Below are positions 1-64,000 of a stretch of DNA of 64,000 nucleotides, piece after piece. The notes under the pieces are model-generated. The model had not been told where the DNA came from and did no database searches. It was given only the letters and a program-made list of their open reading frames with translations. This DNA comes from Acidimicrobiia bacterium (GTDB taxonomy: Bacteria; Actinomycetota; Acidimicrobiia; IMCC26256; PALSA-610), in the NCBI GenBank assembly GCA_017882905.1, contig JADGOO010000106.1:1-64000 (forward strand), read 5' to 3'. Made by a program: the position numbers and the translations under genes. Positions within the stretch are counted from its first letter, which is position 1, and each line of letters starts with the position of its first letter.

Positions 1-39
1 CCCGATCGCCGTGATGGACCCGATCGCCCTGACGGTCGC

Positions 40-915
40 GTGCGGGCGCTCAACCGGGCGTCGCTGCGCAACGTCGTCGAACCGGAGTCCGAGCTCTCCT
101 TCGGCACCCTGGGCGCCGGTCGCGTGCTTCCCGACGAGCTCCTGTCGATCGCCGGCCTCGATCTCGACCTCGACGAAGCGCACCGGGCTCGGCTGTCGCG
201 CGAGGAGCTGGCCGCGATGCTGCGCGCGGGGATCATCTTCGAGGCGATCCTCGACACCGTCTTCTCGTTCCAGATCGCCGAGGCCCAGGATCTGCGCGAC
301 CCGCGCTACGCCTACATGCTCCACGAGGTCGGCGAGGAGACGCGCCACCAGCGGGCGTTCCTGCGCCTCATCGACGAGCTCGCGCCCACCGCACGAGATC
401 CCTTCGACACGCCGCTCACGCGGGCGTTGCGACGCGTCGTGGTGCGCTCCCTCATGCGGTCGCCCGCGTACTTCGGCGTCTTGCTCCTCGCCGGCGAGGA
501 GATCCCCGACCTCCTGCAGAAGCGCGCGGTCGCGCACGAGGGCGTCGATCCGCTCGTGCGCGCCGTAAACCGGTATCACCGCCAGGAAGAAGCGCGGCAT
601 CTCGCGTTCGCCCGTCTCGTGCTGCCCGAAGCATGGTCGGTCGCCGGGGTGATCGAGCGCTTCCAGGTTCGCCATGTCGCGCCGCACATGATCCGCCTGC
701 TCTTCACGACGATGGTCCACCCGGGTGTGTACGCCACGGTCGGACTGCCCGCGACCCCCACGTGGCGCGCCGTGAATCGCAGCCCTGAACGCCGCGCGCT
801 GCTTGCCGAGGCGACGCGACCGATCCTCGACGTGCTCGTCGAGCACGGGATCCTCGACTCGAGGCGGCTCCCGCGCGCATGGCGCGAGCTGTGCGGGGTC
901 AGTGCAGCGGGCTGA
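40..915 (+). CDS. AurF-like diiron oxygenase / ferritin-like protein (frame stays open to the window start, so the N-terminus may be upstream)
   Basis: Two ExxH-type motifs (EETRHQRAF, EEARHLAFAR) in an alpha-helical protein, typical of the AurF/diiron oxygenase family. Confidence 0.7.
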   Translation: MRALNRASLRNVVEPESELSFGTLGAGRVLPDELLSIAGLDLDLDEAHRARLSREELAAMLRAGIIFEAILDTVFSFQIAEAQDLRDPRYAYMLHEVGEETRHQRAFLRLIDELAPTARDPFDTPLTRALRRVVVRSLMRSPAYFGVLLLAGEEIPDLLQKRAVAHEGVDPLVRAVNRYHRQEEARHLAFARLVLPEAWSVAGVIERFQVRHVAPHMIRLLFTTMVHPGVYATVGLPATPTWRAVNRSPERRALLAEATRPILDVLVEHGILDSRRLPRAWRELCGVSAAG

Positions 916-1687
916 AGTCGATGATCAACGGCGCGTGATCCGAGGGCTGGCTGCCCTTGCGGGCGTTGCGATCCACGACGGCCCACGTGAGGCGGGTCGC
1001 GACGGGCTCGGTGACGAGCGCCAGGTCGATGCGCATGCCGCGGTGTTGGTGGAAGTCGCCGGCGCGGTAGTCCCAGTACGTGTAGAGACGGTCGTCGTCG
1101 GGGTGCACCACTCGGAACGCGTCACGCATGCCCCAGTCGCGCAGGCGCTGCACGGCGGCGCGCTCGGCCGGGGTCACGTGCGTGGAGTCGGCGAACGCAG
1201 CCGGGTCCCACACGTCGCGGTCCTCGGGCGCCACGTTGAAGTCGCCCATGATCGCCAGCGCATCTTCAGGCGTGAACACGTCGGCGACCCAGTGTGCGAG
1301 GCACTCGAACCACGCCAGCTTGCGCTCGTAGTGGTCGGTTCCCACCGCGCGCCCGTTCGGCACGTACACGCTCGCGACGGCGACGTCTCCGCAGCGCGCG
1401 GCCACGAGCCGGGCGTCGCCCTCATAGGGGTCGTCGACGCCGGCGCCGAAGCCGTAGTGCACCTCTTCGAGACCGATGCGCGACAGGATCGCGACGCCGT
1501 TCCACTGACCTTGCCCGTGATGCACCGACTCGTAGCCGAGCTCGCGGAACGTGAGGTGCGGGAACGACTTCTCGGAGAGTTTCGTCTCCTGCAGGCACAA
1601 CACGTCGACGTCGGCGTAGCCGAGGAACTCCTCGACGCGTGGCAGCCGGGCCTTCAAGGAGTTCACGTTCCAAGTCGCGAGACGCAC
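899..1687 (-). CDS. xth: Exodeoxyribonuclease III
   Basis: VRLATWNVNSLKARLPRV, LQETKLSE, GDFNVAPEDRDVWDP, SDHAPLIIDF motifs; GTG start at 1685-1687. Confidence 0.92.
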   Translation of the reverse strand: MRLATWNVNSLKARLPRVEEFLGYADVDVLCLQETKLSEKSFPHLTFRELGYESVHHGQGQWNGVAILSRIGLEEVHYGFGAGVDDPYEGDARLVAARCGDVAVASVYVPNGRAVGTDHYERKLAWFECLAHWVADVFTPEDALAIMGDFNVAPEDRDVWDPAAFADSTHVTPAERAAVQRLRDWGMRDAFRVVHPDDDRLYTYWDYRAGDFHQHRGMRIDLALVTEPVATRLTWAVVDRNARKGSQPSDHAPLIIDFSPLH

Positions 1688-1691
1688 GCGT

Positions 1692-2045
1692 TCAAGCCTC
1701 CAGGTACTTCGGGTTCGTGACGAGCAGCTTCTCGCGCACGGTTGCGCGCACATGATCGAGCACGGCGGCGTCGCGCTCGTCGACGTCGCCGGCGCGGATC
1801 GCCGAGGCGAGCTCGGCTTCGAGCGTTGTGGTGTCGCCGTCGTGGCCGAGCAGCGCGACGAGGCGATCATGTTGGTCGGCGTCGATGCCGGGCCCGAGCG
1901 TGAGCTCACGCGCCACGACGTCGAGGACGTTCAACGCGACCCGCAGGTGGAAGGCGAGCCGCCCATCGAGCGTGGGGGAGATGTCGTCGGCGAGGAACTC
2001 CCGCACCGCCTCAACGAGCTCAGTGGCAGTCGGCCTGTCTTGCAT
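1692..2045 (-). CDS. DUF6285-like small protein next to an APH-type phosphotransferase
   Basis: MQDRPTATELVEAVREFLADDISPTLDGRLAFHLRVALNVLDVVARE; adjacency to an APH-type phosphotransferase. Confidence 0.6.
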   Translation of the reverse strand: MQDRPTATELVEAVREFLADDISPTLDGRLAFHLRVALNVLDVVARELTLGPGIDADQHDRLVALLGHDGDTTTLEAELASAIRAGDVDERDAAVLDHVRATVREKLLVTNPKYLEA

Positions 2046-2050
2046 GCCGT

Positions 2051-3046
2051 TCACCAGCCTCCATCGAGCAGTACCAGCAGGTCGTGCTCGTTCTCGGCGA
2101 CGCGCCGGCCGATGGCGGCCAGCTCGACGCTGCGGACGAGGCCGCGCAGGTGCGTGAACGTCTGGAGCATGCACATCACTCCCCACTTGAACGTGCCGAG
2201 CGCGGTCCACCAGCGCAGCTCGTCGAGCGACGGCGGTGTGCCACCCGCGGCCGCGTACGAGGCGAGCAGCGAATCGACCGTTCCGAAGCCGCCGACGACC
2301 ATGTCGGTGTGGCCGAAGCGCCAGGCCCGCACGCACAACCAACCGAGGTCTTCGATCGGATCGCCGAGATGCGCGAGCTCCCAATCGAGCACCGCGCGCA
2401 CGCCCTCCGGTCCCACGATGATGTTGCCGTTGCGGAAGTCGCCGTGCACGAGCGTCGGGTTCTCGGTAGCGGCGGGCGCGTGCGCCGCGAGCCATCGCAA
2501 CGCGAGCTCGAACGCCGGATGCGCTTCGTCGAAGCTGTCGAGGATGTCGCGCCACTGCACCACCTGAGCGGGCCCGTCGGTGCATGCCAGCGCGGGGAGT
2601 GACGCCACCGGAACGCTGTGGATGCGTGCCGCGATCGTGCCGCACTGGGAGGCAAGCAGTGGCCGTGCTGTCGCGTAGGTGTCGTCGCGCAGGATGCGGC
2701 GGGGGATGGTCTCGCCGTCGACCCGGCGCATCACGAAGCCGTGACCGAGGCCGTCGGCATCGTCGAGGAGGAGCACCACATCAGGCACGGCGACTCCGGC
2801 CTCGCTCGCCGCGGCGAGGAGCCGGTACTCGGTGGCCCGGTCGCCGCCCGCGACCGAGCCCGTGTCGCCGGGGTCGCGGCGCAGCACCAAGGCCTCGCGG
2901 GTGCCGTCGGGCCGCACTGCGTCGAAGAGCCACGTCTCGCGTGACGCGCCGCCCGTCACACGGGCTGCGCCTTCGACCGCGATCCCAGGCCCGAGCACGC
3001 GCGTGAGCGCGTGGCTCACGGCTTCGGTGTCGAGCGATCGGGCCAC
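2051..3046 (-). CDS. Phosphotransferase family protein (aminoglycoside phosphotransferase/ACAD10-like kinase fold)
   Basis: LVHGDFRNGNIIV and VLDWELAHLGDPIEDLGW motifs; GTG start at 3044-3046 chosen to reduce overlap with the kinase. Confidence 0.85.
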   Translation of the reverse strand: MARSLDTEAVSHALTRVLGPGIAVEGAARVTGGASRETWLFDAVRPDGTREALVLRRDPGDTGSVAGGDRATEYRLLAAASEAGVAVPDVVLLLDDADGLGHGFVMRRVDGETIPRRILRDDTYATARPLLASQCGTIAARIHSVPVASLPALACTDGPAQVVQWRDILDSFDEAHPAFELALRWLAAHAPAATENPTLVHGDFRNGNIIVGPEGVRAVLDWELAHLGDPIEDLGWLCVRAWRFGHTDMVVGGFGTVDSLLASYAAAGGTPPSLDELRWWTALGTFKWGVMCMLQTFTHLRGLVRSVELAAIGRRVAENEHDLLVLLDGGW

Positions 3047-3062
3047 AGCCTCGGGAGGGTAC

Positions 3063-4466
3063 TCAGACGGTCGGCAGCACGACGACGGCATCGATGCCGC
3101 CACTCGGCGCGGCTTCCAGGCGCACGGCGCCGCCGCTCGCCTCCGCGAGCTGACGCACGATGGCGAGGCCCAGGCCCGACCCGCTGTCGGGCCCGGCGCT
3201 CGACGCGCGCCAGAACCGGTCGAACGCCCGGCGACGATCCTGGGGCGCCAGCCCGGGGCCTTGGTCGACGACGTGCACCGCCACCTGGCCGCTGCGCCGT
3301 TCCACGTGCACGGAGATCGTGGAGCCGGCCGGCGCGACCTCGAGTGCGTTGGCGAGGTAGTTGTCGAGGATCTGGGCGAGCGCGCCCTTCACGGCGAACG
3401 CGGGGATCGCGCCGTTGGCGTCGCAGACGACGCGCACGCCTTGCTCGTCGGCGAGTGGCTGCCACGCATCGACGCGCGCCCGCACCTCGGCCGAAGCATC
3501 GACCGTCTCGCGATCGGGCCGTTGCCCTTCGGCGCGCGCGAGCGACAGCAAGCCCTCGACCACGCGATTGAGGCGCCCGATCTCGTCGGAGAGCTCGTTG
3601 ACCTCGTTCGGGATCTCGTCGAGCGACGCGTAGGCGAGGTTCTCGATGCGCAGGCGAAGTGCCGTGAGCGGAGTGCGCAGCTCGTGCGACGCGTCGGCCA
3701 CGAACGCGCGCTGCGCTCCGATGAGCTGGGCGAGGCGGCGGGCCATGTCGTTGAACTCGGTGGCGAGGCGGCGAACCTCCGGTGGCCCTTCATCGTCGGG
3801 AGCCCGAACCGACAGATCGCCCCGGGCCACGGCGGCCACTGCGAGCTCCAGCGCGCGTACGGGCTGCGTGACGGATCGCGCGAACAGCGAACCCACGATC
3901 GCGACCGACCCGAGCACGACCACGGCCAAGAACGCGAGCGACAACCAGTTGCGATGCACGCGGTCGGTGAGCGCGGTGACCGAGTACGACATGTTCACGG
4001 CGCCGAGCAATGAGTGGCCTGAGACGACGGGCACCGCCACGTAGAGGCGACCGTCGCGTTGCAGATGCACCGCCGGCGGTGGAGCAGGGTTGTCGGGCGA
4101 ATCGAGGTCGAGCGCCGAACGGATCTCGGTGTCCTTCGAGTAGTCGATGCCTGCGACGGCCGGCGCGGCCGAGTTGGCCACGCTCATCCCGTTCTTGTCG
4201 ACGACGATCACGCTCGCGTTCGACTTCGCGGCGTATTGCTGCAGCTTCTCGACCAGCTGTTGTTGCGCCGCGCGCGCGCCCTGCGTACCCGGCGTCTGGC
4301 GGAGCGTGTCTTCTGAGAACGCGCCGATCGTGTTGGCATCGCGTTCGAGGGCCGCGTTCACCCGTTCGTGCTCGCTGCGTTGATACGTGATCGCGAGCGG
4401 CACCTCGAGGATCAACAGCACGAAGGCAGTGATGGTGAGGTAGCTGGCGAGCAGGCGGCGCGTCAT
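3063..4466 (-). CDS. Sensor histidine kinase (HAMP, HisKA, HATPase)
   Basis: Two TM segments, HAMP, ASHELRTPLTALRLRIENL H-box, GSGLGLAIVRQLAEASGG. Confidence 0.93.
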   Translation of the reverse strand: MTRRLLASYLTITAFVLLILEVPLAITYQRSEHERVNAALERDANTIGAFSEDTLRQTPGTQGARAAQQQLVEKLQQYAAKSNASVIVVDKNGMSVANSAAPAVAGIDYSKDTEIRSALDLDSPDNPAPPPAVHLQRDGRLYVAVPVVSGHSLLGAVNMSYSVTALTDRVHRNWLSLAFLAVVVLGSVAIVGSLFARSVTQPVRALELAVAAVARGDLSVRAPDDEGPPEVRRLATEFNDMARRLAQLIGAQRAFVADASHELRTPLTALRLRIENLAYASLDEIPNEVNELSDEIGRLNRVVEGLLSLARAEGQRPDRETVDASAEVRARVDAWQPLADEQGVRVVCDANGAIPAFAVKGALAQILDNYLANALEVAPAGSTISVHVERRSGQVAVHVVDQGPGLAPQDRRRAFDRFWRASSAGPDSGSGLGLAIVRQLAEASGGAVRLEAAPSGGIDAVVVLPTV

Positions 4467-4476
4467 CTCGCCGGCC

Positions 4477-5145
4477 TCACTCTGGTGGGCTGAGACGGAA
4501 GCCCACGCCTCGCACCGTCTCGATCCATGCGGTCTCGCCCAGCTTCTTGCGCAGCGCCGCTACGTGGACGTCGAGCGTCTTGGTCGGTCCGTACCAGTGC
4601 GTGTCCCAGACCGACTCGAGGATCTCTTGGCGGCTGAAGACGGCGCCGGGATCCGTGGCGAGGAACGCGAGGAGATCGAACTCCTTCGGTGTGAGGAGCA
4701 CCTCGGCGCCGTCGATGGTGACGCGCCGGGTACGACGATCGATCTCGAGTGCACCCACTCGCAGTGGTGTCGTTGCCCCAGGGTCGGCCGCGCGGGGTTG
4801 GGCACGGCGGAGCACGGCACGGATGCGCGCCTGCAGCTCCTTGAACCCGAACGGCTTGACCATGTAGTCGTCGGCACCGAGCTCGAGCAGCACAACCCGG
4901 TCGATCTCGTCGGCGCGTGCGGTGATGACGATGATCGGCACGTCGCTGCGACCGCGCAGCTCGCGGCACACGTCGGCGCCGTCGGCGTCGGGGAGGCCGA
5001 GGTCGAGCAAGATGAACTCCGGCTCGACCACAGCGAGCGCATCGCCACCGGTTGCGACGCGCGTGACCGTGTAGCCGACGCGCTGGAGTCCGGCGCACAG
5101 TGGCTCTGCGATCGAGTCGTCGTCTTCGACGAGAAGAATGTCCAT
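4477..5145 (-). CDS. OmpR-family response regulator
   Basis: MDILLVEDDDSIAEPL receiver, winged-helix C-terminus DVHVAALRKKLGE...TVRGVGFRL. Confidence 0.93.
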   Translation of the reverse strand: MDILLVEDDDSIAEPLCAGLQRVGYTVTRVATGGDALAVVEPEFILLDLGLPDADGADVCRELRGRSDVPIIVITARADEIDRVVLLELGADDYMVKPFGFKELQARIRAVLRRAQPRAADPGATTPLRVGALEIDRRTRRVTIDGAEVLLTPKEFDLLAFLATDPGAVFSRQEILESVWDTHWYGPTKTLDVHVAALRKKLGETAWIETVRGVGFRLSPPE

Positions 5146-5248
5146 GTGTGTACGGTCGCGCGTCGCGTGTGCCACGCTAGGACCTGCTGGCCGAATCTTT
5201 ACCCCAGCCTGGCGTCTGGGCGGCGGATGCCCCCGTACCCTCGCTCAC

Positions 5249-5434
5249 ATGGAACGCCGCACTGTGATCACCGTGGCTGCTTCCATAATGTTGGCCGTGA
5301 TCTGTGCCGCGGCCACGATCGCCGTCAACGTGAGCATCCTGCAGCGCACGCCCACGGACCCCATCGGGCGTACCCGACCCATCACGCAGGTGAGCCCTAC
5401 GAGCGTCGACCCGTTCGCCCGCTCGACTCCCTGA
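5249..5434 (+). CDS. Small single-TM protein (61 aa) between two two-component systems
   Basis: MERRTVITVAASIMLAVICAAATIAVNVSILQRTPTD...; TACCCT -10-like box 7 nt before ATG. Confidence 0.5.
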   Translation: MERRTVITVAASIMLAVICAAATIAVNVSILQRTPTDPIGRTRPITQVSPTSVDPFARSTP

Positions 5435-5537
5435 CCGGCCGGATCGACCACGATCGGGCGGCGGGCCGCCCGATCTGCACGGTTTCTCCACACCTGGGCG
5501 GTGCCCCGGGAGCAGTGGCTCCCTAACCTTCCATCTT

Positions 5538-6236
5538 GTGGTGGCCTCGCCGCGCACGATCGTCGTCATCGAAGACGAGGCACCGATCGCGCATTCCGTG
5601 GCCGCTCGCCTGCGGAGTGAGGGTCATCGTGTCGAGATCGCCGTCGACGGTCTGTCGGGAGTGGAGCTTGTCGAGTCACTGCGGCCCGACCTCGTCGTGC
5701 TCGACCTCATGCTCCCCGGTCTCGACGGCCTCGAGGTATGCCGCCGGATCCAGCGCGAGCGTTGGGTCCCGGTGCTGATGCTCACCGCACGCGACAGCGA
5801 AGCCGACCTCGTCATCGGGCTCGGCGCCGGTGCTGATGACTACCTGACGAAGCCGTTCAGCGCTCGGGAGCTGCTCGCACGGGTCAGTGCGCTGTTGCGC
5901 CGCGCTGAGCGCGTCGACGCCGATCGCGCCCGCGACACGGGCGGCGACGCCGTGCACGTCGGACCGGTCGAGCTCGATCCGCGCAGCCGGCGCGTGCGGC
6001 GCGACGGCGACGTGGTGCACCTCACGCCGACCGAGTTCGATCTGCTCACGTATCTGGCTCGCCAGCCCGGTCGGGTCGCAACCCGTGAGGAGCTGTTGCA
6101 GCAGGTGTGGGGCTACGACTTCCCGGCCGGCGGCCGCACGGTCGACTCCCACGTGCGGTCGTTGCGGCGCAAGCTCGGCCAGGAGGTCGTGCGCACCGTG
6201 CACGGCGTCGGTTACGCGGTCGAGGAGGCCGTGTGA
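5538..6236 (+). CDS. OmpR-family response regulator
   Basis: IVVIEDEAPIAHSV receiver, VVLDLMLPGLDGLEVC phospho-Asp region, C-terminal trans_reg_C domain. Confidence 0.93.
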   Translation: MVASPRTIVVIEDEAPIAHSVAARLRSEGHRVEIAVDGLSGVELVESLRPDLVVLDLMLPGLDGLEVCRRIQRERWVPVLMLTARDSEADLVIGLGAGADDYLTKPFSARELLARVSALLRRAERVDADRARDTGGDAVHVGPVELDPRSRRVRRDGDVVHLTPTEFDLLTYLARQPGRVATREELLQQVWGYDFPAGGRTVDSHVRSLRRKLGQEVVRTVHGVGYAVEEAV

Positions 6237-7291
6237 TCGCGCCCAAGGCAGCGCTGCACATCCGGCCGCTCGACCGGCTCCCGACGCTGCGCCTGCGGCT
6301 CGCCATCTTGATCGTGGTGGCCGTCGCCGTCACCGACGCGGTGTTCTACCTGGGCGTGAAGGCCACCAGCGTGTGGCCGGGTGTTATCGGTGCCTTCTCC
6401 GCGCTGTGCGCGCTGGGATTCGTCTGGGTGTTCTCGCGCGGCACGCTCGAGCCGCTGCGCGAGATGGCGCGCGCGTCGGAAGCGATCGCTCGCGGCGCGC
6501 TGTCCACGCGCGTCACACCGGTCTCGCGCGACGAGATCGGGCGCCTCGCCGAGTCGTTCAACCAGATGGCTTCCGAGCTCGAGGCCACTGATCGCGTCCG
6601 GCGCGATCTCGTCGCCAACGTGAGCCACGAGCTGCGCACACCCATCGCGGCACTCCAGGTGAAGCTCGAGAACATCATCGACGGTGTCGAAGATCCCGAC
6701 GCCGAGACGCTGGAAGTGATGCGGGCGCAGGTCGAACGGCTCGGGCGGCTCGTCGTGCAGCTGCTCGATCTGTCGCGGTTGGAGTCGGGCACCGTGCCCC
6801 TCGACCGGCGCGAGTTCGAGGTGGCGCCGATGCTCGAGCATGCGGTGCGCGAAACCCGTCTCGCGGTTCCCGACGCCCACATTGCGCTGCAGGTCGAACC
6901 GTCGAACCTCGTGCTCGACGCCGATCCTGAGCGGCTGCACCAGGTGATCGCCAACCTGGTGGCGAACGCCGTGCGGCACTCGCCGGTCGGCGCTCCGGTC
7001 ACCGTGTCGGCGCACGCCAGCAACGGGTCGGTGTGCATCGAGGTCGACGACGAAGGACCGGGTATCCCCGAAGGAGAGGCCCAGCGCGTCTTCGAGCGGT
7101 TCTACCGCTCCGACTACGCGCGTTCGTCACGTGACGGCGGCGCCGGACTCGGCCTCGCCATCGCGCGGTGGATCGTCGACCTCCACGGAGGCGACATCCA
7201 TCCGGAAGCACGGGCACCGCACGGCTGCCGCATGGTGGTCACGTTGCCCAAAGCCGCACCTTGTTCTCAATCCAACGATTCAAGCGACTGA
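6233..7291 (+). CDS. Sensor histidine kinase
   Basis: HAMP, NVSHELRTPIAALQVKLENI, GAGLGLAIARWIVDLHGG; GTG start overlapping the upstream stop (GTGTGA). Confidence 0.92.
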   Translation: MIAPKAALHIRPLDRLPTLRLRLAILIVVAVAVTDAVFYLGVKATSVWPGVIGAFSALCALGFVWVFSRGTLEPLREMARASEAIARGALSTRVTPVSRDEIGRLAESFNQMASELEATDRVRRDLVANVSHELRTPIAALQVKLENIIDGVEDPDAETLEVMRAQVERLGRLVVQLLDLSRLESGTVPLDRREFEVAPMLEHAVRETRLAVPDAHIALQVEPSNLVLDADPERLHQVIANLVANAVRHSPVGAPVTVSAHASNGSVCIEVDDEGPGIPEGEAQRVFERFYRSDYARSSRDGGAGLGLAIARWIVDLHGGDIHPEARAPHGCRMVVTLPKAAPCSQSNDSSD

Positions 7292-7304
7292 ATTCGGAGC
7301 ACCC

Positions 7305-7946
7305 ATGAGCTTCACGAGCATCGACGAAGCGGTTCGCCGCATCCGGCGTGGGGAGATGGTCCTCGTCGTCGACGACGAAGACCGCGAGAACGAGGGCGAC
7401 CTCACGATGGCGGCCGAGTGGGTGACGCCCGACGCGATCAACTTCATGCTGCGCTGGGCGCGCGGTCTCGTCTGCATGCCCTGCGACGGTGAGCGCCTCG
7501 ACGCGCTCGACATCCACCCGATGCTGCCGGCCGGCCGCGCCACCTGCGACACGCCGTTCTGCGTCACGATCGACCACGTCGACGCGGGTAGCGGCATCGG
7601 TGCGGCCGACCGCGCGCTCACGGTTCGGCGCGTGCTCGATCCGCGCTCGAGCGCCGGCGACTTCGTGCGTCCTGGGCACGTGTTCCCGCTGCGCGCTCGC
7701 GACGGTGGCGTGCTCGAGCGTCGCGGTCACACCGAGGCGGCTGTGGATCTCGCCCGTCTGGCCGGCTTGCCGCCGGTGGCCGTGATCTGCGAGGTGCTCC
7801 ACGACGACGGCTCGCCGGCGCGCCTCGCCTACCTCGAGATGTTCGCGCAGGAGCACCGGATCGCCGTGATCTCGGTCGACCAGCTGGCGGACCACCGGCG
7901 CCGCACCGAGTCGGTCGGTGCGCCCGGTTCCCGGCTCGTGCTCTGA
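7305..7946 (+). CDS. ribB: 3,4-dihydroxy-2-butanone-4-phosphate synthase
   Basis: VLVVDDEDRENEGDLTMAAEWVTPDAINFM, RRGHTEAAVDLARLAGL. Confidence 0.93.
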   Translation: MSFTSIDEAVRRIRRGEMVLVVDDEDRENEGDLTMAAEWVTPDAINFMLRWARGLVCMPCDGERLDALDIHPMLPAGRATCDTPFCVTIDHVDAGSGIGAADRALTVRRVLDPRSSAGDFVRPGHVFPLRARDGGVLERRGHTEAAVDLARLAGLPPVAVICEVLHDDGSPARLAYLEMFAQEHRIAVISVDQLADHRRRTESVGAPGSRLVL

Positions 7947-7947
7947 T

Positions 7948-7970
7948 CCGCGCGCGTTCCCGGCGCGCGG
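7948..7970 (+). terminator. Hairpin CCGCGCGC-gttcccg-GCGCGCGG immediately after the ribB stop
   Basis: Perfect 8-bp inverted repeat, 7-nt loop, 2 nt after the stop codon; no U-tract. Confidence 0.55.
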
Positions 7971-8011
7971 CGGCCTACGTTCGTTGGCCTGCCGCCGCCA
8001 CGAGGTCGGGG

Positions 8012-9370
8012 ATGGATCCACACAGCCTGCAGGTGCGATGGGTCGCGTGGCCGGCGATCGTGGTGCTCGCCGCCGCGAGCGTCGCGTTCCTCGCGCGGGT
8101 GCAGCCGCGCGGCGGGAACTTCGGGCTCGACTGTGTGCTGGCCGCGACCGTCGCGTGGCTCGTCGTGCTCGCGTGCGCCGGCCGCTTCCCGAGCGCGATC
8201 TCGATGCGCGCCGTCGCGGTTGTTGCGGTCGCGCTCGGGATCGCCGCCGTGGTCGCGCCGCCGCGGCAGTCGGCCGACCTCTACTCGTATGTGATGTACG
8301 GGCGCATCGCCGCAGTGCACCACGCGAACCCGTACGTCGCGCTGCCGTCGTCGTTCCGCCGCGATCCGATGCTGCACCTCGTGAGCAGAGCATGGTTGCG
8401 CACGCCGTCGCGCTACGGCGTCGTCTTCACCGCCTTCTCCGCGCTCGGTGCCTGGTTCTTCGGAACCGGCCAGCTCGCGTTGCGCCTGTGGTTCCAGCTG
8501 GCGGCGCTGCTCGCCGTCGGCGTGATGGCGACGATCGTGTGGCGCCGAACGCGTTCCGTCGCTGCCCTTGCGTTCGTGGCGCTCAACCCGTTCGTGCTCC
8601 TGAGCGTGGTCAACGGCGGGCACAACGATGCCCTGCTGGCACTCGGGCTCCTCGCCGGCGTGCTGCTCGTGCGCGACGACCATCTCCTTGCCGGCGCGAC
8701 CGTGCTTGCGGCGACGTCGCTCGTCAAGCTCACGGCCGTGCTGGCGATCGTCGGCGTCGTCGCGTGGCTGTTGTTGCGGCGACGCCTGCGCGCCGCGGTC
8801 GTCGTGGGTGGGCTGAGCGGCGCACTGACTGCGGTCGGCACGTTCGGCATGCCGGGCGCCTATGCCGCCGTGAAGTCGGGCGACGCGGGCACGACGCGCG
8901 TCTCCGTGTGGAGGCTCGTACGCCTCGCGACCGAGCGCCACTCGGTGCTGCCGTGGCACGGTCCTGTGCTGTCCGCCGACCAGTTCCGCAACCTGGTGAC
9001 CATTGGCGTGCCGCTCGTTGCGCTCGCGGCGCTCGTGATCGGCATGCTGTGGCTCGGCGGCCGTGGCGGTCTCACGCTCGAGGTCGCCGCAGTGCTCGGC
9101 GTGAGCGCGTACGCCGTACTCGGCGGTTGGGTACTGCCTTGGTACGCGGTCTGGGCGCTGCCACTCGCCGCCGTCGCCGGCTCGGCACGGCTGCGTTGGG
9201 TGGTTGCCCTGCACGGCGCGCTGCTGCTCGCGGTGCAACAGGTCCCGATCGCCGAGTGGACCGAGCCCCGACCCGATCTCGTGTTCTGGCTCCTCGTGTC
9301 GATTCCGGTCGTGCTCGCCGTGCTGTACGGCCTGGCGATCTTCGCCGCGCCGCGTCCGGCACGCATCTGA
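8012..9370 (+). CDS. MptB-like polyprenol-phosphate-mannose-dependent mannosyltransferase (GT-C membrane protein)
   Basis: Polytopic membrane protein; SADLYSYVMYGRIAAVHHANPYV resembles the MptA/MptB family motif. Confidence 0.7.
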   Translation: MDPHSLQVRWVAWPAIVVLAAASVAFLARVQPRGGNFGLDCVLAATVAWLVVLACAGRFPSAISMRAVAVVAVALGIAAVVAPPRQSADLYSYVMYGRIAAVHHANPYVALPSSFRRDPMLHLVSRAWLRTPSRYGVVFTAFSALGAWFFGTGQLALRLWFQLAALLAVGVMATIVWRRTRSVAALAFVALNPFVLLSVVNGGHNDALLALGLLAGVLLVRDDHLLAGATVLAATSLVKLTAVLAIVGVVAWLLLRRRLRAAVVVGGLSGALTAVGTFGMPGAYAAVKSGDAGTTRVSVWRLVRLATERHSVLPWHGPVLSADQFRNLVTIGVPLVALAALVIGMLWLGGRGGLTLEVAAVLGVSAYAVLGGWVLPWYAVWALPLAAVAGSARLRWVVALHGALLLAVQQVPIAEWTEPRPDLVFWLLVSIPVVLAVLYGLAIFAAPRPARI

Positions 9371-9373
9371 GGA

Positions 9374-9390
9374 GCGCGTCCGAGACGCGC
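9374..9390 (+). terminator. Hairpin GCGCGTC-cga-GACGCGC after the mptB-like gene
   Basis: Perfect 7-bp stem with 3-nt loop, 3 nt downstream of the stop; no U-tract. Confidence 0.45.
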
Positions 9391-9428
9391 GCTTGACGAC
9401 GCTTCGGGCCGGGTGCTGGCATCGGAGC

Positions 9429-10361
9429 GTGGAGACGATCACGCCCGACATCACCGACCTGGCCACCGGATTGTTCTTTCCCGAAGGGCCGGTGTGGCGT
9501 CCCGACGGCACGCTCTACACCACCGAGCTCGGAGGGCGCTGCGTCACGCGCATCGCGCCCGATGGCACGGTCAGTCGGGCGTCCGACAACGGCGGGAGCC
9601 CGAACGGCGCGGCGATCGGCCCCGACGGCGCGCTCTACATCTGCAACTCGGGCGGTTGGTCGTTCCACGAGCTGATGGGGATGCACATCCCGTCGACCGA
9701 GCTTCCTCCGGATCACAGCGGCGGTCGCATCGAGCGTGTCGATCCGGCCACGGGCGACGTGCGCGTGCTCTACACCGAATGCGACGGCCATCCGCTCATC
9801 GGCCCGAACGACCTCGTGTTCGACGCGCAGGGCGGCATCTGGTTCACCGACCACGGCCGCAACCAAGGTCGGGTGCATCACCTCGGTGGCGTGTACTACG
9901 CGCAACCCGACGGCAGCGAGATCCGCGAAGTGCTCTTCCCCGTGGAAGGCCCCAACGGCATCGGGCTCTCGCCCGACGGCACCCGCCTCTACGTGGCGGA
10001 GACGCACACCGGCCGCGTGAAGGCGTGGACCGTGACGGCGCCGGGCGAGCTCGACTCGGGGTCGCCGCTCGGCGGGCCCGGCGGTGAGCTGCTCTGGGGC
10101 TTCGAAGGCAACCAGCTCCTCGACTCGCTCGCGATCGACGCCGAGGGCAACGTGGTCGTGGGCACGCTGGTCACGGGCGGTGTGTCGGTGATCTCGCCCG
10201 GCGGCGTGCTGCTCGAGCAGTGGCTGCTCGGCGACCCAATGGTCACGAACGTGTGCTTTGGTGGTCCGGACCGGCGCACGGCGTTCGCCACCTGCTCGGC
10301 GACCGGCCGGCTCGTCAGCTTCGAGTACGCCCGCCCCGGCCTCGCCCTCAACTTCGAATGA
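9429..10361 (+). CDS. SMP-30/gluconolactonase/LRE family protein
   Basis: ATGLFFPEGPVWRPDGTLYTTEL, PNDLVFDAQGGIWFTDHG, GPNGIGLSPDGTRLYVAET beta-propeller motifs. Confidence 0.88.
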   Translation: METITPDITDLATGLFFPEGPVWRPDGTLYTTELGGRCVTRIAPDGTVSRASDNGGSPNGAAIGPDGALYICNSGGWSFHELMGMHIPSTELPPDHSGGRIERVDPATGDVRVLYTECDGHPLIGPNDLVFDAQGGIWFTDHGRNQGRVHHLGGVYYAQPDGSEIREVLFPVEGPNGIGLSPDGTRLYVAETHTGRVKAWTVTAPGELDSGSPLGGPGGELLWGFEGNQLLDSLAIDAEGNVVVGTLVTGGVSVISPGGVLLEQWLLGDPMVTNVCFGGPDRRTAFATCSATGRLVSFEYARPGLALNFE

Positions 10362-10363
10362 CG

Positions 10364-10404
10364 ATGCGTCGCTGAGCCGTGCCATTTCCGGGTTCCCGAC
10401 GCAT
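10364..10404 (+). terminator. Stem-loop ATGCGTCG ... CGACGCAT downstream of the SMP-30 gene
   Basis: Perfect 8-bp inverted repeat with 25-nt loop, directly after the stop at 10361. Confidence 0.35.
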
Positions 10405-10413
10405 GGGGCTCCG

Positions 10414-10433
10414 ACCTGACGTGTCCGTCAGGT
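10414..10433 (+). promoter_or_regulatory. Candidate operator: perfect inverted repeat ACCTGACG-tgtc-CGTCAGGT overlapping the -35 region of the CoA-transferase promoter
   Basis: 8-bp perfect palindrome arms with 4-nt spacer; TATCGT -10-like box at 10440-10445. Confidence 0.6.
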
Positions 10434-10488
10434 GGCGCGTATCGTGGCCGCGCCGGCCGACGGAGCCGTCGACGTCGAGGAGCGCAAC

Positions 10489-11634
10489 GTGGCCGGACCG
10501 CTGACCGGGATCAAGATCGTGGAGTTGGCCGGCATCGGTCCCGGACCGTTCGCCGCCATGCTGTTGTCCGACCTCGGTGCCGACATCGTGCGCGTCGACC
10601 GCGCCCAGCAGGTGAACCCGGCGCACTTCGGTCGGCCCAACGTCGACGTGATGTTGCGAGGGCGCCGCTCCGTGGGCATCGACCTGAAGCACCCCGAGGG
10701 CCTCGAGACCGCGCTCGCGCTCATCGAAGCGGCCGACGGCCTCATCGAGGGCTTCCGGCCGGGCGTCACCGAGAAGCTCGGCCTCGGCCCCGACGTGTGT
10801 CTCGCTCGCAACCCTCGCCTCGTGTACGGCCGCATGACCGGTTGGGGCCAGGACGGTCCGATGGCCCAAGCCGCCGGCCACGACATCAACTACATCGCCC
10901 TCGCCGGCGCGCTCGCCCACTTCGGCCGCGAGGGCGCCAAGCCCACGCCGCCCATCAACCTGGTCGGCGACTTCGCCGGCGGCGGCATGTTCATGGCGCT
11001 CGGCATCGTGTGTGGCGTGCTCGAAGCCCGCACCTCGGGCAAGGGTCAGGTGCTCGACGTCGCCATGGTCGACGGCACCGCCACGTTGATGTCGATGATC
11101 TGGGGCATCAAGGCGATGGGCGCGTGGTCGGAAGACCAGGGCGTCAACGTGCTCGACACCGGCGCGCCGTTCTACGACACCTACGAGACAGCCGACGGCA
11201 AGTTCATCGCGCTCGGCTCCCTCGAACCGCAGTTCTACGCCGAGCTCCTCACGCGCGTGGGGCTCACCGACACCGGGCTCCCCGCGCAGATGGACCGCGC
11301 CGGCTGGGACGCATGGCGCGAACGCTTCACCACGCTGTTCAAGACCAAGACGCGCGACGAGTGGGACGCGATCCTCGGGGGAACCGACGCCTGCTACGCA
11401 CCGGTGCTGAAGATGAGCGAGGCGCTCGACGACGAGCACATCAAAGCGCGCGGCACGCTCGTGACGCTCGACGGCGTGCCGCAGCCCGCGCCGGCGCCGC
11501 GCTTCTCGCGCACTCCGGGCGCGATCGAGCGCAGCGGTGCCTGGCCGGGCGAGCACACCGACGAAGCGCTCGCCGACTGGGGTGTCAACAAGGAGCGCAT
11601 CGGCGAGCTGCGCGCATCGGGCGCAATCGCGTAG
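10489..11634 (+). CDS. CaiB/BaiF family CoA-transferase (alpha-methylacyl-CoA racemase-like)
   Basis: GPLTGIKIVELAGIGPGPFAAMLLSDLGADIVRVDR; whole protein CoA-transferase family III-like; GTG at 10489 preceded by GAGG, ORF extends to 10432. Confidence 0.9.
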   Translation: MAGPLTGIKIVELAGIGPGPFAAMLLSDLGADIVRVDRAQQVNPAHFGRPNVDVMLRGRRSVGIDLKHPEGLETALALIEAADGLIEGFRPGVTEKLGLGPDVCLARNPRLVYGRMTGWGQDGPMAQAAGHDINYIALAGALAHFGREGAKPTPPINLVGDFAGGGMFMALGIVCGVLEARTSGKGQVLDVAMVDGTATLMSMIWGIKAMGAWSEDQGVNVLDTGAPFYDTYETADGKFIALGSLEPQFYAELLTRVGLTDTGLPAQMDRAGWDAWRERFTTLFKTKTRDEWDAILGGTDACYAPVLKMSEALDDEHIKARGTLVTLDGVPQPAPAPRFSRTPGAIERSGAWPGEHTDEALADWGVNKERIGELRASGAIA

Positions 11635-11643
11635 CCGCCTGCT

Positions 11644-13047
11644 TCAGGCGGCGGCGAGCGCGCGCGCCACGCGTGCGTCGCGCGCAACCGCGACGCGCAC
11701 GGCACGTCCCGGGCACTCCACGACGACACGCCCGCCTGCCGCGGCGATGCGCGGCGCGGCTCGCCTGCTCCAGAGTCGGATCGACGAGCACAACGGAACC
11801 GATGCATCCGATCGGCTCATGAGCACGAGGGCGACGGCCGCGGCTCCGCTCGCGTCGTGCCATTGGTGCACCGTGCCGCCCGCCCACGCGCCGGCTCGTT
11901 CCGTGGCATGGTCGAGTGCCACCGACTCGTTGTCGCCCGGCGCTTCGAACAAGCCAACGAGCGCGGCGGCACCGAACGTTCCCTGGCGAACGAGGCGCCA
12001 TCCGGGCCCGGGATCGCCGGCCATCGGCGCGGTGCCGCCAGCCGCGGCGAAGCCGAGTGCTGCCGCGGTGCTGCGGGGTGGATCGAGCTCGAGCGCGTCG
12101 ATCGCGGCGCGGCCGGGCCGGCCGTGGCCGAGCGTGCACAACCGTTCGAGGCCCGCAGTGGCGCCGAACAGCGCGGCGCGCGCCAGGTAGTGCGGCAACG
12201 GGCTCGGGACGGGGCCGCTCGCCGCGCTCGCGGCGTCGGGTTCGATCGCTTCGAGCGCGAAGCGGCTCATCAACAACGTCGTCGGCCCGTCGGCCGCGGT
12301 CCGCGCCGCACGCGCGCCGTCATCGACGACGAGCGATGGTGCACGAGCGGGCAGCCCGTGGCCGTGCTGCGCGGCGAGCAGCCGCACGAGCGCGCCCGCA
12401 AGCGCGATCAGCGAGTCGGGGGCGAGGGGCCGGTCGACGTCGTCGGCTGAGACGAACACGGTGTTGCTCGCGGGCTCGGCGTCGGCGAGCAACCGAGCTT
12501 GGGCGAGCTCGACGGCGCCGTACACGAGATCGGTGCCGGGGGCGACGGCTCCGAGCGCGGCGAGCACTTCCTCGTCGAGCCGCGCGGTCCCGGCGTCGAC
12601 TGCGGCTCGAGCGAGCTGCGCAGTGCGAGCGCGGTACGCAGATCTCGTGAGCGCGACGACGCGCGGGACGGCGACGAACGGTTCGCCTCTGGCGGCGGCG
12701 ACCCATGACACGACGGCGGCGATCTGGGTGTTCTGGTGCGCCGACTCGGAGATCAAGGTCGATTGCCGTGTGGCGGCGCGTGCGGCGCGATCAGGATCGT
12801 CGCCGATGCATGCGCCGAGGCCGATCGGGTCGCGGCCCGCCACGAGTGTGATCAGGCCGTCGCGCGTCGCCACACGGGCCGGGTCATCGAGCGCAGTACC
12901 ACTGGTGGGGGTTGGCGCGGGTGGGCGCGGTGCGACCCGGCGCGGCGGTGCCGCGCACGCGCTCGACCCGAGCGCGAACGCGGCCGTGGCGATCAGTGCG
13001 GCGGCGAAGCGGGAGCGGGGGTGGTGAGGGTGGTCACGCCATGTCAT
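11644..13047 (-). CDS. Putative lipoprotein of unknown function
   Basis: N-terminal signal with lipobox-like SSACAAPP; overlaps the purK stop by 4 bp (tcat); no family recognised. Confidence 0.65.
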   Translation of the reverse strand: MTWRDHPHHPRSRFAAALIATAAFALGSSACAAPPRRVAPRPPAPTPTSGTALDDPARVATRDGLITLVAGRDPIGLGACIGDDPDRAARAATRQSTLISESAHQNTQIAAVVSWVAAARGEPFVAVPRVVALTRSAYRARTAQLARAAVDAGTARLDEEVLAALGAVAPGTDLVYGAVELAQARLLADAEPASNTVFVSADDVDRPLAPDSLIALAGALVRLLAAQHGHGLPARAPSLVVDDGARAARTAADGPTTLLMSRFALEAIEPDAASAASGPVPSPLPHYLARAALFGATAGLERLCTLGHGRPGRAAIDALELDPPRSTAAALGFAAAGGTAPMAGDPGPGWRLVRQGTFGAAALVGLFEAPGDNESVALDHATERAGAWAGGTVHQWHDASGAAAVALVLMSRSDASVPLCSSIRLWSRRAAPRIAAAGGRVVVECPGRAVRVAVARDARVARALAAA

Positions 13048-14156
13048 CCATCGTCCTCGGTCGCGGCGAGCACACGCGCGAGCGTCTGCTCGCGTGCGTC
13101 GTCGTCGACGGCCGTGATGGTGATGTGTCCGACCTTGCGGCCGCGGCGCGCCGACTTCCCGTAGCTGTGGAAGTGGGCGCCGGGGATGGCGCTGATCGCC
13201 GCCGGATCGGGGAGCCGGCCGATGCAGTTGACCATCGCGGACCACCCACGAGGGTCGGTCGCGCCGAGCGGCCAGCCGAGCCCGGCTCGCAGGTGCGCCT
13301 CGAACTGGCTCACCATGGCCCCTTCGATCGTCCAGTGGCCGGAGTTGTGGACGCGGGGCGCAAACTCGTTGGCGAGGAGCTCATTGCCAACTTGAAACAA
13401 CTCTACGCAAACTGTGCCTATGTAGCAAGTTTCGTCGAGCAGCGCGGTGACGAGCCGGGACGCCGCTTCGGCCACGCCGGGCGCGACGTCGGCCACGGGC
13501 GCCCGTGAGACCCGCAGGATCCCGCCGCGGTGCTCGTTGTGCACGAGGGGCCAGGTCACGGTCGTGCCGTCACGACCCCGGCACGCCAGCACCGACAGCT
13601 CCCGGTCGAAATCGACGACGCCTTCGACGAGCACCGGAACACCGCCGAGCGCGGCCCACGCCGCGTCGAGCTCTCGGGGCGAATCGACCCGCACCTGACC
13701 CTTGCCGTCGTAGCCACCGCGCCGGGTCTTGATGATCGCGGGGCAGCCCACGATGCGCAGCGCGGCGTCGAGCGCGGCGCGTTCCTCGGCCGGAGCGAAC
13801 AGTGCCGTGGCGATGTCGAGCGACGCGAAGAGCTGCTTTTCGACGAGGCGGTCCTGGCTGGCGCGCAGGGCCTGCGTGCTCGGGTACACGTCGTGACCGT
13901 TGGCCACGAGGTGCTCGACCGATGAGGCGCGCACGCCCTCCCACTCGTAGGTGACGGCGTCGGTGTCTCGGGCCAGTGCGTCGAGTGCGTCCTTGTCGTC
14001 GAGCGCGCCCACGACCAGCTCGCCGAAGGCCGCTGCGCCCGCGTCCGGCGACGGGTCGAGGAAGCGGAACCGCAGCCCGAGCGGGGCACCCGTCCAGCCG
14101 AGCATGCGGCCGAGCTGGCCGCCGCCGATCACGCCTATCAGCGGTGCCGCGGCCAT
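13044..14156 (-). CDS. purK: 5-(carboxyamino)imidazole ribonucleotide synthase
   Basis: IGVIGGGQLGRMLG, KTRRGGYDGKGQVRV, ATP-grasp, NEFAPRVHNSGHWT. Confidence 0.95.
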   Translation of the reverse strand: MAAAPLIGVIGGGQLGRMLGWTGAPLGLRFRFLDPSPDAGAAAFGELVVGALDDKDALDALARDTDAVTYEWEGVRASSVEHLVANGHDVYPSTQALRASQDRLVEKQLFASLDIATALFAPAEERAALDAALRIVGCPAIIKTRRGGYDGKGQVRVDSPRELDAAWAALGGVPVLVEGVVDFDRELSVLACRGRDGTTVTWPLVHNEHRGGILRVSRAPVADVAPGVAEAASRLVTALLDETCYIGTVCVELFQVGNELLANEFAPRVHNSGHWTIEGAMVSQFEAHLRAGLGWPLGATDPRGWSAMVNCIGRLPDPAAISAIPGAHFHSYGKSARRGRKVGHITITAVDDDAREQTLARVLAATEDDG

Positions 14157-14168
14157 CGCCGCGGCACG

Positions 14169-15260
14169 CTAACCGAGCGGCCGATCCCTGCCCGCCACCG
14201 CCCGCAACGGAGCCGCCGCGAAGCCAGGGCCGTCGGGGTCGGCCAGCGCCTGGTCGTCGTGGGCGCGGCGCAAGGCGGCGATCTTGTCGAGCGGACGCTG
14301 CAGCGCACGGGCCCGCGTCGATTGGAGCTCGTCGAGGTCTCGCTGGGCGGTGCCGAGCGAACGCGACAGCTTGTCGAGCTTGTCACCACACTTGGCCCAT
14401 TGCTGCTCGAACTCGCCGAGCAGCCCGAGGATCTCGCCTGCCGTGCGCTCCAAGCGGAAGTGGTCGATCGCCTGGCGGATCACGCGCAAGATGGCGAACA
14501 ACGTGAGGGGCGAGCACACGACGATGCCCCGGGCCAGTGCCTCGTCGAGCAGCGCCGGATCCTGTTCCTGCACGAACGCGTAGAGACCTTCGTTCGGGAT
14601 GAAGAGGAGCAGGCACTCCACGGTTCCCGCCCGATCGTCGGCGTAGCCGCGGGTCGTGAGCTCGGCGATGCGGCCGCGCACATCGCGCAGGAACGCGCGG
14701 CGGCGCTGTTCGCGCTCGACATCGCTCGGCGCTTCGAGAAAGCGCACGTAGTTGTCGAGCGGGAACTTCACGTCCATGTGCATCACGAGATCGTTGGGCA
14801 TGAGGAACGTGAAGTCGGGGATGGATCCGTTGGCGATGGCCTTCTGCTTGCGGTAGTTGATGCCTTCGACGAAGCCGGCGACGCGCAGCACGTCGTCGGC
14901 CATGCGCTCACCCCACTGCCCGCGCGCCTTCGCGCTGGCCAGCGCGTCGTGCAATTGCTGGGTGGTGTGCGATAGCGAGCGCATCGTGGTGGCCAGCGCG
15001 CCGAGCTGCTCGCGTTGATGGCCATCGACCTCGCGCACCGTGCGCTCGAACTCGCCGAGGCGGCGCGCGACGTTGCGCAGCTGCTCGTCGATGACGGCCT
15101 GCGCCGCGCCGAGATCACCGCCGCCCGCGCCGCGCTCGGCGCGCAGCTCGCGACGAAGGTCTCGTTCGATCGCGCGCACCCCTCCGAGCACCAGCACGCC
15201 GATGGCCACGAGGCCGCCGACCGCGAGCGCCACGAGCGCGAGCACCAGCAGGATGTTCAT
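14169..15260 (-). CDS. rmuC: DNA recombination protein RmuC
   Basis: N-terminal TM, coiled coil, RGQWGERMADDVLRVAGFVEGINY, PDFTFLMPNDLVMHMDVKFPLDNY. Confidence 0.92.
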   Translation of the reverse strand: MNILLVLALVALAVGGLVAIGVLVLGGVRAIERDLRRELRAERGAGGGDLGAAQAVIDEQLRNVARRLGEFERTVREVDGHQREQLGALATTMRSLSHTTQQLHDALASAKARGQWGERMADDVLRVAGFVEGINYRKQKAIANGSIPDFTFLMPNDLVMHMDVKFPLDNYVRFLEAPSDVEREQRRRAFLRDVRGRIAELTTRGYADDRAGTVECLLLFIPNEGLYAFVQEQDPALLDEALARGIVVCSPLTLFAILRVIRQAIDHFRLERTAGEILGLLGEFEQQWAKCGDKLDKLSRSLGTAQRDLDELQSTRARALQRPLDKIAALRRAHDDQALADPDGPGFAAAPLRAVAGRDRPLG

Positions 15261-15318
15261 GCGGGCAGCGTGTCACGGGGGTGTGACACGCCGATGGGGC
15301 GCCACGGACGGTGGCGGC

Positions 15319-15855
15319 TCAGGAGCTCGTCATCAGCTGCGGGATCGCCTCGTCGCCCAAGATGTCGGCCACGATGCTGAACAGCTGGCCTCGTCGCGCG
15401 TCGTCGTACCGGGCGATCGCGGCGTCGAGCGTGAGCACCCCGGCGCGGGGGAGCGCTGAGGTCGTGTAGTTGCCGACGGCATCGGTGACCGACTTGATCG
15501 AGTGGTAGCGCCGGTTCGGGTCGAGTGCGAGCACGACGAGGCGGCGGCCGGCCCCTTCGAGATCGTTCGCGGTGGCGAGCTGGCTGGCGAGATTCCCGCC
15601 GGCGCCCCAACGGCGCAACGCTGCCTCCGCGGCCCGGCTCGGGTCGCGCAGTGGGCCCGCGGCGACGATCTGGCGATCGAGCGCGGTGAGCGCGCCGACG
15701 CGCGAGCGCATGTTCGCCTGGAGCGCCGTCCAGTCGTGCGCGACCACGGCCCGCCGGTCGTCGAGGCGCGGACGCGTGGTGAGGAACAGCACTGCTCCAC
15801 CGGCCACGAGCGCCAGGATCGCGAGCAGGAGCAGTCGACGCAGCCGGCGCAGCAT
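15319..15855 (-). CDS. Conserved hypothetical membrane-anchored protein (178 aa)
   Basis: N-terminal TM (LRRLLLLAILALVAGGAVLFL); helical remainder; no family assigned. Confidence 0.6.
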   Translation of the reverse strand: MLRRLRRLLLLAILALVAGGAVLFLTTRPRLDDRRAVVAHDWTALQANMRSRVGALTALDRQIVAAGPLRDPSRAAEAALRRWGAGGNLASQLATANDLEGAGRRLVVLALDPNRRYHSIKSVTDAVGNYTTSALPRAGVLTLDAAIARYDDARRGQLFSIVADILGDEAIPQLMTSS

Positions 15856-15973
15856 TCGGCGCTGCACCGTAGCGGGCCCGTCGCGCGCCACCGTGGTTGG
15901 GCGCCCGATGTTGTGTTGACCGGCGACTCCGCCGTCGGGCGGCCCTGTCGCACGTCGCTGATACCGTCGTCGC

Positions 15974-16468
15974 ATGGCCCGTTCCCGGGCCGGGCTCGCA
16001 GTGACCGCTGCCTTGCTCGCGGGAGCGGTCGCCGCGGGCTGGTGGTCGGGAGCGTCGAGCTCGGCGGCATTCGCAGCGCGCGTCACGCGCGTGATCGACG
16101 GCGACACGATCCTCGTCGCGCTCGCTGGTGGGCGCGTCGAGACCGTGCGAATCCTCGGCGTCGACACCCCCGAGACGAAGAAGCCCAACACGCCCGTGCA
16201 GTGCTATGGGCCGGAGGCGTCGGCGTACACGAAGGAACGGCTCACCGGCCGCGCGGTCGTGCTCGAGCTCGACACCGAGCCACGCGACATCTACGGCCGC
16301 CTCCTCGCCTACGTGGTCGTCGACGGTCGCCGCTTCGACGACGAGCTGCTGCGCTTCGGATACGCGCGGCTGCTCGTGATCTCCCCCAACGACGCGTACT
16401 CCCGTGCGATGCTGACCGCCGAGACCGAAGCGCGCCGCGCCGATCGTGGGCTGTGGGGTGCGTGTTGA
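15974..16468 (+). CDS. Thermonuclease (SNase) family protein, secreted
   Basis: Signal-like N-terminus; VTRVIDGDTILV, RILGVDTPETKKP, DIYGRLLAYV motifs; TACCGT box 6 nt before ATG. Confidence 0.9.
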   Translation: MARSRAGLAVTAALLAGAVAAGWWSGASSSAAFAARVTRVIDGDTILVALAGGRVETVRILGVDTPETKKPNTPVQCYGPEASAYTKERLTGRAVVLELDTEPRDIYGRLLAYVVVDGRRFDDELLRFGYARLLVISPNDAYSRAMLTAETEARRADRGLWGAC

Positions 16469-16477
16469 GGAGGCACA

Positions 16478-17014
16478 GTGGACATTGCGGTGGTGCGGCG
16501 CTGGCTCGACCGGCTCGCGATCGTCGTGGTCATCGCTGCAATGGTCGGGTGGCTGCCGCTGCTCATCGACGTGCTCGTCAAGGGCAACGGGACGGGTTCC
16601 GGCACGAGCGACTTCTGGACCCGGATCTACGTCGTGACGTACCGCGGTGGGTTTCAGCCGGGCGGCTTCCTCCTCGTCGCGGTGGTCGTTGCGGTCGGCG
16701 TCCGGGCCGGTGCGCCGCCGCGTCGCGTCGACCCACTCCTGTGGCTCACCGCGGCGGCATCGGTCGTTGTCGGCGTCACGGAATGGCTCGGTGTGATCGG
16801 CGCGTTCAATGCAGCCTTCGTCACCTCGTTCAATGACAAGCTGGTCGCCGGTTCGGTGACCGCCGGAGAAGCGATCGTGGTGACCGCGGTCGGTGCCGTG
16901 GCACTGCTCGTGCTTCGCGGCAGTGGTCGTGACGATCCTGCGGGGCGCGTCGGGCGCGTTGCGTGGGATCGACCGCCGGGCCCACCGATCGCCGAGATGC
17001 AAGATCACGACTAG
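16478..17014 (+). CDS. Hypothetical membrane protein
   Basis: Four or so predicted TM segments, good codon structure, follows the SNase gene. Confidence 0.6.
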   Translation: MDIAVVRRWLDRLAIVVVIAAMVGWLPLLIDVLVKGNGTGSGTSDFWTRIYVVTYRGGFQPGGFLLVAVVVAVGVRAGAPPRRVDPLLWLTAAASVVVGVTEWLGVIGAFNAAFVTSFNDKLVAGSVTAGEAIVVTAVGAVALLVLRGSGRDDPAGRVGRVAWDRPPGPPIAEMQDHD

Positions 17015-18372
17015 GTCATCGTGGCAAGGATCTCGTCGACGATGTCGAGCGTCGTCTCCGGGTGCAAGAACGCGAGCCGGGCGACGGTCTCGCCCTTCCA
17101 CTTGGTCGGGGTGACGAACGCGATCTGTGCAGCGAGGAGCTCGTGCGACCAACGGTCGTAATCGGCCGGCGTCCACCCGGGCCGGCGAAACAGCACGATC
17201 GACAGCTCGGGTTCGCGCACGAGCTCGAGCGTGGGATGCGCCTCGATACGTGCGGCGGCCGCACGCGCGACATCGAGCACCACCTCGATCGCATCGCGAT
17301 ATGCACCCCAACCGTGGACCGCCAGCGAGAACCACAACGGCAATCCGCGCGCCCGCCGGGTGAGGTGGTAGGCGTAATCGGTGGGATTCCACTCCGTCTC
17401 GCTCGTGTGGATCACGTCGAGGTACGACGCGTCCTGCGTGTGCACGCGGCGGGCCAGCTCGGGCTCCCGATACACGAGTGCGGCGCAGTCGAAGGGCGCG
17501 AACAGCCACTTGTGCGGATCGACCACGAAGCTGTCGACGAGCTCGATCCCGGCGAGGCGGTCCCGGGCCGACGGCGCGAGCAACGCGGCACCGCCGTAGG
17601 CGCAATCGGCGTGAAACCAGATGCCCCGATCGCGCGCGACGGCACCGACACCAGCGAGATCGTCCACGATGCCGGCGTTCGTGGTACCGCCCGTGGCCAC
17701 GATCGCGCAGATCGATTCCGCCTGCCCCTCGGCGCTCAACGCGGTGGCCACGGCGTCGCCGGTGAGGTGATCGTCGCTGCGCGTCGGCACCACCAGCAGG
17801 TCGACATCGATGATCCGCGCGGTGCTGGCGATCGAGGAATGGGCCTGCTCGCTCACCGCGAGCTGCCAACGGTGCGGCCCGCCCGCGCCGGCGCGCTGAC
17901 GCGCCGTGTCGCGCGCGACGACCAGCGCGGAGAGGTTCGCGGCCGAGCCACCCGACACGAAGCAACCACCCGCGCTCTGCGGCAGCCCCGCCAACCGAGC
18001 GAGGAAGCGCAGCACCTGGTTCTCCGCGTGCACCGCACCGGCCGCTTCGAGCCAGGAGATGCCCGACAGCGACGAGCAGGAGACGACCATGTCGAACAGC
18101 AGCGACGCCTTCGTGGGCGCAGTGGGGATGAAGGCGAGGAATCGTGGGCTGTCGCACGAGATCACCGCCGGTGCGAGCGCCTCGGCGAACAGCGTCAGCA
18201 CGTGGTCGGCATCGTTGCCGAGCTCGTTGATGATCGAGTCGGGAACCCGCGCCGCAAGCTCGGTGGGCGCGAGACCGCGGTCGAGCGGGACCGGATCGAG
18301 GCGCAGCCGCTCGTAGGTGTAGTCGAGGACCTGTTGGGCCATCGCCGCTGTGGCCGCGTCGAACCGATGCAT
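17011..18372 (-). CDS. Pyridoxal-dependent group II decarboxylase family protein
   Basis: GGSAANLSALVVAR, HADCAYGG, DSFVVDPHKWLFAPFDC PLP-Lys motif; ATG at 18372 with TAGCGT box 7 nt upstream. Confidence 0.9.
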   Translation of the reverse strand: MHRFDAATAAMAQQVLDYTYERLRLDPVPLDRGLAPTELAARVPDSIINELGNDADHVLTLFAEALAPAVISCDSPRFLAFIPTAPTKASLLFDMVVSCSSLSGISWLEAAGAVHAENQVLRFLARLAGLPQSAGGCFVSGGSAANLSALVVARDTARQRAGAGGPHRWQLAVSEQAHSSIASTARIIDVDLLVVPTRSDDHLTGDAVATALSAEGQAESICAIVATGGTTNAGIVDDLAGVGAVARDRGIWFHADCAYGGAALLAPSARDRLAGIELVDSFVVDPHKWLFAPFDCAALVYREPELARRVHTQDASYLDVIHTSETEWNPTDYAYHLTRRARGLPLWFSLAVHGWGAYRDAIEVVLDVARAAAARIEAHPTLELVREPELSIVLFRRPGWTPADYDRWSHELLAAQIAFVTPTKWKGETVARLAFLHPETTLDIVDEILATMT

Positions 18373-18382
18373 CGGGCCGACG

Positions 18383-20386
18383 CTATCGAGGTGCATGCTC
18401 CCGGACGATGCGCAGCACGGCGTCGCCGTAGCGGGTCAGCTTCGAGTCGCCCACGCCGTGCACGGCGAGCAGATCGCCGCTGGTGCCCGGCCGCGCGGCG
18501 GCGATCTCCTCGAGCGTGGCGTCGTGGAAGATCGTGAACGCCGGCAGATCGTGAGCGCGCGCGTGCGTGAGGCGCCACTGCTTCAGCGCTTCGAGCAGCT
18601 CGCGGTCGATGTCGGCGACGCCTTCGGGGCGAGCCGCGCGCAGCGCACGCCGCGTGTCGGCCAGTCGATCGCGCCGGGCGGCGGGCTTGACAGGCGGAGC
18701 CGGGCGGCCACCCACCAGCGTCTCTTCGATCGGACCGAGCCAGGGGCTCGGCCGGCGGGGCTTGCCGGCGCGCTTTCGGGCCCAGCTGATGTGCAGCTCG
18801 GTCTCGGCCCGCGAGAGCGCCACGTGGAAGAGGCGCTGCTCTTCGGCGCGTGTCTCGTGCGTGCGGGCGTACCCGATGGGAACGAGACCTTGCTCGGCGC
18901 CGGTGACGAACACCACGGGCCATTCGAGACCCTTGGCCGCGTGGAACGTGGAGAGCTCGACCGCGTCGCCGCCGATCACGTCGTCGCCTCGGGTCGCAGC
19001 CTCGAGCCATCCTCGGAACGCGGCGAGCGTGCCCGGGCCGCCGTCGATCGCGAGGTACTCGGCGGCGAGGCGCGCCAGCGCGTCGAAGTGCTCGCGTTCC
19101 GAGTCGAGCTCGGTCTCACGACCCGCGTCGAGCAGGTCGGCGAGGTGATCGGAGAGCGGCCGCCCGGGCGCTTCCTGCTCGGTGCGCAGCATCATCTCGA
19201 ACGCGGCGCGCACCTCGGCGCGCTCGAGGAACCGGCTCGTGCCGCGCAACCGGACCGGTACGCCGGCGCGCGTGCACGCCGCCTCGAAGAGCGCCGATTG
19301 CGCGTTCGTGCGGTAGAGCACAGCGAGCGAACGCCACGGCCGCCCTCCCCGCGCGCACTCGGCGAGCAGGCCGGCGACCGCGTTCGCCTCGGCTTCGTCG
19401 TCGTCGTAGGCGCGCACCGTCGGGGCGGGCCCGGGCGGGCGGGGGGCCAGCGGGCGGGGCCGCTGGACGTCGGATCCCGCGCCGAGCGCGGCATGCGTGA
19501 CGGCCACGATCTCCGGGGTGGAGCGGTAGTTCGTGGAGAGGCGGATCATCGCCGCGCCGGGGAACAGCCGGTTGAAGCCCGTGAGCGCGCCGGGTTGCGC
19601 GCCGGCGAACCCGTAGATCGCCTGGGCGTCGTCGCCGACCACGGTGAGGTCGCGTCGATCGCCCAACCAGGCCCGCAGCACCCTCAGCTGCGACGGTGTG
19701 ACGTCTTGGAACTCGTCGACGAAGAAGGTGCGGAAGCGGAAGCGCTGCGCCGCCGCGAACGTGGGGTCGCGTGCGAACGCCTCTGCCGTCCACCAGAGCA
19801 GATCGTCGAAGTCGACGAGGCCGCGCCGGCGCTTCTCCTGCTCGTAGCGCTCGTAGACCTGCGCGATCTCCGCCGCGGGGCGCGAGAGCCGGCGTTGCTC
19901 GCGCTCGGCCTCCTCGGCGTACCGGTCGGGCGTGATCGTGCGCGCCTTGGCCCACTCGATCTCGCTGGCGATGTCGTTGATGTCGAGCACGGCGCTCGCG
20001 CCACGGCGACCGAGCAACGGAGCGAGGATTCGACCTTTGCGGTCGAGCACCGACGGAAACTCGCGGCCGCGCTCCACCGCTCGCCGGCGCAACATCGCGA
20101 GCGCCAACGAGTGGAACGTGCCGGCTGTGACCGCGCCCGCGCCCGCCTTCGAGAGCCGCGACCGCAGCTCACCCGCCGCCTTGCGCGTGAACGTGACCGC
20201 CAGCACGCGTGCCGGCTCGGCCCGGCCGCTCGCGATCATCCACGCCATCCGCCGGGTGAGCACGCGCGTCTTGCCCGAACCCGCCGGCGCCAAGATCGCG
20301 AGCAACGGCGCGTCGTGGGTGACCGCGGCGCGCTGACTGTCGTCGAGATCGGCGAGCAGCTCCTCGGGGAGCCCCGGGTCGACCAT
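18383..20386 (-). CDS. uvrD2: UvrD/Rep-family ATP-dependent DNA helicase with C-terminal HRDC domain (UvrD2-like)
   Basis: LAPAGSGKTRVLTRRMAWMI, VDEFQDVTPSQ, TFHAAKGLEWPVVFV; HRDC-like C-terminus; ATG at 20386 with TACCGT box 7 nt upstream. Confidence 0.9.
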   Translation of the reverse strand: MVDPGLPEELLADLDDSQRAAVTHDAPLLAILAPAGSGKTRVLTRRMAWMIASGRAEPARVLAVTFTRKAAGELRSRLSKAGAGAVTAGTFHSLALAMLRRRAVERGREFPSVLDRKGRILAPLLGRRGASAVLDINDIASEIEWAKARTITPDRYAEEAEREQRRLSRPAAEIAQVYERYEQEKRRRGLVDFDDLLWWTAEAFARDPTFAAAQRFRFRTFFVDEFQDVTPSQLRVLRAWLGDRRDLTVVGDDAQAIYGFAGAQPGALTGFNRLFPGAAMIRLSTNYRSTPEIVAVTHAALGAGSDVQRPRPLAPRPPGPAPTVRAYDDDEAEANAVAGLLAECARGGRPWRSLAVLYRTNAQSALFEAACTRAGVPVRLRGTSRFLERAEVRAAFEMMLRTEQEAPGRPLSDHLADLLDAGRETELDSEREHFDALARLAAEYLAIDGGPGTLAAFRGWLEAATRGDDVIGGDAVELSTFHAAKGLEWPVVFVTGAEQGLVPIGYARTHETRAEEQRLFHVALSRAETELHISWARKRAGKPRRPSPWLGPIEETLVGGRPAPPVKPAARRDRLADTRRALRAARPEGVADIDRELLEALKQWRLTHARAHDLPAFTIFHDATLEEIAAARPGTSGDLLAVHGVGDSKLTRYGDAVLRIVREHAPR

Positions 20387-20437
20387 CTCGCGCACGGTAC
20401 ACGCGGGTTGTGACAGCACCGCCGGTAACGTGCCGGC

Positions 20438-20815
20438 GTGCAGATCAGCCGCCGACGGTTCGAACAGCTGGCCGCCGAGGCGCTCGACGCCATCCCGCGC
20501 CCGATGCTCGACGCGTCGGAGAACGTCGCCGTCATCGTCGAAGATCGGCCCGGCCCCGACCTGGTCGTCGCACCGGGCACCCAGCTCCTGGGCCTCTACC
20601 AGGGCAACGGCACGAAACCGGCGGGGATCATGCCGCGCGGGTGGGCGCCGACCCCCATCTCACTGCCGGATCGGATCACCTTGTTCCGCGAACCGCTCGC
20701 CGAGCGCGCCCACGACGAAGACGAGCTGCGCGAGCAGATCCGCGCCACACTCGTCCACGAGTTCGCGCACCACTTCGGCATCGACGACGCCCGCCTCGAC
20801 GAGCTGGGCTGGTAG
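20438..20815 (+). CDS. Metallopeptidase family protein (minimal zincin, DUF1025-like)
   Basis: LVHEFAHHFGIDDARLDELGW (HExxHxxGxxD); TAACGT box 6 nt before GTG. Confidence 0.88.
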   Translation: MQISRRRFEQLAAEALDAIPRPMLDASENVAVIVEDRPGPDLVVAPGTQLLGLYQGNGTKPAGIMPRGWAPTPISLPDRITLFREPLAERAHDEDELREQIRATLVHEFAHHFGIDDARLDELGW

Positions 20816-20818
20816 CCG

Positions 20819-21346
20819 ATGCCGCACTACGTGGTGTTCGCGGTCGGAGCCGACCGGCCCGGCATCGTCGCCCGCCTCACCGGCGCGCTCTACGACATCG
20901 GCGCCAACCTGCTCGACAGCTCGATGACCATCCTCTCCGGACACTTCGCCGTTGCCCTCGCACTCGACGCACCGCTCGCCACCGCTGCGCTCGAGGCCGC
21001 GCTCAGCGACGTGGCCGAGCGCCTCGACCTCGGCGTCACGGTTCGGGCGGTCGAAGCCGTGGTGCGCGCTCCCGCGGGCGACCATCACGTGGTCTCCGTC
21101 TACGGCGCCGACCATCCCGGAATCGTGGCGCGCGTCGCCCGCGAGCTCGCCGATCGCGGCGTCAACATCGTCGACCTCGAGACCCGGCGCGTGGGCGATC
21201 CGTCCGATCCGGTGTACGCGATGGTGCTCGACGTGACGTTGCCCCCCGACCTCGACGCCGACACGCTCGAGACCGACCTGCGCGCCGTGGGCACAGAGCT
21301 CGGCGTCGACGCCCACCTCCACCCCCTCGACGCCGACATCCTCTAG
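20819..21346 (+). CDS. ACT-domain protein, GcvR-like (two ACT domains)
   Basis: VVFAVGADRPGIVARLTGALYDIGANLLDSSMTIL and VVSVYGADHPGIVARVARELADRGVNIVDLETR. Confidence 0.85.
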   Translation: MPHYVVFAVGADRPGIVARLTGALYDIGANLLDSSMTILSGHFAVALALDAPLATAALEAALSDVAERLDLGVTVRAVEAVVRAPAGDHHVVSVYGADHPGIVARVARELADRGVNIVDLETRRVGDPSDPVYAMVLDVTLPPDLDADTLETDLRAVGTELGVDAHLHPLDADIL

Positions 21347-21394
21347 CTGTGTCTATGGCGCCGCGCGCTGCGCGTCTTGCTCGATGTCTGGTCG

Positions 21395-21898
21395 ATGACG
21401 ACGCTTGATGTTGTTCGCCTGCCGGCGCCGGTGCTCACGCAGCCGACGCAACTCGTCGCGCAGCTCGACGACGACGTTCGCGCGTTCTGTCGCGACCTGG
21501 TCGAGACGATGTACGCGTCGCCCGCGTGCGTCGGCCTTGCCGCCAATCAGGTCGGTGTGGCGAGTCGGGTGTTCTGCATCGACGTCACTGGGCACCGCAA
21601 AGCCGATTCGTGCCACGGGCTGGTTGTGCTCGTGAACCCACAGATCGTGCTCGGCCGCCAACCGGTCGTGGCTCGTGAAGGTTGCATGAGCGTCCCCGAT
21701 CTCACCGGGGATGTGGCGCGCGCGTCCGAAGTCGTAGTGCGCGGTCTCACACCCGAAGGTCGCGACCGCGTCATCGAAGCCAACGCGTTCGAGGCGCGCG
21801 CGCTCTTGCACGAGATCGACCATCTCGACGGGCGCACCTTCCTCGATCGTGTGCGCTCACTCGGCACCGACGTGTTCGCGCGTCGGCGCTACCGCTGA
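21395..21898 (+). CDS. def: Peptide deformylase
   Basis: GLAANQVG, EGCMSVP, LLHEIDHLDG. Confidence 0.95.
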   Translation: MTTLDVVRLPAPVLTQPTQLVAQLDDDVRAFCRDLVETMYASPACVGLAANQVGVASRVFCIDVTGHRKADSCHGLVVLVNPQIVLGRQPVVAREGCMSVPDLTGDVARASEVVVRGLTPEGRDRVIEANAFEARALLHEIDHLDGRTFLDRVRSLGTDVFARRRYR

Positions 21899-21931
21899 TA
21901 GCGGAGGGGCCTCGACGGGTAGGTTCGCGTC

Positions 21932-22531
21932 GTGCGTAATCGCAGCGACCCGCAGCTGTCGCTGTTCGCGGGCCGACCCGAACCGCCGGTGGAGCTCACG
22001 CGACCGCCAGGCGACGTGGATCAGCAGGACCCGTGTAGTCCGCCGTCCCGACTCGCAGTAGAGCTGCGGCGCGGATCCACACGGCGTCGCCACGTCGAAG
22101 GCGTGCTGCGCGGCGAGACGTTGGTGGTGTCGTACCCGGCGCGCATGTCGAAGGCGGAAGCCGAGCGCATCGCGGTCGAGCTGCGCGATCGGATGCAACG
22201 GCGCCTCGCCCGCGAGCGCATCGATCTCCGGGTACGCGCCCGCCGTCTCGCCCGCGAGCTCGATCTGCCCCTGCCCGCGAACGTGGAGTGGTCCGACCGC
22301 CAGCTCCACCGCTGGGGGTCGTGCACACCCGTCGACCGGCGCATTCGCGTGTCGTCGCGCCTCGCCGCCTTCCCGCTCTGGGTGCTCGATTACGTGCTCG
22401 TCCACGAGCTCGCGCACCTGCGCTACGCCGATCACAGCGCCGAGTTCCACGAGCTCGTGGCGCGCTACCCGAAGTCGGAGCGGGCCATCGGGTTCCTGAT
22501 CGCGCAGTCGATCTACCTCGACGAGGGGTGA
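21932..22531 (+). CDS. YgjP-like (DUF45) metallopeptidase
   Basis: RWGSCTP, YVLVHELAHLRYADHSAEFHELVARY; TAGGTT box 6 nt before GTG. Confidence 0.88.
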   Translation: MRNRSDPQLSLFAGRPEPPVELTRPPGDVDQQDPCSPPSRLAVELRRGSTRRRHVEGVLRGETLVVSYPARMSKAEAERIAVELRDRMQRRLARERIDLRVRARRLARELDLPLPANVEWSDRQLHRWGSCTPVDRRIRVSSRLAAFPLWVLDYVLVHELAHLRYADHSAEFHELVARYPKSERAIGFLIAQSIYLDEG

Positions 22532-22550
22532 AGGCCCGTACGATTGGGGC

Positions 22551-23198
22551 ATGCCGTACCCGCAACGACTGCTTCACGACGACGAAGAGGTCTGTCTCGA
22601 CCTCCAGCCGCACTGGTGGTTCTTCGCCCGCCAGATCGGATCCGCCATCCCGCTGCTCGTCGTGCTCGTGCTCGTGATGGCCGTGCACGGCGACGTCCGT
22701 CACCTCTTGTTCGCCGTGTGGGCCATCGCCACGCTCATCTGGGCCGGCTGGCTCGCGATCAAGTACTTCGACTGGCGCTTCACGCACTTCGTCGTGACCG
22801 ATCAGCGGGTCATCTTCCGTACCGGCGTGATCGCCAAGCGCGGCGTCGAGATCCCGCTCGGGCGGATCAACAACATCAACTTCAGCCAGGGGATCTGGGA
22901 GCGCGTGATCGGAACCGGCGACCTCGAGATCGAGTCGGCCGGTCGCGACGGCCAGTCGGTGTTCGACGACGTGCGCCATCCCGACGGTGTGCAGCAGGAG
23001 ATCTACCGGATGATGGAGACCTTCGAGCGCACCCGCGCGTCATGGAGCGCGCCGCAGGTCGTCGCGCAACAGGGCCCGGCGCCCGCTCCGGCATCGGTGC
23101 CCGAGCAGATCGCGCAGCTCGCCGAGCTGCGCGACCGAGGCGTGATCACCCAAGCGGAGTTCGACACCAAGAAGGCCGAGCTGCTCGGTCGCATGTGA
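22551..23198 (+). CDS. bPH2-domain membrane protein with C-terminal SHOCT motif
   Basis: Two TM segments, KYFDWRFTHFVVTDQRVIFRTGVIAKRGVEIPL, C-terminal IAQLAELRDRGVITQAEFDTKKAELLGRM. Confidence 0.85.
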   Translation: MPYPQRLLHDDEEVCLDLQPHWWFFARQIGSAIPLLVVLVLVMAVHGDVRHLLFAVWAIATLIWAGWLAIKYFDWRFTHFVVTDQRVIFRTGVIAKRGVEIPLGRINNINFSQGIWERVIGTGDLEIESAGRDGQSVFDDVRHPDGVQQEIYRMMETFERTRASWSAPQVVAQQGPAPAPASVPEQIAQLAELRDRGVITQAEFDTKKAELLGRM

Positions 23199-23237
23199 GC
23201 GAGGCGCGTGGGAACACGCGTGAGATGACGCCGCAGC

Positions 23238-23654
23238 TCAATGCGCCGGATCGTGGCCGAGCTCGACAAGGGCATGGCGTAACGCGTCGGCGGCGGCGTC
23301 GAGCTGCTCGGCAGTTGCGTTGCGATCCGCGGCCGCGAAGCTGAGCTGGGCGATGCTGTCGAAGCCGATCACGTGCACGTGCGCATGCGGTACCTCTTCG
23401 CCGGCGATGAGCAGGCCCACGCGGGTGGGCGAGAACGCGCGCTGCATCGCCTGACCGACGACGCGCGCCACCTCGAAGACACGCGCGTTGAGCTCGGCCG
23501 GCATGTCGATCCAGTGGTCGATCTCGGCGCGCGGCACCACGAGCGTGTGACCGGTGGAGAAGGGCTCGATCGTGAGGAACGCCACGACGTCGTCGTCGCG
23601 CCACACGAAGCGTCCGGGCAGCTCGCCTTGGATGATCCGGGTGAAGATGGTGGG
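23238..23654 (-). CDS. HIT family protein
   Basis: IFTRIIQGELPGRFVWRDDDVVAFLTI, histidine triad VPHAHVHVIG. Confidence 0.92.
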   Translation of the reverse strand, partial: PTIFTRIIQGELPGRFVWRDDDVVAFLTIEPFSTGHTLVVPRAEIDHWIDMPAELNARVFEVARVVGQAMQRAFSPTRVGLLIAGEEVPHAHVHVIGFDSIAQLSFAAADRNATAEQLDAAADALRHALVELGHDPAH

Positions 23655-23670
23655 CATCGTGCTCCTCGGG

Positions 23671-24795
23671 CTATCCACCGGCGGGGGAGCCGCGCGGGCC
23701 CATCACCTCGGCTCCGTCGGCGCTGTTGGCCACGAATGCCGTCGGCCGGAGCGCGGTGGCCGCACGGTAGCGCCGGGCGGCCACGCGCGCGATCTCCTCG
23801 GCCCCGGCCGCGGGCGCGAGGGCGACCACACAGCCGCCGAACCCGGCTCCGGTCAGGCGCGCACCGATCGCTCCGGCCGCCCGCAGCTGGGCGCACAGCT
23901 GATCGAGCTCCGGTGTGCTCACACGGAAGTCGTCGGCTAACGACGCATGGCTCGTGTCGAGCACCGCGCCGATCACGGCGTGGTCATTGGCGCGCAGCGC
24001 GCCGACGAGCTGTTCCACGCGGTGGTTCTCGCTGACCACATGCCGGGCGATCGGGTCGTCGCGCACCGAATCGAGGTCGGCGTCGCGCAGGGTCGGCACA
24101 CCGATGCGCGCGGCCGCAGCCTCGCAGGCGGCGCGCCGAGCCGCGTACTCCGACGTGGCGAGCGCGCGCGGAAGTCCGCTGTGCACGACCACGATGGCAA
24201 GATCGGTCGGAAGTGGGATCGGCTCAACCTGCAACGAGCGGCAGTCGATGCGCAGCGCGTGTCCGCGGCGCCCGTGCACGCTCGCCATCTGGTCCATGAT
24301 CCCGCACGGCACACCCACGAGGTGCTCGGCTCGTTGCGCGCACCGCGCGAGCTCGTCGCCGTGAAGGTCGGTGCCGGCGAGGCACGAGAGGGCCATCGAC
24401 ACGGCCACGTTGCACGCCGCGCTCGACGACAGTCCGGATCCGACCGGCACGCTCGACGCCAGCGCGAGACGAGCACCGGTCATTGCGATGCCGAGCTCGT
24501 GGAGCGCGCCCACCACGCCTGCGATCCCGATGCTCCACGATGCGCCCGACGCGCGCGGGGGATCTGCGATGTCGACCGCGGCCTCGCCGTCGATGGCGTC
24601 GGAGACGGCCCGGATCGTTGCGTCGCCGCGGGGCGCCGCGGCGACGAGCACGTCGCGGTCGATCGCGACCGGCAAGCAGAGTCCGTCCTGGTAGTCGGTG
24701 TGGTCGCCGATGAGGTTCACGCGGCCGGGCGCGCGGACCATCACCGCGGCGTCGGCCGCGGCGCGCGCGAGCCACTCCCGCCGCCGGTCAGGCAT
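23671..24795 (-). CDS. galK: Galactokinase (copy 1)
   Basis: GHMP motifs: APGRVNLIGDHTDYQDG, VGSGLSSSAACNVAVSMAL, LTGAGFGGCVVAL. Confidence 0.88.
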   Translation of the reverse strand: MPDRRREWLARAAADAAVMVRAPGRVNLIGDHTDYQDGLCLPVAIDRDVLVAAAPRGDATIRAVSDAIDGEAAVDIADPPRASGASWSIGIAGVVGALHELGIAMTGARLALASSVPVGSGLSSSAACNVAVSMALSCLAGTDLHGDELARCAQRAEHLVGVPCGIMDQMASVHGRRGHALRIDCRSLQVEPIPLPTDLAIVVVHSGLPRALATSEYAARRAACEAAAARIGVPTLRDADLDSVRDDPIARHVVSENHRVEQLVGALRANDHAVIGAVLDTSHASLADDFRVSTPELDQLCAQLRAAGAIGARLTGAGFGGCVVALAPAAGAEEIARVAARRYRAATALRPTAFVANSADGAEVMGPRGSPAGG

Positions 24796-25948
24796 CGGGG
24801 CGCGACGAGACCGGCGCGAGCGGCGTCACGCCGGCTCCCGGCGCGGCCTGGGCCACGTAGGCCATGCCGTCGCGGCCGCAGCGTTCGCGGTAGCGACGCA
24901 CGACAGTGGCGGCGACGCCGTCGGCCTGATCGGCGTCGACGAGACCGACGCAACAGCCCCCGAATCCACCGCCGGTGAGGCGCGCACCGTGGGCCCCGGC
25001 CGCGAGCAGCTCCTCCACGATGGCATCGAGCTCGGGCCGCGAGACCTCCATGTCGTCGCGCAGCGACGCGTGGCCCGCGGTCATCAACGCACCTGCGGCG
25101 CGCACGTCGCCGGCGCGGAGCGCGTCGGCGAATGCCCACACCCGTTGCATCTCCGATACCACATGGCGCCCGCGTGGGTTGCCGGCGACCTGATCGGGTG
25201 TCGCGTCGCGCAACACGCGCAATCCGAGATCCGTCGCGCAGCTGAGACCGTCGGCCCGGCGTTGCGGCCACGGACTCGTCTCGAGCGTGCGAGGCACCCG
25301 TGAGTCGACCACCACGATGGCGATGTCGCCGGGCAGCGGGATCGCCTCCACGTGCTGTGAACGGCAGTCGATGAGCAGCGCGTGGCCGGCGCGTCCGAGC
25401 ACCGACGCGAACTGATCCTGGATGCCGCAGGGCACGCCGGTGGCCGCGCGTTCCGCGGCCTGGCACGCCAACGCGAGCTCGGCGCCCTCGATCGGAGTGC
25501 CGGTCGCGCCGGCGGCGTGCACGAGCGATACGGCCACCGCGACCTCGAACGCCGCACTCGACGACAGGCCGCCGCCGATGGTCAGGTTCGAGCCCACCAC
25601 GCCCTCGAGGCCCACTGGCGGACGGCCGTGCGCGGCGAGGATCGAGGCGACGCCGCCCACGAGTCGGCCCCATCGAGGCTCGATGCCGGGCGCGTCGTCG
25701 CGACCATCGGCCGCGATGTCGACGGTTCCGTCGAGGTCGAGCGAGCGCAACACGATACGGCCGTCGGGTCGGGGTCGCATCGCGATCGCGATCTCGCGGT
25801 CTATCGCGAGGCACACGACCGGCCCTTCGTGGTAGTCGACATGCCCGCCGAGCAAGTTGACGCGCCCTGGAGCACGCGCCACCGCGGTCGCGTCGGGAAA
25901 GGCCGCGAACACACGCGCGATCGGATCGTCGGCGGACTCGATCGCCAT
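24788..25948 (-). CDS. Galactokinase-like GHMP sugar kinase (copy 2, divergent sugar-binding motif)
   Basis: APGRVNLLGGHVDYHEG, IGGGLSSSAAFEVAVAVSL, LTGGGFGGCCVGL; overlaps copy 1 by 8 bp. Confidence 0.85.
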   Translation of the reverse strand: MAIESADDPIARVFAAFPDATAVARAPGRVNLLGGHVDYHEGPVVCLAIDREIAIAMRPRPDGRIVLRSLDLDGTVDIAADGRDDAPGIEPRWGRLVGGVASILAAHGRPPVGLEGVVGSNLTIGGGLSSSAAFEVAVAVSLVHAAGATGTPIEGAELALACQAAERAATGVPCGIQDQFASVLGRAGHALLIDCRSQHVEAIPLPGDIAIVVVDSRVPRTLETSPWPQRRADGLSCATDLGLRVLRDATPDQVAGNPRGRHVVSEMQRVWAFADALRAGDVRAAGALMTAGHASLRDDMEVSRPELDAIVEELLAAGAHGARLTGGGFGGCCVGLVDADQADGVAATVVRRYRERCGRDGMAYVAQAAPGAGVTPLAPVSSRPDA

Positions 25949-25958
25949 CGCCACGACG

Positions 25959-26933
25959 CTACGCGTCACGCAGTGCCCGGGCCGCGTCTTCGGGCACGAC
26001 AGGGTTGGCGAGCGTGCCACTGCCGAGCTCACCGCTCGCCACGAAGCGCGCAACGCCCGGCGCGCGCTGGGGAGGCGCGACATGCGCGTGGATGTGCTGC
26101 GGTGCGTCGCGCTCGCCCTGCGCCGGGGCCTGGTGGAACCAGAGGAGGTACGGGAAGGGCCGCGGCGCGGCATCCGAGGTCCACAGACGGTCGTAGCGAC
26201 CCAGCGCGTCGTGGAGCGCCTCTGCGAGTCCGTCGCGTTGCGAGTCGTCGAGCTGCGGGAACCCCGCCGTATGACGGCGCGGCGCGATGCGCAGGCCGAA
26301 CGGATGCGACGACGCGAACGGTACGTACACGACCCAGGATTCGGTCTCGTGCACGATGCGCTCGCCGTCGCGCAGCTCGGCCGCGACCTCCGCGCACACC
26401 GCGCAGCCGTGCTCGCTCGACACGTCGTCTTCGCCCGCCGCGGCGGGCGGCACGAATGGATACGCGTAGATCTGGCCGTGCGGGTGGTTGATGGTGGCGC
26501 CGACCTCGGCGCCCCGGTTCTCGAACACGAGCACGTACGCGACTTCTGAGCGGGCGAGGAGCACTTCGGTGCGAGCCGCCCACAGATCGACGACCTTGCG
26601 CACCTGCGTGAGCGGCAGCGTGGCGAGCGACGCGTCGTGATCGGGTGAGAACAGCACCACCTCGCACGCGCCCACCGCGGGGATCCGGAGGCCTCCCGCG
26701 GCTTCTGCGCTGCGGGTGTGGTCGGTCTGGGAATCGATCGGGTTGCCGGGCGCGAGTGCGGGCCAGCGGTTCGTGAACCACCGCACGTCGTAGGGCTCCG
26801 GAGCCTCGAGGCCGCCGACGCAGAACGGGCAGTCGCCGGTGGGCAGGTTGGGGCGCCCCTGTCGGTGCCCGACGATGGTCACCCATTGGCGCGTCAACGG
26901 GTCGAGGCGGAACTCGGCGGCCACGCCCCGCAT
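25959..26933 (-). CDS. galT: Galactose-1-phosphate uridylyltransferase
   Basis: RQWVTIVGHRQGRP, ATINHPHGQIYAYPFVP, C-terminal HIHAHVAPPQR. Confidence 0.93.
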   Translation of the reverse strand: MRGVAAEFRLDPLTRQWVTIVGHRQGRPNLPTGDCPFCVGGLEAPEPYDVRWFTNRWPALAPGNPIDSQTDHTRSAEAAGGLRIPAVGACEVVLFSPDHDASLATLPLTQVRKVVDLWAARTEVLLARSEVAYVLVFENRGAEVGATINHPHGQIYAYPFVPPAAAGEDDVSSEHGCAVCAEVAAELRDGERIVHETESWVVYVPFASSHPFGLRIAPRRHTAGFPQLDDSQRDGLAEALHDALGRYDRLWTSDAAPRPFPYLLWFHQAPAQGERDAPQHIHAHVAPPQRAPGVARFVASGELGSGTLANPVVPEDAARALRDA

Positions 26934-26952
26934 CCTGCCCTACGGTGCGCAT

Positions 26953-27555
26953 GTGGTCGGGATCCGGCGCATGAGGCGGGGCGACATCGTGGCGGTGTCG
27001 GCCGCCCAGTCCAGGGCGTTCTACGACGACCCGTTGCAGGTCTGGACGTTGCCCGACGACAGCACGCGCCTGGCCGCACTCGAGCGGATGTTCCTCATCG
27101 CGCTGCCGGTCATCTCGCTGCGCCACGACGAGTGCTACACCGACGACTCGGGTGCCGTTGCCGCGCTCTGGATGCCTCCCGGCTCGTGGCACCTGCCGCT
27201 GCCCGCGCCGGCGATCACCGCGTTGGCGCCGCTGCGCGAGGTGCTCGGCGAAGAAGCTATGGAACGCCAGCGTGTGCTGAACGACGCGATGGCCGCTGTG
27301 CATCCGCAGGAGCTGCACTGGTACCTGCAGGGACTCGGTACCGACCCGCCGTGCCAGCGGCGCGGCTTCGCGTCGGCCGCGCTCGCGCCCGTGCTCGCTC
27401 GGTGCGACGTCGACGGCACGCCCGCGTACCTCGAGAGCACGAAGGTGGAGAACGTGCCGTTCTACGAGAGCCACGGGTTCGCGGTGACGGGCACGATCGA
27501 CATCCCCGACGGCCCCAGCCTGTTCACCATGTGGCGCGCCCCGAAGCCCGGCTGA
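26953..27555 (+). CDS. GNAT-family N-acetyltransferase
   Basis: RRMRRGDIVAVSAAQSRAFYDDPL, LQGLGTDPPCQRRGFASAALAPVL, ESTKVENVPFYESHGF; TACGGT box 6 nt before GTG. Confidence 0.85.
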   Translation: MVGIRRMRRGDIVAVSAAQSRAFYDDPLQVWTLPDDSTRLAALERMFLIALPVISLRHDECYTDDSGAVAALWMPPGSWHLPLPAPAITALAPLREVLGEEAMERQRVLNDAMAAVHPQELHWYLQGLGTDPPCQRRGFASAALAPVLARCDVDGTPAYLESTKVENVPFYESHGFAVTGTIDIPDGPSLFTMWRAPKPG

Positions 27556-27574
27556 CGATCGCGCCGCAACGCGG

Positions 27575-28486
27575 TCAGGCTTTGCGTACGGCCGGCATCA
27601 CTTCGGCCGCGAAGCGCTCGAGGCCGTCGACGTCGAACGGTGCGCGCACGGCCACGATCACGTACTCCGCGCCCGCGCCGGCGAACGCAGCCGCGTGGTC
27701 GACCATCTGCTGCGTCGACCCCCGGAACACCGAAGGCCGCACCGCGTCGCTCATCGGGCCGAACTGGCGCACGAGCTCCTCTTCGCTGAACGCCATGCCG
27801 ACGTTCACCGACTTCGTGATGGTCGACGGGTCGCGGCCGAGTCGCTCGCAGTGCGCGTCGAGCACGCCGGCTTTGCGGGCCCACAGATCGGGTGGGATGA
27901 ACGGCACGTTCCAGCCGTCGGCGTGTTGGGCGGCGATGCGCAGCGTGACCTTCTCGCCACCTCCGCCGATCCAGATCGGGAGGCGCTCCTGCACTGGCTT
28001 GGGTTCGCACTGCGCGTCGCGCAGGGTGAAGTGCCGGCCGTCGAACGTGGTGCGTTCCTGGGTGAGCAAGCCGCGCACGCACTGGATCGACTCTTCGAGC
28101 ATCCGGAGTCGCTCGCCACTCGACCCGTAGTGCATGCCGTACACGTCGTACTCGTTGCGCAGCCACCCGGCGCCCATGCCGAACGTGATCCGGCCGGCGG
28201 CGAGCTGATCGAGCGTGGCCATCGTGTTGGCGAGAACGGCCGGGTGCCGGTAGCCCGCCGAGTACACGAGCGAGCCGCAGCGCACCCGTGTGGTCGCCGC
28301 AGCCAAGGCCGCGTGCGACGCGACCGCTTCGAGGCAGTGCGGGTTGCCGGTGTTGTCGGCGGCGTAGAAGTGGTCCCAGATCGAGATCCAGTCGAAGCCG
28401 AGCGCCTCGATGCGCTGCCAGAGCTGCTGCAGCTCGCTGATCGAAGTGTTCTGCAGGCCGGTGTGCACACCGAACTTCACATCCAT
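27575..28486 (-). CDS. LLM-class (F420-dependent type) oxidoreductase
   Basis: TIM-barrel luciferase-like: GFDWISIWDHFYAADNTGNPHCLEAVASHAALAAAT, RITFGMGAGWLRNEYDVYGM. Confidence 0.88.
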   Translation of the reverse strand: MDVKFGVHTGLQNTSISELQQLWQRIEALGFDWISIWDHFYAADNTGNPHCLEAVASHAALAAATTRVRCGSLVYSAGYRHPAVLANTMATLDQLAAGRITFGMGAGWLRNEYDVYGMHYGSSGERLRMLEESIQCVRGLLTQERTTFDGRHFTLRDAQCEPKPVQERLPIWIGGGGEKVTLRIAAQHADGWNVPFIPPDLWARKAGVLDAHCERLGRDPSTITKSVNVGMAFSEEELVRQFGPMSDAVRPSVFRGSTQQMVDHAAAFAGAGAEYVIVAVRAPFDVDGLERFAAEVMPAVRKA

Positions 28487-28499
28487 CGTGGGCGCCCGT

Positions 28500-29432
28500 T
28501 CAGCCGAGGTGCGGCATCACGCGCTCCGCGATGAGCCGCACGTGATCGTGGTCGTTGATGTCGAGCACCTGCAGGTATGCACGCGACGCACCCGCTGCGC
28601 CGAACGCCCGCAGGCGTTCGATCACCTCGTCGGGAGTGCCCGCGACGCCGTTCTGGCGCAGCTCATCGGGCGCGCGACCGATCGCGGCTGCGCGGCGCGC
28701 GAACTCGGCGTCGTCGGTGCCGCAGCACACGACGACCGCCGCCGAGAAGGTCATCGTGGTGGACCAGTCGCGGCCGACCGTGTCGCATGCGGTCTTCACA
28801 TGATCGATCGCAGTGGGGTAGTAGTCGAGCGGCGCGAACGGCACGTTGAAGTCGGTGGCGTACTGCGCGGCCAGCCGCGGTGTGCGCTTCGTGCCGAAGC
28901 CACCGATGACGATCGGCACCGCGTGCTGGACCGGCTTGGGCAACGCGGGTGAGTCGGTCAGCTGGTAGTGCTTGCCCTCGTAGCTGAACCGTTCACCGAC
29001 CGGCGTCGACCACAGGCCGGTCACGATCGCCAGCTGCTCCTCGAGACGTTCGAAGCGCACGCCGAGGGGCGGGAACTCGAAGCCATAGGCGCGGTGCTCG
29101 TCTTCGTACCAGCCGGCACCTATGCCGAGCTCGATCCGCCCGCCACTCATCGCGTCGGCCTGCGCGACCGTGATCGCGAGCAAGCCCGGCGGCCGGAAGG
29201 TGGCCGAGGTGACGAGCGTGCCGAGCCGGATGCGCGATGTCTCCCGACCGATCGCGGCGAGCGTGGCCCACGCATCGGTGGGTCCCGGGCCGCCGTCGAC
29301 GTCGCCCATCTTGAGGAAGTGGTCAGATCGGAAGAACGCGTCGAAGCCCAGGTCATCGGCCAGCTGTGCGAGCGCGAGGAGCTGGTCGTAGCTCGCGCCC
29401 TGCTGCGGTTCGGTGAAGATTCGGAGCTGCAC
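28500..29432 (-). CDS. LLM-class (F420-dependent type) oxidoreductase
   Basis: GFDAFFRSDHFLKMGDVDG, GRIELGIGAGWYEDEHRAYGF; GTG start with TAGGTT box 8 nt upstream. Confidence 0.88.
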   Translation of the reverse strand: MQLRIFTEPQQGASYDQLLALAQLADDLGFDAFFRSDHFLKMGDVDGGPGPTDAWATLAAIGRETSRIRLGTLVTSATFRPPGLLAITVAQADAMSGGRIELGIGAGWYEDEHRAYGFEFPPLGVRFERLEEQLAIVTGLWSTPVGERFSYEGKHYQLTDSPALPKPVQHAVPIVIGGFGTKRTPRLAAQYATDFNVPFAPLDYYPTAIDHVKTACDTVGRDWSTTMTFSAAVVVCCGTDDAEFARRAAAIGRAPDELRQNGVAGTPDEVIERLRAFGAAGASRAYLQVLDINDHDHVRLIAERVMPHLG

Positions 29433-29494
29433 GACACCGGAACCTACCGAGCGCGCGTGCCCACCGTCCTGCGCGGCGCCCCTACGCTGGTCCC

Positions 29495-30334
29495 GTGCTG
29501 CAGGTGGAGCGATGGCCCACGCTGAACGACCCGGTGCTCGTGTACTCGTTCACGGGCTGGGTCGACGCGGGCCTCGCCGGGCAGGGCACCGCCGCGCTCA
29601 TCGTGGATCAGCTCGAGGCCGGCAACGGCAGCCGGTTCGGTCGCATCGACCTCACCGATCTGCTCGACCTGCAGCAGACGCGCCCCACGGTGAAGCTCGT
29701 CGACGGCGGATTGCGCCGCATCGAGTGGCCGCAGGTGGAGCTGTGGTCCGGGCGCCTCGGACGCGACGTGGTGTGCGTGCGCGGGCCCGAGCCGTCGATC
29801 CGCTGGCCCACGTTCGCGGGCTGGATCGTGGAGATCGCCGAGCAAGTGGGTGCGCGTGAGGCGTACGCCGTTGGCGGCATGCCGCACGTGATCACGCACC
29901 GGCGTCCGGTGCCGGTGCTCGCGACGGCCACGAAGCGATCGATCGCCCAGGAGGTGGGGCCGCTGCGCGACGACTACCTCGGCGCCACCGGTCTCAACAC
30001 GGTCGTGCAGTCGATCCTCGGCGATGCGGGCATCCGTTCGGTGGCGCTGTGGGCGCAGGTTCCGCAGTACGTGTCGGGTTCGCCGTCTCCGCCCGCCGTG
30101 CGCGCGCTCGCGCAACGCCTCGCCGACCTGGCGCGCCTCACCCCCGATCTGCGAGCGCTCGATGCTCGCGCCGCCGCGTATCGCGACAAGGTCGAAGAGG
30201 GATTGGCGGAGCGTCCCGACGTGCTCGCGATCGTCAACCAGATCGACGAGCAATGGTCGCAACGGATCCCGAGTGCCGACGAGCTCGCCTCGGAGATCGA
30301 GCAGTTCCTGAAGACGCAGCGCGACCAGGACTGA
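29495..30334 (+). CDS. PAC2 family protein (proteasome-assembly-chaperone-like)
   Basis: LVYSFTGWVDAGLAGQGTAALIVDQLEAG, AYAVGGMPHVITHRRPVPVLATATKRSIAQEVG; TACGCT box 6 nt before GTG. Confidence 0.9.
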   Translation: MLQVERWPTLNDPVLVYSFTGWVDAGLAGQGTAALIVDQLEAGNGSRFGRIDLTDLLDLQQTRPTVKLVDGGLRRIEWPQVELWSGRLGRDVVCVRGPEPSIRWPTFAGWIVEIAEQVGAREAYAVGGMPHVITHRRPVPVLATATKRSIAQEVGPLRDDYLGATGLNTVVQSILGDAGIRSVALWAQVPQYVSGSPSPPAVRALAQRLADLARLTPDLRALDARAAAYRDKVEEGLAERPDVLAIVNQIDEQWSQRIPSADELASEIEQFLKTQRDQD

Positions 30335-31526
30335 CATTCCGCTCCGGCGCATGGTGGTCGCGCCACACGTCGCGCAGCTTCAGGGTCGGCCCGCTGTGCA
30401 GGACCGCTCGCGTGTACACGCGGCCGCCGAGCTCCACCAGCCCGGCGATCGTGAGGACCGTGAGCGCCAGGGCGACTGCCGGCTCCCACCAGGCCGCGGT
30501 ACCCATCGCGATGCGCACCGGCATCGTGAGCGGCGCGGTGGCCGGGAAGAACGACAGCACGCGCGCCCAGCTGCTGTCGGGGCTGCCGATCGCCCCGAAC
30601 GACACGAAGTAGCCGGCGATCAACACGAACTGCACGGGTCCGGCGACGCTCTGAGCGTCTTCCGTACGCGATGCGAGCGAACCGAGCGCGCCGTACACCA
30701 TTGCGTAGAGCGCGTACCCGAGCACGAACCACACGACGACCCAGGCGAGCACCGCGCCGCGCGCGGCCGGGACATCGAACGAGTCGACGCTCGAAGTGGC
30801 GACGAGCGCAGCGAGCGCGGTCACGGCGATCTGCGCGAGCCCGAGCAATCCGATCCCCGCGACCTTCCCTGCGAGCAGGTTGCGGGCAGGAATGCGTGCG
30901 AGCAGTACCTCGACGACGCGGCTCGCCTTCTCCTCGACCACACCGGTGAGCACGAGGTTCCCGTAGGTGGTGATCGAGATGAAGAGCAACACCATCATGA
31001 TCATCGCCGCGGTCTCGTCGTCCTTGCTGCGGCCGGCCACCGAGCCCAACGCCGTGTTCGCGATCGGAACCGGTGCCACGATGGCGAGCAGGTCCTGCTC
31101 GCTGATGCCCGCGCTGGTTGCTCGCGCGCGCACGGCCACGAGCTGGATCGCGCTCGCGACGACGCCGCGCAGCTTCTCGTCGGTCTGACCGCGCCATTCG
31201 AGCTTCCGGGCGTCGACGACGAGCACATCGACGCGACTGCGACGTGTCGCTTCTTCCCCTGCAGCGATCGAGCTGTAGCTGTGCACGCGCACCGTCATGC
31301 CAGAAGCCTTGCTCTGCACCTGGATGGTGCTCGCGAGGTCGGTCGGGACCGAACCAGCCAGGCCGATGTTGCGGGGAGCACTCCCGGAGCTGAGCAGCGA
31401 CGGTGCGACGATCACGCCGACGACGATGAGGATCATCACCACCACGGAGGCGCGAAAGGCGCGCGAACGGCTCCGCTCTCGCATCTCTCGCGCGGCGACG
31501 AGCCACACTTGGCGAAGGCTGCTCAT
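30234..31526 (-). CDS. ABC-2 type transporter permease (NatB-like)
   Basis: LVAAREMRERSRSRAFRASVVVMILIVVGV, multiple TM segments; 3' end overlaps PAC2 antisense by about 100 bp. Confidence 0.88.
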   Translation of the reverse strand: MSSLRQVWLVAAREMRERSRSRAFRASVVVMILIVVGVIVAPSLLSSGSAPRNIGLAGSVPTDLASTIQVQSKASGMTVRVHSYSSIAAGEEATRRSRVDVLVVDARKLEWRGQTDEKLRGVVASAIQLVAVRARATSAGISEQDLLAIVAPVPIANTALGSVAGRSKDDETAAMIMMVLLFISITTYGNLVLTGVVEEKASRVVEVLLARIPARNLLAGKVAGIGLLGLAQIAVTALAALVATSSVDSFDVPAARGAVLAWVVVWFVLGYALYAMVYGALGSLASRTEDAQSVAGPVQFVLIAGYFVSFGAIGSPDSSWARVLSFFPATAPLTMPVRIAMGTAAWWEPAVALALTVLTIAGLVELGGRVYTRAVLHSGPTLKLRDVWRDHHAPERNVSPGRAASSGTARSPRRARRHSGSVATIARRSG

Positions 31527-32410
31527 GACGCGACCGCGTCGCGGAACAGCTCGGACAGCGTGGGGGGCTGATACGCGAACGACACCAGGTCGGCCGTGTG
31601 GCGAGCGAGGCCGATCACCTGGCCGAGGTCGGTCGCGCGGTCCACGCGCAGGCGCGTGTGACCGTCGTGGCACGCGACCACCCGAGCCGACGACAGCGAC
31701 GACCAGTCGGGCGCTGGCCCGCGCGTATGGATGTCGACGAATCGGTCGGGCACTGCGGCCCGCAGCGCTTCGAGCTCGCCGGCGAGAACGACCCGACCGT
31801 GGTCGATGATGACCACGTCTTCGCACAGATCCTCGACCAGGTCGAGCTGATGGCTCGAGAACAACACCGTTGCGCCCGCTTGCGCGACGGTGGCGAGCAG
31901 CTCGGCCATGCTGGCGATGGCCAGTGGATCGAGACCGGAGAATGGCTCGTCGAGCACGAGCAGATCGGGCTCGTTGATGAGCGCCGCGATCAACTGCACC
32001 CGTTGCTGGTTGCCGTGTGACAGTGCGTCGAGGCGATCGCTCGCGCGCTCGGCCAACCCGAGCTGCTCGAGCCACGTGTTGACGCTCCGGTTGACGTCGA
32101 CGCGCCCGCGGCCGCACAACCTCCCGAGGTACAGAAGCTGATCGCGCACGCGCATGCGCGGATACAGGCCACGTTCCTCGGGCATGTACCCGAAACGGGC
32201 GCGTTCGGCGGTCGCGATCGGAGCGTCGTTCCAACGCACCGCGCCCGCGTCGAGTTCGACAAGCCCGAACACCGCTCGCATCGCCGTGGTCTTGCCGGCT
32301 CCGTTCGGCCCGAGGAACCCAGTGAGGCGACCCGACTTCGCAACGAACGAGCAGTCGTCGAGTGCGGCCACCCTGGCGAACTGCTTCGTCGCCCGGTCGA
32401 ACTCGAGCAC
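31523..32410 (-). CDS. ABC transporter ATP-binding protein
   Basis: GFLGPNGAGKTTAMR Walker A, SHGNQQRVQLIAALINEPDLLVLDEPFSGLDP signature/Walker B; GTG at 32410. Confidence 0.92.
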   Translation of the reverse strand: MLEFDRATKQFARVAALDDCSFVAKSGRLTGFLGPNGAGKTTAMRAVFGLVELDAGAVRWNDAPIATAERARFGYMPEERGLYPRMRVRDQLLYLGRLCGRGRVDVNRSVNTWLEQLGLAERASDRLDALSHGNQQRVQLIAALINEPDLLVLDEPFSGLDPLAIASMAELLATVAQAGATVLFSSHQLDLVEDLCEDVVIIDHGRVVLAGELEALRAAVPDRFVDIHTRGPAPDWSSLSSARVVACHDGHTRLRVDRATDLGQVIGLARHTADLVSFAYQPPTLSELFRDAVAS

Positions 32411-32520
32411 GGCGCACCTCCCGCTCGAGCATCGATCCAGCGCGTGCGGGTCGCCAGGGCCCAAGGACTCCAACGCTGTGGCCATCCGAATCGCCGGGGC
32501 TCACGCCCGGGCTTGGGCGC

Positions 32521-33180
32521 TCAGGCGTCGGGCTTGGCGCCGGCGTCGTCGAGGCGTTGCTGCGGGAGCCAGACGCACACGCCGGTGTTCGATGCCGTGG
32601 TGCCGGTCTGCACGCTGCCGCCGAGGCCACGGGCGAGGCGCCGTAGGCGGTCGAGCGCCTCGGCCGCGATGCGCACGTCGTCGAGCTCGAGGAGCAGCTC
32701 GCCGCGGCGGCGGTCCGCCGAGAGGCGCACGTCGTGGTCGCTCGCAACCACCCCCGCCTCGAGCAGCGTGGCGAGCAGCTCCTGGAAGCGAACCGGGTTC
32801 GTGACGATCGCAGCGTGCGCGGGGCAGCGCACCACGATGTTGCGGTCGCGCAACGTTGCGCCTGCCGCGGCGGCCGCCAGCTCGAGCGCCCCGGCCACGA
32901 GCACGGTCGCCTGCGGCTCGCGGCCGTCGAGCGTGCCGGTACGGGTTCCGTCGTCGATGATCTGCTCGACCACCTGTTGCAAGCCGTGTGCGAGCGTGCG
33001 GGCGCGGGCCAGCAGGTGCGGGTCGAGCGTCTCGCCCGACGGTCCGAGGTGGGCGAGGGCAAGTCGCTGGAGGGTGCGCATGATCTCGGCGAGCGGGTCG
33101 GCGAGACCCGCCGTCACGGTGTCGCGGAGCTGGCGCCGATCGGCTTCGGTCGTACCGAGGGCCGGAGTCGTGGTGGTCAT
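32521..33180 (-). CDS. Hypothetical protein resembling a degenerate HATPase/histidine-kinase module
   Basis: Helical N-terminus and C-terminal LRRLARGLGGSVQTGTTASNTGVCVWLPQQ resembling the end of an HK ATPase domain; no clear H-box or N-box. Confidence 0.5.
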   Translation of the reverse strand: MTTTTPALGTTEADRRQLRDTVTAGLADPLAEIMRTLQRLALAHLGPSGETLDPHLLARARTLAHGLQQVVEQIIDDGTRTGTLDGREPQATVLVAGALELAAAAAGATLRDRNIVVRCPAHAAIVTNPVRFQELLATLLEAGVVASDHDVRLSADRRRGELLLELDDVRIAAEALDRLRRLARGLGGSVQTGTTASNTGVCVWLPQQRLDDAGAKPDA

Positions 33181-33375
33181 GGCGGTTCCCGTCGCTGGGC
33201 TACTCGGACCCATCGGCCTCGCGGTGACCGGTCTTGAGCCTCGGGGGCGTCGGCCGCCCCGCCGATGCGCCGCTGCGTCGCTCGCAGTGCCATTCTCCGG
33301 GTGAGCGGCGCATGGGCCGTGGTGGCCCCCGACTGGGGGAGTGGACCAGCGAGTGGACCGGCGAATGGAGACGAC

Positions 33376-33690
33376 ATGAGCGTGGTGCGGATCAACGCCA
33401 TCGAGGTACCGGCGGAGCGGGCCGACGAGCTCGTCGAGCGGTTCTCGAAGCGGGCCGGCGAGGTCTCGAAGATGCCCGGCTTCGAAGCCTTCGAGCTGCT
33501 GCGCCCCACCGACGACCGCACCACCTTCCTCGTGTACACGCGCTGGAGCACCCAGGAGGCGTTCGATGCGTGGGTGAACGGCCAGGCCTTCCAACGGGGC
33601 CATGCCCAGCACACCGGGCAAGGCCCCGTGAGTCAGCATGCCGAGCTGTGGAGCTTCGACGTCGTGCAGCACGAAGAGGCTCCGGCCTAG
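33376..33690 (+). CDS. ABM-fold protein similar to MhuD (mycobilin-producing heme-degrading monooxygenase)
   Basis: MSVVRINAIEVPAERADELVERFSKRAGEVSKMPGFEAFELLRP closely resembles mycobacterial MhuD, with Asn7, Trp66 and a His near position 76. Confidence 0.8.
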   Translation: MSVVRINAIEVPAERADELVERFSKRAGEVSKMPGFEAFELLRPTDDRTTFLVYTRWSTQEAFDAWVNGQAFQRGHAQHTGQGPVSQHAELWSFDVVQHEEAPA

Positions 33691-33739
33691 AGCGCCGCGG
33701 CGAGCGGTCGGCCGAGTCGATCCAATAGGGTCGGCGCCC

Positions 33740-35473
33740 ATGCCGACGCTCGCCGAAGTTGCTGCCGAGGTCACCGGACCCGGCGGCCCGCTCGAGATCG
33801 TGGTCGAAGAAGCGCTCGGCCACCGAGTGCAGGTCTACAAGACCCGAATGCGCAGCATGCGCGAGCTGATGGCGCAGAACGCCGCGCGCGCCGACGTCAC
33901 GTTCGTGGTGCAAGGCGATCGCCGCCTCACCTACGGCCAGCACGACCGCTGCGCGCGCCGCACGGCCCACGCGCTCGCTGCGCTCGGCGTCGGCCCCGGC
34001 GACCGGGTCGCGGTGATCTCGGCCAACAACCCCGAATGGCTCATCACGTTCTGGGCCTGCGCGATCCTCGGCGCGATCGTCGTGCCCCTCAACGCATGGC
34101 AGAAGGCCGAAGAGCTGCAGTTTGCGATCGACGACTCGGGCTCGAAGATCGTCGTCGCCGACCGCAAGCGCCTCGACGCGATCATGCCGATCCTCGACGA
34201 CCTGCCGACCGTCGAGCAGGTGTTCCTCGTGGGTGAGAGCGACCCGGGCGACATCGCCGTGGTGCGCAGCTTCGTCGAGCTCTCGGGCGCCGACGACAGC
34301 GACCAAGACCCGGGGATGCCCGGTGGCGGAATCGCCGAAGACGACGTGGTGGCGATCCTCTACACGTCGGGCACGACCGGGCGGCCCAAGGGCGCAACCA
34401 TCTCGCACCGCCAGGTGATCGCGAACCTTCAGAACATCATGTGCCTCGGCATCATCCAGCTGATGGCCGGCGTCGCGTCGCGCGGCAACGAAGACGGCAA
34501 TCAGGAAGCCGCGCTGCTCGTGGTGCCGCTCTTCCACGTGACGGGCTGTCTGTCCACGATGGTCGTGAGCTACGCCACCGGCGGCAAGCTCGTGTTGATG
34601 CCCGCCAAGCGCTTCGACCCTGATCTGGCGATGCAGACCATCGAGAGCGAGCGTGTCACGAGCATCGGTGGCGTGCCCACGATCATGTGGCGCATCATCG
34701 AATCGCCCAACTTCGACAAGTACGACCTGTCGAGCGTGAAGCGCGCCAGCTACGGCGGCGCGCCGGCCGCGGCCGAGCTCGTCGAGCGCATCGAGCGGGC
34801 CTTCCCGAACCTGCGCAAGACGTTGTCGACGGCGTACGGGCTCACCGAGACGGCGTCGGTCGCCACGGCGCTCGGCGGCGACGACTACTTCGCCCATCCC
34901 ACGAGCTGCGGCCGGCCGGCGCCCACCGTCGAGCTCGAGATCCGCGACGACTTCTCTTGCGAGGTGCCCCGCGGCGAGCAGGGCGAGATCTGGTTGAAGG
35001 GTCCGACGATCATGCTGCGGGGGTACTGGAACCGCCCCGAGGTGAACGCCGAGGTGCTCGTCGACGGCTGGTTCCGCACCGGCGACATCGCCAAGCAGGA
35101 CGACGAGGGCTTCGTCTACATCGTCGACCGCGCCAAGGACATGATCATCCGTGCCGGCGAGAACATCTACTGCGTCGAGATCGAGAACGTGCTCTACGAC
35201 TTCCCTGGGGTGATCGACGCCGCGGTGGTCGGGGTCCCGCACGTACAGCTCGGCGAGGAGGTCAAGGCCGTCGTGCACCTGAAGGCCGGCGTGCACGCGA
35301 CGGCTGACGCGATCCGGGAGCACTGCCGCCGGCACCTCGCCGACTTCAAGGTGCCGGAGTACGTGGAGATCCGCGACGAGCCCCTGCCCCGCAACCCGGC
35401 CGGCAAGGTCCTGAAGGCGGCCCTCCGGGGCGGCGAGACCGCGTTCGCGACGAGCGACGACCAGGCCCTGTGA
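33740..35473 (+). CDS. Acyl-CoA synthetase (AMP-forming)
   Basis: ILYTSGTTGRPKGATISH, AYGLTETASV, GWFRTGDIAKQDDEGFVYIVDRAKDMIIRAGENIYCVEIEN. Confidence 0.93.
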   Translation: MPTLAEVAAEVTGPGGPLEIVVEEALGHRVQVYKTRMRSMRELMAQNAARADVTFVVQGDRRLTYGQHDRCARRTAHALAALGVGPGDRVAVISANNPEWLITFWACAILGAIVVPLNAWQKAEELQFAIDDSGSKIVVADRKRLDAIMPILDDLPTVEQVFLVGESDPGDIAVVRSFVELSGADDSDQDPGMPGGGIAEDDVVAILYTSGTTGRPKGATISHRQVIANLQNIMCLGIIQLMAGVASRGNEDGNQEAALLVVPLFHVTGCLSTMVVSYATGGKLVLMPAKRFDPDLAMQTIESERVTSIGGVPTIMWRIIESPNFDKYDLSSVKRASYGGAPAAAELVERIERAFPNLRKTLSTAYGLTETASVATALGGDDYFAHPTSCGRPAPTVELEIRDDFSCEVPRGEQGEIWLKGPTIMLRGYWNRPEVNAEVLVDGWFRTGDIAKQDDEGFVYIVDRAKDMIIRAGENIYCVEIENVLYDFPGVIDAAVVGVPHVQLGEEVKAVVHLKAGVHATADAIREHCRRHLADFKVPEYVEIRDEPLPRNPAGKVLKAALRGGETAFATSDDQAL

Positions 35474-35483
35474 ACGCACCGAG

Positions 35484-35861
35484 GTGATCGCCCTCTCGTT
35501 GTTCGACGTGCATCGCGCGTGGGGGTACACGGCGATCGTGCTCAACGGTCTGGCCGGCCTCTACGGCCTGGCCGCGTGGCGCTGGCCGCGCCTACGGGGC
35601 CGCGCGGTGTGGGGCGCGGTGATCTTCGCCGAGGTGGCGATGATGGTGCAGGTCCTGCTGGGCGTGTTGCTCGTCACCGCGCAGCATTACAAGCCGCCGC
35701 GGTTCCACATGTTCTACGGGTTCGTGTCGTTCATCACGGTGGGGTTGCTCTACTCGTACCGCTATGTTTTCAAGGCGCGCAACCAGATGGAGCTCTTCTA
35801 CGGCCTCGGTGGCCTCTTCCTGATGGGCCTCGGCATCCGGGCGGTCCTCCAGGTGGTCTAG
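35484..35861 (+). CDS. Hypothetical four-TM membrane protein
   Basis: 125 aa hydrophobic protein, 11 bp after the acyl-CoA synthetase. Confidence 0.65.
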   Translation: MIALSLFDVHRAWGYTAIVLNGLAGLYGLAAWRWPRLRGRAVWGAVIFAEVAMMVQVLLGVLLVTAQHYKPPRFHMFYGFVSFITVGLLYSYRYVFKARNQMELFYGLGGLFLMGLGIRAVLQVV

Positions 35862-35929
35862 AGACTGGCGCGCACCCCAAGACTCGCGCAGAGGCGGCAA
35901 GCAGCCCGCGACGAAGGAATCGCGAATCG

Positions 35930-35961
35930 CGCCCGGCGTCGCGAACTTGCCGCGCCGGGCG
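35930..35961. terminator. Stem-loop CGCCCGGCG-N14-CGCCGGGCG between convergent genes
   Basis: Perfect 9-bp inverted repeat in the convergent intergenic gap 35862-35982. Confidence 0.5.
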
Positions 35962-35982
35962 GAACAGGCGCAGGAGAAACCG

Positions 35983-36219
35983 CTAGAGGTTCACCACGGG
36001 GCAGGTGAGGGTGCGGGTGATGCCCTCCACGAGCTGGATCTGACTCACCACCATCTTGCCGAGGTCGTCGACGGAGCCCGCCTCGGCCTTGACGATCACG
36101 TCGTAGGGACCGGTGACGTCGTCGGCGTCGATCACGCCCGGCAAGCCACGGATCGAATCGACCACGTGCGATGCCTTGCCGACCTCGGTCTGGATCAGGA
36201 TGTAGGCCTGGACTGCCAT
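35983..36219 (-). CDS. Stand-alone Lrp/AsnC ligand-binding (RAM) domain protein
   Basis: AYILIQTEVGKASHVVDSIRGLPGVIDADDVTGPYDVIVKAEAGSVDDLGKMV; no HTH; TAGATT box 6 nt before ATG. Confidence 0.88.
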   Translation of the reverse strand: MAVQAYILIQTEVGKASHVVDSIRGLPGVIDADDVTGPYDVIVKAEAGSVDDLGKMVVSQIQLVEGITRTLTCPVVNL

Positions 36220-36426
36220 GCGGGGAATCTAACCGCATGCCGCCCGCGCCGCTCCGGGGCGGCGGGCACGACCCGGCCCCACCTGCGAGCGAGGGCCAAG
36301 GGAGGTGACACCCGCCGCTCCTTTCGGTTTCCGTGAGTGTGGTCTGCCTACAATTTCCGAACGGTTCGCGCCCTTTGCGGCGCCCACTGGTCGCAACGCG
36401 GCGAGCAGCAGCGAGCAGGAGCAGGC

Positions 36427-38226
36427 ATGACCACCACGACGCCCCCGACGGACCATCAGCGCTTGCGGGCGTGGGTGGAGGAGTGGGCGGCGATCCTCGA
36501 GCCCGCAGCCGTCGAGTGGTGCGACGGATCCGACGCCGAGTACGCCGAGCTGTGCCGCCGTCTCGTGGAGGCGGGCACGTTCACGCCGCTCGATCCGGAG
36601 AAGCGGCCGAACTGCTTCTACGCGCGCAGCGACCCCGGCGACGTCGCCCGCGTGGAGGACCGCACCTTCATCTGCTCCGAGCGCGAGGCCGACGCCGGAC
36701 CCACGAACAACTGGCGCGACCCGGCCGAGATGCGCGCCGAGCTCCTCGCGCTGTACCGCGGCGCGATGCGCGGTCGCACGCTCTACGTGGTTCCCTTCTC
36801 GATGGGTCCGCTCGGATCGCCGATCGCGCACATCGGCGTGGAGCTCACCGACTCGGCCTATGTGGCCGCCTCGATGCGAATCATGACCCGCATGGGTGCG
36901 GGCGCGCTCGAGGTGCTCGGCACGACCGGCGAGTTTGTGCCGTGCGTGCATTCCGTGGGTGCGCCGCTCGAAGCGGGTCAGGCCGACGTCGCGTGGCCCT
37001 GCAACCCGAACAACAAGTACATCGTGCACTTCCCGGAGACGCGTGAGATCTGGAGCTTCGGCTCGGGCTACGGCGGCAACGCGCTGCTCGGCAAGAAGTG
37101 CTTCGCGCTGCGCATCGCTTCCACGATGGCGCGCGACGACGGCTGGCTCGCCGAGCACATGCTCATCTTGAAGCTCACGAACCCGCAGGGCGACAGCCGT
37201 TACATCGCGGCCGCGTTCCCGAGCGCGTGCGGCAAGACGAACCTCGCGATGCTCGTGCCGACCATCCCGGGCTGGAAGGCCGAGACGATCGGCGACGACA
37301 TCGCCTGGATGAAGTTCGGTCCCGACGGCCGCCTCTATGCGATCAATCCCGAGTTCGGCATGTTCGGTGTGGCCCCGGGTACCGGCGTCGACACGAACCC
37401 GAACGCGGTCAAGGCCCTCGACCGCAACACCGCCTTCACCAACGTGGCGCTCACCGATTCGGGCGACGTGTGGTGGGAGGGCCTGTCGGCTCCGCCCGAG
37501 CACTGCACCGACTGGCTCGGCAACGACTGGACACCGGCTTCGCGAACGCCCGCCGCGCACCCGAACGCCCGCTTCACGGCACCGTTGAGCCAGGTGCCGT
37601 CGGTGGCGCCCGAGTGGGAAGACCCGGCCGGCGTACCGATCAGCGCATTGTTGTTCGGCGGTCGTCGGGCGTCGGTCGTCCCGCTCGTGACCGAAGCGTT
37701 CGACTGGGCCCACGGCGTGTTCCTCGGCTCGATCATGGCGAGCGAGAAGACGGCCGCGGCGGCCGGCACGGTGGGCGAGCTCCGGCGCGACCCGTTCGCG
37801 ATGCTGCCGTTCTGCGGCTACCACATGGGTGACTACTTCGCGCACTGGCTGCGCATCGGTACGAAGACCGGACCGGCGAACCTGCCCAAGATCTTCTACG
37901 TGAACTGGTTCCGCAAGAGCCCCGAAGGCAAGTTCCTCTGGCCCGGCTACGGCGAGAACTCGCGGGTGCTGGCGTGGATCTTCGGGCGCTGTGCGGGAAC
38001 GTCCGAGGCCATCGACACCGCCATCGGGCGGTTGCCCGCTCCCGGGGCGCTGCCCACCGAGGGCCTCGACGTGTCGCCCGACGCGCTCGCCGAGATCCTC
38101 TCCGTCGACGACGACGCGTGGCGTGCCGAGGTGCCGTCGATCGCAGAGCACTTCGCGGTGTTCGGTGAGCGGCTCCCCGACGCCTTGAACACCGAGCTCG
38201 CTGCACTGCAACAGCGCCTGGCGTAG
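36427..38226 (+). CDS. pckG: Phosphoenolpyruvate carboxykinase (GTP)
   Basis: [70 protein letters not shown]. Confidence 0.97.
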
Positions 38227-38238
38227 ATTCCGCGCCCG

Positions 38239-38511
38239 ATGGGCGTGATCGGTTGGATCGTCATGGGGTTCGTCGCCGGCGTGTTCGCACGCGCCGTGAC
38301 GAACTATGACCGGCGGGTCCCGCCCACGGCCCGGCTTGGTTGCCTGGGCACCATCGCGATCGGTGTGCTCGGTGGCTTGATCGGCGGCGCGCTCACCGAC
38401 GCGGCCACGGGCGATGGCATCGGCGATTTCGGACTGCGCTCCATCGCGGTGGCGTTCGTGGGCGCGGTGCTCCTGCTCATGGTCGTACAAGCCATCTCGA
38501 GCCGCCGCTAG
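38239..38511 (+). CDS. GlsB/YeaQ/YmgE-family small membrane protein
   Basis: MGVIGWIVMGFVAGVFARAV...GCLGTIAIGVLGGLIGGALTD. Confidence 0.85.
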   Translation: MGVIGWIVMGFVAGVFARAVTNYDRRVPPTARLGCLGTIAIGVLGGLIGGALTDAATGDGIGDFGLRSIAVAFVGAVLLLMVVQAISSRR

Positions 38512-40822
38512 CCACGGCAGTACGGGGCGTGACTGGCAGCTCGGAGGCGGTGGGCACAGGGTTGAGGGAGCCGAACGGCCGGCTCACGCTCGCGAGCAGC
38601 TCGTCGACCTCGGCGGCGGCGAGCGGGCGCGAGTAGTAAAAGCCCTGCGCGAAGTCACAGCCGAGCCGGCGCAGCGCGGCGACCTGCTCGACGCTCTCGG
38701 CACCTTCGCCGATCACCTCGAGGCCGAGGGCGTGCGAGAGCGCCACGACCGCGGCCACGACGGTGGCCGCCGGCGCTTCCGAAGCCACGTCGTGCATGAA
38801 CAGGCGGTCGATCTTGACCACGTCGATGGGGAACTGCCGCAGGTAGGCGAGCGCGCTGTAGCCGGTGCCGAAGTCGTCGATGGCGACACGCACGCCGAGG
38901 CGCTTGATCGCTTCGAGCTGACGGATCGACCATTCGGCGTCATCGAGCAGCATGCTCTCGGTGAGCTCGAGCAGCACATCCCCGGGGCTGACGCGTGCGC
39001 GGGTGATGGCGCGTTGCACGGATTCGCAGAGGTTGGCCTGGGTGAGCTGGCGGCCCGACACGTTCACCGCCACGTGCAGCGCGCGCATCTCGGGATGCTC
39101 GGAGCGCCAGTGGGCGAGCTGGAAGCACGCCTGCTCCATGACCCACTCACCGATCGGCACGATCAGACCCGTCTCCTCGGCGAGGCTGACGAACTCCGAC
39201 GGCGCCACCAACCCGATCCCGGGTCGCTGCCACCGCACGAGCGCTTCGAAGCCGACGATCTCACCCGTGGTGACGCGCACGATCGGTTGGTAGTGCAGGC
39301 GCAGCTCGCCGTGCTTGACGGCCGTCTGCAGCGCCTTTTCCGTCTCGCGGCGGCGATCGACCCACGCGCGCATGTCGGCATCGAACACCTCCCAACGGTG
39401 GCGGCCCTGCTCCTTGGCGCGATACATCGCCGCGTCGGCATCCCGCAGGATCGACTCGGCGGTGTCGTCGCTCGTCTGATGCACGGCAACGCCCACCGAT
39501 GCCGACACGACCACGGCGCTGTCGCCGATCGTGAACGGCTTCGAGAGCGCGTCGACGATGCGTTGCGCGATCTCGAACGCGACGCTCGGTGTGATGAGGT
39601 CCTCGCAGAGCACCGCGAACTCGTCACCGCCGAGACGCGCGACGGTGTCGCCGGTACGCACGGCGTCGTTCACGCGCGCCGCCGCTTCGATCAACAGCGT
39701 GTCGCCGGCCTGGTGGCCCAGTGTGTCGTTGACAGCCTTGAACCGATCGAGATCGAGGTAGAGCACGGCGAGCGCCGCGTCGCGTCGCGCGGCGCGGGTG
39801 AGCGCATGCTCGATGCGGTCGGCGAGCAGGTACCGGTTGAGCAGACCCGTGAGCGCGTCGTGGCTGGCTTGGTGCGTGAGCTCCTGTTGGTCGTGCTCCC
39901 GGTCGCGTACCAGCCCGGCGAGCCGCGCGAAGACGATGCCCGCGACGAGCAGCGTGGTGAACACGAGCGTCGGCTCCGCGATCTCGTCGCCCTTGGCGTG
40001 TTCGATGAGGTTGATCGTGGGTGGCGTGAGCAGCGCGACGCCGAGGAACGCCACGCGGACGAGGTGCAACGGCTGGAATGACGACATCGACCGGTCGGTC
40101 AGCTCGTCCGAATCCGGGTGCAGCGCCGCGAGTGCGAAGAGCAGGTACGCGGGCGGATAGTGCGCCGGCGTGTACTGCTGCCACGGTCCGATGATCGTGG
40201 CGAGGTCGAGCGCGAGAAGGCTGAGGAGGCCGACGAAGAGCAGATGCGTCGGCGTGCCCCGACGGCCCGGCGCGAATGCGAGCCACGCGAGGCCCATGAG
40301 GGCCATCACGTCCATCATCGGGTAGGCCGCCTCGACGAGTCTCGTGAAGCCGTGCACGCCGTCGACCGCCGGCGCCACCAGGTACTGCCAGAGCGCGAGG
40401 CCGGCCGCGATCGCGACGGCCAGCCCGTCGAGCAGCCCGTCACGACTGTGGTCGAGCGTGCGCAGGCGGACCATCTGGACGAGGCCGAGCGCGAGCAACG
40501 GGTAGCCGGCCAGCGCGAGCAGGTCGGCCACCGATGCGGCGGGCCGGGTGCCGTCGTTCAGACGCAAGATCGACCAGACGACGTCGCCGACCGCCCACAC
40601 GGACAGGGCCGCGGCCACCCACAGCCAGGCCTTGCGGACCCGGCCGCGGTGGCGCCAGGCCCCCAGTGCAGCCAGACCGGCCGCGCCCGCGGCGCTGCCG
40701 TCGACCGCGAGGGCGGCGATCAGCGGATGCGAACCGTCGGCGAGCCGTCCCACGACGGCCGCGATGACCCACACCGCCACCAGCGTCGTCGAGACGCGAG
40801 TGCGCGACACGGTTCCGCATCG
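38477..40822 (-). CDS. Membrane-anchored GGDEF-EAL protein (start approximate; ORF extends to 40861)
   Basis: N-terminal multi-TM region, DALTGLLNRYLLADRIEHAL, ARLGGDEFAVL, GFEALVRWQRP, DDFGTGYSALAYLRQFPIDVVKID. Confidence 0.9.
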   Translation of the reverse strand, partial: RCGTVSRTRVSTTLVAVWVIAAVVGRLADGSHPLIAALAVDGSAAGAAGLAALGAWRHRGRVRKAWLWVAAALSVWAVGDVVWSILRLNDGTRPAASVADLLALAGYPLLALGLVQMVRLRTLDHSRDGLLDGLAVAIAAGLALWQYLVAPAVDGVHGFTRLVEAAYPMMDVMALMGLAWLAFAPGRRGTPTHLLFVGLLSLLALDLATIIGPWQQYTPAHYPPAYLLFALAALHPDSDELTDRSMSSFQPLHLVRVAFLGVALLTPPTINLIEHAKGDEIAEPTLVFTTLLVAGIVFARLAGLVRDREHDQQELTHQASHDALTGLLNRYLLADRIEHALTRAARRDAALAVLYLDLDRFKAVNDTLGHQAGDTLLIEAAARVNDAVRTGDTVARLGGDEFAVLCEDLITPSVAFEIAQRIVDALSKPFTIGDSAVVVSASVGVAVHQTSDDTAESILRDADAAMYRAKEQGRHRWEVFDADMRAWVDRRRETEKALQTAVKHGELRLHYQPIVRVTTGEIVGFEALVRWQRPGIGLVAPSEFVSLAEETGLIVPIGEWVMEQACFQLAHWRSEHPEMRALHVAVNVSGRQLTQANLCESVQRAITRARVSPGDVLLELTESMLLDDAEWSIRQLEAIKRLGVRVAIDDFGTGYSALAYLRQFPIDVVKIDRLFMHDVASEAPAATVVAAVVALSHALGLEVIGEGAESVEQVAALRRLGCDFAQGFYYSRPLAAAEVDELLASVSRPFGSLNPVPTASELPVTPRTAVASGGSRWLVRP

Positions 40823-40889
40823 GCCCGCCGCAGCGTGGTCTTGATGTCGAGATGGCGCCACGGCCCCTGTGCGGGCCGAGGAGGGCTTG

Positions 40890-41117
40890 TCAGACGCGTG
40901 CGGTGGTCATGCCCATGTCGGGTTCGGCCCCAGTGCGCAACGCCACCGCGTGGCCGCCGGCGTCGAGGTCGAACACGACCCGCTGGCCCTGGCGCAAGGT
41001 GCGAAACAACGAGCCTTCGAGCGCATCGGCGGCGAGCACGAGCTCGGCCCGGTCGGTGTCGCGCACGACGATCCCCTCGCGGGTGATCGGGTCGTAGGCC
41101 TTGACGACGCCCTGCAC
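40890..41117 (-). CDS. Small OB-fold/cold-shock-like protein next to rpmB
   Basis: VQGVVKAYDPITREGIVVRDTDRAELVLAADALEGSLFRTLRQGQRVVFDLD; GTG at 41115-41117. Confidence 0.6.
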   Translation of the reverse strand: MQGVVKAYDPITREGIVVRDTDRAELVLAADALEGSLFRTLRQGQRVVFDLDAGGHAVALRTGAEPDMGMTTARV

Positions 41118-41122
41118 GGCGC

Positions 41123-41320
41123 TCAGCCCCTCGAGGGCTTGGTGACCTTGCCGGCCTTGATGCACGACGTGCAGGCGTTGACCCGTCGGGGTGCGCCGTT
41201 CACGATCGCGCGCACTCGCTGGATGTTCGGGTCCCAGCGGCGCTTGGTGCGCCGGTGCGAGTGCGAGACGCTCATGCCGAAATGCGGCTTCTTGCCGCAG
41301 ACATCGCACACCGCTGCCAT
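41123..41320 (-). CDS. rpmB: 50S ribosomal protein L28 (zinc-binding type)
   Basis: MAAVCDVCGKKPHFGMSVSHSHRRTKRRWDPNIQRVRA...CTSCIKAGKVTKP. Confidence 0.96.
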   Translation of the reverse strand: MAAVCDVCGKKPHFGMSVSHSHRRTKRRWDPNIQRVRAIVNGAPRRVNACTSCIKAGKVTKPSRG

Positions 41321-41390
41321 GATCGCCGAACCTCATGTCTTGCCAGAACCGGACCGGGGAATACTAGCCGGGCGGTATCGTGCCGCTCTG

Positions 41391-43034
41391 ATGGCGACCC
41401 TCGAACGCCCGCTCGCCGCGCTCGGGGCCACGGATCTGCGCCGCGCGGTGGAAGTCTTCCGCGACGCGCTCCGCGTCCACCAAGACGAGCTCAACCGGTT
41501 GAACGTCTACCCGGTCCCCGACGGCGACACGGGTACCAACATGGCGCTCACGCTCGAGTCGGTGTGCACCGAGCTGCGCACCGCCGAGGCGATGCCCGAG
41601 GTGTGCCGTGCGATCAGCCGTGGCTCCCTGATGGGCGCCCGCGGCAACTCGGGGGTCATCACGAGCCAGATCCTGCGGGGGATCTGCGATGTGTTCGCGC
41701 CGCTCACCGAGATCGGCCCCGCCGACGTGGTCCGGGCTCTGCGCACCGCGGCCGACGCCGCGTACCAAGCCGTGCTCCGGCCGGTGGAGGGCACGATCCT
41801 CACCGTCGTGCGCGAGACCGCCGAAGCCGTGGAGGCGATGACGAACGCGAGCCTCGCCGACATGATGGAGGCCGCGACCGACGCCGCCGCGCGTGCCGTG
41901 GAGCGCACGCCCGAGTTGTTACCCGTGTTGCGTGCGGCCGGCGTGGTCGACGCAGGCGGCAAGGGCTTCACGTTGCTCATCGCCGCGCTCGCCCACGTGA
42001 TCGACGGTCGCGAGCTCCCGCAGCCGGAAGTGGTGTCGACACCTGCCGCCGTGGAGCGTCACTTGGCCGGCGACGACGTCTCGTTGCTGCGCTACGAAGT
42101 CATGTACCTGCTCGACGCACCCGACGACACGCTGCACGCGTTCCGCGACACGTGGGGCGCGATCGGCGACTCGATCGTGGTCGTGGGCGGCGAAGGCATG
42201 TGGAACTGCCACATCCACACGAACGACATCGGCGCCGCGATCGAAGCCGGCATCCAGGCCGGCCGGCCCTACGAGATCCGCGTCACCGACCTCATCGAAC
42301 AGGCCCACGACGAAGAGGCGCGCTGGGTGCGCGACGCACCGATCACAGCCGCGGGCTCCGGCGAGCTCCCGGCGGTCACCACGGCCGTCGTAGCGGTTGG
42401 CGTCGGCGACGGGCTGCGGCGCTTGCTGCACGGCCTCGGTGTGCAGCAAGTGGTGGCAGGTGGGCAGTCGATGAACCCCTCGACGGCGCAGATCCTCGAG
42501 GCGGTCGAGGCGTGCAACGCCGACTCGGTGATCGTGCTGCCGAACAACAAGAACATCGTGCCCGTCGCGCGTCAGGTCGACGCGCTGAGCGACAAACACG
42601 TCGAGGTGGTGCCCACCACATCGGTCGTCGAGGCGCTGGCCGCGCTCGTTGCCTACGACCCGGACGAGGCGATCGGACCCAACACGGCCGCCCTCACCGA
42701 GGCCGTCACCCGCGTGCGCGCCGGTGAGGTCACCCAGGCGGTGCGCGATGCCGTCGCCGAGTGCGGGCCCGTGCACGAAGGCGACTGGCTCGCGATCGCG
42801 CGCGACGGCGGCATCGTGGCCACCGCCGCCGACGCGGCAGGTGCGTGCACAGCGCTGCTCGACCACATCGTCGACGACGACTGCGAGATCGTCACGCTCC
42901 TCGTCGGCAGCGACGCCCACGCGGCCGAGACCGAGCGGATCCGGGCCCATCTGCGGCTCGCGCACCCGAACGTGGAGTGCGAGTGCCACGAAGGTGGCCA
43001 GCCGCTCTACCCGTATCTCGTCGGCGTCGAGTAG
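41391..43034 (+). CDS. DAK2/DegV-domain kinase, FakA/YloV-like (fatty acid kinase catalytic subunit family)
   Basis: LNRLNVYPVPDGDTGTNMALTLESV, MGARGNSGVITSQILRG, C-terminal NNKNIVPVARQ. Confidence 0.9.
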   Translation: MATLERPLAALGATDLRRAVEVFRDALRVHQDELNRLNVYPVPDGDTGTNMALTLESVCTELRTAEAMPEVCRAISRGSLMGARGNSGVITSQILRGICDVFAPLTEIGPADVVRALRTAADAAYQAVLRPVEGTILTVVRETAEAVEAMTNASLADMMEAATDAAARAVERTPELLPVLRAAGVVDAGGKGFTLLIAALAHVIDGRELPQPEVVSTPAAVERHLAGDDVSLLRYEVMYLLDAPDDTLHAFRDTWGAIGDSIVVVGGEGMWNCHIHTNDIGAAIEAGIQAGRPYEIRVTDLIEQAHDEEARWVRDAPITAAGSGELPAVTTAVVAVGVGDGLRRLLHGLGVQQVVAGGQSMNPSTAQILEAVEACNADSVIVLPNNKNIVPVARQVDALSDKHVEVVPTTSVVEALAALVAYDPDEAIGPNTAALTEAVTRVRAGEVTQAVRDAVAECGPVHEGDWLAIARDGGIVATAADAAGACTALLDHIVDDDCEIVTLLVGSDAHAAETERIRAHLRLAHPNVECECHEGGQPLYPYLVGVE

Positions 43035-43056
43035 CGGCTCAACCCCACAACTGCGG

Positions 43057-43518
43057 TCAGGCGCGGGGCGCGAGCTCGTCGCGCAGCGCCTCGAAGGCAC
43101 CGGGTGGCTGTCGATTGTTGCGGATGCGCAGCCGTGTGCCGTCTTGCAGCCCAACGGTGAACGACGCCTGACCGTGGTGGAGCGCCGACCGCATCGGCCA
43201 TTGCGCCTGGCGTTCGGTGACCGGTCCGACGGCCGTGATCTCGTCCCAACCGTGACGCACCCATTGCCGGTTCCGTCGCACCGCGATGCCTTCGGGCTCG
43301 AGTCGCACGCGCCGGGCCATCGACATGCTGTTCGCCACGGCGATGCCCACGAGTGCGGCGGCCGCGAGCAGCGGGAGCGTGAGCAGCGCGATGCCCACGT
43401 TGGCGGCCGCGACCTGCCCGACGAACAGGGCCAGCGCCACGACACCGAACGTGATCGAGATGCCGGGCGGCGTGTCGCGCAGCTGCACGTCGAGGCCCTC
43501 GGTGTCGACGCGCTCCAT
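43057..43518 (-). CDS. Hypothetical membrane protein (two TM plus PH-like domain)
   Basis: Two TM segments followed by RVRLEPEGIAVRRNRQWVRHGWDEITAVGPV; TACGGT box 7 nt before ATG. Confidence 0.65.
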   Translation of the reverse strand: MERVDTEGLDVQLRDTPPGISITFGVVALALFVGQVAAANVGIALLTLPLLAAAALVGIAVANSMSMARRVRLEPEGIAVRRNRQWVRHGWDEITAVGPVTERQAQWPMRSALHHGQASFTVGLQDGTRLRIRNNRQPPGAFEALRDELAPRA

Positions 43519-43600
43519 CACGCCGACCGTATCCGCGGCGAGCAACGCCGACAGCGGGGCTCGCTCGACCGGCCGTCCCGCCCGGTTAGCCTCCTCGCGC

Positions 43601-45757
43601 ATGCCGGGCGAGCCGCTCACACTGCGCGAGCTCGCGGGCCGGCCGGTGAGCGACCTGCAGGGCGTCGGACCGAAGCTCGAAGAGAAGCTCGCGATGCTCG
43701 GCATCACGACCGTGCTCGACCTGCTCCAGCACTACCCGCGTCGCTATGTCGACCGCACGCACCGCGCCGACATCGCCGAGCTCACCGTGGGCGACGAAGC
43801 GACGGTGGTGGGCGAGGTGCGGCGGGTGAACGCGCGGCGCACGCGCAACGGCAAGGCACTCGTCGAGGTGACCGTGAGCGACGGTACGTCGATGTTGCCG
43901 ATCACGTTCTTCAATCAGGCGTGGCGCGAGCGCCAGCTCTCGGTCGGCACAGAGGCGGCGTTCTTCGGCAAGCTCGACGTGTACCAGGGGAAGCGCAAGA
44001 TGACGAACCCCGTCGTCGACGTGATCGGCCGCGCCGGAGAAGGCGACGAGCGCACCGGCGTGGTCGTGCCGATCTACCCCCAGAGCGGCAAGGCCGAGGT
44101 GTACACGTGGGAGCTGCGCAAGCTCGTCACGCAGGTGTTGCGCCGTTGCGAGCCGCGCGGCTTCGCCGACCCGCTCCCCGAAGGTGTGCTCGACGCTCGC
44201 GATCTCGTCGACCGCAACACCGCGTATCGCGCCGTGCACCAGCCGTCGAGCACGCCCGAAGCGCACGCTGCACGCCACCGGCTCAAGTTCGACGAGTTCC
44301 TGCGCCTCCAGACCGGGCTCGTGGCGCGCAAGCGAGCGATGGAGCGCACCGAAGAGGGGATCGCGCACCACGTCGACGGCCACCTCGTGCGCGCGTTTCG
44401 TGAGCAGCTCCCGTTCCCGCTCACGGGTGACCAGCGCGACGCCATCGCAGAGATCGACGCCGATCTGGCGCGCGCCGCGCCGATGCACCGACTCCTGCAG
44501 GGCGACGTTGGCTCCGGCAAGACGGTGGTGGCGCTGCACACGCTGCTCGTCGCGGTGCAGGGCGGCTACCAGGGCGCACTGATGGCGCCCACGGAGGTGC
44601 TGGCGGAGCAGCACTTCTTGTCGGCCCGCAGCTTCCTGCACGGGCTCACGGTGAGCGGCGAGGGCGGCGCCTCGCTGTTCGCGGAGCGACCGCTCGGGAT
44701 CGCACTGCTCACCAACCGAACGACCGCAGCCGAGCGCCGCGAGCTCACGCGCGGCCTGGCCGACGGCACCATCGACATCGTCGTCGGTACGCACGCCCTG
44801 CTCTACGACACGGCCGAGTTCCGTGCTCTCGGCGTCGCCGTGATCGACGAGCAACACCGCTTCGGCGTGGAGCAGCGATCGTGGTTGCGCGAACGCGCGA
44901 GCCAGACCCAGATCCCCGACGTGCTCGTGCTGACCGCCACGCCGATCCCGCGCACTGCCGCCATGCTCGTCTACGGCGACCTCGACAAGAGCGAGCTGCG
45001 CGAGATGCCGCCCGGTCGCACGCCGATCGTCACCGAGGTGATCGGACCCGAGCCCCTCGACCGCGAGCGTGCCTATCAGCGCCTCCGCGACGAGGTCGCC
45101 GTCGGTCACCAGGCCTACGTCGTCTGCCCGCTCGTGGAAGGCTCCGACAAGGTGCAGGCCAAGGCGGTGACGGCGGAGTTCGAACGACTCGGCCACGAAG
45201 ACCTCGCCACCCTGCGCCTCGGGTTGCTGCACGGCCAGCTGCCGTCACGCGAGAAGGAGGCCGTGATGGCCGAGTTCCGCTCGGGGGCGCTCGATGCGCT
45301 GGTATCGACGACTGTGATCGAAGTCGGAGTCGACGTCCCCAACGCCACCGTGATGATCGTGGAGGACGCCGATCGCTTCGGGTTGTCGCAACTGCACCAG
45401 CTGCGCGGCCGTGTCGGTCGCGGCGGCGCGCAGTCGTGGTGCTTCCTGTTCGCCGACCCCGGCACCGATGAAGGCCGTGAGCGCATGGACGCCATGGCCG
45501 CCTCCACCGACGGGTTCGAGCTCGCCGAGCGCGACCTCGAGATCCGCGGCGCGGGCGAGGTGTTCGGCGAGCGCCAATCGGGGCTGAGCGACCTCAAGCT
45601 CGGGCGCATCCCGCGCGACGCCGACATCGTGGCCGATGCGCGCGTCGTGGCCGAAGCGATCCTCGACGCCGACCCCACGCTCGAGCGCCACCGAGACCTC
45701 GCCGACGAGGTCCACGATCTGCTTGGCGACCAGGTCGCCATGCTGTTCAAGAGCTGA
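43601..45757 (+). CDS. recG: ATP-dependent DNA helicase RecG
   Basis: LQGVGPKLEEKLAMLGI, LLQGDVGSGKTVVAL, HQLRGRVGRGGAQSWCFL. Confidence 0.96.
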   Translation: MPGEPLTLRELAGRPVSDLQGVGPKLEEKLAMLGITTVLDLLQHYPRRYVDRTHRADIAELTVGDEATVVGEVRRVNARRTRNGKALVEVTVSDGTSMLPITFFNQAWRERQLSVGTEAAFFGKLDVYQGKRKMTNPVVDVIGRAGEGDERTGVVVPIYPQSGKAEVYTWELRKLVTQVLRRCEPRGFADPLPEGVLDARDLVDRNTAYRAVHQPSSTPEAHAARHRLKFDEFLRLQTGLVARKRAMERTEEGIAHHVDGHLVRAFREQLPFPLTGDQRDAIAEIDADLARAAPMHRLLQGDVGSGKTVVALHTLLVAVQGGYQGALMAPTEVLAEQHFLSARSFLHGLTVSGEGGASLFAERPLGIALLTNRTTAAERRELTRGLADGTIDIVVGTHALLYDTAEFRALGVAVIDEQHRFGVEQRSWLRERASQTQIPDVLVLTATPIPRTAAMLVYGDLDKSELREMPPGRTPIVTEVIGPEPLDRERAYQRLRDEVAVGHQAYVVCPLVEGSDKVQAKAVTAEFERLGHEDLATLRLGLLHGQLPSREKEAVMAEFRSGALDALVSTTVIEVGVDVPNATVMIVEDADRFGLSQLHQLRGRVGRGGAQSWCFLFADPGTDEGRERMDAMAASTDGFELAERDLEIRGAGEVFGERQSGLSDLKLGRIPRDADIVADARVVAEAILDADPTLERHRDLADEVHDLLGDQVAMLFKS

Positions 45758-45763
45758 GCGCTG

Positions 45764-46345
45764 GTGGCCCCCCAACCTCCTCGCATCGTGGCCGGCCACG
45801 CCCGTGGCCGGCGCCTCAGCGTGCCCCCGGGCGCGCAGGTCCGGCCCACCAAGGATCGGGTCAAAGAGGCGGTGTTCTCGGCGCTCGACGCGCGCGGCCT
45901 GCTCCTCGACGCCGTGGTTGCCGACGTGTGCGCCGGGTCGGGCGCGCTCGGGCTCGAAGCCCTCTCCCGGGGCGCGTCGGCCGCGACCTTCGTGGAGCGC
46001 GACCTGCTGGCGCTCGGGTCGCTGCGCGCCAACGTGAAGGCGATCGCCGAGGCGGGCACGGCCACGGTGGTGGCGAGCGACGCCTTGGCCTTCCTGGGGT
46101 CGGGTGGCGCGCCACGCAGCACCTTCGATCTGGTCTTCGTCGACCCGCCGTACTCCACCGGTGGCGCCGACCGTGACGCGCTGGTCGCGGCCGCGGCGAC
46201 GCGTGCTCCCGGCGGCACGGTCGTGCTCGAGACGGCGGCCACGGGCGCGGCTCCGGAGGCGCCCGAGGGTTGGTCGGTCACGTGGGAACGCCGCTTCGGC
46301 GATACGCTCGTAGTCTTCGTACAGCCCGCCGACCAGGCCGGCTGA
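45764..46345 (+). CDS. rsmD: 16S rRNA (guanine966-N2)-methyltransferase RsmD
   Basis: RIVAGHARGRRLSVPPGAQVRPTKDRVKEAVFSAL, VFVDPPYSTGG. Confidence 0.94.
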   Translation: MAPQPPRIVAGHARGRRLSVPPGAQVRPTKDRVKEAVFSALDARGLLLDAVVADVCAGSGALGLEALSRGASAATFVERDLLALGSLRANVKAIAEAGTATVVASDALAFLGSGGAPRSTFDLVFVDPPYSTGGADRDALVAAAATRAPGGTVVLETAATGAAPEAPEGWSVTWERRFGDTLVVFVQPADQAG

Positions 46346-46361
46346 GTCGCCCGTTCCCTCA

Positions 46362-46397
46362 CCGTTTCCCGAACGGTTACCCGAACTGTTTCCCGTC
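46362..46397 (+). repeat. Three imperfect 12-bp tandem repeats in the rsmD-coaD gap
   Basis: ccgtttcccgaa / cggttacccgaa / ctgtttcccgtc, then a decayed unit ctgtcgcctttc. Confidence 0.7.
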
Positions 46398-46425
46398 CTG
46401 TCGCCTTTCCAGTCGGAGGGACCCG

Positions 46426-46914
46426 TTGCCGATCGCCCTCTGTCCGGGCAGCTTCGATCCGGTCACGCTCGGACACATCGACATCATCGAACGGGCCGCT
46501 CGCCACTTCGACGAGATCATCGTCGCCGTGATCCGCAACCCGCAGAAGTCGCAGAGCCTGTTCAGTCTCGAGGAGCGCCAGGACCTGCTCGCCGAGTGCC
46601 TCGGCCACCTCGACAACTTCCGGATCGAGGTCTTCAAGGGCCTGCTCGTGGAGTTCGCCAAGGAGCACGGCGCCGACTCCATCGTCAAGGGCCTGCGGGC
46701 CGTCTCCGACTTCGACTACGAGCTGCAGATGGCGCAGATGAACCAGCGGCTCACGGGCATCGACACGTTCTTCTTGTCGACCAGCCCGCAGTACTCGTTC
46801 CTGTCGTCGAGTCTCGTCAAGGAGGTCGCACGCTTCGGCGGCGACGTCTCGACGATGGTGCCGCCCATCGTCGCCAAGAGGCTGCGCGACCGCTACGGCG
46901 AGGAGAACGCGTGA
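46426..46914 (+). CDS. coaD: Phosphopantetheine adenylyltransferase
   Basis: LPIALCPGSFDPVTLGHIDIIERA, SSSLVKEVARFGGDVS; likely TTG start preceded by GGAGGG. Confidence 0.93.
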   Translation: MPIALCPGSFDPVTLGHIDIIERAARHFDEIIVAVIRNPQKSQSLFSLEERQDLLAECLGHLDNFRIEVFKGLLVEFAKEHGADSIVKGLRAVSDFDYELQMAQMNQRLTGIDTFFLSTSPQYSFLSSSLVKEVARFGGDVSTMVPPIVAKRLRDRYGEENA

Positions 46915-47477
46915 ACGAACCCGACGACGCCGTGTACCAGCCGCAGGTCGGCGACACCGAGGCCATCCTGCTCGAGTTGAGGGAGAAGATCGAACAGGCG
47001 GGCACGCTGCCGCTGTCGTCGTCTCCGCGTGTGAATCGCGACGAGGTGCTCGCCGAGCTCGACGACGCGCTCAACACGCTGCCGCTCGAGATCCGCGAAG
47101 CGCGCTGGATCCTCAAGGAGCGCGACGAGGTGATCGCGCGCGCCCACAAAGAGGCCGACGAGATCATCGAGGCGGCACGGGAGCGCGCGGCCCGGATGGT
47201 CGAGCGGACCGAGGTGGTGCGCGAGGCCCGCCGCGCGGCCGACCACATCGTGACCGAGGCCGAAGATCGCGCCCGCGTGCTGCGCCTCGAAGCCGAGGAC
47301 TACGTCGACCAGAAGCTGGCCGCGTTCGAGGTGGTGCTCGACCGCACCATGCAGGCGGTGCAGAAGGGTCGCGAGAAGCTCCAGGTGCACGTGGGCACGC
47401 CGGCGCTCGCCGAACCGGTCTTCGACGCCGAGTCCGAGGCCGATCAGGCTGCGTTCTTCGACCAGGACGACTTCTGA
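46911..47477 (+). CDS. Coiled-coil protein (F0-b/DivIVA-like), 188 aa
   Basis: GTG overlapping the coaD stop; long helical WILKERDEVIARAHKEADEIIEAARERAARMVERTEVVREARR. Confidence 0.8.
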   Translation: MNEPDDAVYQPQVGDTEAILLELREKIEQAGTLPLSSSPRVNRDEVLAELDDALNTLPLEIREARWILKERDEVIARAHKEADEIIEAARERAARMVERTEVVREARRAADHIVTEAEDRARVLRLEAEDYVDQKLAAFEVVLDRTMQAVQKGREKLQVHVGTPALAEPVFDAESEADQAAFFDQDDF

Positions 47478-47481
47478 GCGG

Positions 47482-49194
47482 TCAGGTCCCCGCCAACGCT
47501 GCGCAGCTCTGCTGCGAGCGGGCGATCACCGCACTCCACGCCCGCGACTGGAAGTAGCTGCTGTCGTTGAGCTTGTCGAGCGGCACCGCATCGGTGAGGT
47601 GGTCCACGAGACAGGTCGCGAAGGTGAGTCGCAGCCGGTCGTGCGACTTGACCACATCACGAGCCGCTTCGCCGAGGATGGCGCTTCGGAAGGCGAGCAG
47701 CGCGTAGGCCGTCTTCGCTCGGTGGGTGACGAGCTTCGCCGCCGGACCCGGATCGCACGCCTGCACCGCGATCTGGTTGCCGCTCGTGGTGAACGTGGCC
47801 TTGATCGCGGGCACGGCCGTCCGCCACGCCTCGAGCTCGGTCGCCATCGTGGCCGCGGCCGACGCGTCGGTGCCCACCCATTCGAGGGCCATGCAGCTCC
47901 GGCCCGCCTGCTGGTAACGCGTGACCGAATCGCCGGCCCATCCGCCGATCGCCTGCAGCGCGGCGCGGGCGTCGCCGTGCTCGCTGAGCATGAGGTACCA
48001 GCTGACTGCACCGAACTCGCCATCGTGGTGCACCTGCGTGGCACCCGTGAGCGCGGGCTGGGGCACCGTGACGGGTTGGCGGCCTTCGACGTACACCGAC
48101 GGCTCGATCACCTGGAGCTCGTCGCGAGGAGGGTTGGCGAAAGCGGCGTCGAGCGACGACGTTCCCGGTGTCACCGCGCGCAGCACCGCCACGAACTCGG
48201 GACCGAAGTCATAGGGCCACTCTTGGTTGAGGCTCAAGACGTCGGGGACACCCTTCAGGTCGACCGAGCCGCCGAGGGCCGACTGCTGTTTGTCGTACGC
48301 CGCCTGATCCGACTTCGACAGCGACTGCTCGTAACGGTTCTCCACGTCGACGGCGTCACCTTCGTAGAGCGCCGTCACCGCATCGGTCTGGTGGTCGGAG
48401 CCGAAGCGCTCCACCTTCTGGAGATCGAAGTGCTGGTCCTGCAGCGCATGGGTGAGCTCGTGCACCACGGTCACTCGCGTCGAGACGTCGAGGGTGGTGC
48501 CGCGGATCGTGACCTTCTTGGTGCGGTCGCTGTAGAACGCCAGCACGGTCTGGCCCTGGAGCTGGTCGTTGGCGGCGGCGAGGTCGATGTTGCCCTCCGC
48601 GAGGCCGAGCGCGCGCATGTAGCCGATCTCCGCTCGCATCTCGCGGCGCGCCGCGGCGGCCGATTGCGTCGGCGAGTCGCCGATGGTGACGAGCTTGCGG
48701 AAGGCCGCGGGGGAGAGGAAGTCGACCTCCACGGGGTGCTCGAAGGTGAGGCCGCGGGCCTGCTCGACGAAGTGCACGAGCGGCAGGACGCGGGCGTCCC
48801 ACTTCGACGGGTAGGTGGGTCCGCTCGCGCGGCCCCACAGCAACGCCAGGAGCCCGCCGCCGACGGCGAGCATGATCACGAGCGGGATGACCACGGCGAA
48901 CCGGCCGTGGGCCCGGCGCGGTGCGGGCGGTGCCGGCGGGGCGGGCGGGAAGGGCGGTCCCGGCGAGAAGCCCGGTCCCGGCGGGGGCCCGAACCCGGGT
49001 GCAGCCGAAGGAGGTGCTCCGAGGGGCGGTGGCGAGGCGAACGTCGGCGGCGCCATCGGTGCGCTCGAGCCGGGTGCGCCCGGGGCAGGGGAAGGGGTCG
49101 CGGCGAACGCGGCGGGCAGCGCCATCGAGCAGTGGCTGCAGTACGGGCGCCAGTCGTCGTTCGGAGCTCCACATGCCCCACACGTGGTCGTCAT
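47482..49194 (-). CDS. Membrane-anchored HExxH metallopeptidase-like protein with N-terminal zinc ribbon and Pro-rich linker
   Basis: CGACGAPNDDWRPYCSHC, Pro/Gly-rich 80 aa, TM VVIPLVIMLAVGGGLLALLWG, VVHELTHALQDQHFD. Confidence 0.82.
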   Translation of the reverse strand: MTTTCGACGAPNDDWRPYCSHCSMALPAAFAATPSPAPGAPGSSAPMAPPTFASPPPLGAPPSAAPGFGPPPGPGFSPGPPFPPAPPAPPAPRRAHGRFAVVIPLVIMLAVGGGLLALLWGRASGPTYPSKWDARVLPLVHFVEQARGLTFEHPVEVDFLSPAAFRKLVTIGDSPTQSAAAARREMRAEIGYMRALGLAEGNIDLAAANDQLQGQTVLAFYSDRTKKVTIRGTTLDVSTRVTVVHELTHALQDQHFDLQKVERFGSDHQTDAVTALYEGDAVDVENRYEQSLSKSDQAAYDKQQSALGGSVDLKGVPDVLSLNQEWPYDFGPEFVAVLRAVTPGTSSLDAAFANPPRDELQVIEPSVYVEGRQPVTVPQPALTGATQVHHDGEFGAVSWYLMLSEHGDARAALQAIGGWAGDSVTRYQQAGRSCMALEWVGTDASAAATMATELEAWRTAVPAIKATFTTSGNQIAVQACDPGPAAKLVTHRAKTAYALLAFRSAILGEAARDVVKSHDRLRLTFATCLVDHLTDAVPLDKLNDSSYFQSRAWSAVIARSQQSCAALAGT

Positions 49195-49499
49195 TGAGAA
49201 CGCTTGCCTCTCCTCGGGGCCGGCCTGGAGGGCGGCTGGCCTGCTAAGATGCCTCTCACCTCGCGGCCCGGCGGCTACCGTGCCGGCCCGTGTTCGGTTC
49301 TGTGGTGCGTCCGGTGTCCCGCCGGACATCTCGTGCCGTCGCTCGCCGTTGGCGCCGGCGCAGCGCCACCGCGCGGAGCCGGGCAACGGGATGCAGGAGC
49401 CGCCCGGACAGCCCGACATCGCCACGATCCACCCGGCCGACCCTCTGTTCATCGGCATGCCGGGCCCCCGCCGTACACCGATCCGAGCAACGAGCCCCG

Positions 49500-50006
49500 A
49501 TGACCAACTCCGATCCCTGGCGCGTCCCGGTCACCGATCTGCTGTCGCGGATCGGCGCCCAGCGCGCGGTCGAGATCTCCGCGCCCGCCGGCGAGCTCGG
49601 TACGGGGGCGGCCACGGTCAGCGACGGTACGCCCGTCGAGCTCGAAGTGCTGCTCGAACGGGTCCCGGAAGGCATCGTCGCCCGGGGCCGCGTCCACGCC
49701 ACCTGGCGAGCCGAGTGCAGCCGCTGCCTCGCCCCCGCGACCGGCGAGATCACCGTCGGAGTCGACGAGCTGTTCGAGCGCGAGCCGGTGCCCGGTGAGA
49801 CCTACCCGCTGACGGCCGAGGCCCTCGACCTCGAACCGCTCGTGCGCGATGCCATCGTGCTCGAGCTGCCGGGCGCGCCGTTGTGCCGCGACGACTGCGC
49901 CGGACTGTGCGCAGTGTGCGGCGTTGACCACAACCTCGTCACGTGCGACTGCACGGTCGACGAATCCGACCCGCGCTGGGCGGCCCTCGGGTCGCTCGAG
50001 CTCTGA
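49500..50006 (+). CDS. DUF177/YceD family protein
   Basis: AECSRCLAPATGEITVGVDELF, CRDDCAGLCAVCGVDHNLVTCDC; located before rpmF. Confidence 0.92.
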   Translation: MTNSDPWRVPVTDLLSRIGAQRAVEISAPAGELGTGAATVSDGTPVELEVLLERVPEGIVARGRVHATWRAECSRCLAPATGEITVGVDELFEREPVPGETYPLTAEALDLEPLVRDAIVLELPGAPLCRDDCAGLCAVCGVDHNLVTCDCTVDESDPRWAALGSLEL

Positions 50007-50030
50007 AGCGGCCCGAACAGGAGCATTGCG

Positions 50031-50210
50031 ATGCCCGTCCCGAAGCGGAAACTGACCCGGTCGCGCACTCGGTCGCGCCGGTCGGCGAACTTGCGCCTGG
50101 AGCCCGCGGCGCACTCGCTGTGCCCGAACTGCGGTAACTCGAAGCTGCCCCACACCGTCTGCGCGAACTGCGGGTGGTACCGCGGTCGCCAGGTCATCGA
50201 CGTCGAGTAG
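50031..50210 (+). CDS. rpmF: 50S ribosomal protein L32 (59 aa; absent from the supplied ORF track)
   Basis: Own translation: MPVPKRKLTRSRTRSRRSANLRLEPAAHSLCPNCGNSKLPHTVCANCGWYRGRQVIDVE. Confidence 0.95.
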   Translation: MPVPKRKLTRSRTRSRRSANLRLEPAAHSLCPNCGNSKLPHTVCANCGWYRGRQVIDVE

Positions 50211-50226
50211 CGGCGGAGCTGCGGCG

Positions 50227-51228
50227 TTGCGTCCGGTCATCGCGATCGACGCGATGGGCGGTGATCGCGCGCCCCACGAGATCGTGGCCGGCGCGCTGGC
50301 GGCGCGCGACGCCGTGGGTGTCGACGTGCTGCTCGTCGGCGACGACGCCGCGGTCCGCGCCGAGCTGCCCGGTGGCGAACCTCCCGCCGGCGTGAGCCTG
50401 CTGGCCACCACCGAAGTCATCGCCATGCACGAAGACCCCGCCGCGGCGGTACGGGCCAAGCGCGACAGCTCGATCGTGCGCGCCGCCGAGGTCGTGCGTG
50501 ACGGCCGGGCCCACGCCTTCGTGGGCGCAGGCAACACCGGCGCCACGATGGCCGCCGCGCTGTTGCGCTTCGGCCGCATTCGGGGCGCGGCCCGCCCGGC
50601 GATCGCCGTGCCGATCCCGATCGCCGGATCCGCTCGCCGCCAGCTGCTCGTCGACGGCGGCGCCACCGTCGATCCGCAACCTGAGTGGCTCGTGCAGTGG
50701 GCACATCTCGGTCGCGCCTACGCCCGGCTGCGCCTCGGCGTCGAGAACCCCACGGTCGGGCTCCTGTCGAACGGCGAGGAAGCGGGTAAGGGCGATGCGC
50801 TGCGCAAGGCCGCGTACGCACGCTTCGAAGCCGAGGTGCCGGAGTTCGTCGGCAACGTGGAAGGCCGCGACCTGTCGCGTGTCGCGGCCGACGTGATCGT
50901 CACCGACGGTTTCACGGGCAACGTCGCGCTGAAGACGATCGAGGGGGCGATGATGGGCATCGCCGGGCTGGTGTTCTCCGTGCTCGACGAACCCGACTTC
51001 GCCGAGATCTCCGGGCCCATCAAGCTGCGCCTCCTCGAAGCCGCGTCCGATCTGCTCCCCGACAACACGGGTGGGGCGCTGCTGCTTGGTGTCCAAGGCG
51101 TCTGCGTGATCTCGCACGGGTCGTCGTCGGCGAACGCGATCGTGAACGCGGTGCGCGTGGCTGCCGCGTGCGTGGAAGCCGATGTCGTCGAATCGCTCGC
51201 CGGCTCGTTGCGCCGAGCGGCGGTCTAG
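50227..51228 (+). CDS. plsX: Phosphate acyltransferase PlsX
   Basis: IAIDAMGGDRAPHEIVAGAL, GNTGATMAAALLRFGRI. Confidence 0.95.
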   Translation: MRPVIAIDAMGGDRAPHEIVAGALAARDAVGVDVLLVGDDAAVRAELPGGEPPAGVSLLATTEVIAMHEDPAAAVRAKRDSSIVRAAEVVRDGRAHAFVGAGNTGATMAAALLRFGRIRGAARPAIAVPIPIAGSARRQLLVDGGATVDPQPEWLVQWAHLGRAYARLRLGVENPTVGLLSNGEEAGKGDALRKAAYARFEAEVPEFVGNVEGRDLSRVAADVIVTDGFTGNVALKTIEGAMMGIAGLVFSVLDEPDFAEISGPIKLRLLEAASDLLPDNTGGALLLGVQGVCVISHGSSSANAIVNAVRVAAACVEADVVESLAGSLRRAAV

Positions 51229-51231
51229 GCG

Positions 51232-51543
51232 ATGCCCGCCGAGACCCACAGCCATGGTCACGGCCTCGACCGCAGCGACGTGAGCGCGCTCGTCGTGGAA
51301 CGCCTCGCCGAGCTCCTCGGCCGCGACCCCGACGACCTTCGGCCCGAGCTGCGCTTGCGGGACGACCTCGACGCCGACGATCTCGTCGTGCTCGATCTCG
51401 TGGAGGCCGTGGAACAAGAGCTCGGCGAGCGCATGGTGGGCCTGCACCTCGACGACGACGATCTCGTGGAGCTCGAGACGGTCGGCGAGCTGATCGACTG
51501 CGTGTGCGATCACCTCGGCGTCGCCGGCGGGTCGGGCCGGTGA
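51232..51543 (+). CDS. Acyl-carrier-protein-like protein lacking the phosphopantetheine serine
   Basis: DDLDADDLVVLDLVEAVEQELGERM aligns to ACP helix II, but DSL is DDL; position between plsX and rnc. Confidence 0.85.
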   Translation: MPAETHSHGHGLDRSDVSALVVERLAELLGRDPDDLRPELRLRDDLDADDLVVLDLVEAVEQELGERMVGLHLDDDDLVELETVGELIDCVCDHLGVAGGSGR

Positions 51544-52334
51544 GCGACATCGATCTCACCCAGCTCGCCGCCCGCGCCGAGCTCGAGCGCGTGCTCGGCG
51601 TGACGTTCCGAGACCCGTCGCTGCTGCTGCGATCCCTGGCCCACCGTTCCTGGTGCGCCGAGAACGGCGAGGTGGCGAGCAATGAGCGGCTCGAGTTCCT
51701 CGGCGACTCCGTGCTCGGCCTGGTGGTCACCAACCACGTGTTCGCGCATTTCCCCGGTCTTCCCGAAGGGCAGCTCTCCGAGGTGCGTGCCGGCGTCGTG
51801 AACGCCCGCACGCTCGCCGAGGTCGCATCCGAGCTGGCGCTCGGCGATCACCTGCTCCTCGGCAAGGGTGAAGACGCCGCCGGCGGCCGGACCAAGCAAT
51901 CGATCCTGGCCGACGCGCTCGAGGCCGTCATCGCCGCCATCTACCTCGATGCCGGCTTCGCCGAGGCCGAGCGGTTCGTGATGCGGGTCCTGTTGACCCG
52001 TATCGACGAGGCGGCCAGCGGACCGGGTGGGCGCGACTACAAGACCCGGCTCCAGGAGCTGGCCGCCTCCCGATCGCTCGGCCGGCCCCGGTACCACGTG
52101 CGCGACGAGGGGCCCGACCACGCCAAGACATTCTTCGCCACCGTGCTGCTCGACGGCGCCCCATCGGGGGAGGGCGAGGGCCGTTCCAAGAAGGAAGCCG
52201 AGCAGGCCGCGGCGTGGATGGCCCACGAGCACCTCACGGGGGCGTCCGCTTCGGGGCTACCGTCGCCCTCGCCGTCGGGCGACCAGCACGCGCTCGACAC
52301 GGCGATCGGTTCTGAGGAGAGTGCGGGCACATGA
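51540..52334 (+). CDS. rnc: Ribonuclease III
   Basis: NERLEFLGDSVLGLVV, C-terminal dsRBD DYKTRLQELAASRSLGRPRYHV. Confidence 0.96.
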   Translation: MSDIDLTQLAARAELERVLGVTFRDPSLLLRSLAHRSWCAENGEVASNERLEFLGDSVLGLVVTNHVFAHFPGLPEGQLSEVRAGVVNARTLAEVASELALGDHLLLGKGEDAAGGRTKQSILADALEAVIAAIYLDAGFAEAERFVMRVLLTRIDEAASGPGGRDYKTRLQELAASRSLGRPRYHVRDEGPDHAKTFFATVLLDGAPSGEGEGRSKKEAEQAAAWMAHEHLTGASASGLPSPSPSGDQHALDTAIGSEESAGT

Positions 52335-52349
52335 GCGAGGGTGGGCGTG

Positions 52350-53192
52350 ATGCCGGAGCTACCTGAGATCGAGGCGTTACGGCGTGAGCTCGAGAAGGAT
52401 CTCTCGGGGCGAAAGATCAAGACGGTCGACCTCACGTCGCTGAAGTGCGTGCCGCGGTACCGCACGAAGAAGGCGTTCACCGACCCCATCGAGGGTCGCA
52501 AGATCCTCGGCCTGGAGCGGCGCGGGCCGTTCCTCGTGATGCGCCTCGAGGGCGGCGACGCCGTCGTCATGGATCTCGGGCCGCAGGCGTCGTTGCAGCG
52601 CGCCACGGGCCGCCAGGCGGTCACCAAGGCCACCCAGATCGTGGTCACGTTCACCCAGGGCGGCCAGCTGCGGCTGGTCGACCCGAAGGGCGCTTCCGAG
52701 GCGTGGGTGCTGCCCGCGGCCGAGCTGTCCGGCGCGCCTGAGCTGGCCGGCCTCGGGATCGACCCGCTCGAAGCGGCGATGTCGTGGGAGACGTTCGGGC
52801 GCCTGATCTGGCAGCGGCACGCCAAGCTGAAGCCGCTGTTGATGGATCGCCAGGTGATCGTGGGCATCGGGCCCGTGTACGCCGACGAGATCTTGTTCGC
52901 GGCCGGGCTGCGCCACGACCGCGACAGCGACAAGCTCACCGAACAGGAGATCCGGCGCCTGTACCGGGCGATCGTGGAGACGATGCAGGACGCGGTGAAG
53001 TACCGCATGTCGCCGGCGGGTGTGGCGGCGAACAAGGCGGCGACGTCGGGCGACCCGTTCGACGACGACAGCGCCGAGCACTTCAAAGTGTTCGAGCGTG
53101 ACGGCGAAGCGTGCCGGCGGTGCCGTCACCACATCGTGAAGCTCCGGATCGGCGGCCGCGCGACCTACTTCTGCGAAGCCTGCCAAGTCTGA
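52350..53192 (+). CDS. Fpg/Nei-family DNA glycosylase, divergent
   Basis: N-terminal PELPEIE, H2TH region LKPLLMDRQVIVGIGPVYADEILFAAG, zinc finger CRRCRHHIVKLRIGGRATYFCEACQ. Confidence 0.85.
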   Translation: MPELPEIEALRRELEKDLSGRKIKTVDLTSLKCVPRYRTKKAFTDPIEGRKILGLERRGPFLVMRLEGGDAVVMDLGPQASLQRATGRQAVTKATQIVVTFTQGGQLRLVDPKGASEAWVLPAAELSGAPELAGLGIDPLEAAMSWETFGRLIWQRHAKLKPLLMDRQVIVGIGPVYADEILFAAGLRHDRDSDKLTEQEIRRLYRAIVETMQDAVKYRMSPAGVAANKAATSGDPFDDDSAEHFKVFERDGEACRRCRHHIVKLRIGGRATYFCEACQV

Positions 53193-53266
53193 CGACCGAC
53201 GCCCCCAACCGCGGCTTGCTCGAGCGCACCGGTGGGAGCGACCCGTACGCTCACCAGAAGCTACGA

Positions 53267-53548
53267 ATGACGTCCTCTGAAGCGGTTCGCGCGCACGTCT
53301 GGGTGTCCGGACGGGTCCAGGGAGTCTGGTTCCGCGACGCCTGCCGGGACCGGGCCCGTGCCGAGCGCGTCACGGGCTGGGTGCGCAACCTCATCGATGG
53401 ACGGGTCGAGGCGGTGTTCGAGGGTCCTGTCGCGGCCGTCGACCGGATGGTCGCCTGGTGCCATGAGGGACCGCCGCGAGCCCACGTGATCGACGTCGAG
53501 GCGCGCCGCGAAGTCGCACTCGGCGAGGCGTCGTTCACGGTGCGTTGA
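53267..53548 (+). CDS. acyP: Acylphosphatase
   Basis: AHVWVSGRVQGVWFRDACRDRARAERVTGWVRNLIDGRVEAVFEG. Confidence 0.94.
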   Translation: MTSSEAVRAHVWVSGRVQGVWFRDACRDRARAERVTGWVRNLIDGRVEAVFEGPVAAVDRMVAWCHEGPPRAHVIDVEARREVALGEASFTVR

Positions 53549-53570
53549 GGGCCCCTGCGCCCGTTCTGGT

Positions 53571-53603
53571 GAGCGCACGGGTCGCTCAGCGACGTGTGCG
53601 CTC
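53571..53603 (+). terminator. Strong stem-loop GAGCGCAC-gg-GTCGC-tca-GCGAC-gt-GTGCGCTC after acyP
   Basis: 13 paired bases with one 2x2 internal loop and a triloop, 23 nt after the acyP stop; no U-tract. Confidence 0.6.
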
Positions 53604-53716
53604 GAGCAAGCCGCGAAACGGGGGTGACGCGGTCCGCGGGTGGGGGAGAGGGGGCGCCTACGATCTGTCCCGGGAGGAGGGGCGCGCGCCGACCGGCGTG
53701 CTCCGACGGTGCATCT

Positions 53717-56700
53717 GTGTTCCTGAAATCGCTCCAGATGAAGGGCTTCAAGTCCTTCGCCGAGAAGACCACCCTCGACCTCGAGCCCGGCGTGACCGTG
53801 ATCATCGGTCCGAACGGATCGGGCAAGAGCAACGTCGTCGACGCTGTGGCCTGGGTGCTCGGTGCGCAAGGCGCACGAGCCCTGCGCGGCGGCAAGATGG
53901 ACGACGTCATCTTCGCCGGCACCGCCCAGCGCCCGGCCCTCGGCCGCGCCGAGGTGTCGCTCACCATCGACAACACGAGCGGCGTGCTGCCGATCGATTT
54001 CTCCGAGGTCACGATCACGCGCCGCCTGTTCCGCACGGGCGACAGCGAGTACGAGATCAACGGCGTTCCGTGCCGGCTCCTCGACATCCAAGAGCTGCTC
54101 TCGGACAGCGGGATCGGCCGCCAACAGCACGTGATCGTGGGTCAGGGCCAGCTCGACACGGTGTTGAACGCCCGTCCCGAAGACCGACGGGCGATCATCG
54201 AAGAGGCCGCGGGCGTCCTCAAGTACCGCAAGCGCAAGGAGAAGGCCGAGCGCCGCCTCGAAGCCACCGAGGGCAACCTGCTCCGCCTCACCGACTTGCT
54301 GCGCGAGGTGCGCCGTCAGCTCCGTCCACTCGAACGCCAGGCCGACGCGGCTCGGCGCTATGAGGGCCTGGTGGCCGACGTGCGCGCGGCGCGGTTGCAC
54401 CTCACCGGCCGCGAGATCGACAAGCTCCGTACCCGCCAGGAGCGCCAGAGCGCACAGCGCGTCGAACTCGTGCGCGGCGAGAGCGAGCTGCGCGGCCAGC
54501 TGCGCGCGCTCGATTCCCGCGTCGCCGAAGCGGAGCGTCACCTCTCCGTGTCGAGCGACGACGACGCGGCCGACGCGTTGCTGCGCGTCGAGCAGCTGCG
54601 CGAGCGCGGCCGCGGACTGCAAGCACTTCTCGCCGAGCGCGTGCGCGGTCTCGACCGCGAGCTGCTCGCGGCCGCCGACGAAGGTGTTGTCGAGACGCTC
54701 GTGGCCGACGCCGACGCGATTCGCGTCGAGCTGCGCGCCGTCGAAGCCGACTTCGAGTCGTTGGCGCCGACGCGCATGGAGGTCGACGCGGCCGAGGCGC
54801 GCGTGCAAGAGCTCCGTGACGAGCTCGAGACGGCGGCTGACGCCGTGCCCGAGCTCGCACCCGAAGGCCGCGAGCGCCGCGCTGCGGAAGACGCGCTCGA
54901 ACAGGCGACTGCGGCATGGCGCGATGCGGATGGCGAGTGCACGTCGCTCGCCCGCACCGAAGAGTCGTTGCGCCGCGACGAACCGCGGCTCGCCGCGCAG
55001 CTCGCGGAGGCGGCCGCCGCGCTCGCCGGAGTGGCCGGCGAGCGGGATGCGCTCGAAGCTGCGGCGCGCGAAGCCGAGTCGGCGCGGGCGCTGCTCGACG
55101 CCGACAACGCTCGTCCGTCCGATGAGACGCCCGAAGGTTCGCAGCGCCGCGCGGCCGATGCCGCGCTCGACGGCGCTACGGCCGAGCTGCACGAAGCGCA
55201 ATCCGCGGCCGCCCGTTGGCGAGCCCGCGCCGACACGCTGCAGCTCGCGCTCGACGAGGCACATGCCGCCGCGGGCGGCGATGCGATCCAGGCCGTCCAG
55301 GGCGTGCTCGGGCCGATGCTCGATCACTTGCAGATCGACGACGGTGCCGAGCTCGCGGTGGCTGCCGCGCTCGGCGACGCGCTCCACGCGGTGGTCGTCG
55401 ACAGCGACACCGCCGCCCGCGCCGCGATCGACGAGCTCAAGCGCGGTCAGGCATCGGCGCTCCTCGTCGTGCTCGACGGCCGGGCCGGCCATGTGGCCCC
55501 GAGCCAGTCGATGTTCGTGCCTTCCGGCACGCGCGCACTCGGCGATTGCGTGCGCAGCGCACGCCCGGGCCTCGACGCCGTGCTGCGCCGTCTGCTCGCG
55601 AACGTCGTACTGGCAGCCGACTGGCGCCAGGCCGTCGACCTCGCGCTCAGCGACCCGGGAATCGTCGCGGTCACGATCGAAGGCGACCGCTTCGGCGGTG
55701 GTGGTGCGTGGCGCGCTGGGCCGAGTGGCCGTACGGCCGTCACGCCGGCTGCGCTCGAAGAAGCCCGCACCCGTGCGGCCGAAGCCGAGACCACGCGCGA
55801 CACCGCCGAAGCGGGCGTGCGCGACGCGCGCGAGCGCGTGGCGCAGGCGCGGGCGGCCGAGCAGCGAGCCGCCGAGGCCCTGCGCGCCCGGCGCCATCAG
55901 GTCGATCAAGCGCTCGACGAGGTGGGCCGCCGGCGCCGCGATTTCGAGCGGCGCACAGCCGGGCTCGACGAGCGTCACGCGCAGATCGCCGCGCGCCTCT
56001 CTGAGATCGCTACCCACCTCGCTGGTGTGCCGGCCGCGCTCGCCGACGCGACGGCGCGCCGCGAGAGCGCTGATGTGGATGTCGAAGCGGCCCGCCAACG
56101 AGTCGCGGCCGCGCGTCGGGCCGAGCTGGTCGCCACCGAGACGTTGCGCGCCCGGCGCGGCGAGCTCGATCGCCTGCGCGCCGGAGCCGCGGCGCTGCGC
56201 CGCGACTTCGAGGTGCGCGGCGCCGGCATCGATGAGCGTCGCAACGTGCTCACGCGCCGACTCGACGAGATCGAGCGCCGGCTGGCGGCCCGACCCGACG
56301 AGGAAGCTGCCGCCCAGGCGCGCCGGCTCGTGCTCACGGAGCGGCTCGCTTCGGTCGGCACGCTCGGCGTGCGCCTCGGGGAACAGCTCATCGCGGCCGA
56401 CGCACTCGCGGAGCGGTTGCACGAGCGTCGCCGCCGTCAATCGGAAGCCGCTCGCGCCGCAGGGCTCACCCTCGACGCACTGCGCGTGGAGCGCGTCGAC
56501 GCCGAACGCCACCTGACCGAGATGCGCGAGCGGGTGTCGCGGCTCGAGGTGGAAGACGCCGAGATCGCCCTGCGGCTGGAGACGGCTGTGGAGCAGGTGC
56601 GCCGGGAGTTCGACTGCGAGCCCGAGGCTGCGGTCGCCGCGCCGGCGCCCGAGCTGCCCGAGCAGGTGTCGCTCGCGCAGCACGTGCGCGACCTCGATCG

Positions 56701-57328
56701 CGAGCTGCGGATGCTCGGTCCGATCAACCCGCTCGCGCTCTCCGAGTATGAGGCGCTGCTGGAGCGGCACGACTTCCTCACGAACCAGCTCGACGACGTG
56801 AAGCACAGCCGGCGCGAGCTCAACCGCGTGATCCAGGCCGTGAACGCCGAGATCGTCGCCAGCTTCGACGCGGCGTTCGCCGACGTGTCGCGCTACTTCG
56901 AAGAGCTGTTCGCGCTGCTGTTCCCCGGCGGTTCGGGGCGGCTGTTCCTCTCCGATCCCGACGACCCGTTGCAGACCGGCGTCGAGGTGGAGGCACGCCC
57001 GTCGGGCAAGATGCCGAGGCGCCTTTCGCTGCTCTCGGGTGGCGAACGCTCACTTGCCGCGCTTGCGTTCTTGTTCGCGGTGTTCCGCGCTCGTCCCTCG
57101 CCCTTCTACCTGCTCGACGAGGTGGAAGCCGCGCTCGACGATGTGAACCTGCACCGCTTCCTCGACCTCGTGCACGAGTTCCGCAACGAGGCGCAGCTCC
57201 TCGTGGTGTCGCACCAGAAGCGCACAATGGAATCGGCCGACGTGCTCTACGGCGTGTCGATGCCGCCGGGCGGCTCGAGCCGCGTGGTCAGCCAGCGCAT
57301 GCGTGATCTCGCGCTCGAAGACGCTTAG
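53717..57328 (+). CDS. smc: Chromosome segregation protein SMC
   Basis: LQMKGFKSFAEKTTLDLEPGVTVIIGPNGSGKSNVVDA; hinge AVQGVLGPMLDHLQIDDG; C-terminal LSGGERSLAALAFLFAVFRARPSPFYLLDEVEAALDDVN; GTG start. Confidence 0.96.
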   Translation: MFLKSLQMKGFKSFAEKTTLDLEPGVTVIIGPNGSGKSNVVDAVAWVLGAQGARALRGGKMDDVIFAGTAQRPALGRAEVSLTIDNTSGVLPIDFSEVTITRRLFRTGDSEYEINGVPCRLLDIQELLSDSGIGRQQHVIVGQGQLDTVLNARPEDRRAIIEEAAGVLKYRKRKEKAERRLEATEGNLLRLTDLLREVRRQLRPLERQADAARRYEGLVADVRAARLHLTGREIDKLRTRQERQSAQRVELVRGESELRGQLRALDSRVAEAERHLSVSSDDDAADALLRVEQLRERGRGLQALLAERVRGLDRELLAAADEGVVETLVADADAIRVELRAVEADFESLAPTRMEVDAAEARVQELRDELETAADAVPELAPEGRERRAAEDALEQATAAWRDADGECTSLARTEESLRRDEPRLAAQLAEAAAALAGVAGERDALEAAAREAESARALLDADNARPSDETPEGSQRRAADAALDGATAELHEAQSAAARWRARADTLQLALDEAHAAAGGDAIQAVQGVLGPMLDHLQIDDGAELAVAAALGDALHAVVVDSDTAARAAIDELKRGQASALLVVLDGRAGHVAPSQSMFVPSGTRALGDCVRSARPGLDAVLRRLLANVVLAADWRQAVDLALSDPGIVAVTIEGDRFGGGGAWRAGPSGRTAVTPAALEEARTRAAEAETTRDTAEAGVRDARERVAQARAAEQRAAEALRARRHQVDQALDEVGRRRRDFERRTAGLDERHAQIAARLSEIATHLAGVPAALADATARRESADVDVEAARQRVAAARRAELVATETLRARRGELDRLRAGAAALRRDFEVRGAGIDERRNVLTRRLDEIERRLAARPDEEAAAQARRLVLTERLASVGTLGVRLGEQLIAADALAERLHERRRRQSEAARAAGLTLDALRVERVDAERHLTEMRERVSRLEVEDAEIALRLETAVEQVRREFDCEPEAAVAAPAPELPEQVSLAQHVRDLDRELRMLGPINPLALSEYEALLERHDFLTNQLDDVKHSRRELNRVIQAVNAEIVASFDAAFADVSRYFEELFALLFPGGSGRLFLSDPDDPLQTGVEVEARPSGKMPRRLSLLSGGERSLAALAFLFAVFRARPSPFYLLDEVEAALDDVNLHRFLDLVHEFRNEAQLLVVSHQKRTMESADVLYGVSMPPGGSSRVVSQRMRDLALEDA

Positions 57329-57343
57329 GACGGTCGCGGCCGC

Positions 57344-57988
57344 GTGATCGCGTCGCTGGCTTCCGCCGCGCCCGCTTCCGACGCGCACCGCGCCGCGTGT
57401 GGTGCGCCGGGGCACCGGCGTTGGCTGTGCGAGCTCTTCTGGTCACACAGCGACAGCCATGCGCTGGCGCGCGTCGGTCACTACCTGTCGCCCTGGGTCA
57501 CGTCGCTACTGATCGTGCTCGGCGCCGTGGTCGTGAACCGCGTCGCGCGCGTGGTGGTACGCCATGTGGTGAGCCGCCTGATCGCGTTGCGGCCCGGGTC
57601 CGATCCGCCGCGCCGGGCGCGGCGCGCCGACACGATCGGCGCGGCGATGCGCAGCCTGGCCACGATCGTGATCTCGTTGATCACGGTGTTCGCGGTGATC
57701 GCCGCGTTCGGCATCAGCCTGACGCCCCTGGTCGCCGGCGCGGGCCTCACGGGCGTGATCCTCGGCTTCGGCGCGCAGAACCTGCTGCGCGACACGATCG
57801 CCGGTGCGTTCATGATCTTCGAGGACCAGTTTGGCGTGGGCGACCGTATCGACACCGGCCTGGTGACGGGAGTGGTCGAGAACGTGACGTTGCGCCTCAC
57901 GAGCGTGCGCGACGACGACGGCGTGCTCTGGCACGTGCCGAACGGCGCCGTCACGCGCATCGCCAACCTCAGCCAGCGCGTCACCTGA
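57344..57988 (+). CDS. MscS-family mechanosensitive ion channel
   Basis: LTPLVAGAGLTGVILGFGAQNLLRDTIAGAFMIFEDQFGVGDRIDTG. Confidence 0.92.
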   Translation: MIASLASAAPASDAHRAACGAPGHRRWLCELFWSHSDSHALARVGHYLSPWVTSLLIVLGAVVVNRVARVVVRHVVSRLIALRPGSDPPRRARRADTIGAAMRSLATIVISLITVFAVIAAFGISLTPLVAGAGLTGVILGFGAQNLLRDTIAGAFMIFEDQFGVGDRIDTGLVTGVVENVTLRLTSVRDDDGVLWHVPNGAVTRIANLSQRVT

Positions 57989-57992
57989 ACCG

Positions 57993-58011
57993 CGGGCGGC
58001 CGCGTCGCCCG
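57993..58011 (+). terminator. Hairpin CGGGCG-gccgcgt-CGCCCG after the mscS-like gene
   Basis: 6-bp inverted repeat 5 nt after the stop; no U-tract. Confidence 0.35.
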
Positions 58012-58053
58012 GCTACCGCTCCGAGCAGGGCCCGTCGGTAGCCTGCGCGCCGC

Positions 58054-59229
58054 ATGCTCCCCGTGATCATCATCGTTGCCGTCGTGGTTGTGCTCGCCTT
58101 GACCACGTTCACCGTGGGGCGGGTTCGGAGCCGGCGCGGCGGCCGCGACGTGGTCGCGCCGCCGGAAGCACCGATCTCGCGTCCGATCACGCCGTCTGCG
58201 CGTCCGACCGCGCCCGGCGTCGAACCGGGAGCGGCCGTCGAAGCCGGAGATCTCGCACCACTGGCCGAGGCGCCGGTCGAGTCGGCTCCCGAAGCGCCGC
58301 CGCTGGCACCGCCCGAGGTGCCGGTCAAGGCGCGGTTGCGCGATCGCCTCGGCCGAACCCGTGCCGCGTTCGCGGGCTACGTACGAGGCATCGCCGGCCG
58401 CAAGGTCGACCAGAGCACCTGGGACGACCTCGAAGAAGCGCTGTTGCTCGCCGACGTGGGTCTCGAGACCACGAGCCACCTCCTCGGCGCCGTGCAGGCG
58501 CGCGCCAAGGAGTTCAAGGTCACCGACGCCGACGAGGTCGTGGCGCTGCTGCGGACCGAGATCGAGGCACTGCTCGAGCAGTCGGGAGTCGACCGAACGC
58601 TGCGCGAGGTTCCCGGCGAGGTCAACGTGTGGATGTTCGTGGGCGTGAACGGCGTGGGGAAGACCACCACGATCGGCAAGCTCGCCGCCCAGCAGATCGC
58701 AGAAGGTCGCTCGGTCGTGCTCGCCGCGGGCGACACGTTCCGCGCGGCAGCAGCCGAGCAGCTCGGCCTCTGGGCCGACAAGACCGGTGCCACGATCGTG
58801 CGCGGGCAAGCCGACGGCGACCCGGGCGCGGTCGTGTTCGACGCCATGAGCGCGGCCACGAGCCGCCACGTCGATCTGCTGCTCGTCGACACCGCCGGAC
58901 GCCTGCACACGAAGCAGAATCTGATGGCCGAGCTCGAGAAGCTCAAGCGCATCATCGACCGCACCGAGGGCGCGCTCAAAGAGGTGCTGCTCGTGATCGA
59001 CGCCACCACCGGCCAGAACGGTCTGCAGCAGGCCAAGCAGTTCGCCGAAGCGGTCGACGTGAGCGGCATCGTGCTCACGAAGCTCGACGGCACCGCCAAG
59101 GGCGGCATCGTGTTGGCGATCCAGGCCGAGCTGGGGCTGCCCGTGAAGCTCGTGGGTGTGGGCGAACAGCTCGGCGATCTGATCGAGTTCGACCCCCGCG
59201 AGTTCGCGTCGGCGCTCTTCGAGGAGTGA
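58054..59229 (+). CDS. ftsY: Signal recognition particle receptor FtsY
   Basis: FVGVNGVGKTTTIGKLA, LLVDTAGRLHTKQNLMAEL, LTKLDGTAKGG. Confidence 0.96.
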   Translation: MLPVIIIVAVVVVLALTTFTVGRVRSRRGGRDVVAPPEAPISRPITPSARPTAPGVEPGAAVEAGDLAPLAEAPVESAPEAPPLAPPEVPVKARLRDRLGRTRAAFAGYVRGIAGRKVDQSTWDDLEEALLLADVGLETTSHLLGAVQARAKEFKVTDADEVVALLRTEIEALLEQSGVDRTLREVPGEVNVWMFVGVNGVGKTTTIGKLAAQQIAEGRSVVLAAGDTFRAAAAEQLGLWADKTGATIVRGQADGDPGAVVFDAMSAATSRHVDLLLVDTAGRLHTKQNLMAELEKLKRIIDRTEGALKEVLLVIDATTGQNGLQQAKQFAEAVDVSGIVLTKLDGTAKGGIVLAIQAELGLPVKLVGVGEQLGDLIEFDPREFASALFEE

Positions 59230-59285
59230 CCCGCCGGTAGCCTGGCCCTCCGGCTGCCGCCGGTTCACAGTCCCAGGAGCGCTGC

Positions 59286-60731
59286 GTGTTCGAGTCGCTG
59301 TCCGAACGGTTCGAGGGGATCTTCAGCCGCCTCTCCAAGCGGGGCCGGATCTCGCCGGCCGACGTCGAGGAGGTGGGGAGCGAGCTGCGCCGCGCCCTGC
59401 TCGCGGCCGACGTCAACGCCCGTGTGGCGCGCGCGTTCGTCGATCGCGTGAAGGAGCGCGCCGTCGGCGCGGAGGTGCATCAGGCCCTCAACCCGGCGCA
59501 GCAGGTGCTGAAGATCGTCAACGACGAGCTCGTCACGATGCTCGGTGGCGAGACCGGCAAGATCACGATGAGCTCGAAGCCGCCGACGATCGTGCTGCTC
59601 GCCGGTCTGCAGGGCTCGGGCAAGACCACGCACGCCGCGAAGCTCGCTCGTCACCTGAAGAGCCAAGGGTTGCAGCCGATGCTCGTGGGCGCCGACCTGC
59701 AGCGACTGGCCGCCGTGGAGCAGCTGCGCACGCTCGCCGAGCGCGTCGATGTGCCGTTCTTCTCCGAGGCGAGCGACCCGGTGACCGTGGCCACGAAGAG
59801 CCTCGCCGAGGCCGCGCGCCTCGGCCGCAACGTGGTCATCATCGACACTGCGGGTCGACTGCAGATCGACGACGACCTGATGGACGAGCTGCAGCACCTG
59901 CGTGACACGGTGCACCCGCACAACACGCTGCTCGTGATCGACGCCATGATCGGCCAGCAAGCCGTCGACGTGGCCGAGGAGTTCAACCGGCGCATCGGCC
60001 TCGACGGCGTGATCATCACCAAGATCGATGGCGACGCGCGCGGTGGCGCGGCGCTCTCGGTGAAAGAAGTGGTCGGCAAGCCGATCCTGTTCGCGGGTAC
60101 GGGCGAGAAGCTCGACGAGTTCGAGGTGTTCCACCCCGACCGCATGGCGAGTCGCATCCTTGGCATGGGCGACCTGATGACGCTCATCGAGAAGGCCGAG
60201 GCGACCTTCGACACGCAACAGAAGGAACGCGCCGAGGAGATCCTGCGCGACGGCTCCTTCACCCTCGAAGACTTCCTCGGTCAGCTACAGCAGGTCCGCA
60301 AGATGGGACCCCTGCAGCAGGTGATCGGGATGATGCCCGGGCTCCCGAAGGAGCTGAAGGGTGTCGAGGTCGACGACCGCGAAGTGGTGCGCATCGAGGC
60401 GATCATCCAGTCGATGACCGCGGCCGAGCGCATGAAGCCGGAGATCATCAACGGCAGCCGCCGCAATCGCATCGCCATGGGCTCGGGCACGTCCACCAAC
60501 GAGGTGAACAAGCTGCTCAAGCAGTTCAAGGAGATGCAGAACATGATGAAGAGCATGGGCGCGATGGGCAAAGTGATGCAGCGCGCCGGCAAGAAGAACA
60601 AGAAGAAGAACAAGGGCAAAGGGGCGGCCCGCCCGGCCGCGGGGCTCCCGGCCGGCGTGGATCTCAGCAAGCTGGGCGACCTGAGCGGCCTCGACCTGTC
60701 GAAGCTCGGCTTCGAGCCCCCCAAGCGCTGA
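59286..60731 (+). CDS. ffh: Signal recognition particle protein Ffh
   Basis: LLAGLQGSGKTTHAAKLA, IIDTAGRLQIDDDLMDEL, M-domain with Met-rich GSGTSTNEVNKLLKQFKEMQNMMKSMGAMGKVMQ. Confidence 0.96.
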   Translation: MFESLSERFEGIFSRLSKRGRISPADVEEVGSELRRALLAADVNARVARAFVDRVKERAVGAEVHQALNPAQQVLKIVNDELVTMLGGETGKITMSSKPPTIVLLAGLQGSGKTTHAAKLARHLKSQGLQPMLVGADLQRLAAVEQLRTLAERVDVPFFSEASDPVTVATKSLAEAARLGRNVVIIDTAGRLQIDDDLMDELQHLRDTVHPHNTLLVIDAMIGQQAVDVAEEFNRRIGLDGVIITKIDGDARGGAALSVKEVVGKPILFAGTGEKLDEFEVFHPDRMASRILGMGDLMTLIEKAEATFDTQQKERAEEILRDGSFTLEDFLGQLQQVRKMGPLQQVIGMMPGLPKELKGVEVDDREVVRIEAIIQSMTAAERMKPEIINGSRRNRIAMGSGTSTNEVNKLLKQFKEMQNMMKSMGAMGKVMQRAGKKNKKKNKGKGAARPAAGLPAGVDLSKLGDLSGLDLSKLGFEPPKR

Positions 60732-60832
60732 GTCTCGGGCGCGAGCGCCTCGATCGAGTAGCCCGATCTGGGGCGCCTGGGGTGCCAACCGTGCTCCTGG
60801 GCCGGGGTGGCGTACACTTCACGATTCGTGTG

Positions 60833-60856
60833 CCGACCCGCGGATCCGCCGGTCGG
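60833..60856 (+). promoter_or_regulatory. Stem-loop in the rpsP 5' region (CCGACC ... GGTCGG enclosing GCGGATCCGC)
   Basis: Nested inverted repeats 36 nt upstream of rpsP, downstream of a TACACT box at 60813-60818. Confidence 0.45.
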
Positions 60857-60892
60857 CCGACAGCTCTGATGCACAGCAGGTAGGAGAGTGGT

Positions 60893-61216
60893 GTGGCGGT
60901 CAAGATCCGCTTGATGCGAGTGGGCAAGAAGAAGCAGCCCACGTATCGCGTCGTCGTCGCTGATTCGCACAGCCCTCGCGATGGGCGCTTCATCGAGATC
61001 CTCGGCCAGTACGAGCCGCGCCGCGAGCCTTCGCTGGTGCAGATCGACGCCGACAAGGCGCTCGCATGGATCGAGAAGGGCGCGCAGCCGACCGCACGCG
61101 CCGGCAAGATCCTCGAGCTCGCCGGAGTGTGGGACGGCTACCGCGCTCGCCACAACAAGGACGCAGCGGCGCAGCCGAAGCGTCGGACACCGGCGCCGAA
61201 GGTCGCAGCCGAGTGA
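60893..61216 (+). CDS. rpsP: 30S ribosomal protein S16
   Basis: [40 protein letters not shown]. Confidence 0.97.
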
Positions 61217-61542
61217 CGCTCGACCCCGACGCGTTCGACGCCGAAGCGAGCGAGCTCGACGACGGCGAAGAGGGCGACGAGGCGAACCGCCTCGTGGGGG
61301 GCCGCGCGGCACGCGTGGCCGAGTTCCTCGCGCGCCAGCTCGTCGACGAACCCGACGGTGTCGACGTCGACATCGAAGACAGCCGGCGCGACTGTGATGC
61401 CTTGATCGTGGTGCGCGCGGCTCCCGGTGACGTGGGTCGCCTCATCGGCCGGCGCGGCCGCACCGTGCAGGCGTTGCGCCAGGTCGCCCGGGCCGCAGGG
61501 TCGATCGACGGCGAGCGTGTCCAGCTCGACGTCGTTGACTAA
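61213..61542 (+). CDS. khpA: KH-domain RNA-binding protein (KhpA/YlqC-like) with acidic N-terminal extension
   Basis: [34 protein letters not shown] overlaps the rpsP stop. Confidence 0.9.
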
Positions 61543-61569
61543 CACCCGATCCGCGCTCCACCGCGAGCC

Positions 61570-62067
61570 GTGGTGACGGCCGACTCACAACCGCGTCTCG
61601 AAGTGGGCCGCATCACTCGCGCCCACGGGTTGCGGGGCGATGTGGTGATCGCACCGATCTCCAATCGTCCCGAGCGATTCGTCGCGGGCGCCATGCTGCT
61701 GGCCGACGATCGGTCGTTTGTCATCGAACGGGTGCGGCCGCAGGGCGCGACCTTCGTCGCGCATCTCGAAGGCATCGACGATCGTGACAGCGCCGAGCGC
61801 CTGCGCAACACGATGCTCTACGGCACACCGCTCGACGGGCTCGACGACGACGAGATGTGGGTGCACGAGCTGATCGGCAGCGAGTGCGTCGACACCGACG
61901 GCCACCCGCTCGGTCGTGTCGATGCGGTGCAGGAGAACCCTGCCCACGACCTGCTCGTGCTGCACGGGGGCGCGCTCATCCCGATGGTGTTCGTCGTGGA
62001 GCACGACCGTGCCGCGCAGCGCGTCGTGGTCGATCCGCCCGAGGGCCTGCTCGATCTGTACCGCTGA
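61570..62067 (+). CDS. rimM: Ribosome maturation factor RimM
   Basis: EVGRITRAHGLRGDVVIAPISNRPERF; DHDLLVL-like PRC-barrel region; gene order. Confidence 0.94.
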   Translation: MVTADSQPRLEVGRITRAHGLRGDVVIAPISNRPERFVAGAMLLADDRSFVIERVRPQGATFVAHLEGIDDRDSAERLRNTMLYGTPLDGLDDDEMWVHELIGSECVDTDGHPLGRVDAVQENPAHDLLVLHGGALIPMVFVVEHDRAAQRVVVDPPEGLLDLYR

Positions 62068-62076
62068 GAGGTGCCG

Positions 62077-62811
62077 ATGACGCGGATCGACATCTTCACG
62101 ATCTTCCCCGAGTACCTGCGCGGTGCACTCGAGTGCTCGATCCTCGGTCGGGCGCGTGCGGGTCGTCTGCTCGACGTGCGCCTCCATGATCCGCGCGAGC
62201 ACACCGACGACCGACACCGAAGCGTCGACGACGCACCGTTCGGCGGTGGGGCCGGCATGGTGATGATGCCGGGGCCGCTGTTCGCGGCGGTCGAGGCCGC
62301 GGCGCCTCCGCGCCCCCTGTTCCTCCTCGCTCCGGGCGGTCGGCGCTTCGACCAGGCCACCGCGCAGGAGCTGGCGGCGGGCGGCGGGTTCTCGCTGATC
62401 TGCGGCCGCTATGAAGGGGTCGACCAACGCGTGGCCGACCATCTTTGCGACGGCGAGATCTCGGTGGGCGATGTGGTGCTGGCGGGGGGTGAAGCGGCTG
62501 CGCTCGTGGTGGTCGAGGCCGTGGCCCGGCTGCTCCCGGGCGTGCTCGGAAACGCCGAGAGCCCCGTCGAGGAGTCGTTCAGCGCCGGCCTGCTCGAGCA
62601 TCCGCAGTACACCCGCCCCGCCGAGTTCCGCGGCTGGGCGGTGCCCGAGGTGCTGCGCGGCGGTGACCACGCCCGGGTGGCGCGCTGGCGGCGGGCGCAG
62701 GCCGTGCGGCGCACCCTGGCCCGCCGTCCCGATCTCCTGGCTCCCGACCAGCTCGCCGACGACGATCGGCGCCTGCTCGACGAGTTCCCGCCCGATCCGG
62801 CCGACGGCTAG
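62077..62811 (+). CDS. trmD: tRNA (guanine-N1)-methyltransferase TrmD
   Basis: RIDIFTIFPEYLRGALECSILGRA, DDAPFGGGAGMVMMPGPLF, ICGRYEGVDQRV. Confidence 0.96.
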   Translation: MTRIDIFTIFPEYLRGALECSILGRARAGRLLDVRLHDPREHTDDRHRSVDDAPFGGGAGMVMMPGPLFAAVEAAAPPRPLFLLAPGGRRFDQATAQELAAGGGFSLICGRYEGVDQRVADHLCDGEISVGDVVLAGGEAAALVVVEAVARLLPGVLGNAESPVEESFSAGLLEHPQYTRPAEFRGWAVPEVLRGGDHARVARWRRAQAVRRTLARRPDLLAPDQLADDDRRLLDEFPPDPADG

Positions 62812-62901
62812 CATCAGCCGCCGCGACTGCGCCGGCCGCCGCCTGAGCGCGGTGCGGCTGCGTCCCGCCTGTTTGCCCCGCTCGATTGCCAGGAGCTCGT
62901 C

Positions 62902-63246
62902 ATGCAACGCACCGATCTCGTCGACCGCGCGAGCTTGCGCACCGATGTGCCCGACTTCGCTCCCGGCGACACCCTCAAGGTGCACGTGCGCGTCGTCGAG
63001 GGCAACCGCGAGCGGGTTCAGGTGTTCCAGGGCGCGGTCATCCGCCGCCAGGGCAGTGGCGCTCGCGAGACCTTCAGCGTGCGCAAGGTGAGCTTCGGCG
63101 TCGGCGTGGAGCGCACATTCCCCGTGCACTCTCCTGTGATCGCCAAGATCGAGGTCATGACACGCGGCGACGTACGGCGGGCGAAGCTGTACTACCTGCG
63201 TGACCGCGTGGGCAAGGCCGCGAAGATCAAAGAGAAGCGCTTCTAG
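62902..63246 (+). CDS. rplS: 50S ribosomal protein L19
   Basis: [60 protein letters not shown]. Confidence 0.97.
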
Positions 63247-63377
63247 CCCTCCGCCACCTCGCGCGGGGCCAAGGGTGGCACCGATCACGTAGCCGAACTT
63301 GGCGGCCCCGGCCTCTTGGTCCGTGCTGCCAGTCTGCGTACGATGACGGCTCTCTGGGCGCCGGGCAGGCATGGACG

Positions 63378-64000
63378 ATGCAAGGGCGACGCGGCGAGGA
63401 GGGGGCGGCCACGATCGGGCACGACGCGCCGGCAGCGGCGCTCGTGCGGCATCTCGCGATCCTGGTCGTCTACTACCTGAAGGACAACAGCGACCTGCCG
63501 CTGCTCGAGCTGCACCTGCAGCGCATCGCGCAGCACACCCACGTGCCGTACACGCTGTTCGCGGTGGCAAATCGGGTGAGCCCCGAGGCACGGGAGATCA
63601 TCCGCGCCCAGCCGCACGTGGTGGAGTGCGACATCACGCCGACCGACGCTCGCGGGAGTCGCGAGCACGGCTACTACCTCGACGCGATGTTGCGCATCGC
63701 CCTCACGGCGGGCGTGACCCATGTGTGCACGCTCGACGTCGACTCGTTCCCGATCGACGATCGCTGGCTCGACGTGCTCGTCGCCAAGATGCCCCCTTCG
63801 GGCGTGGTCGGGATCCTGCGCCGCGAGAACGGCGACGTGGCGCTCGCGCACCCGTCGTGCATCCTGGCCACCCGAGAGTTCTTCGGCCGCTTCTCGCCGA
63901 GCTTCTCGCCCGATGCCGAGGACACCAACGAGTTCCGGCGGTTCCTGCGCACCACCGGCCAGGCGGCCGACACGGGTATCCGCCTCACCGCGGCGCTGTG
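63378..64000 (+). CDS. Glycosyltransferase-like protein, truncated by the window end
   Basis: Own translation: AILVVYYLKDNSDLPLLELHLQRIAQHTHVPYTLFAV...VTHVCTLDVDSFPIDDRWLDVL (DxD-like); no stop before 64000. Confidence 0.65.
   Translation, partial: MQGRRGEEGAATIGHDAPAAALVRHLAILVVYYLKDNSDLPLLELHLQRIAQHTHVPYTLFAVANRVSPEAREIIRAQPHVVECDITPTDARGSREHGYYLDAMLRIALTAGVTHVCTLDVDSFPIDDRWLDVLVAKMPPSGVVGILRRENGDVALAHPSCILATREFFGRFSPSFSPDAEDTNEFRRFLRTTGQAADTGIRLTAAL

Follow-up and report, generated by a model that had tools for sequence, protein, structure and literature searches.

A serine-less acyl carrier protein homologue of the rnc locus in Acidimicrobiia and its possible partnership with RNase III

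Genes for acyl carrier protein (ACP) and RNase III are neighbors in many bacteria, and we know of no reason for this pairing. The locus described here raises the question in a particular form, namely what an ACP-like protein encoded between plsX and rnc might do when aspartate occupies the position of the serine that carries phosphopantetheine. A first-pass annotation had suggested that the protein may be a non-modifiable mimic of ACP, docking on PlsX, on RNase III or on enzymes of fatty acid synthesis (FAS) as a regulator or scaffold. Our search of open-access papers returned no direct report on ACP with RNase III, on Ser-less ACPs or on acpP-rnc operons. The window, by which we mean the whole stretch of 64,000 nucleotides analyzed, carries the following features.

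49500..50006, + strand: yceD/DUF177, large ribosomal RNA subunit accumulation protein (PF02620, 88.6 bits)
50031..50210, + strand: rpmF, ribosomal protein L32, 59 aa (read from the sequence)
50227..51228, + strand: plsX, phosphate acyltransferase (TIGR00182, 269 bits), the usual but inconstant upstream neighbor
51232..51543, + strand: Ser-less ACP-fold protein, ATG start, 103 aa, net charge -20 (ORF, PF00550, AlphaFold2, PDB fold matches)
51232..51249, + strand: N-terminal MPAETH motif, near-invariant among subfamily members and modeled as disordered
51379..51381, + strand: Asp50 codon GAT, in the place of the phosphopantetheine Ser and at the very start of helix II (alignments, model)
51424..51444, + strand: GERMVGL (consensus GERTVGF), subfamily-marking insert that separates helix II from helix III (alignments with canonical ACPs and with the family)
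51540..52334, + strand: rnc, RNase III with catalytic domain and dsRBD (TIGR02191, 234.7 bits; PF14622, PF00636, PF00035)

An ACP homologue between plsX and rnc

The ACP-like ORF is intact and tightly packed, starting after a 3-nt gap behind the plsX stop (51228) and overlapping the GTG start of rnc (51540) by 4 nt (GTGA), just as the first-pass annotation had described. PF00550 recognizes its product with 35.2 bits (cut-off 20.8), and many NCBIfam ACP models match it, all below their own cut-offs. Sequence matches to ACPs in the PDB reach 1.5e-7; in the top match, ACP 2ehs, DLGADSLDVVEL of the window protein is aligned to DLDADDLVVLDL. The AlphaFold2 model (mean pLDDT 79.7) contains the four ACP helices at residues 14–29, 50–65, 75–79 and 84–95, and ACPs are its best Foldseek matches in the PDB with TM scores (target) of 0.84–0.90. 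Codons 51361–51420 read DDLDADDLVVLDLVEAVEQE, and both the alignments and the model, in which helix II begins exactly at Asp50, place the GAT codon in the phosphopantetheine-Ser column as first proposed. The net charge of -20 compares with -15 for the AcpP that serves FAS in this genome, so acidity alone does not set the window protein apart. The product of 51232–51543 is thus an ACP homologue that lacks the defining serine at the N-terminus of helix II, and it should therefore not carry the annotation of a functional acyl carrier.

Orthologues were recognized by the N-terminal MPAETH and the GERTVGF insert, and are present in 52 of the 58 genomes of the order and across much of the class Acidimicrobiia. 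Among 297 genomes sampled across the phylum, just four outside the class gave matches at the threshold used, scoring ∼70–74 bits. Three of these four genes adjoin rnc, and two of the three also adjoin plsX; these three rnc-linked ACPs have the Ser and do not start with MPAETH, and the insert is absent from the stretch shown. The arrangement plsX-acp-rnc is thus old, and its hallmark-bearing version belongs to Acidimicrobiia. The N-terminus of the window protein had been called His-rich and atypical. This needs correcting, as the start is no peculiarity of this copy: MPAETH is near-invariant across orthologues of the class, and only the S-H behind it is typical of this family. In most of the order (f4, f8 and other families; for example loci L028 and L164) the plsX stop lies inside the ACP start, ATGCCGGCTGA, giving an 11-nt overlap by which the GCT codon of MPAETH is held constant, where the window has its 3-nt gap. 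MPAETH is not a by-product of this overlap, since loci that lack the overlap retain the motif with freely varying synonymous codons, which indicates that selection acts on the amino acids. Two genomes of family f17 (G200 and G201; L181, L182) have Ser-type orthologues in which the MPAETH start is lost and EDRAEGF replaces GERTVGF.

Loss of the serine and a separate FAS-II carrier

Among distinct orthologues that start with the motif, the residue at the Ser position is Ser in 106, Asp in 16 and Glu in 2; one additional Asp genome (G015) was read separately. The Ser-less set includes every genome of f1, the family to which the window belongs (14 in all, each with Asp), which answers the first-pass suggestion to check relatives for fixation. 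Outside f1 it has five members with Asp or Glu, spread over four families of the order: the two f6 genomes and single genomes of f9, f11 and f13. Asp in 14/14 family genomes excludes a sequencing error or a chance event at this codon. Only acidic residues were seen in place of the Ser among the orthologues, with no Ala, Gly or Thr. As the Ser codons are mostly TCN, from which Asp or Glu is two base changes away, this exclusive use of acidic residues hints that selection has favored a negative charge or a helix cap at the Ser position. In a tree of PlsX plus RNase III, the sister of f1 is the Ser-bearing f14 (support 97/96) and f11 pairs with the Ser-bearing f16 (80/81). The best tree requires five changes at the Ser position; a single common origin is borderline rejected (p-AU 0.046), and is not rejected in subsets without f11 or without f1. 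The Ser was thus probably lost more than once, as judged from these trees. A different change is found in G115 (family f4; L029 / L055), where the Ser is kept and VRSTLL replaces ADSLAL, so that the Asp before the Ser has become Arg; this is probably another loss of modification.

A standard AcpP with a DSL motif (...LDADSLDLVELVM...) is encoded elsewhere in the same genome (L168:8561-8806) in the cluster fabD-fabH-acpP-fabF. FabF of this cluster scores 523.6 bits, the FabD match of 217.9 bits lies under its cut-off, and FabH was placed by its position, without a profile. The role of housekeeping FAS-II ACP fits this protein and not the window protein, and given a normal DSL-bearing carrier the window copy is best regarded as a specialized paralogue. 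The second ACP with a DSL motif that the first-pass annotation had recommended searching for is therefore present, so the refuting case named there, a genome without another ACP, does not apply. Together with the family-wide loss of Ser, this AcpP lends good support to the claim that the window protein is no conventional acyl carrier. Its presence also rejects the idea of a sole ACP with a new attachment chemistry. AcpP was likewise found in the Ser-less genomes searched (58–85% identity), with two exceptions. G199, which is 74% complete, has AcpP only as a fragment at a contig end. In G020, an f1 genome, AcpP, FabF and FabD were not found, although two congeners have them; a single assembly gap could possibly account for the absence of these clustered genes. 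Since G020 nevertheless keeps the Ser-less gene, a FAS role for its product seems unlikely from gene content. In three genomes of family f2 (G003, G174 and G197) AcpP and FabD were not found, and AcpS and a Ser-type rnc-linked ACP are kept. FabF was searched for in G003 only, where it too was not found; this genome (clade g8) is a single 2.46-Mb contig and retains the rnc-linked ACP-like protein with its Ser. The three are possibly a lineage without FAS-II.

Could the Ser-less protein still carry an acyl group at another residue? AcpS is encoded in the window's genome, and the protein has further Ser and Thr residues near its disordered ends. AcpS, however, recognizes Asp-Ser-Leu where helix II begins; helix II of the window protein has no Ser, and none of its other Ser residues lies in a DSL context. 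With a canonical AcpP in the genome as well, we consider attachment elsewhere extremely improbable. A side observation concerns an AcpS-type phosphopantetheinyl transferase with a carrier-protein domain fused C-terminally (L170:8465-9157, - strand, G000:C198; PF01648 54 bits, PF00550 29 bits), which adjoins an ORF resembling an acyl-CoA dehydrogenase.

In the Ser-less genus g4, dN/dS is 0.027–0.09 for the ACP-like gene, compared with 0.15–0.20 for plsX and 0.035–0.10 for rnc, and purifying selection on the Ser-less gene is strong there. Values rise to 0.11–0.38 in f1 pairs that are more divergent, but part of these are near saturation at synonymous sites. A paralogue that is decaying without function would account for the lost Ser and for the faster evolution relative to the FAS AcpP (∼45–60% versus 58–85% identity to the copy of the window genome). 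It is nonetheless very improbable, as dN/dS is 0.03–0.09 in close pairs, the gene is intact in 14/14 family genomes with MPAETH and GERTVG retained, and the Ser is replaced by acidic residues only; the dN/dS values by themselves reject a pseudogene.

Candidate partners at the rnc locus

In ∼165 loci with a contig reaching that far (some genomes contribute two), rnc always adjoins the ACP-like gene, and plsX is separated or missing in nine. Furthermore, in two genomes from different f1 genera, G139 (346 aa) and G198 (345 aa), a single ORF encodes the Ser-less domain together with RNase III, and the ACP and RNase III domain sets both score above the Pfam cut-offs. The linker contains no ATG, GTG or TTG, and the codon-position G+C bias continues in frame. 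The assemblies with these fusions are drafts, and frameshift errors in both are conceivable. The two fusions and the unbroken adjacency are the genetic linkage looked for in an accessory subunit of RNase III, and on these grounds RNase III is the most likely partner of the Ser-less protein. Distance covariation of the ACP-like protein gives a partial r of 0.29 with RNase III and 0.23 with PlsX, with a subsample interval of the difference that includes zero, and so does not discriminate between the two. A place next to rnc is the ancestral state in the phylum, plsX-acpP-rnc being found in another class too, and could persist by operon inertia. Two of the neighbors, yceD and rnc, have ribosome and rRNA functions, and a study of DUF177 linked yceD to 23S rRNA accumulation and noted its clustering with rnc, rpmF, plsX and acpP (PMC5049393).

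Several other roles were weighed against this evidence. As a non-modifiable ACP mimic the protein could instead dock PlsX and regulate or scaffold acyl-phosphate formation, its closeness to rnc being a matter of operon order only. PlsX normally uses acyl-ACP as its substrate, and plsX lies directly upstream in most loci, often with the 11-nt overlap. Nevertheless, the nine loci in which plsX is separated or absent have kept rnc, and the fusions are to RNase III and not to PlsX, leaving this reading unlikely. A prosthetic-group-free ACP might also serve some other partner encoded nearby, such as SMC, in the way that AcpP serves MukB: smc lies ∼2 kb downstream within the window and apo-AcpP activates MukB (PMC8602292). 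SMC is not MukB, though, neither a fusion nor a constant adjacency with smc came to light, and we regard this as quite improbable. Finally, the ORF could act mainly as a translational coupler of plsX and rnc with the protein secondary, a role for which the 4-nt GTGA overlap with rnc and the 11-nt plsX overlap in most of the order would be suited. Purifying selection on the protein, an MPAETH that is retained with free synonymous codons, and a domain that is retained in the fusions all speak against it, and we give coupling hardly any credence. Of the three targets that the first-pass annotation had named for its docking mimic, the genome evidence thus favors RNase III, with adjacency to PlsX dispensable and a FAS role unlikely.

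We therefore return to RNase III. Whether the window protein is a prosthetic-group-free, acidic ACP-fold partner of RNase III, specialized as a paralogue of the rnc locus, appears to us evenly balanced on present genomic evidence. The fuller proposal is more tentative and falls somewhat short of that: Acidimicrobiia would have a dedicated apo ACP-fold subunit of RNase III, derived from the ACP of the plsX-rnc operon and locked in the apo form by repeated Ser to Asp/Glu changes, that controls dsRNA or rRNA processing. In the first of these two readings the specialized paralogue would have given up its prosthetic group, and the apo, highly acidic four-helix protein would bind RNase III, in cis where the two are fused. 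Once bound it might tune the folding, dimerization or dsRNA binding of RNase III, probably in rRNA processing. The docking face would be the acidic face of helix II with Asp50 serving as helix cap and permanent negative charge, and MPAETH and the GERTVG loop could make additional contacts. In Ser-keeping relatives the protein may still receive its modification and could thereby tie RNase III to lipid status, a switch that would be fixed in one state in the Ser-less families. ACPs are known to act without the prosthetic group, as apo- and holo-AcpP are equal in stimulating the ATPase of E. coli MukB (PMC8602292) and membrane-derived oligosaccharide synthesis uses ACP with no need for phosphopantetheine, according to work cited in PMC6158461.

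The Ser-less lineages separate two possible reasons for the pairing of acpP with rnc, as lipid carriage is gone and proximity to RNase III stays. If the partnership is real, they offer a clean lipid-free case for asking what the ACP fold does for RNase III, and would suggest that membrane synthesis is linked to RNA processing in Ser-bearing relatives. They suggest a carrier fold turned into a helper of RNA processing.

Comparison with known ACP systems

With type II AcpP (PF00550; acpP-rnc order of Firmicutes and some Actinomycetota) the window protein shares the four-helix fold, the acidic helix II, the ADxL motif frame and the place between plsX and rnc. It differs by Asp in place of the phosphopantetheine Ser, the MPAETH start and the GERTVG insert, and its lineage has a separate AcpP for FAS-II and, in relatives, the RNase III fusions. 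Mitochondrial ACP, with its places in complex I, LYR proteins and mitoribosome assembly, provides a precedent for the ACP fold as a structural subunit, and ribosome assembly intermediates with such an ACP are among the PDB matches of the window protein (7am2 and 7aoi). Those complexes generally use the acylated phosphopantetheine arm, whereas the window protein cannot carry an arm at Asp50. Mycobacterial AcpM, whose complexes with EmbA-EmbB and MmpL5 are among the top structural matches, is likewise a stable subunit of larger complexes but keeps its Ser, belongs to FAS-II and has membrane partners. The E. coli AcpP-MukB pair is similar in that ACP is a protein partner with no enzymatic role, whether or not it carries phosphopantetheine (PMC8602292); there, however, the protein is the housekeeping AcpP with its Ser kept, and the partner is an SMC-type protein.
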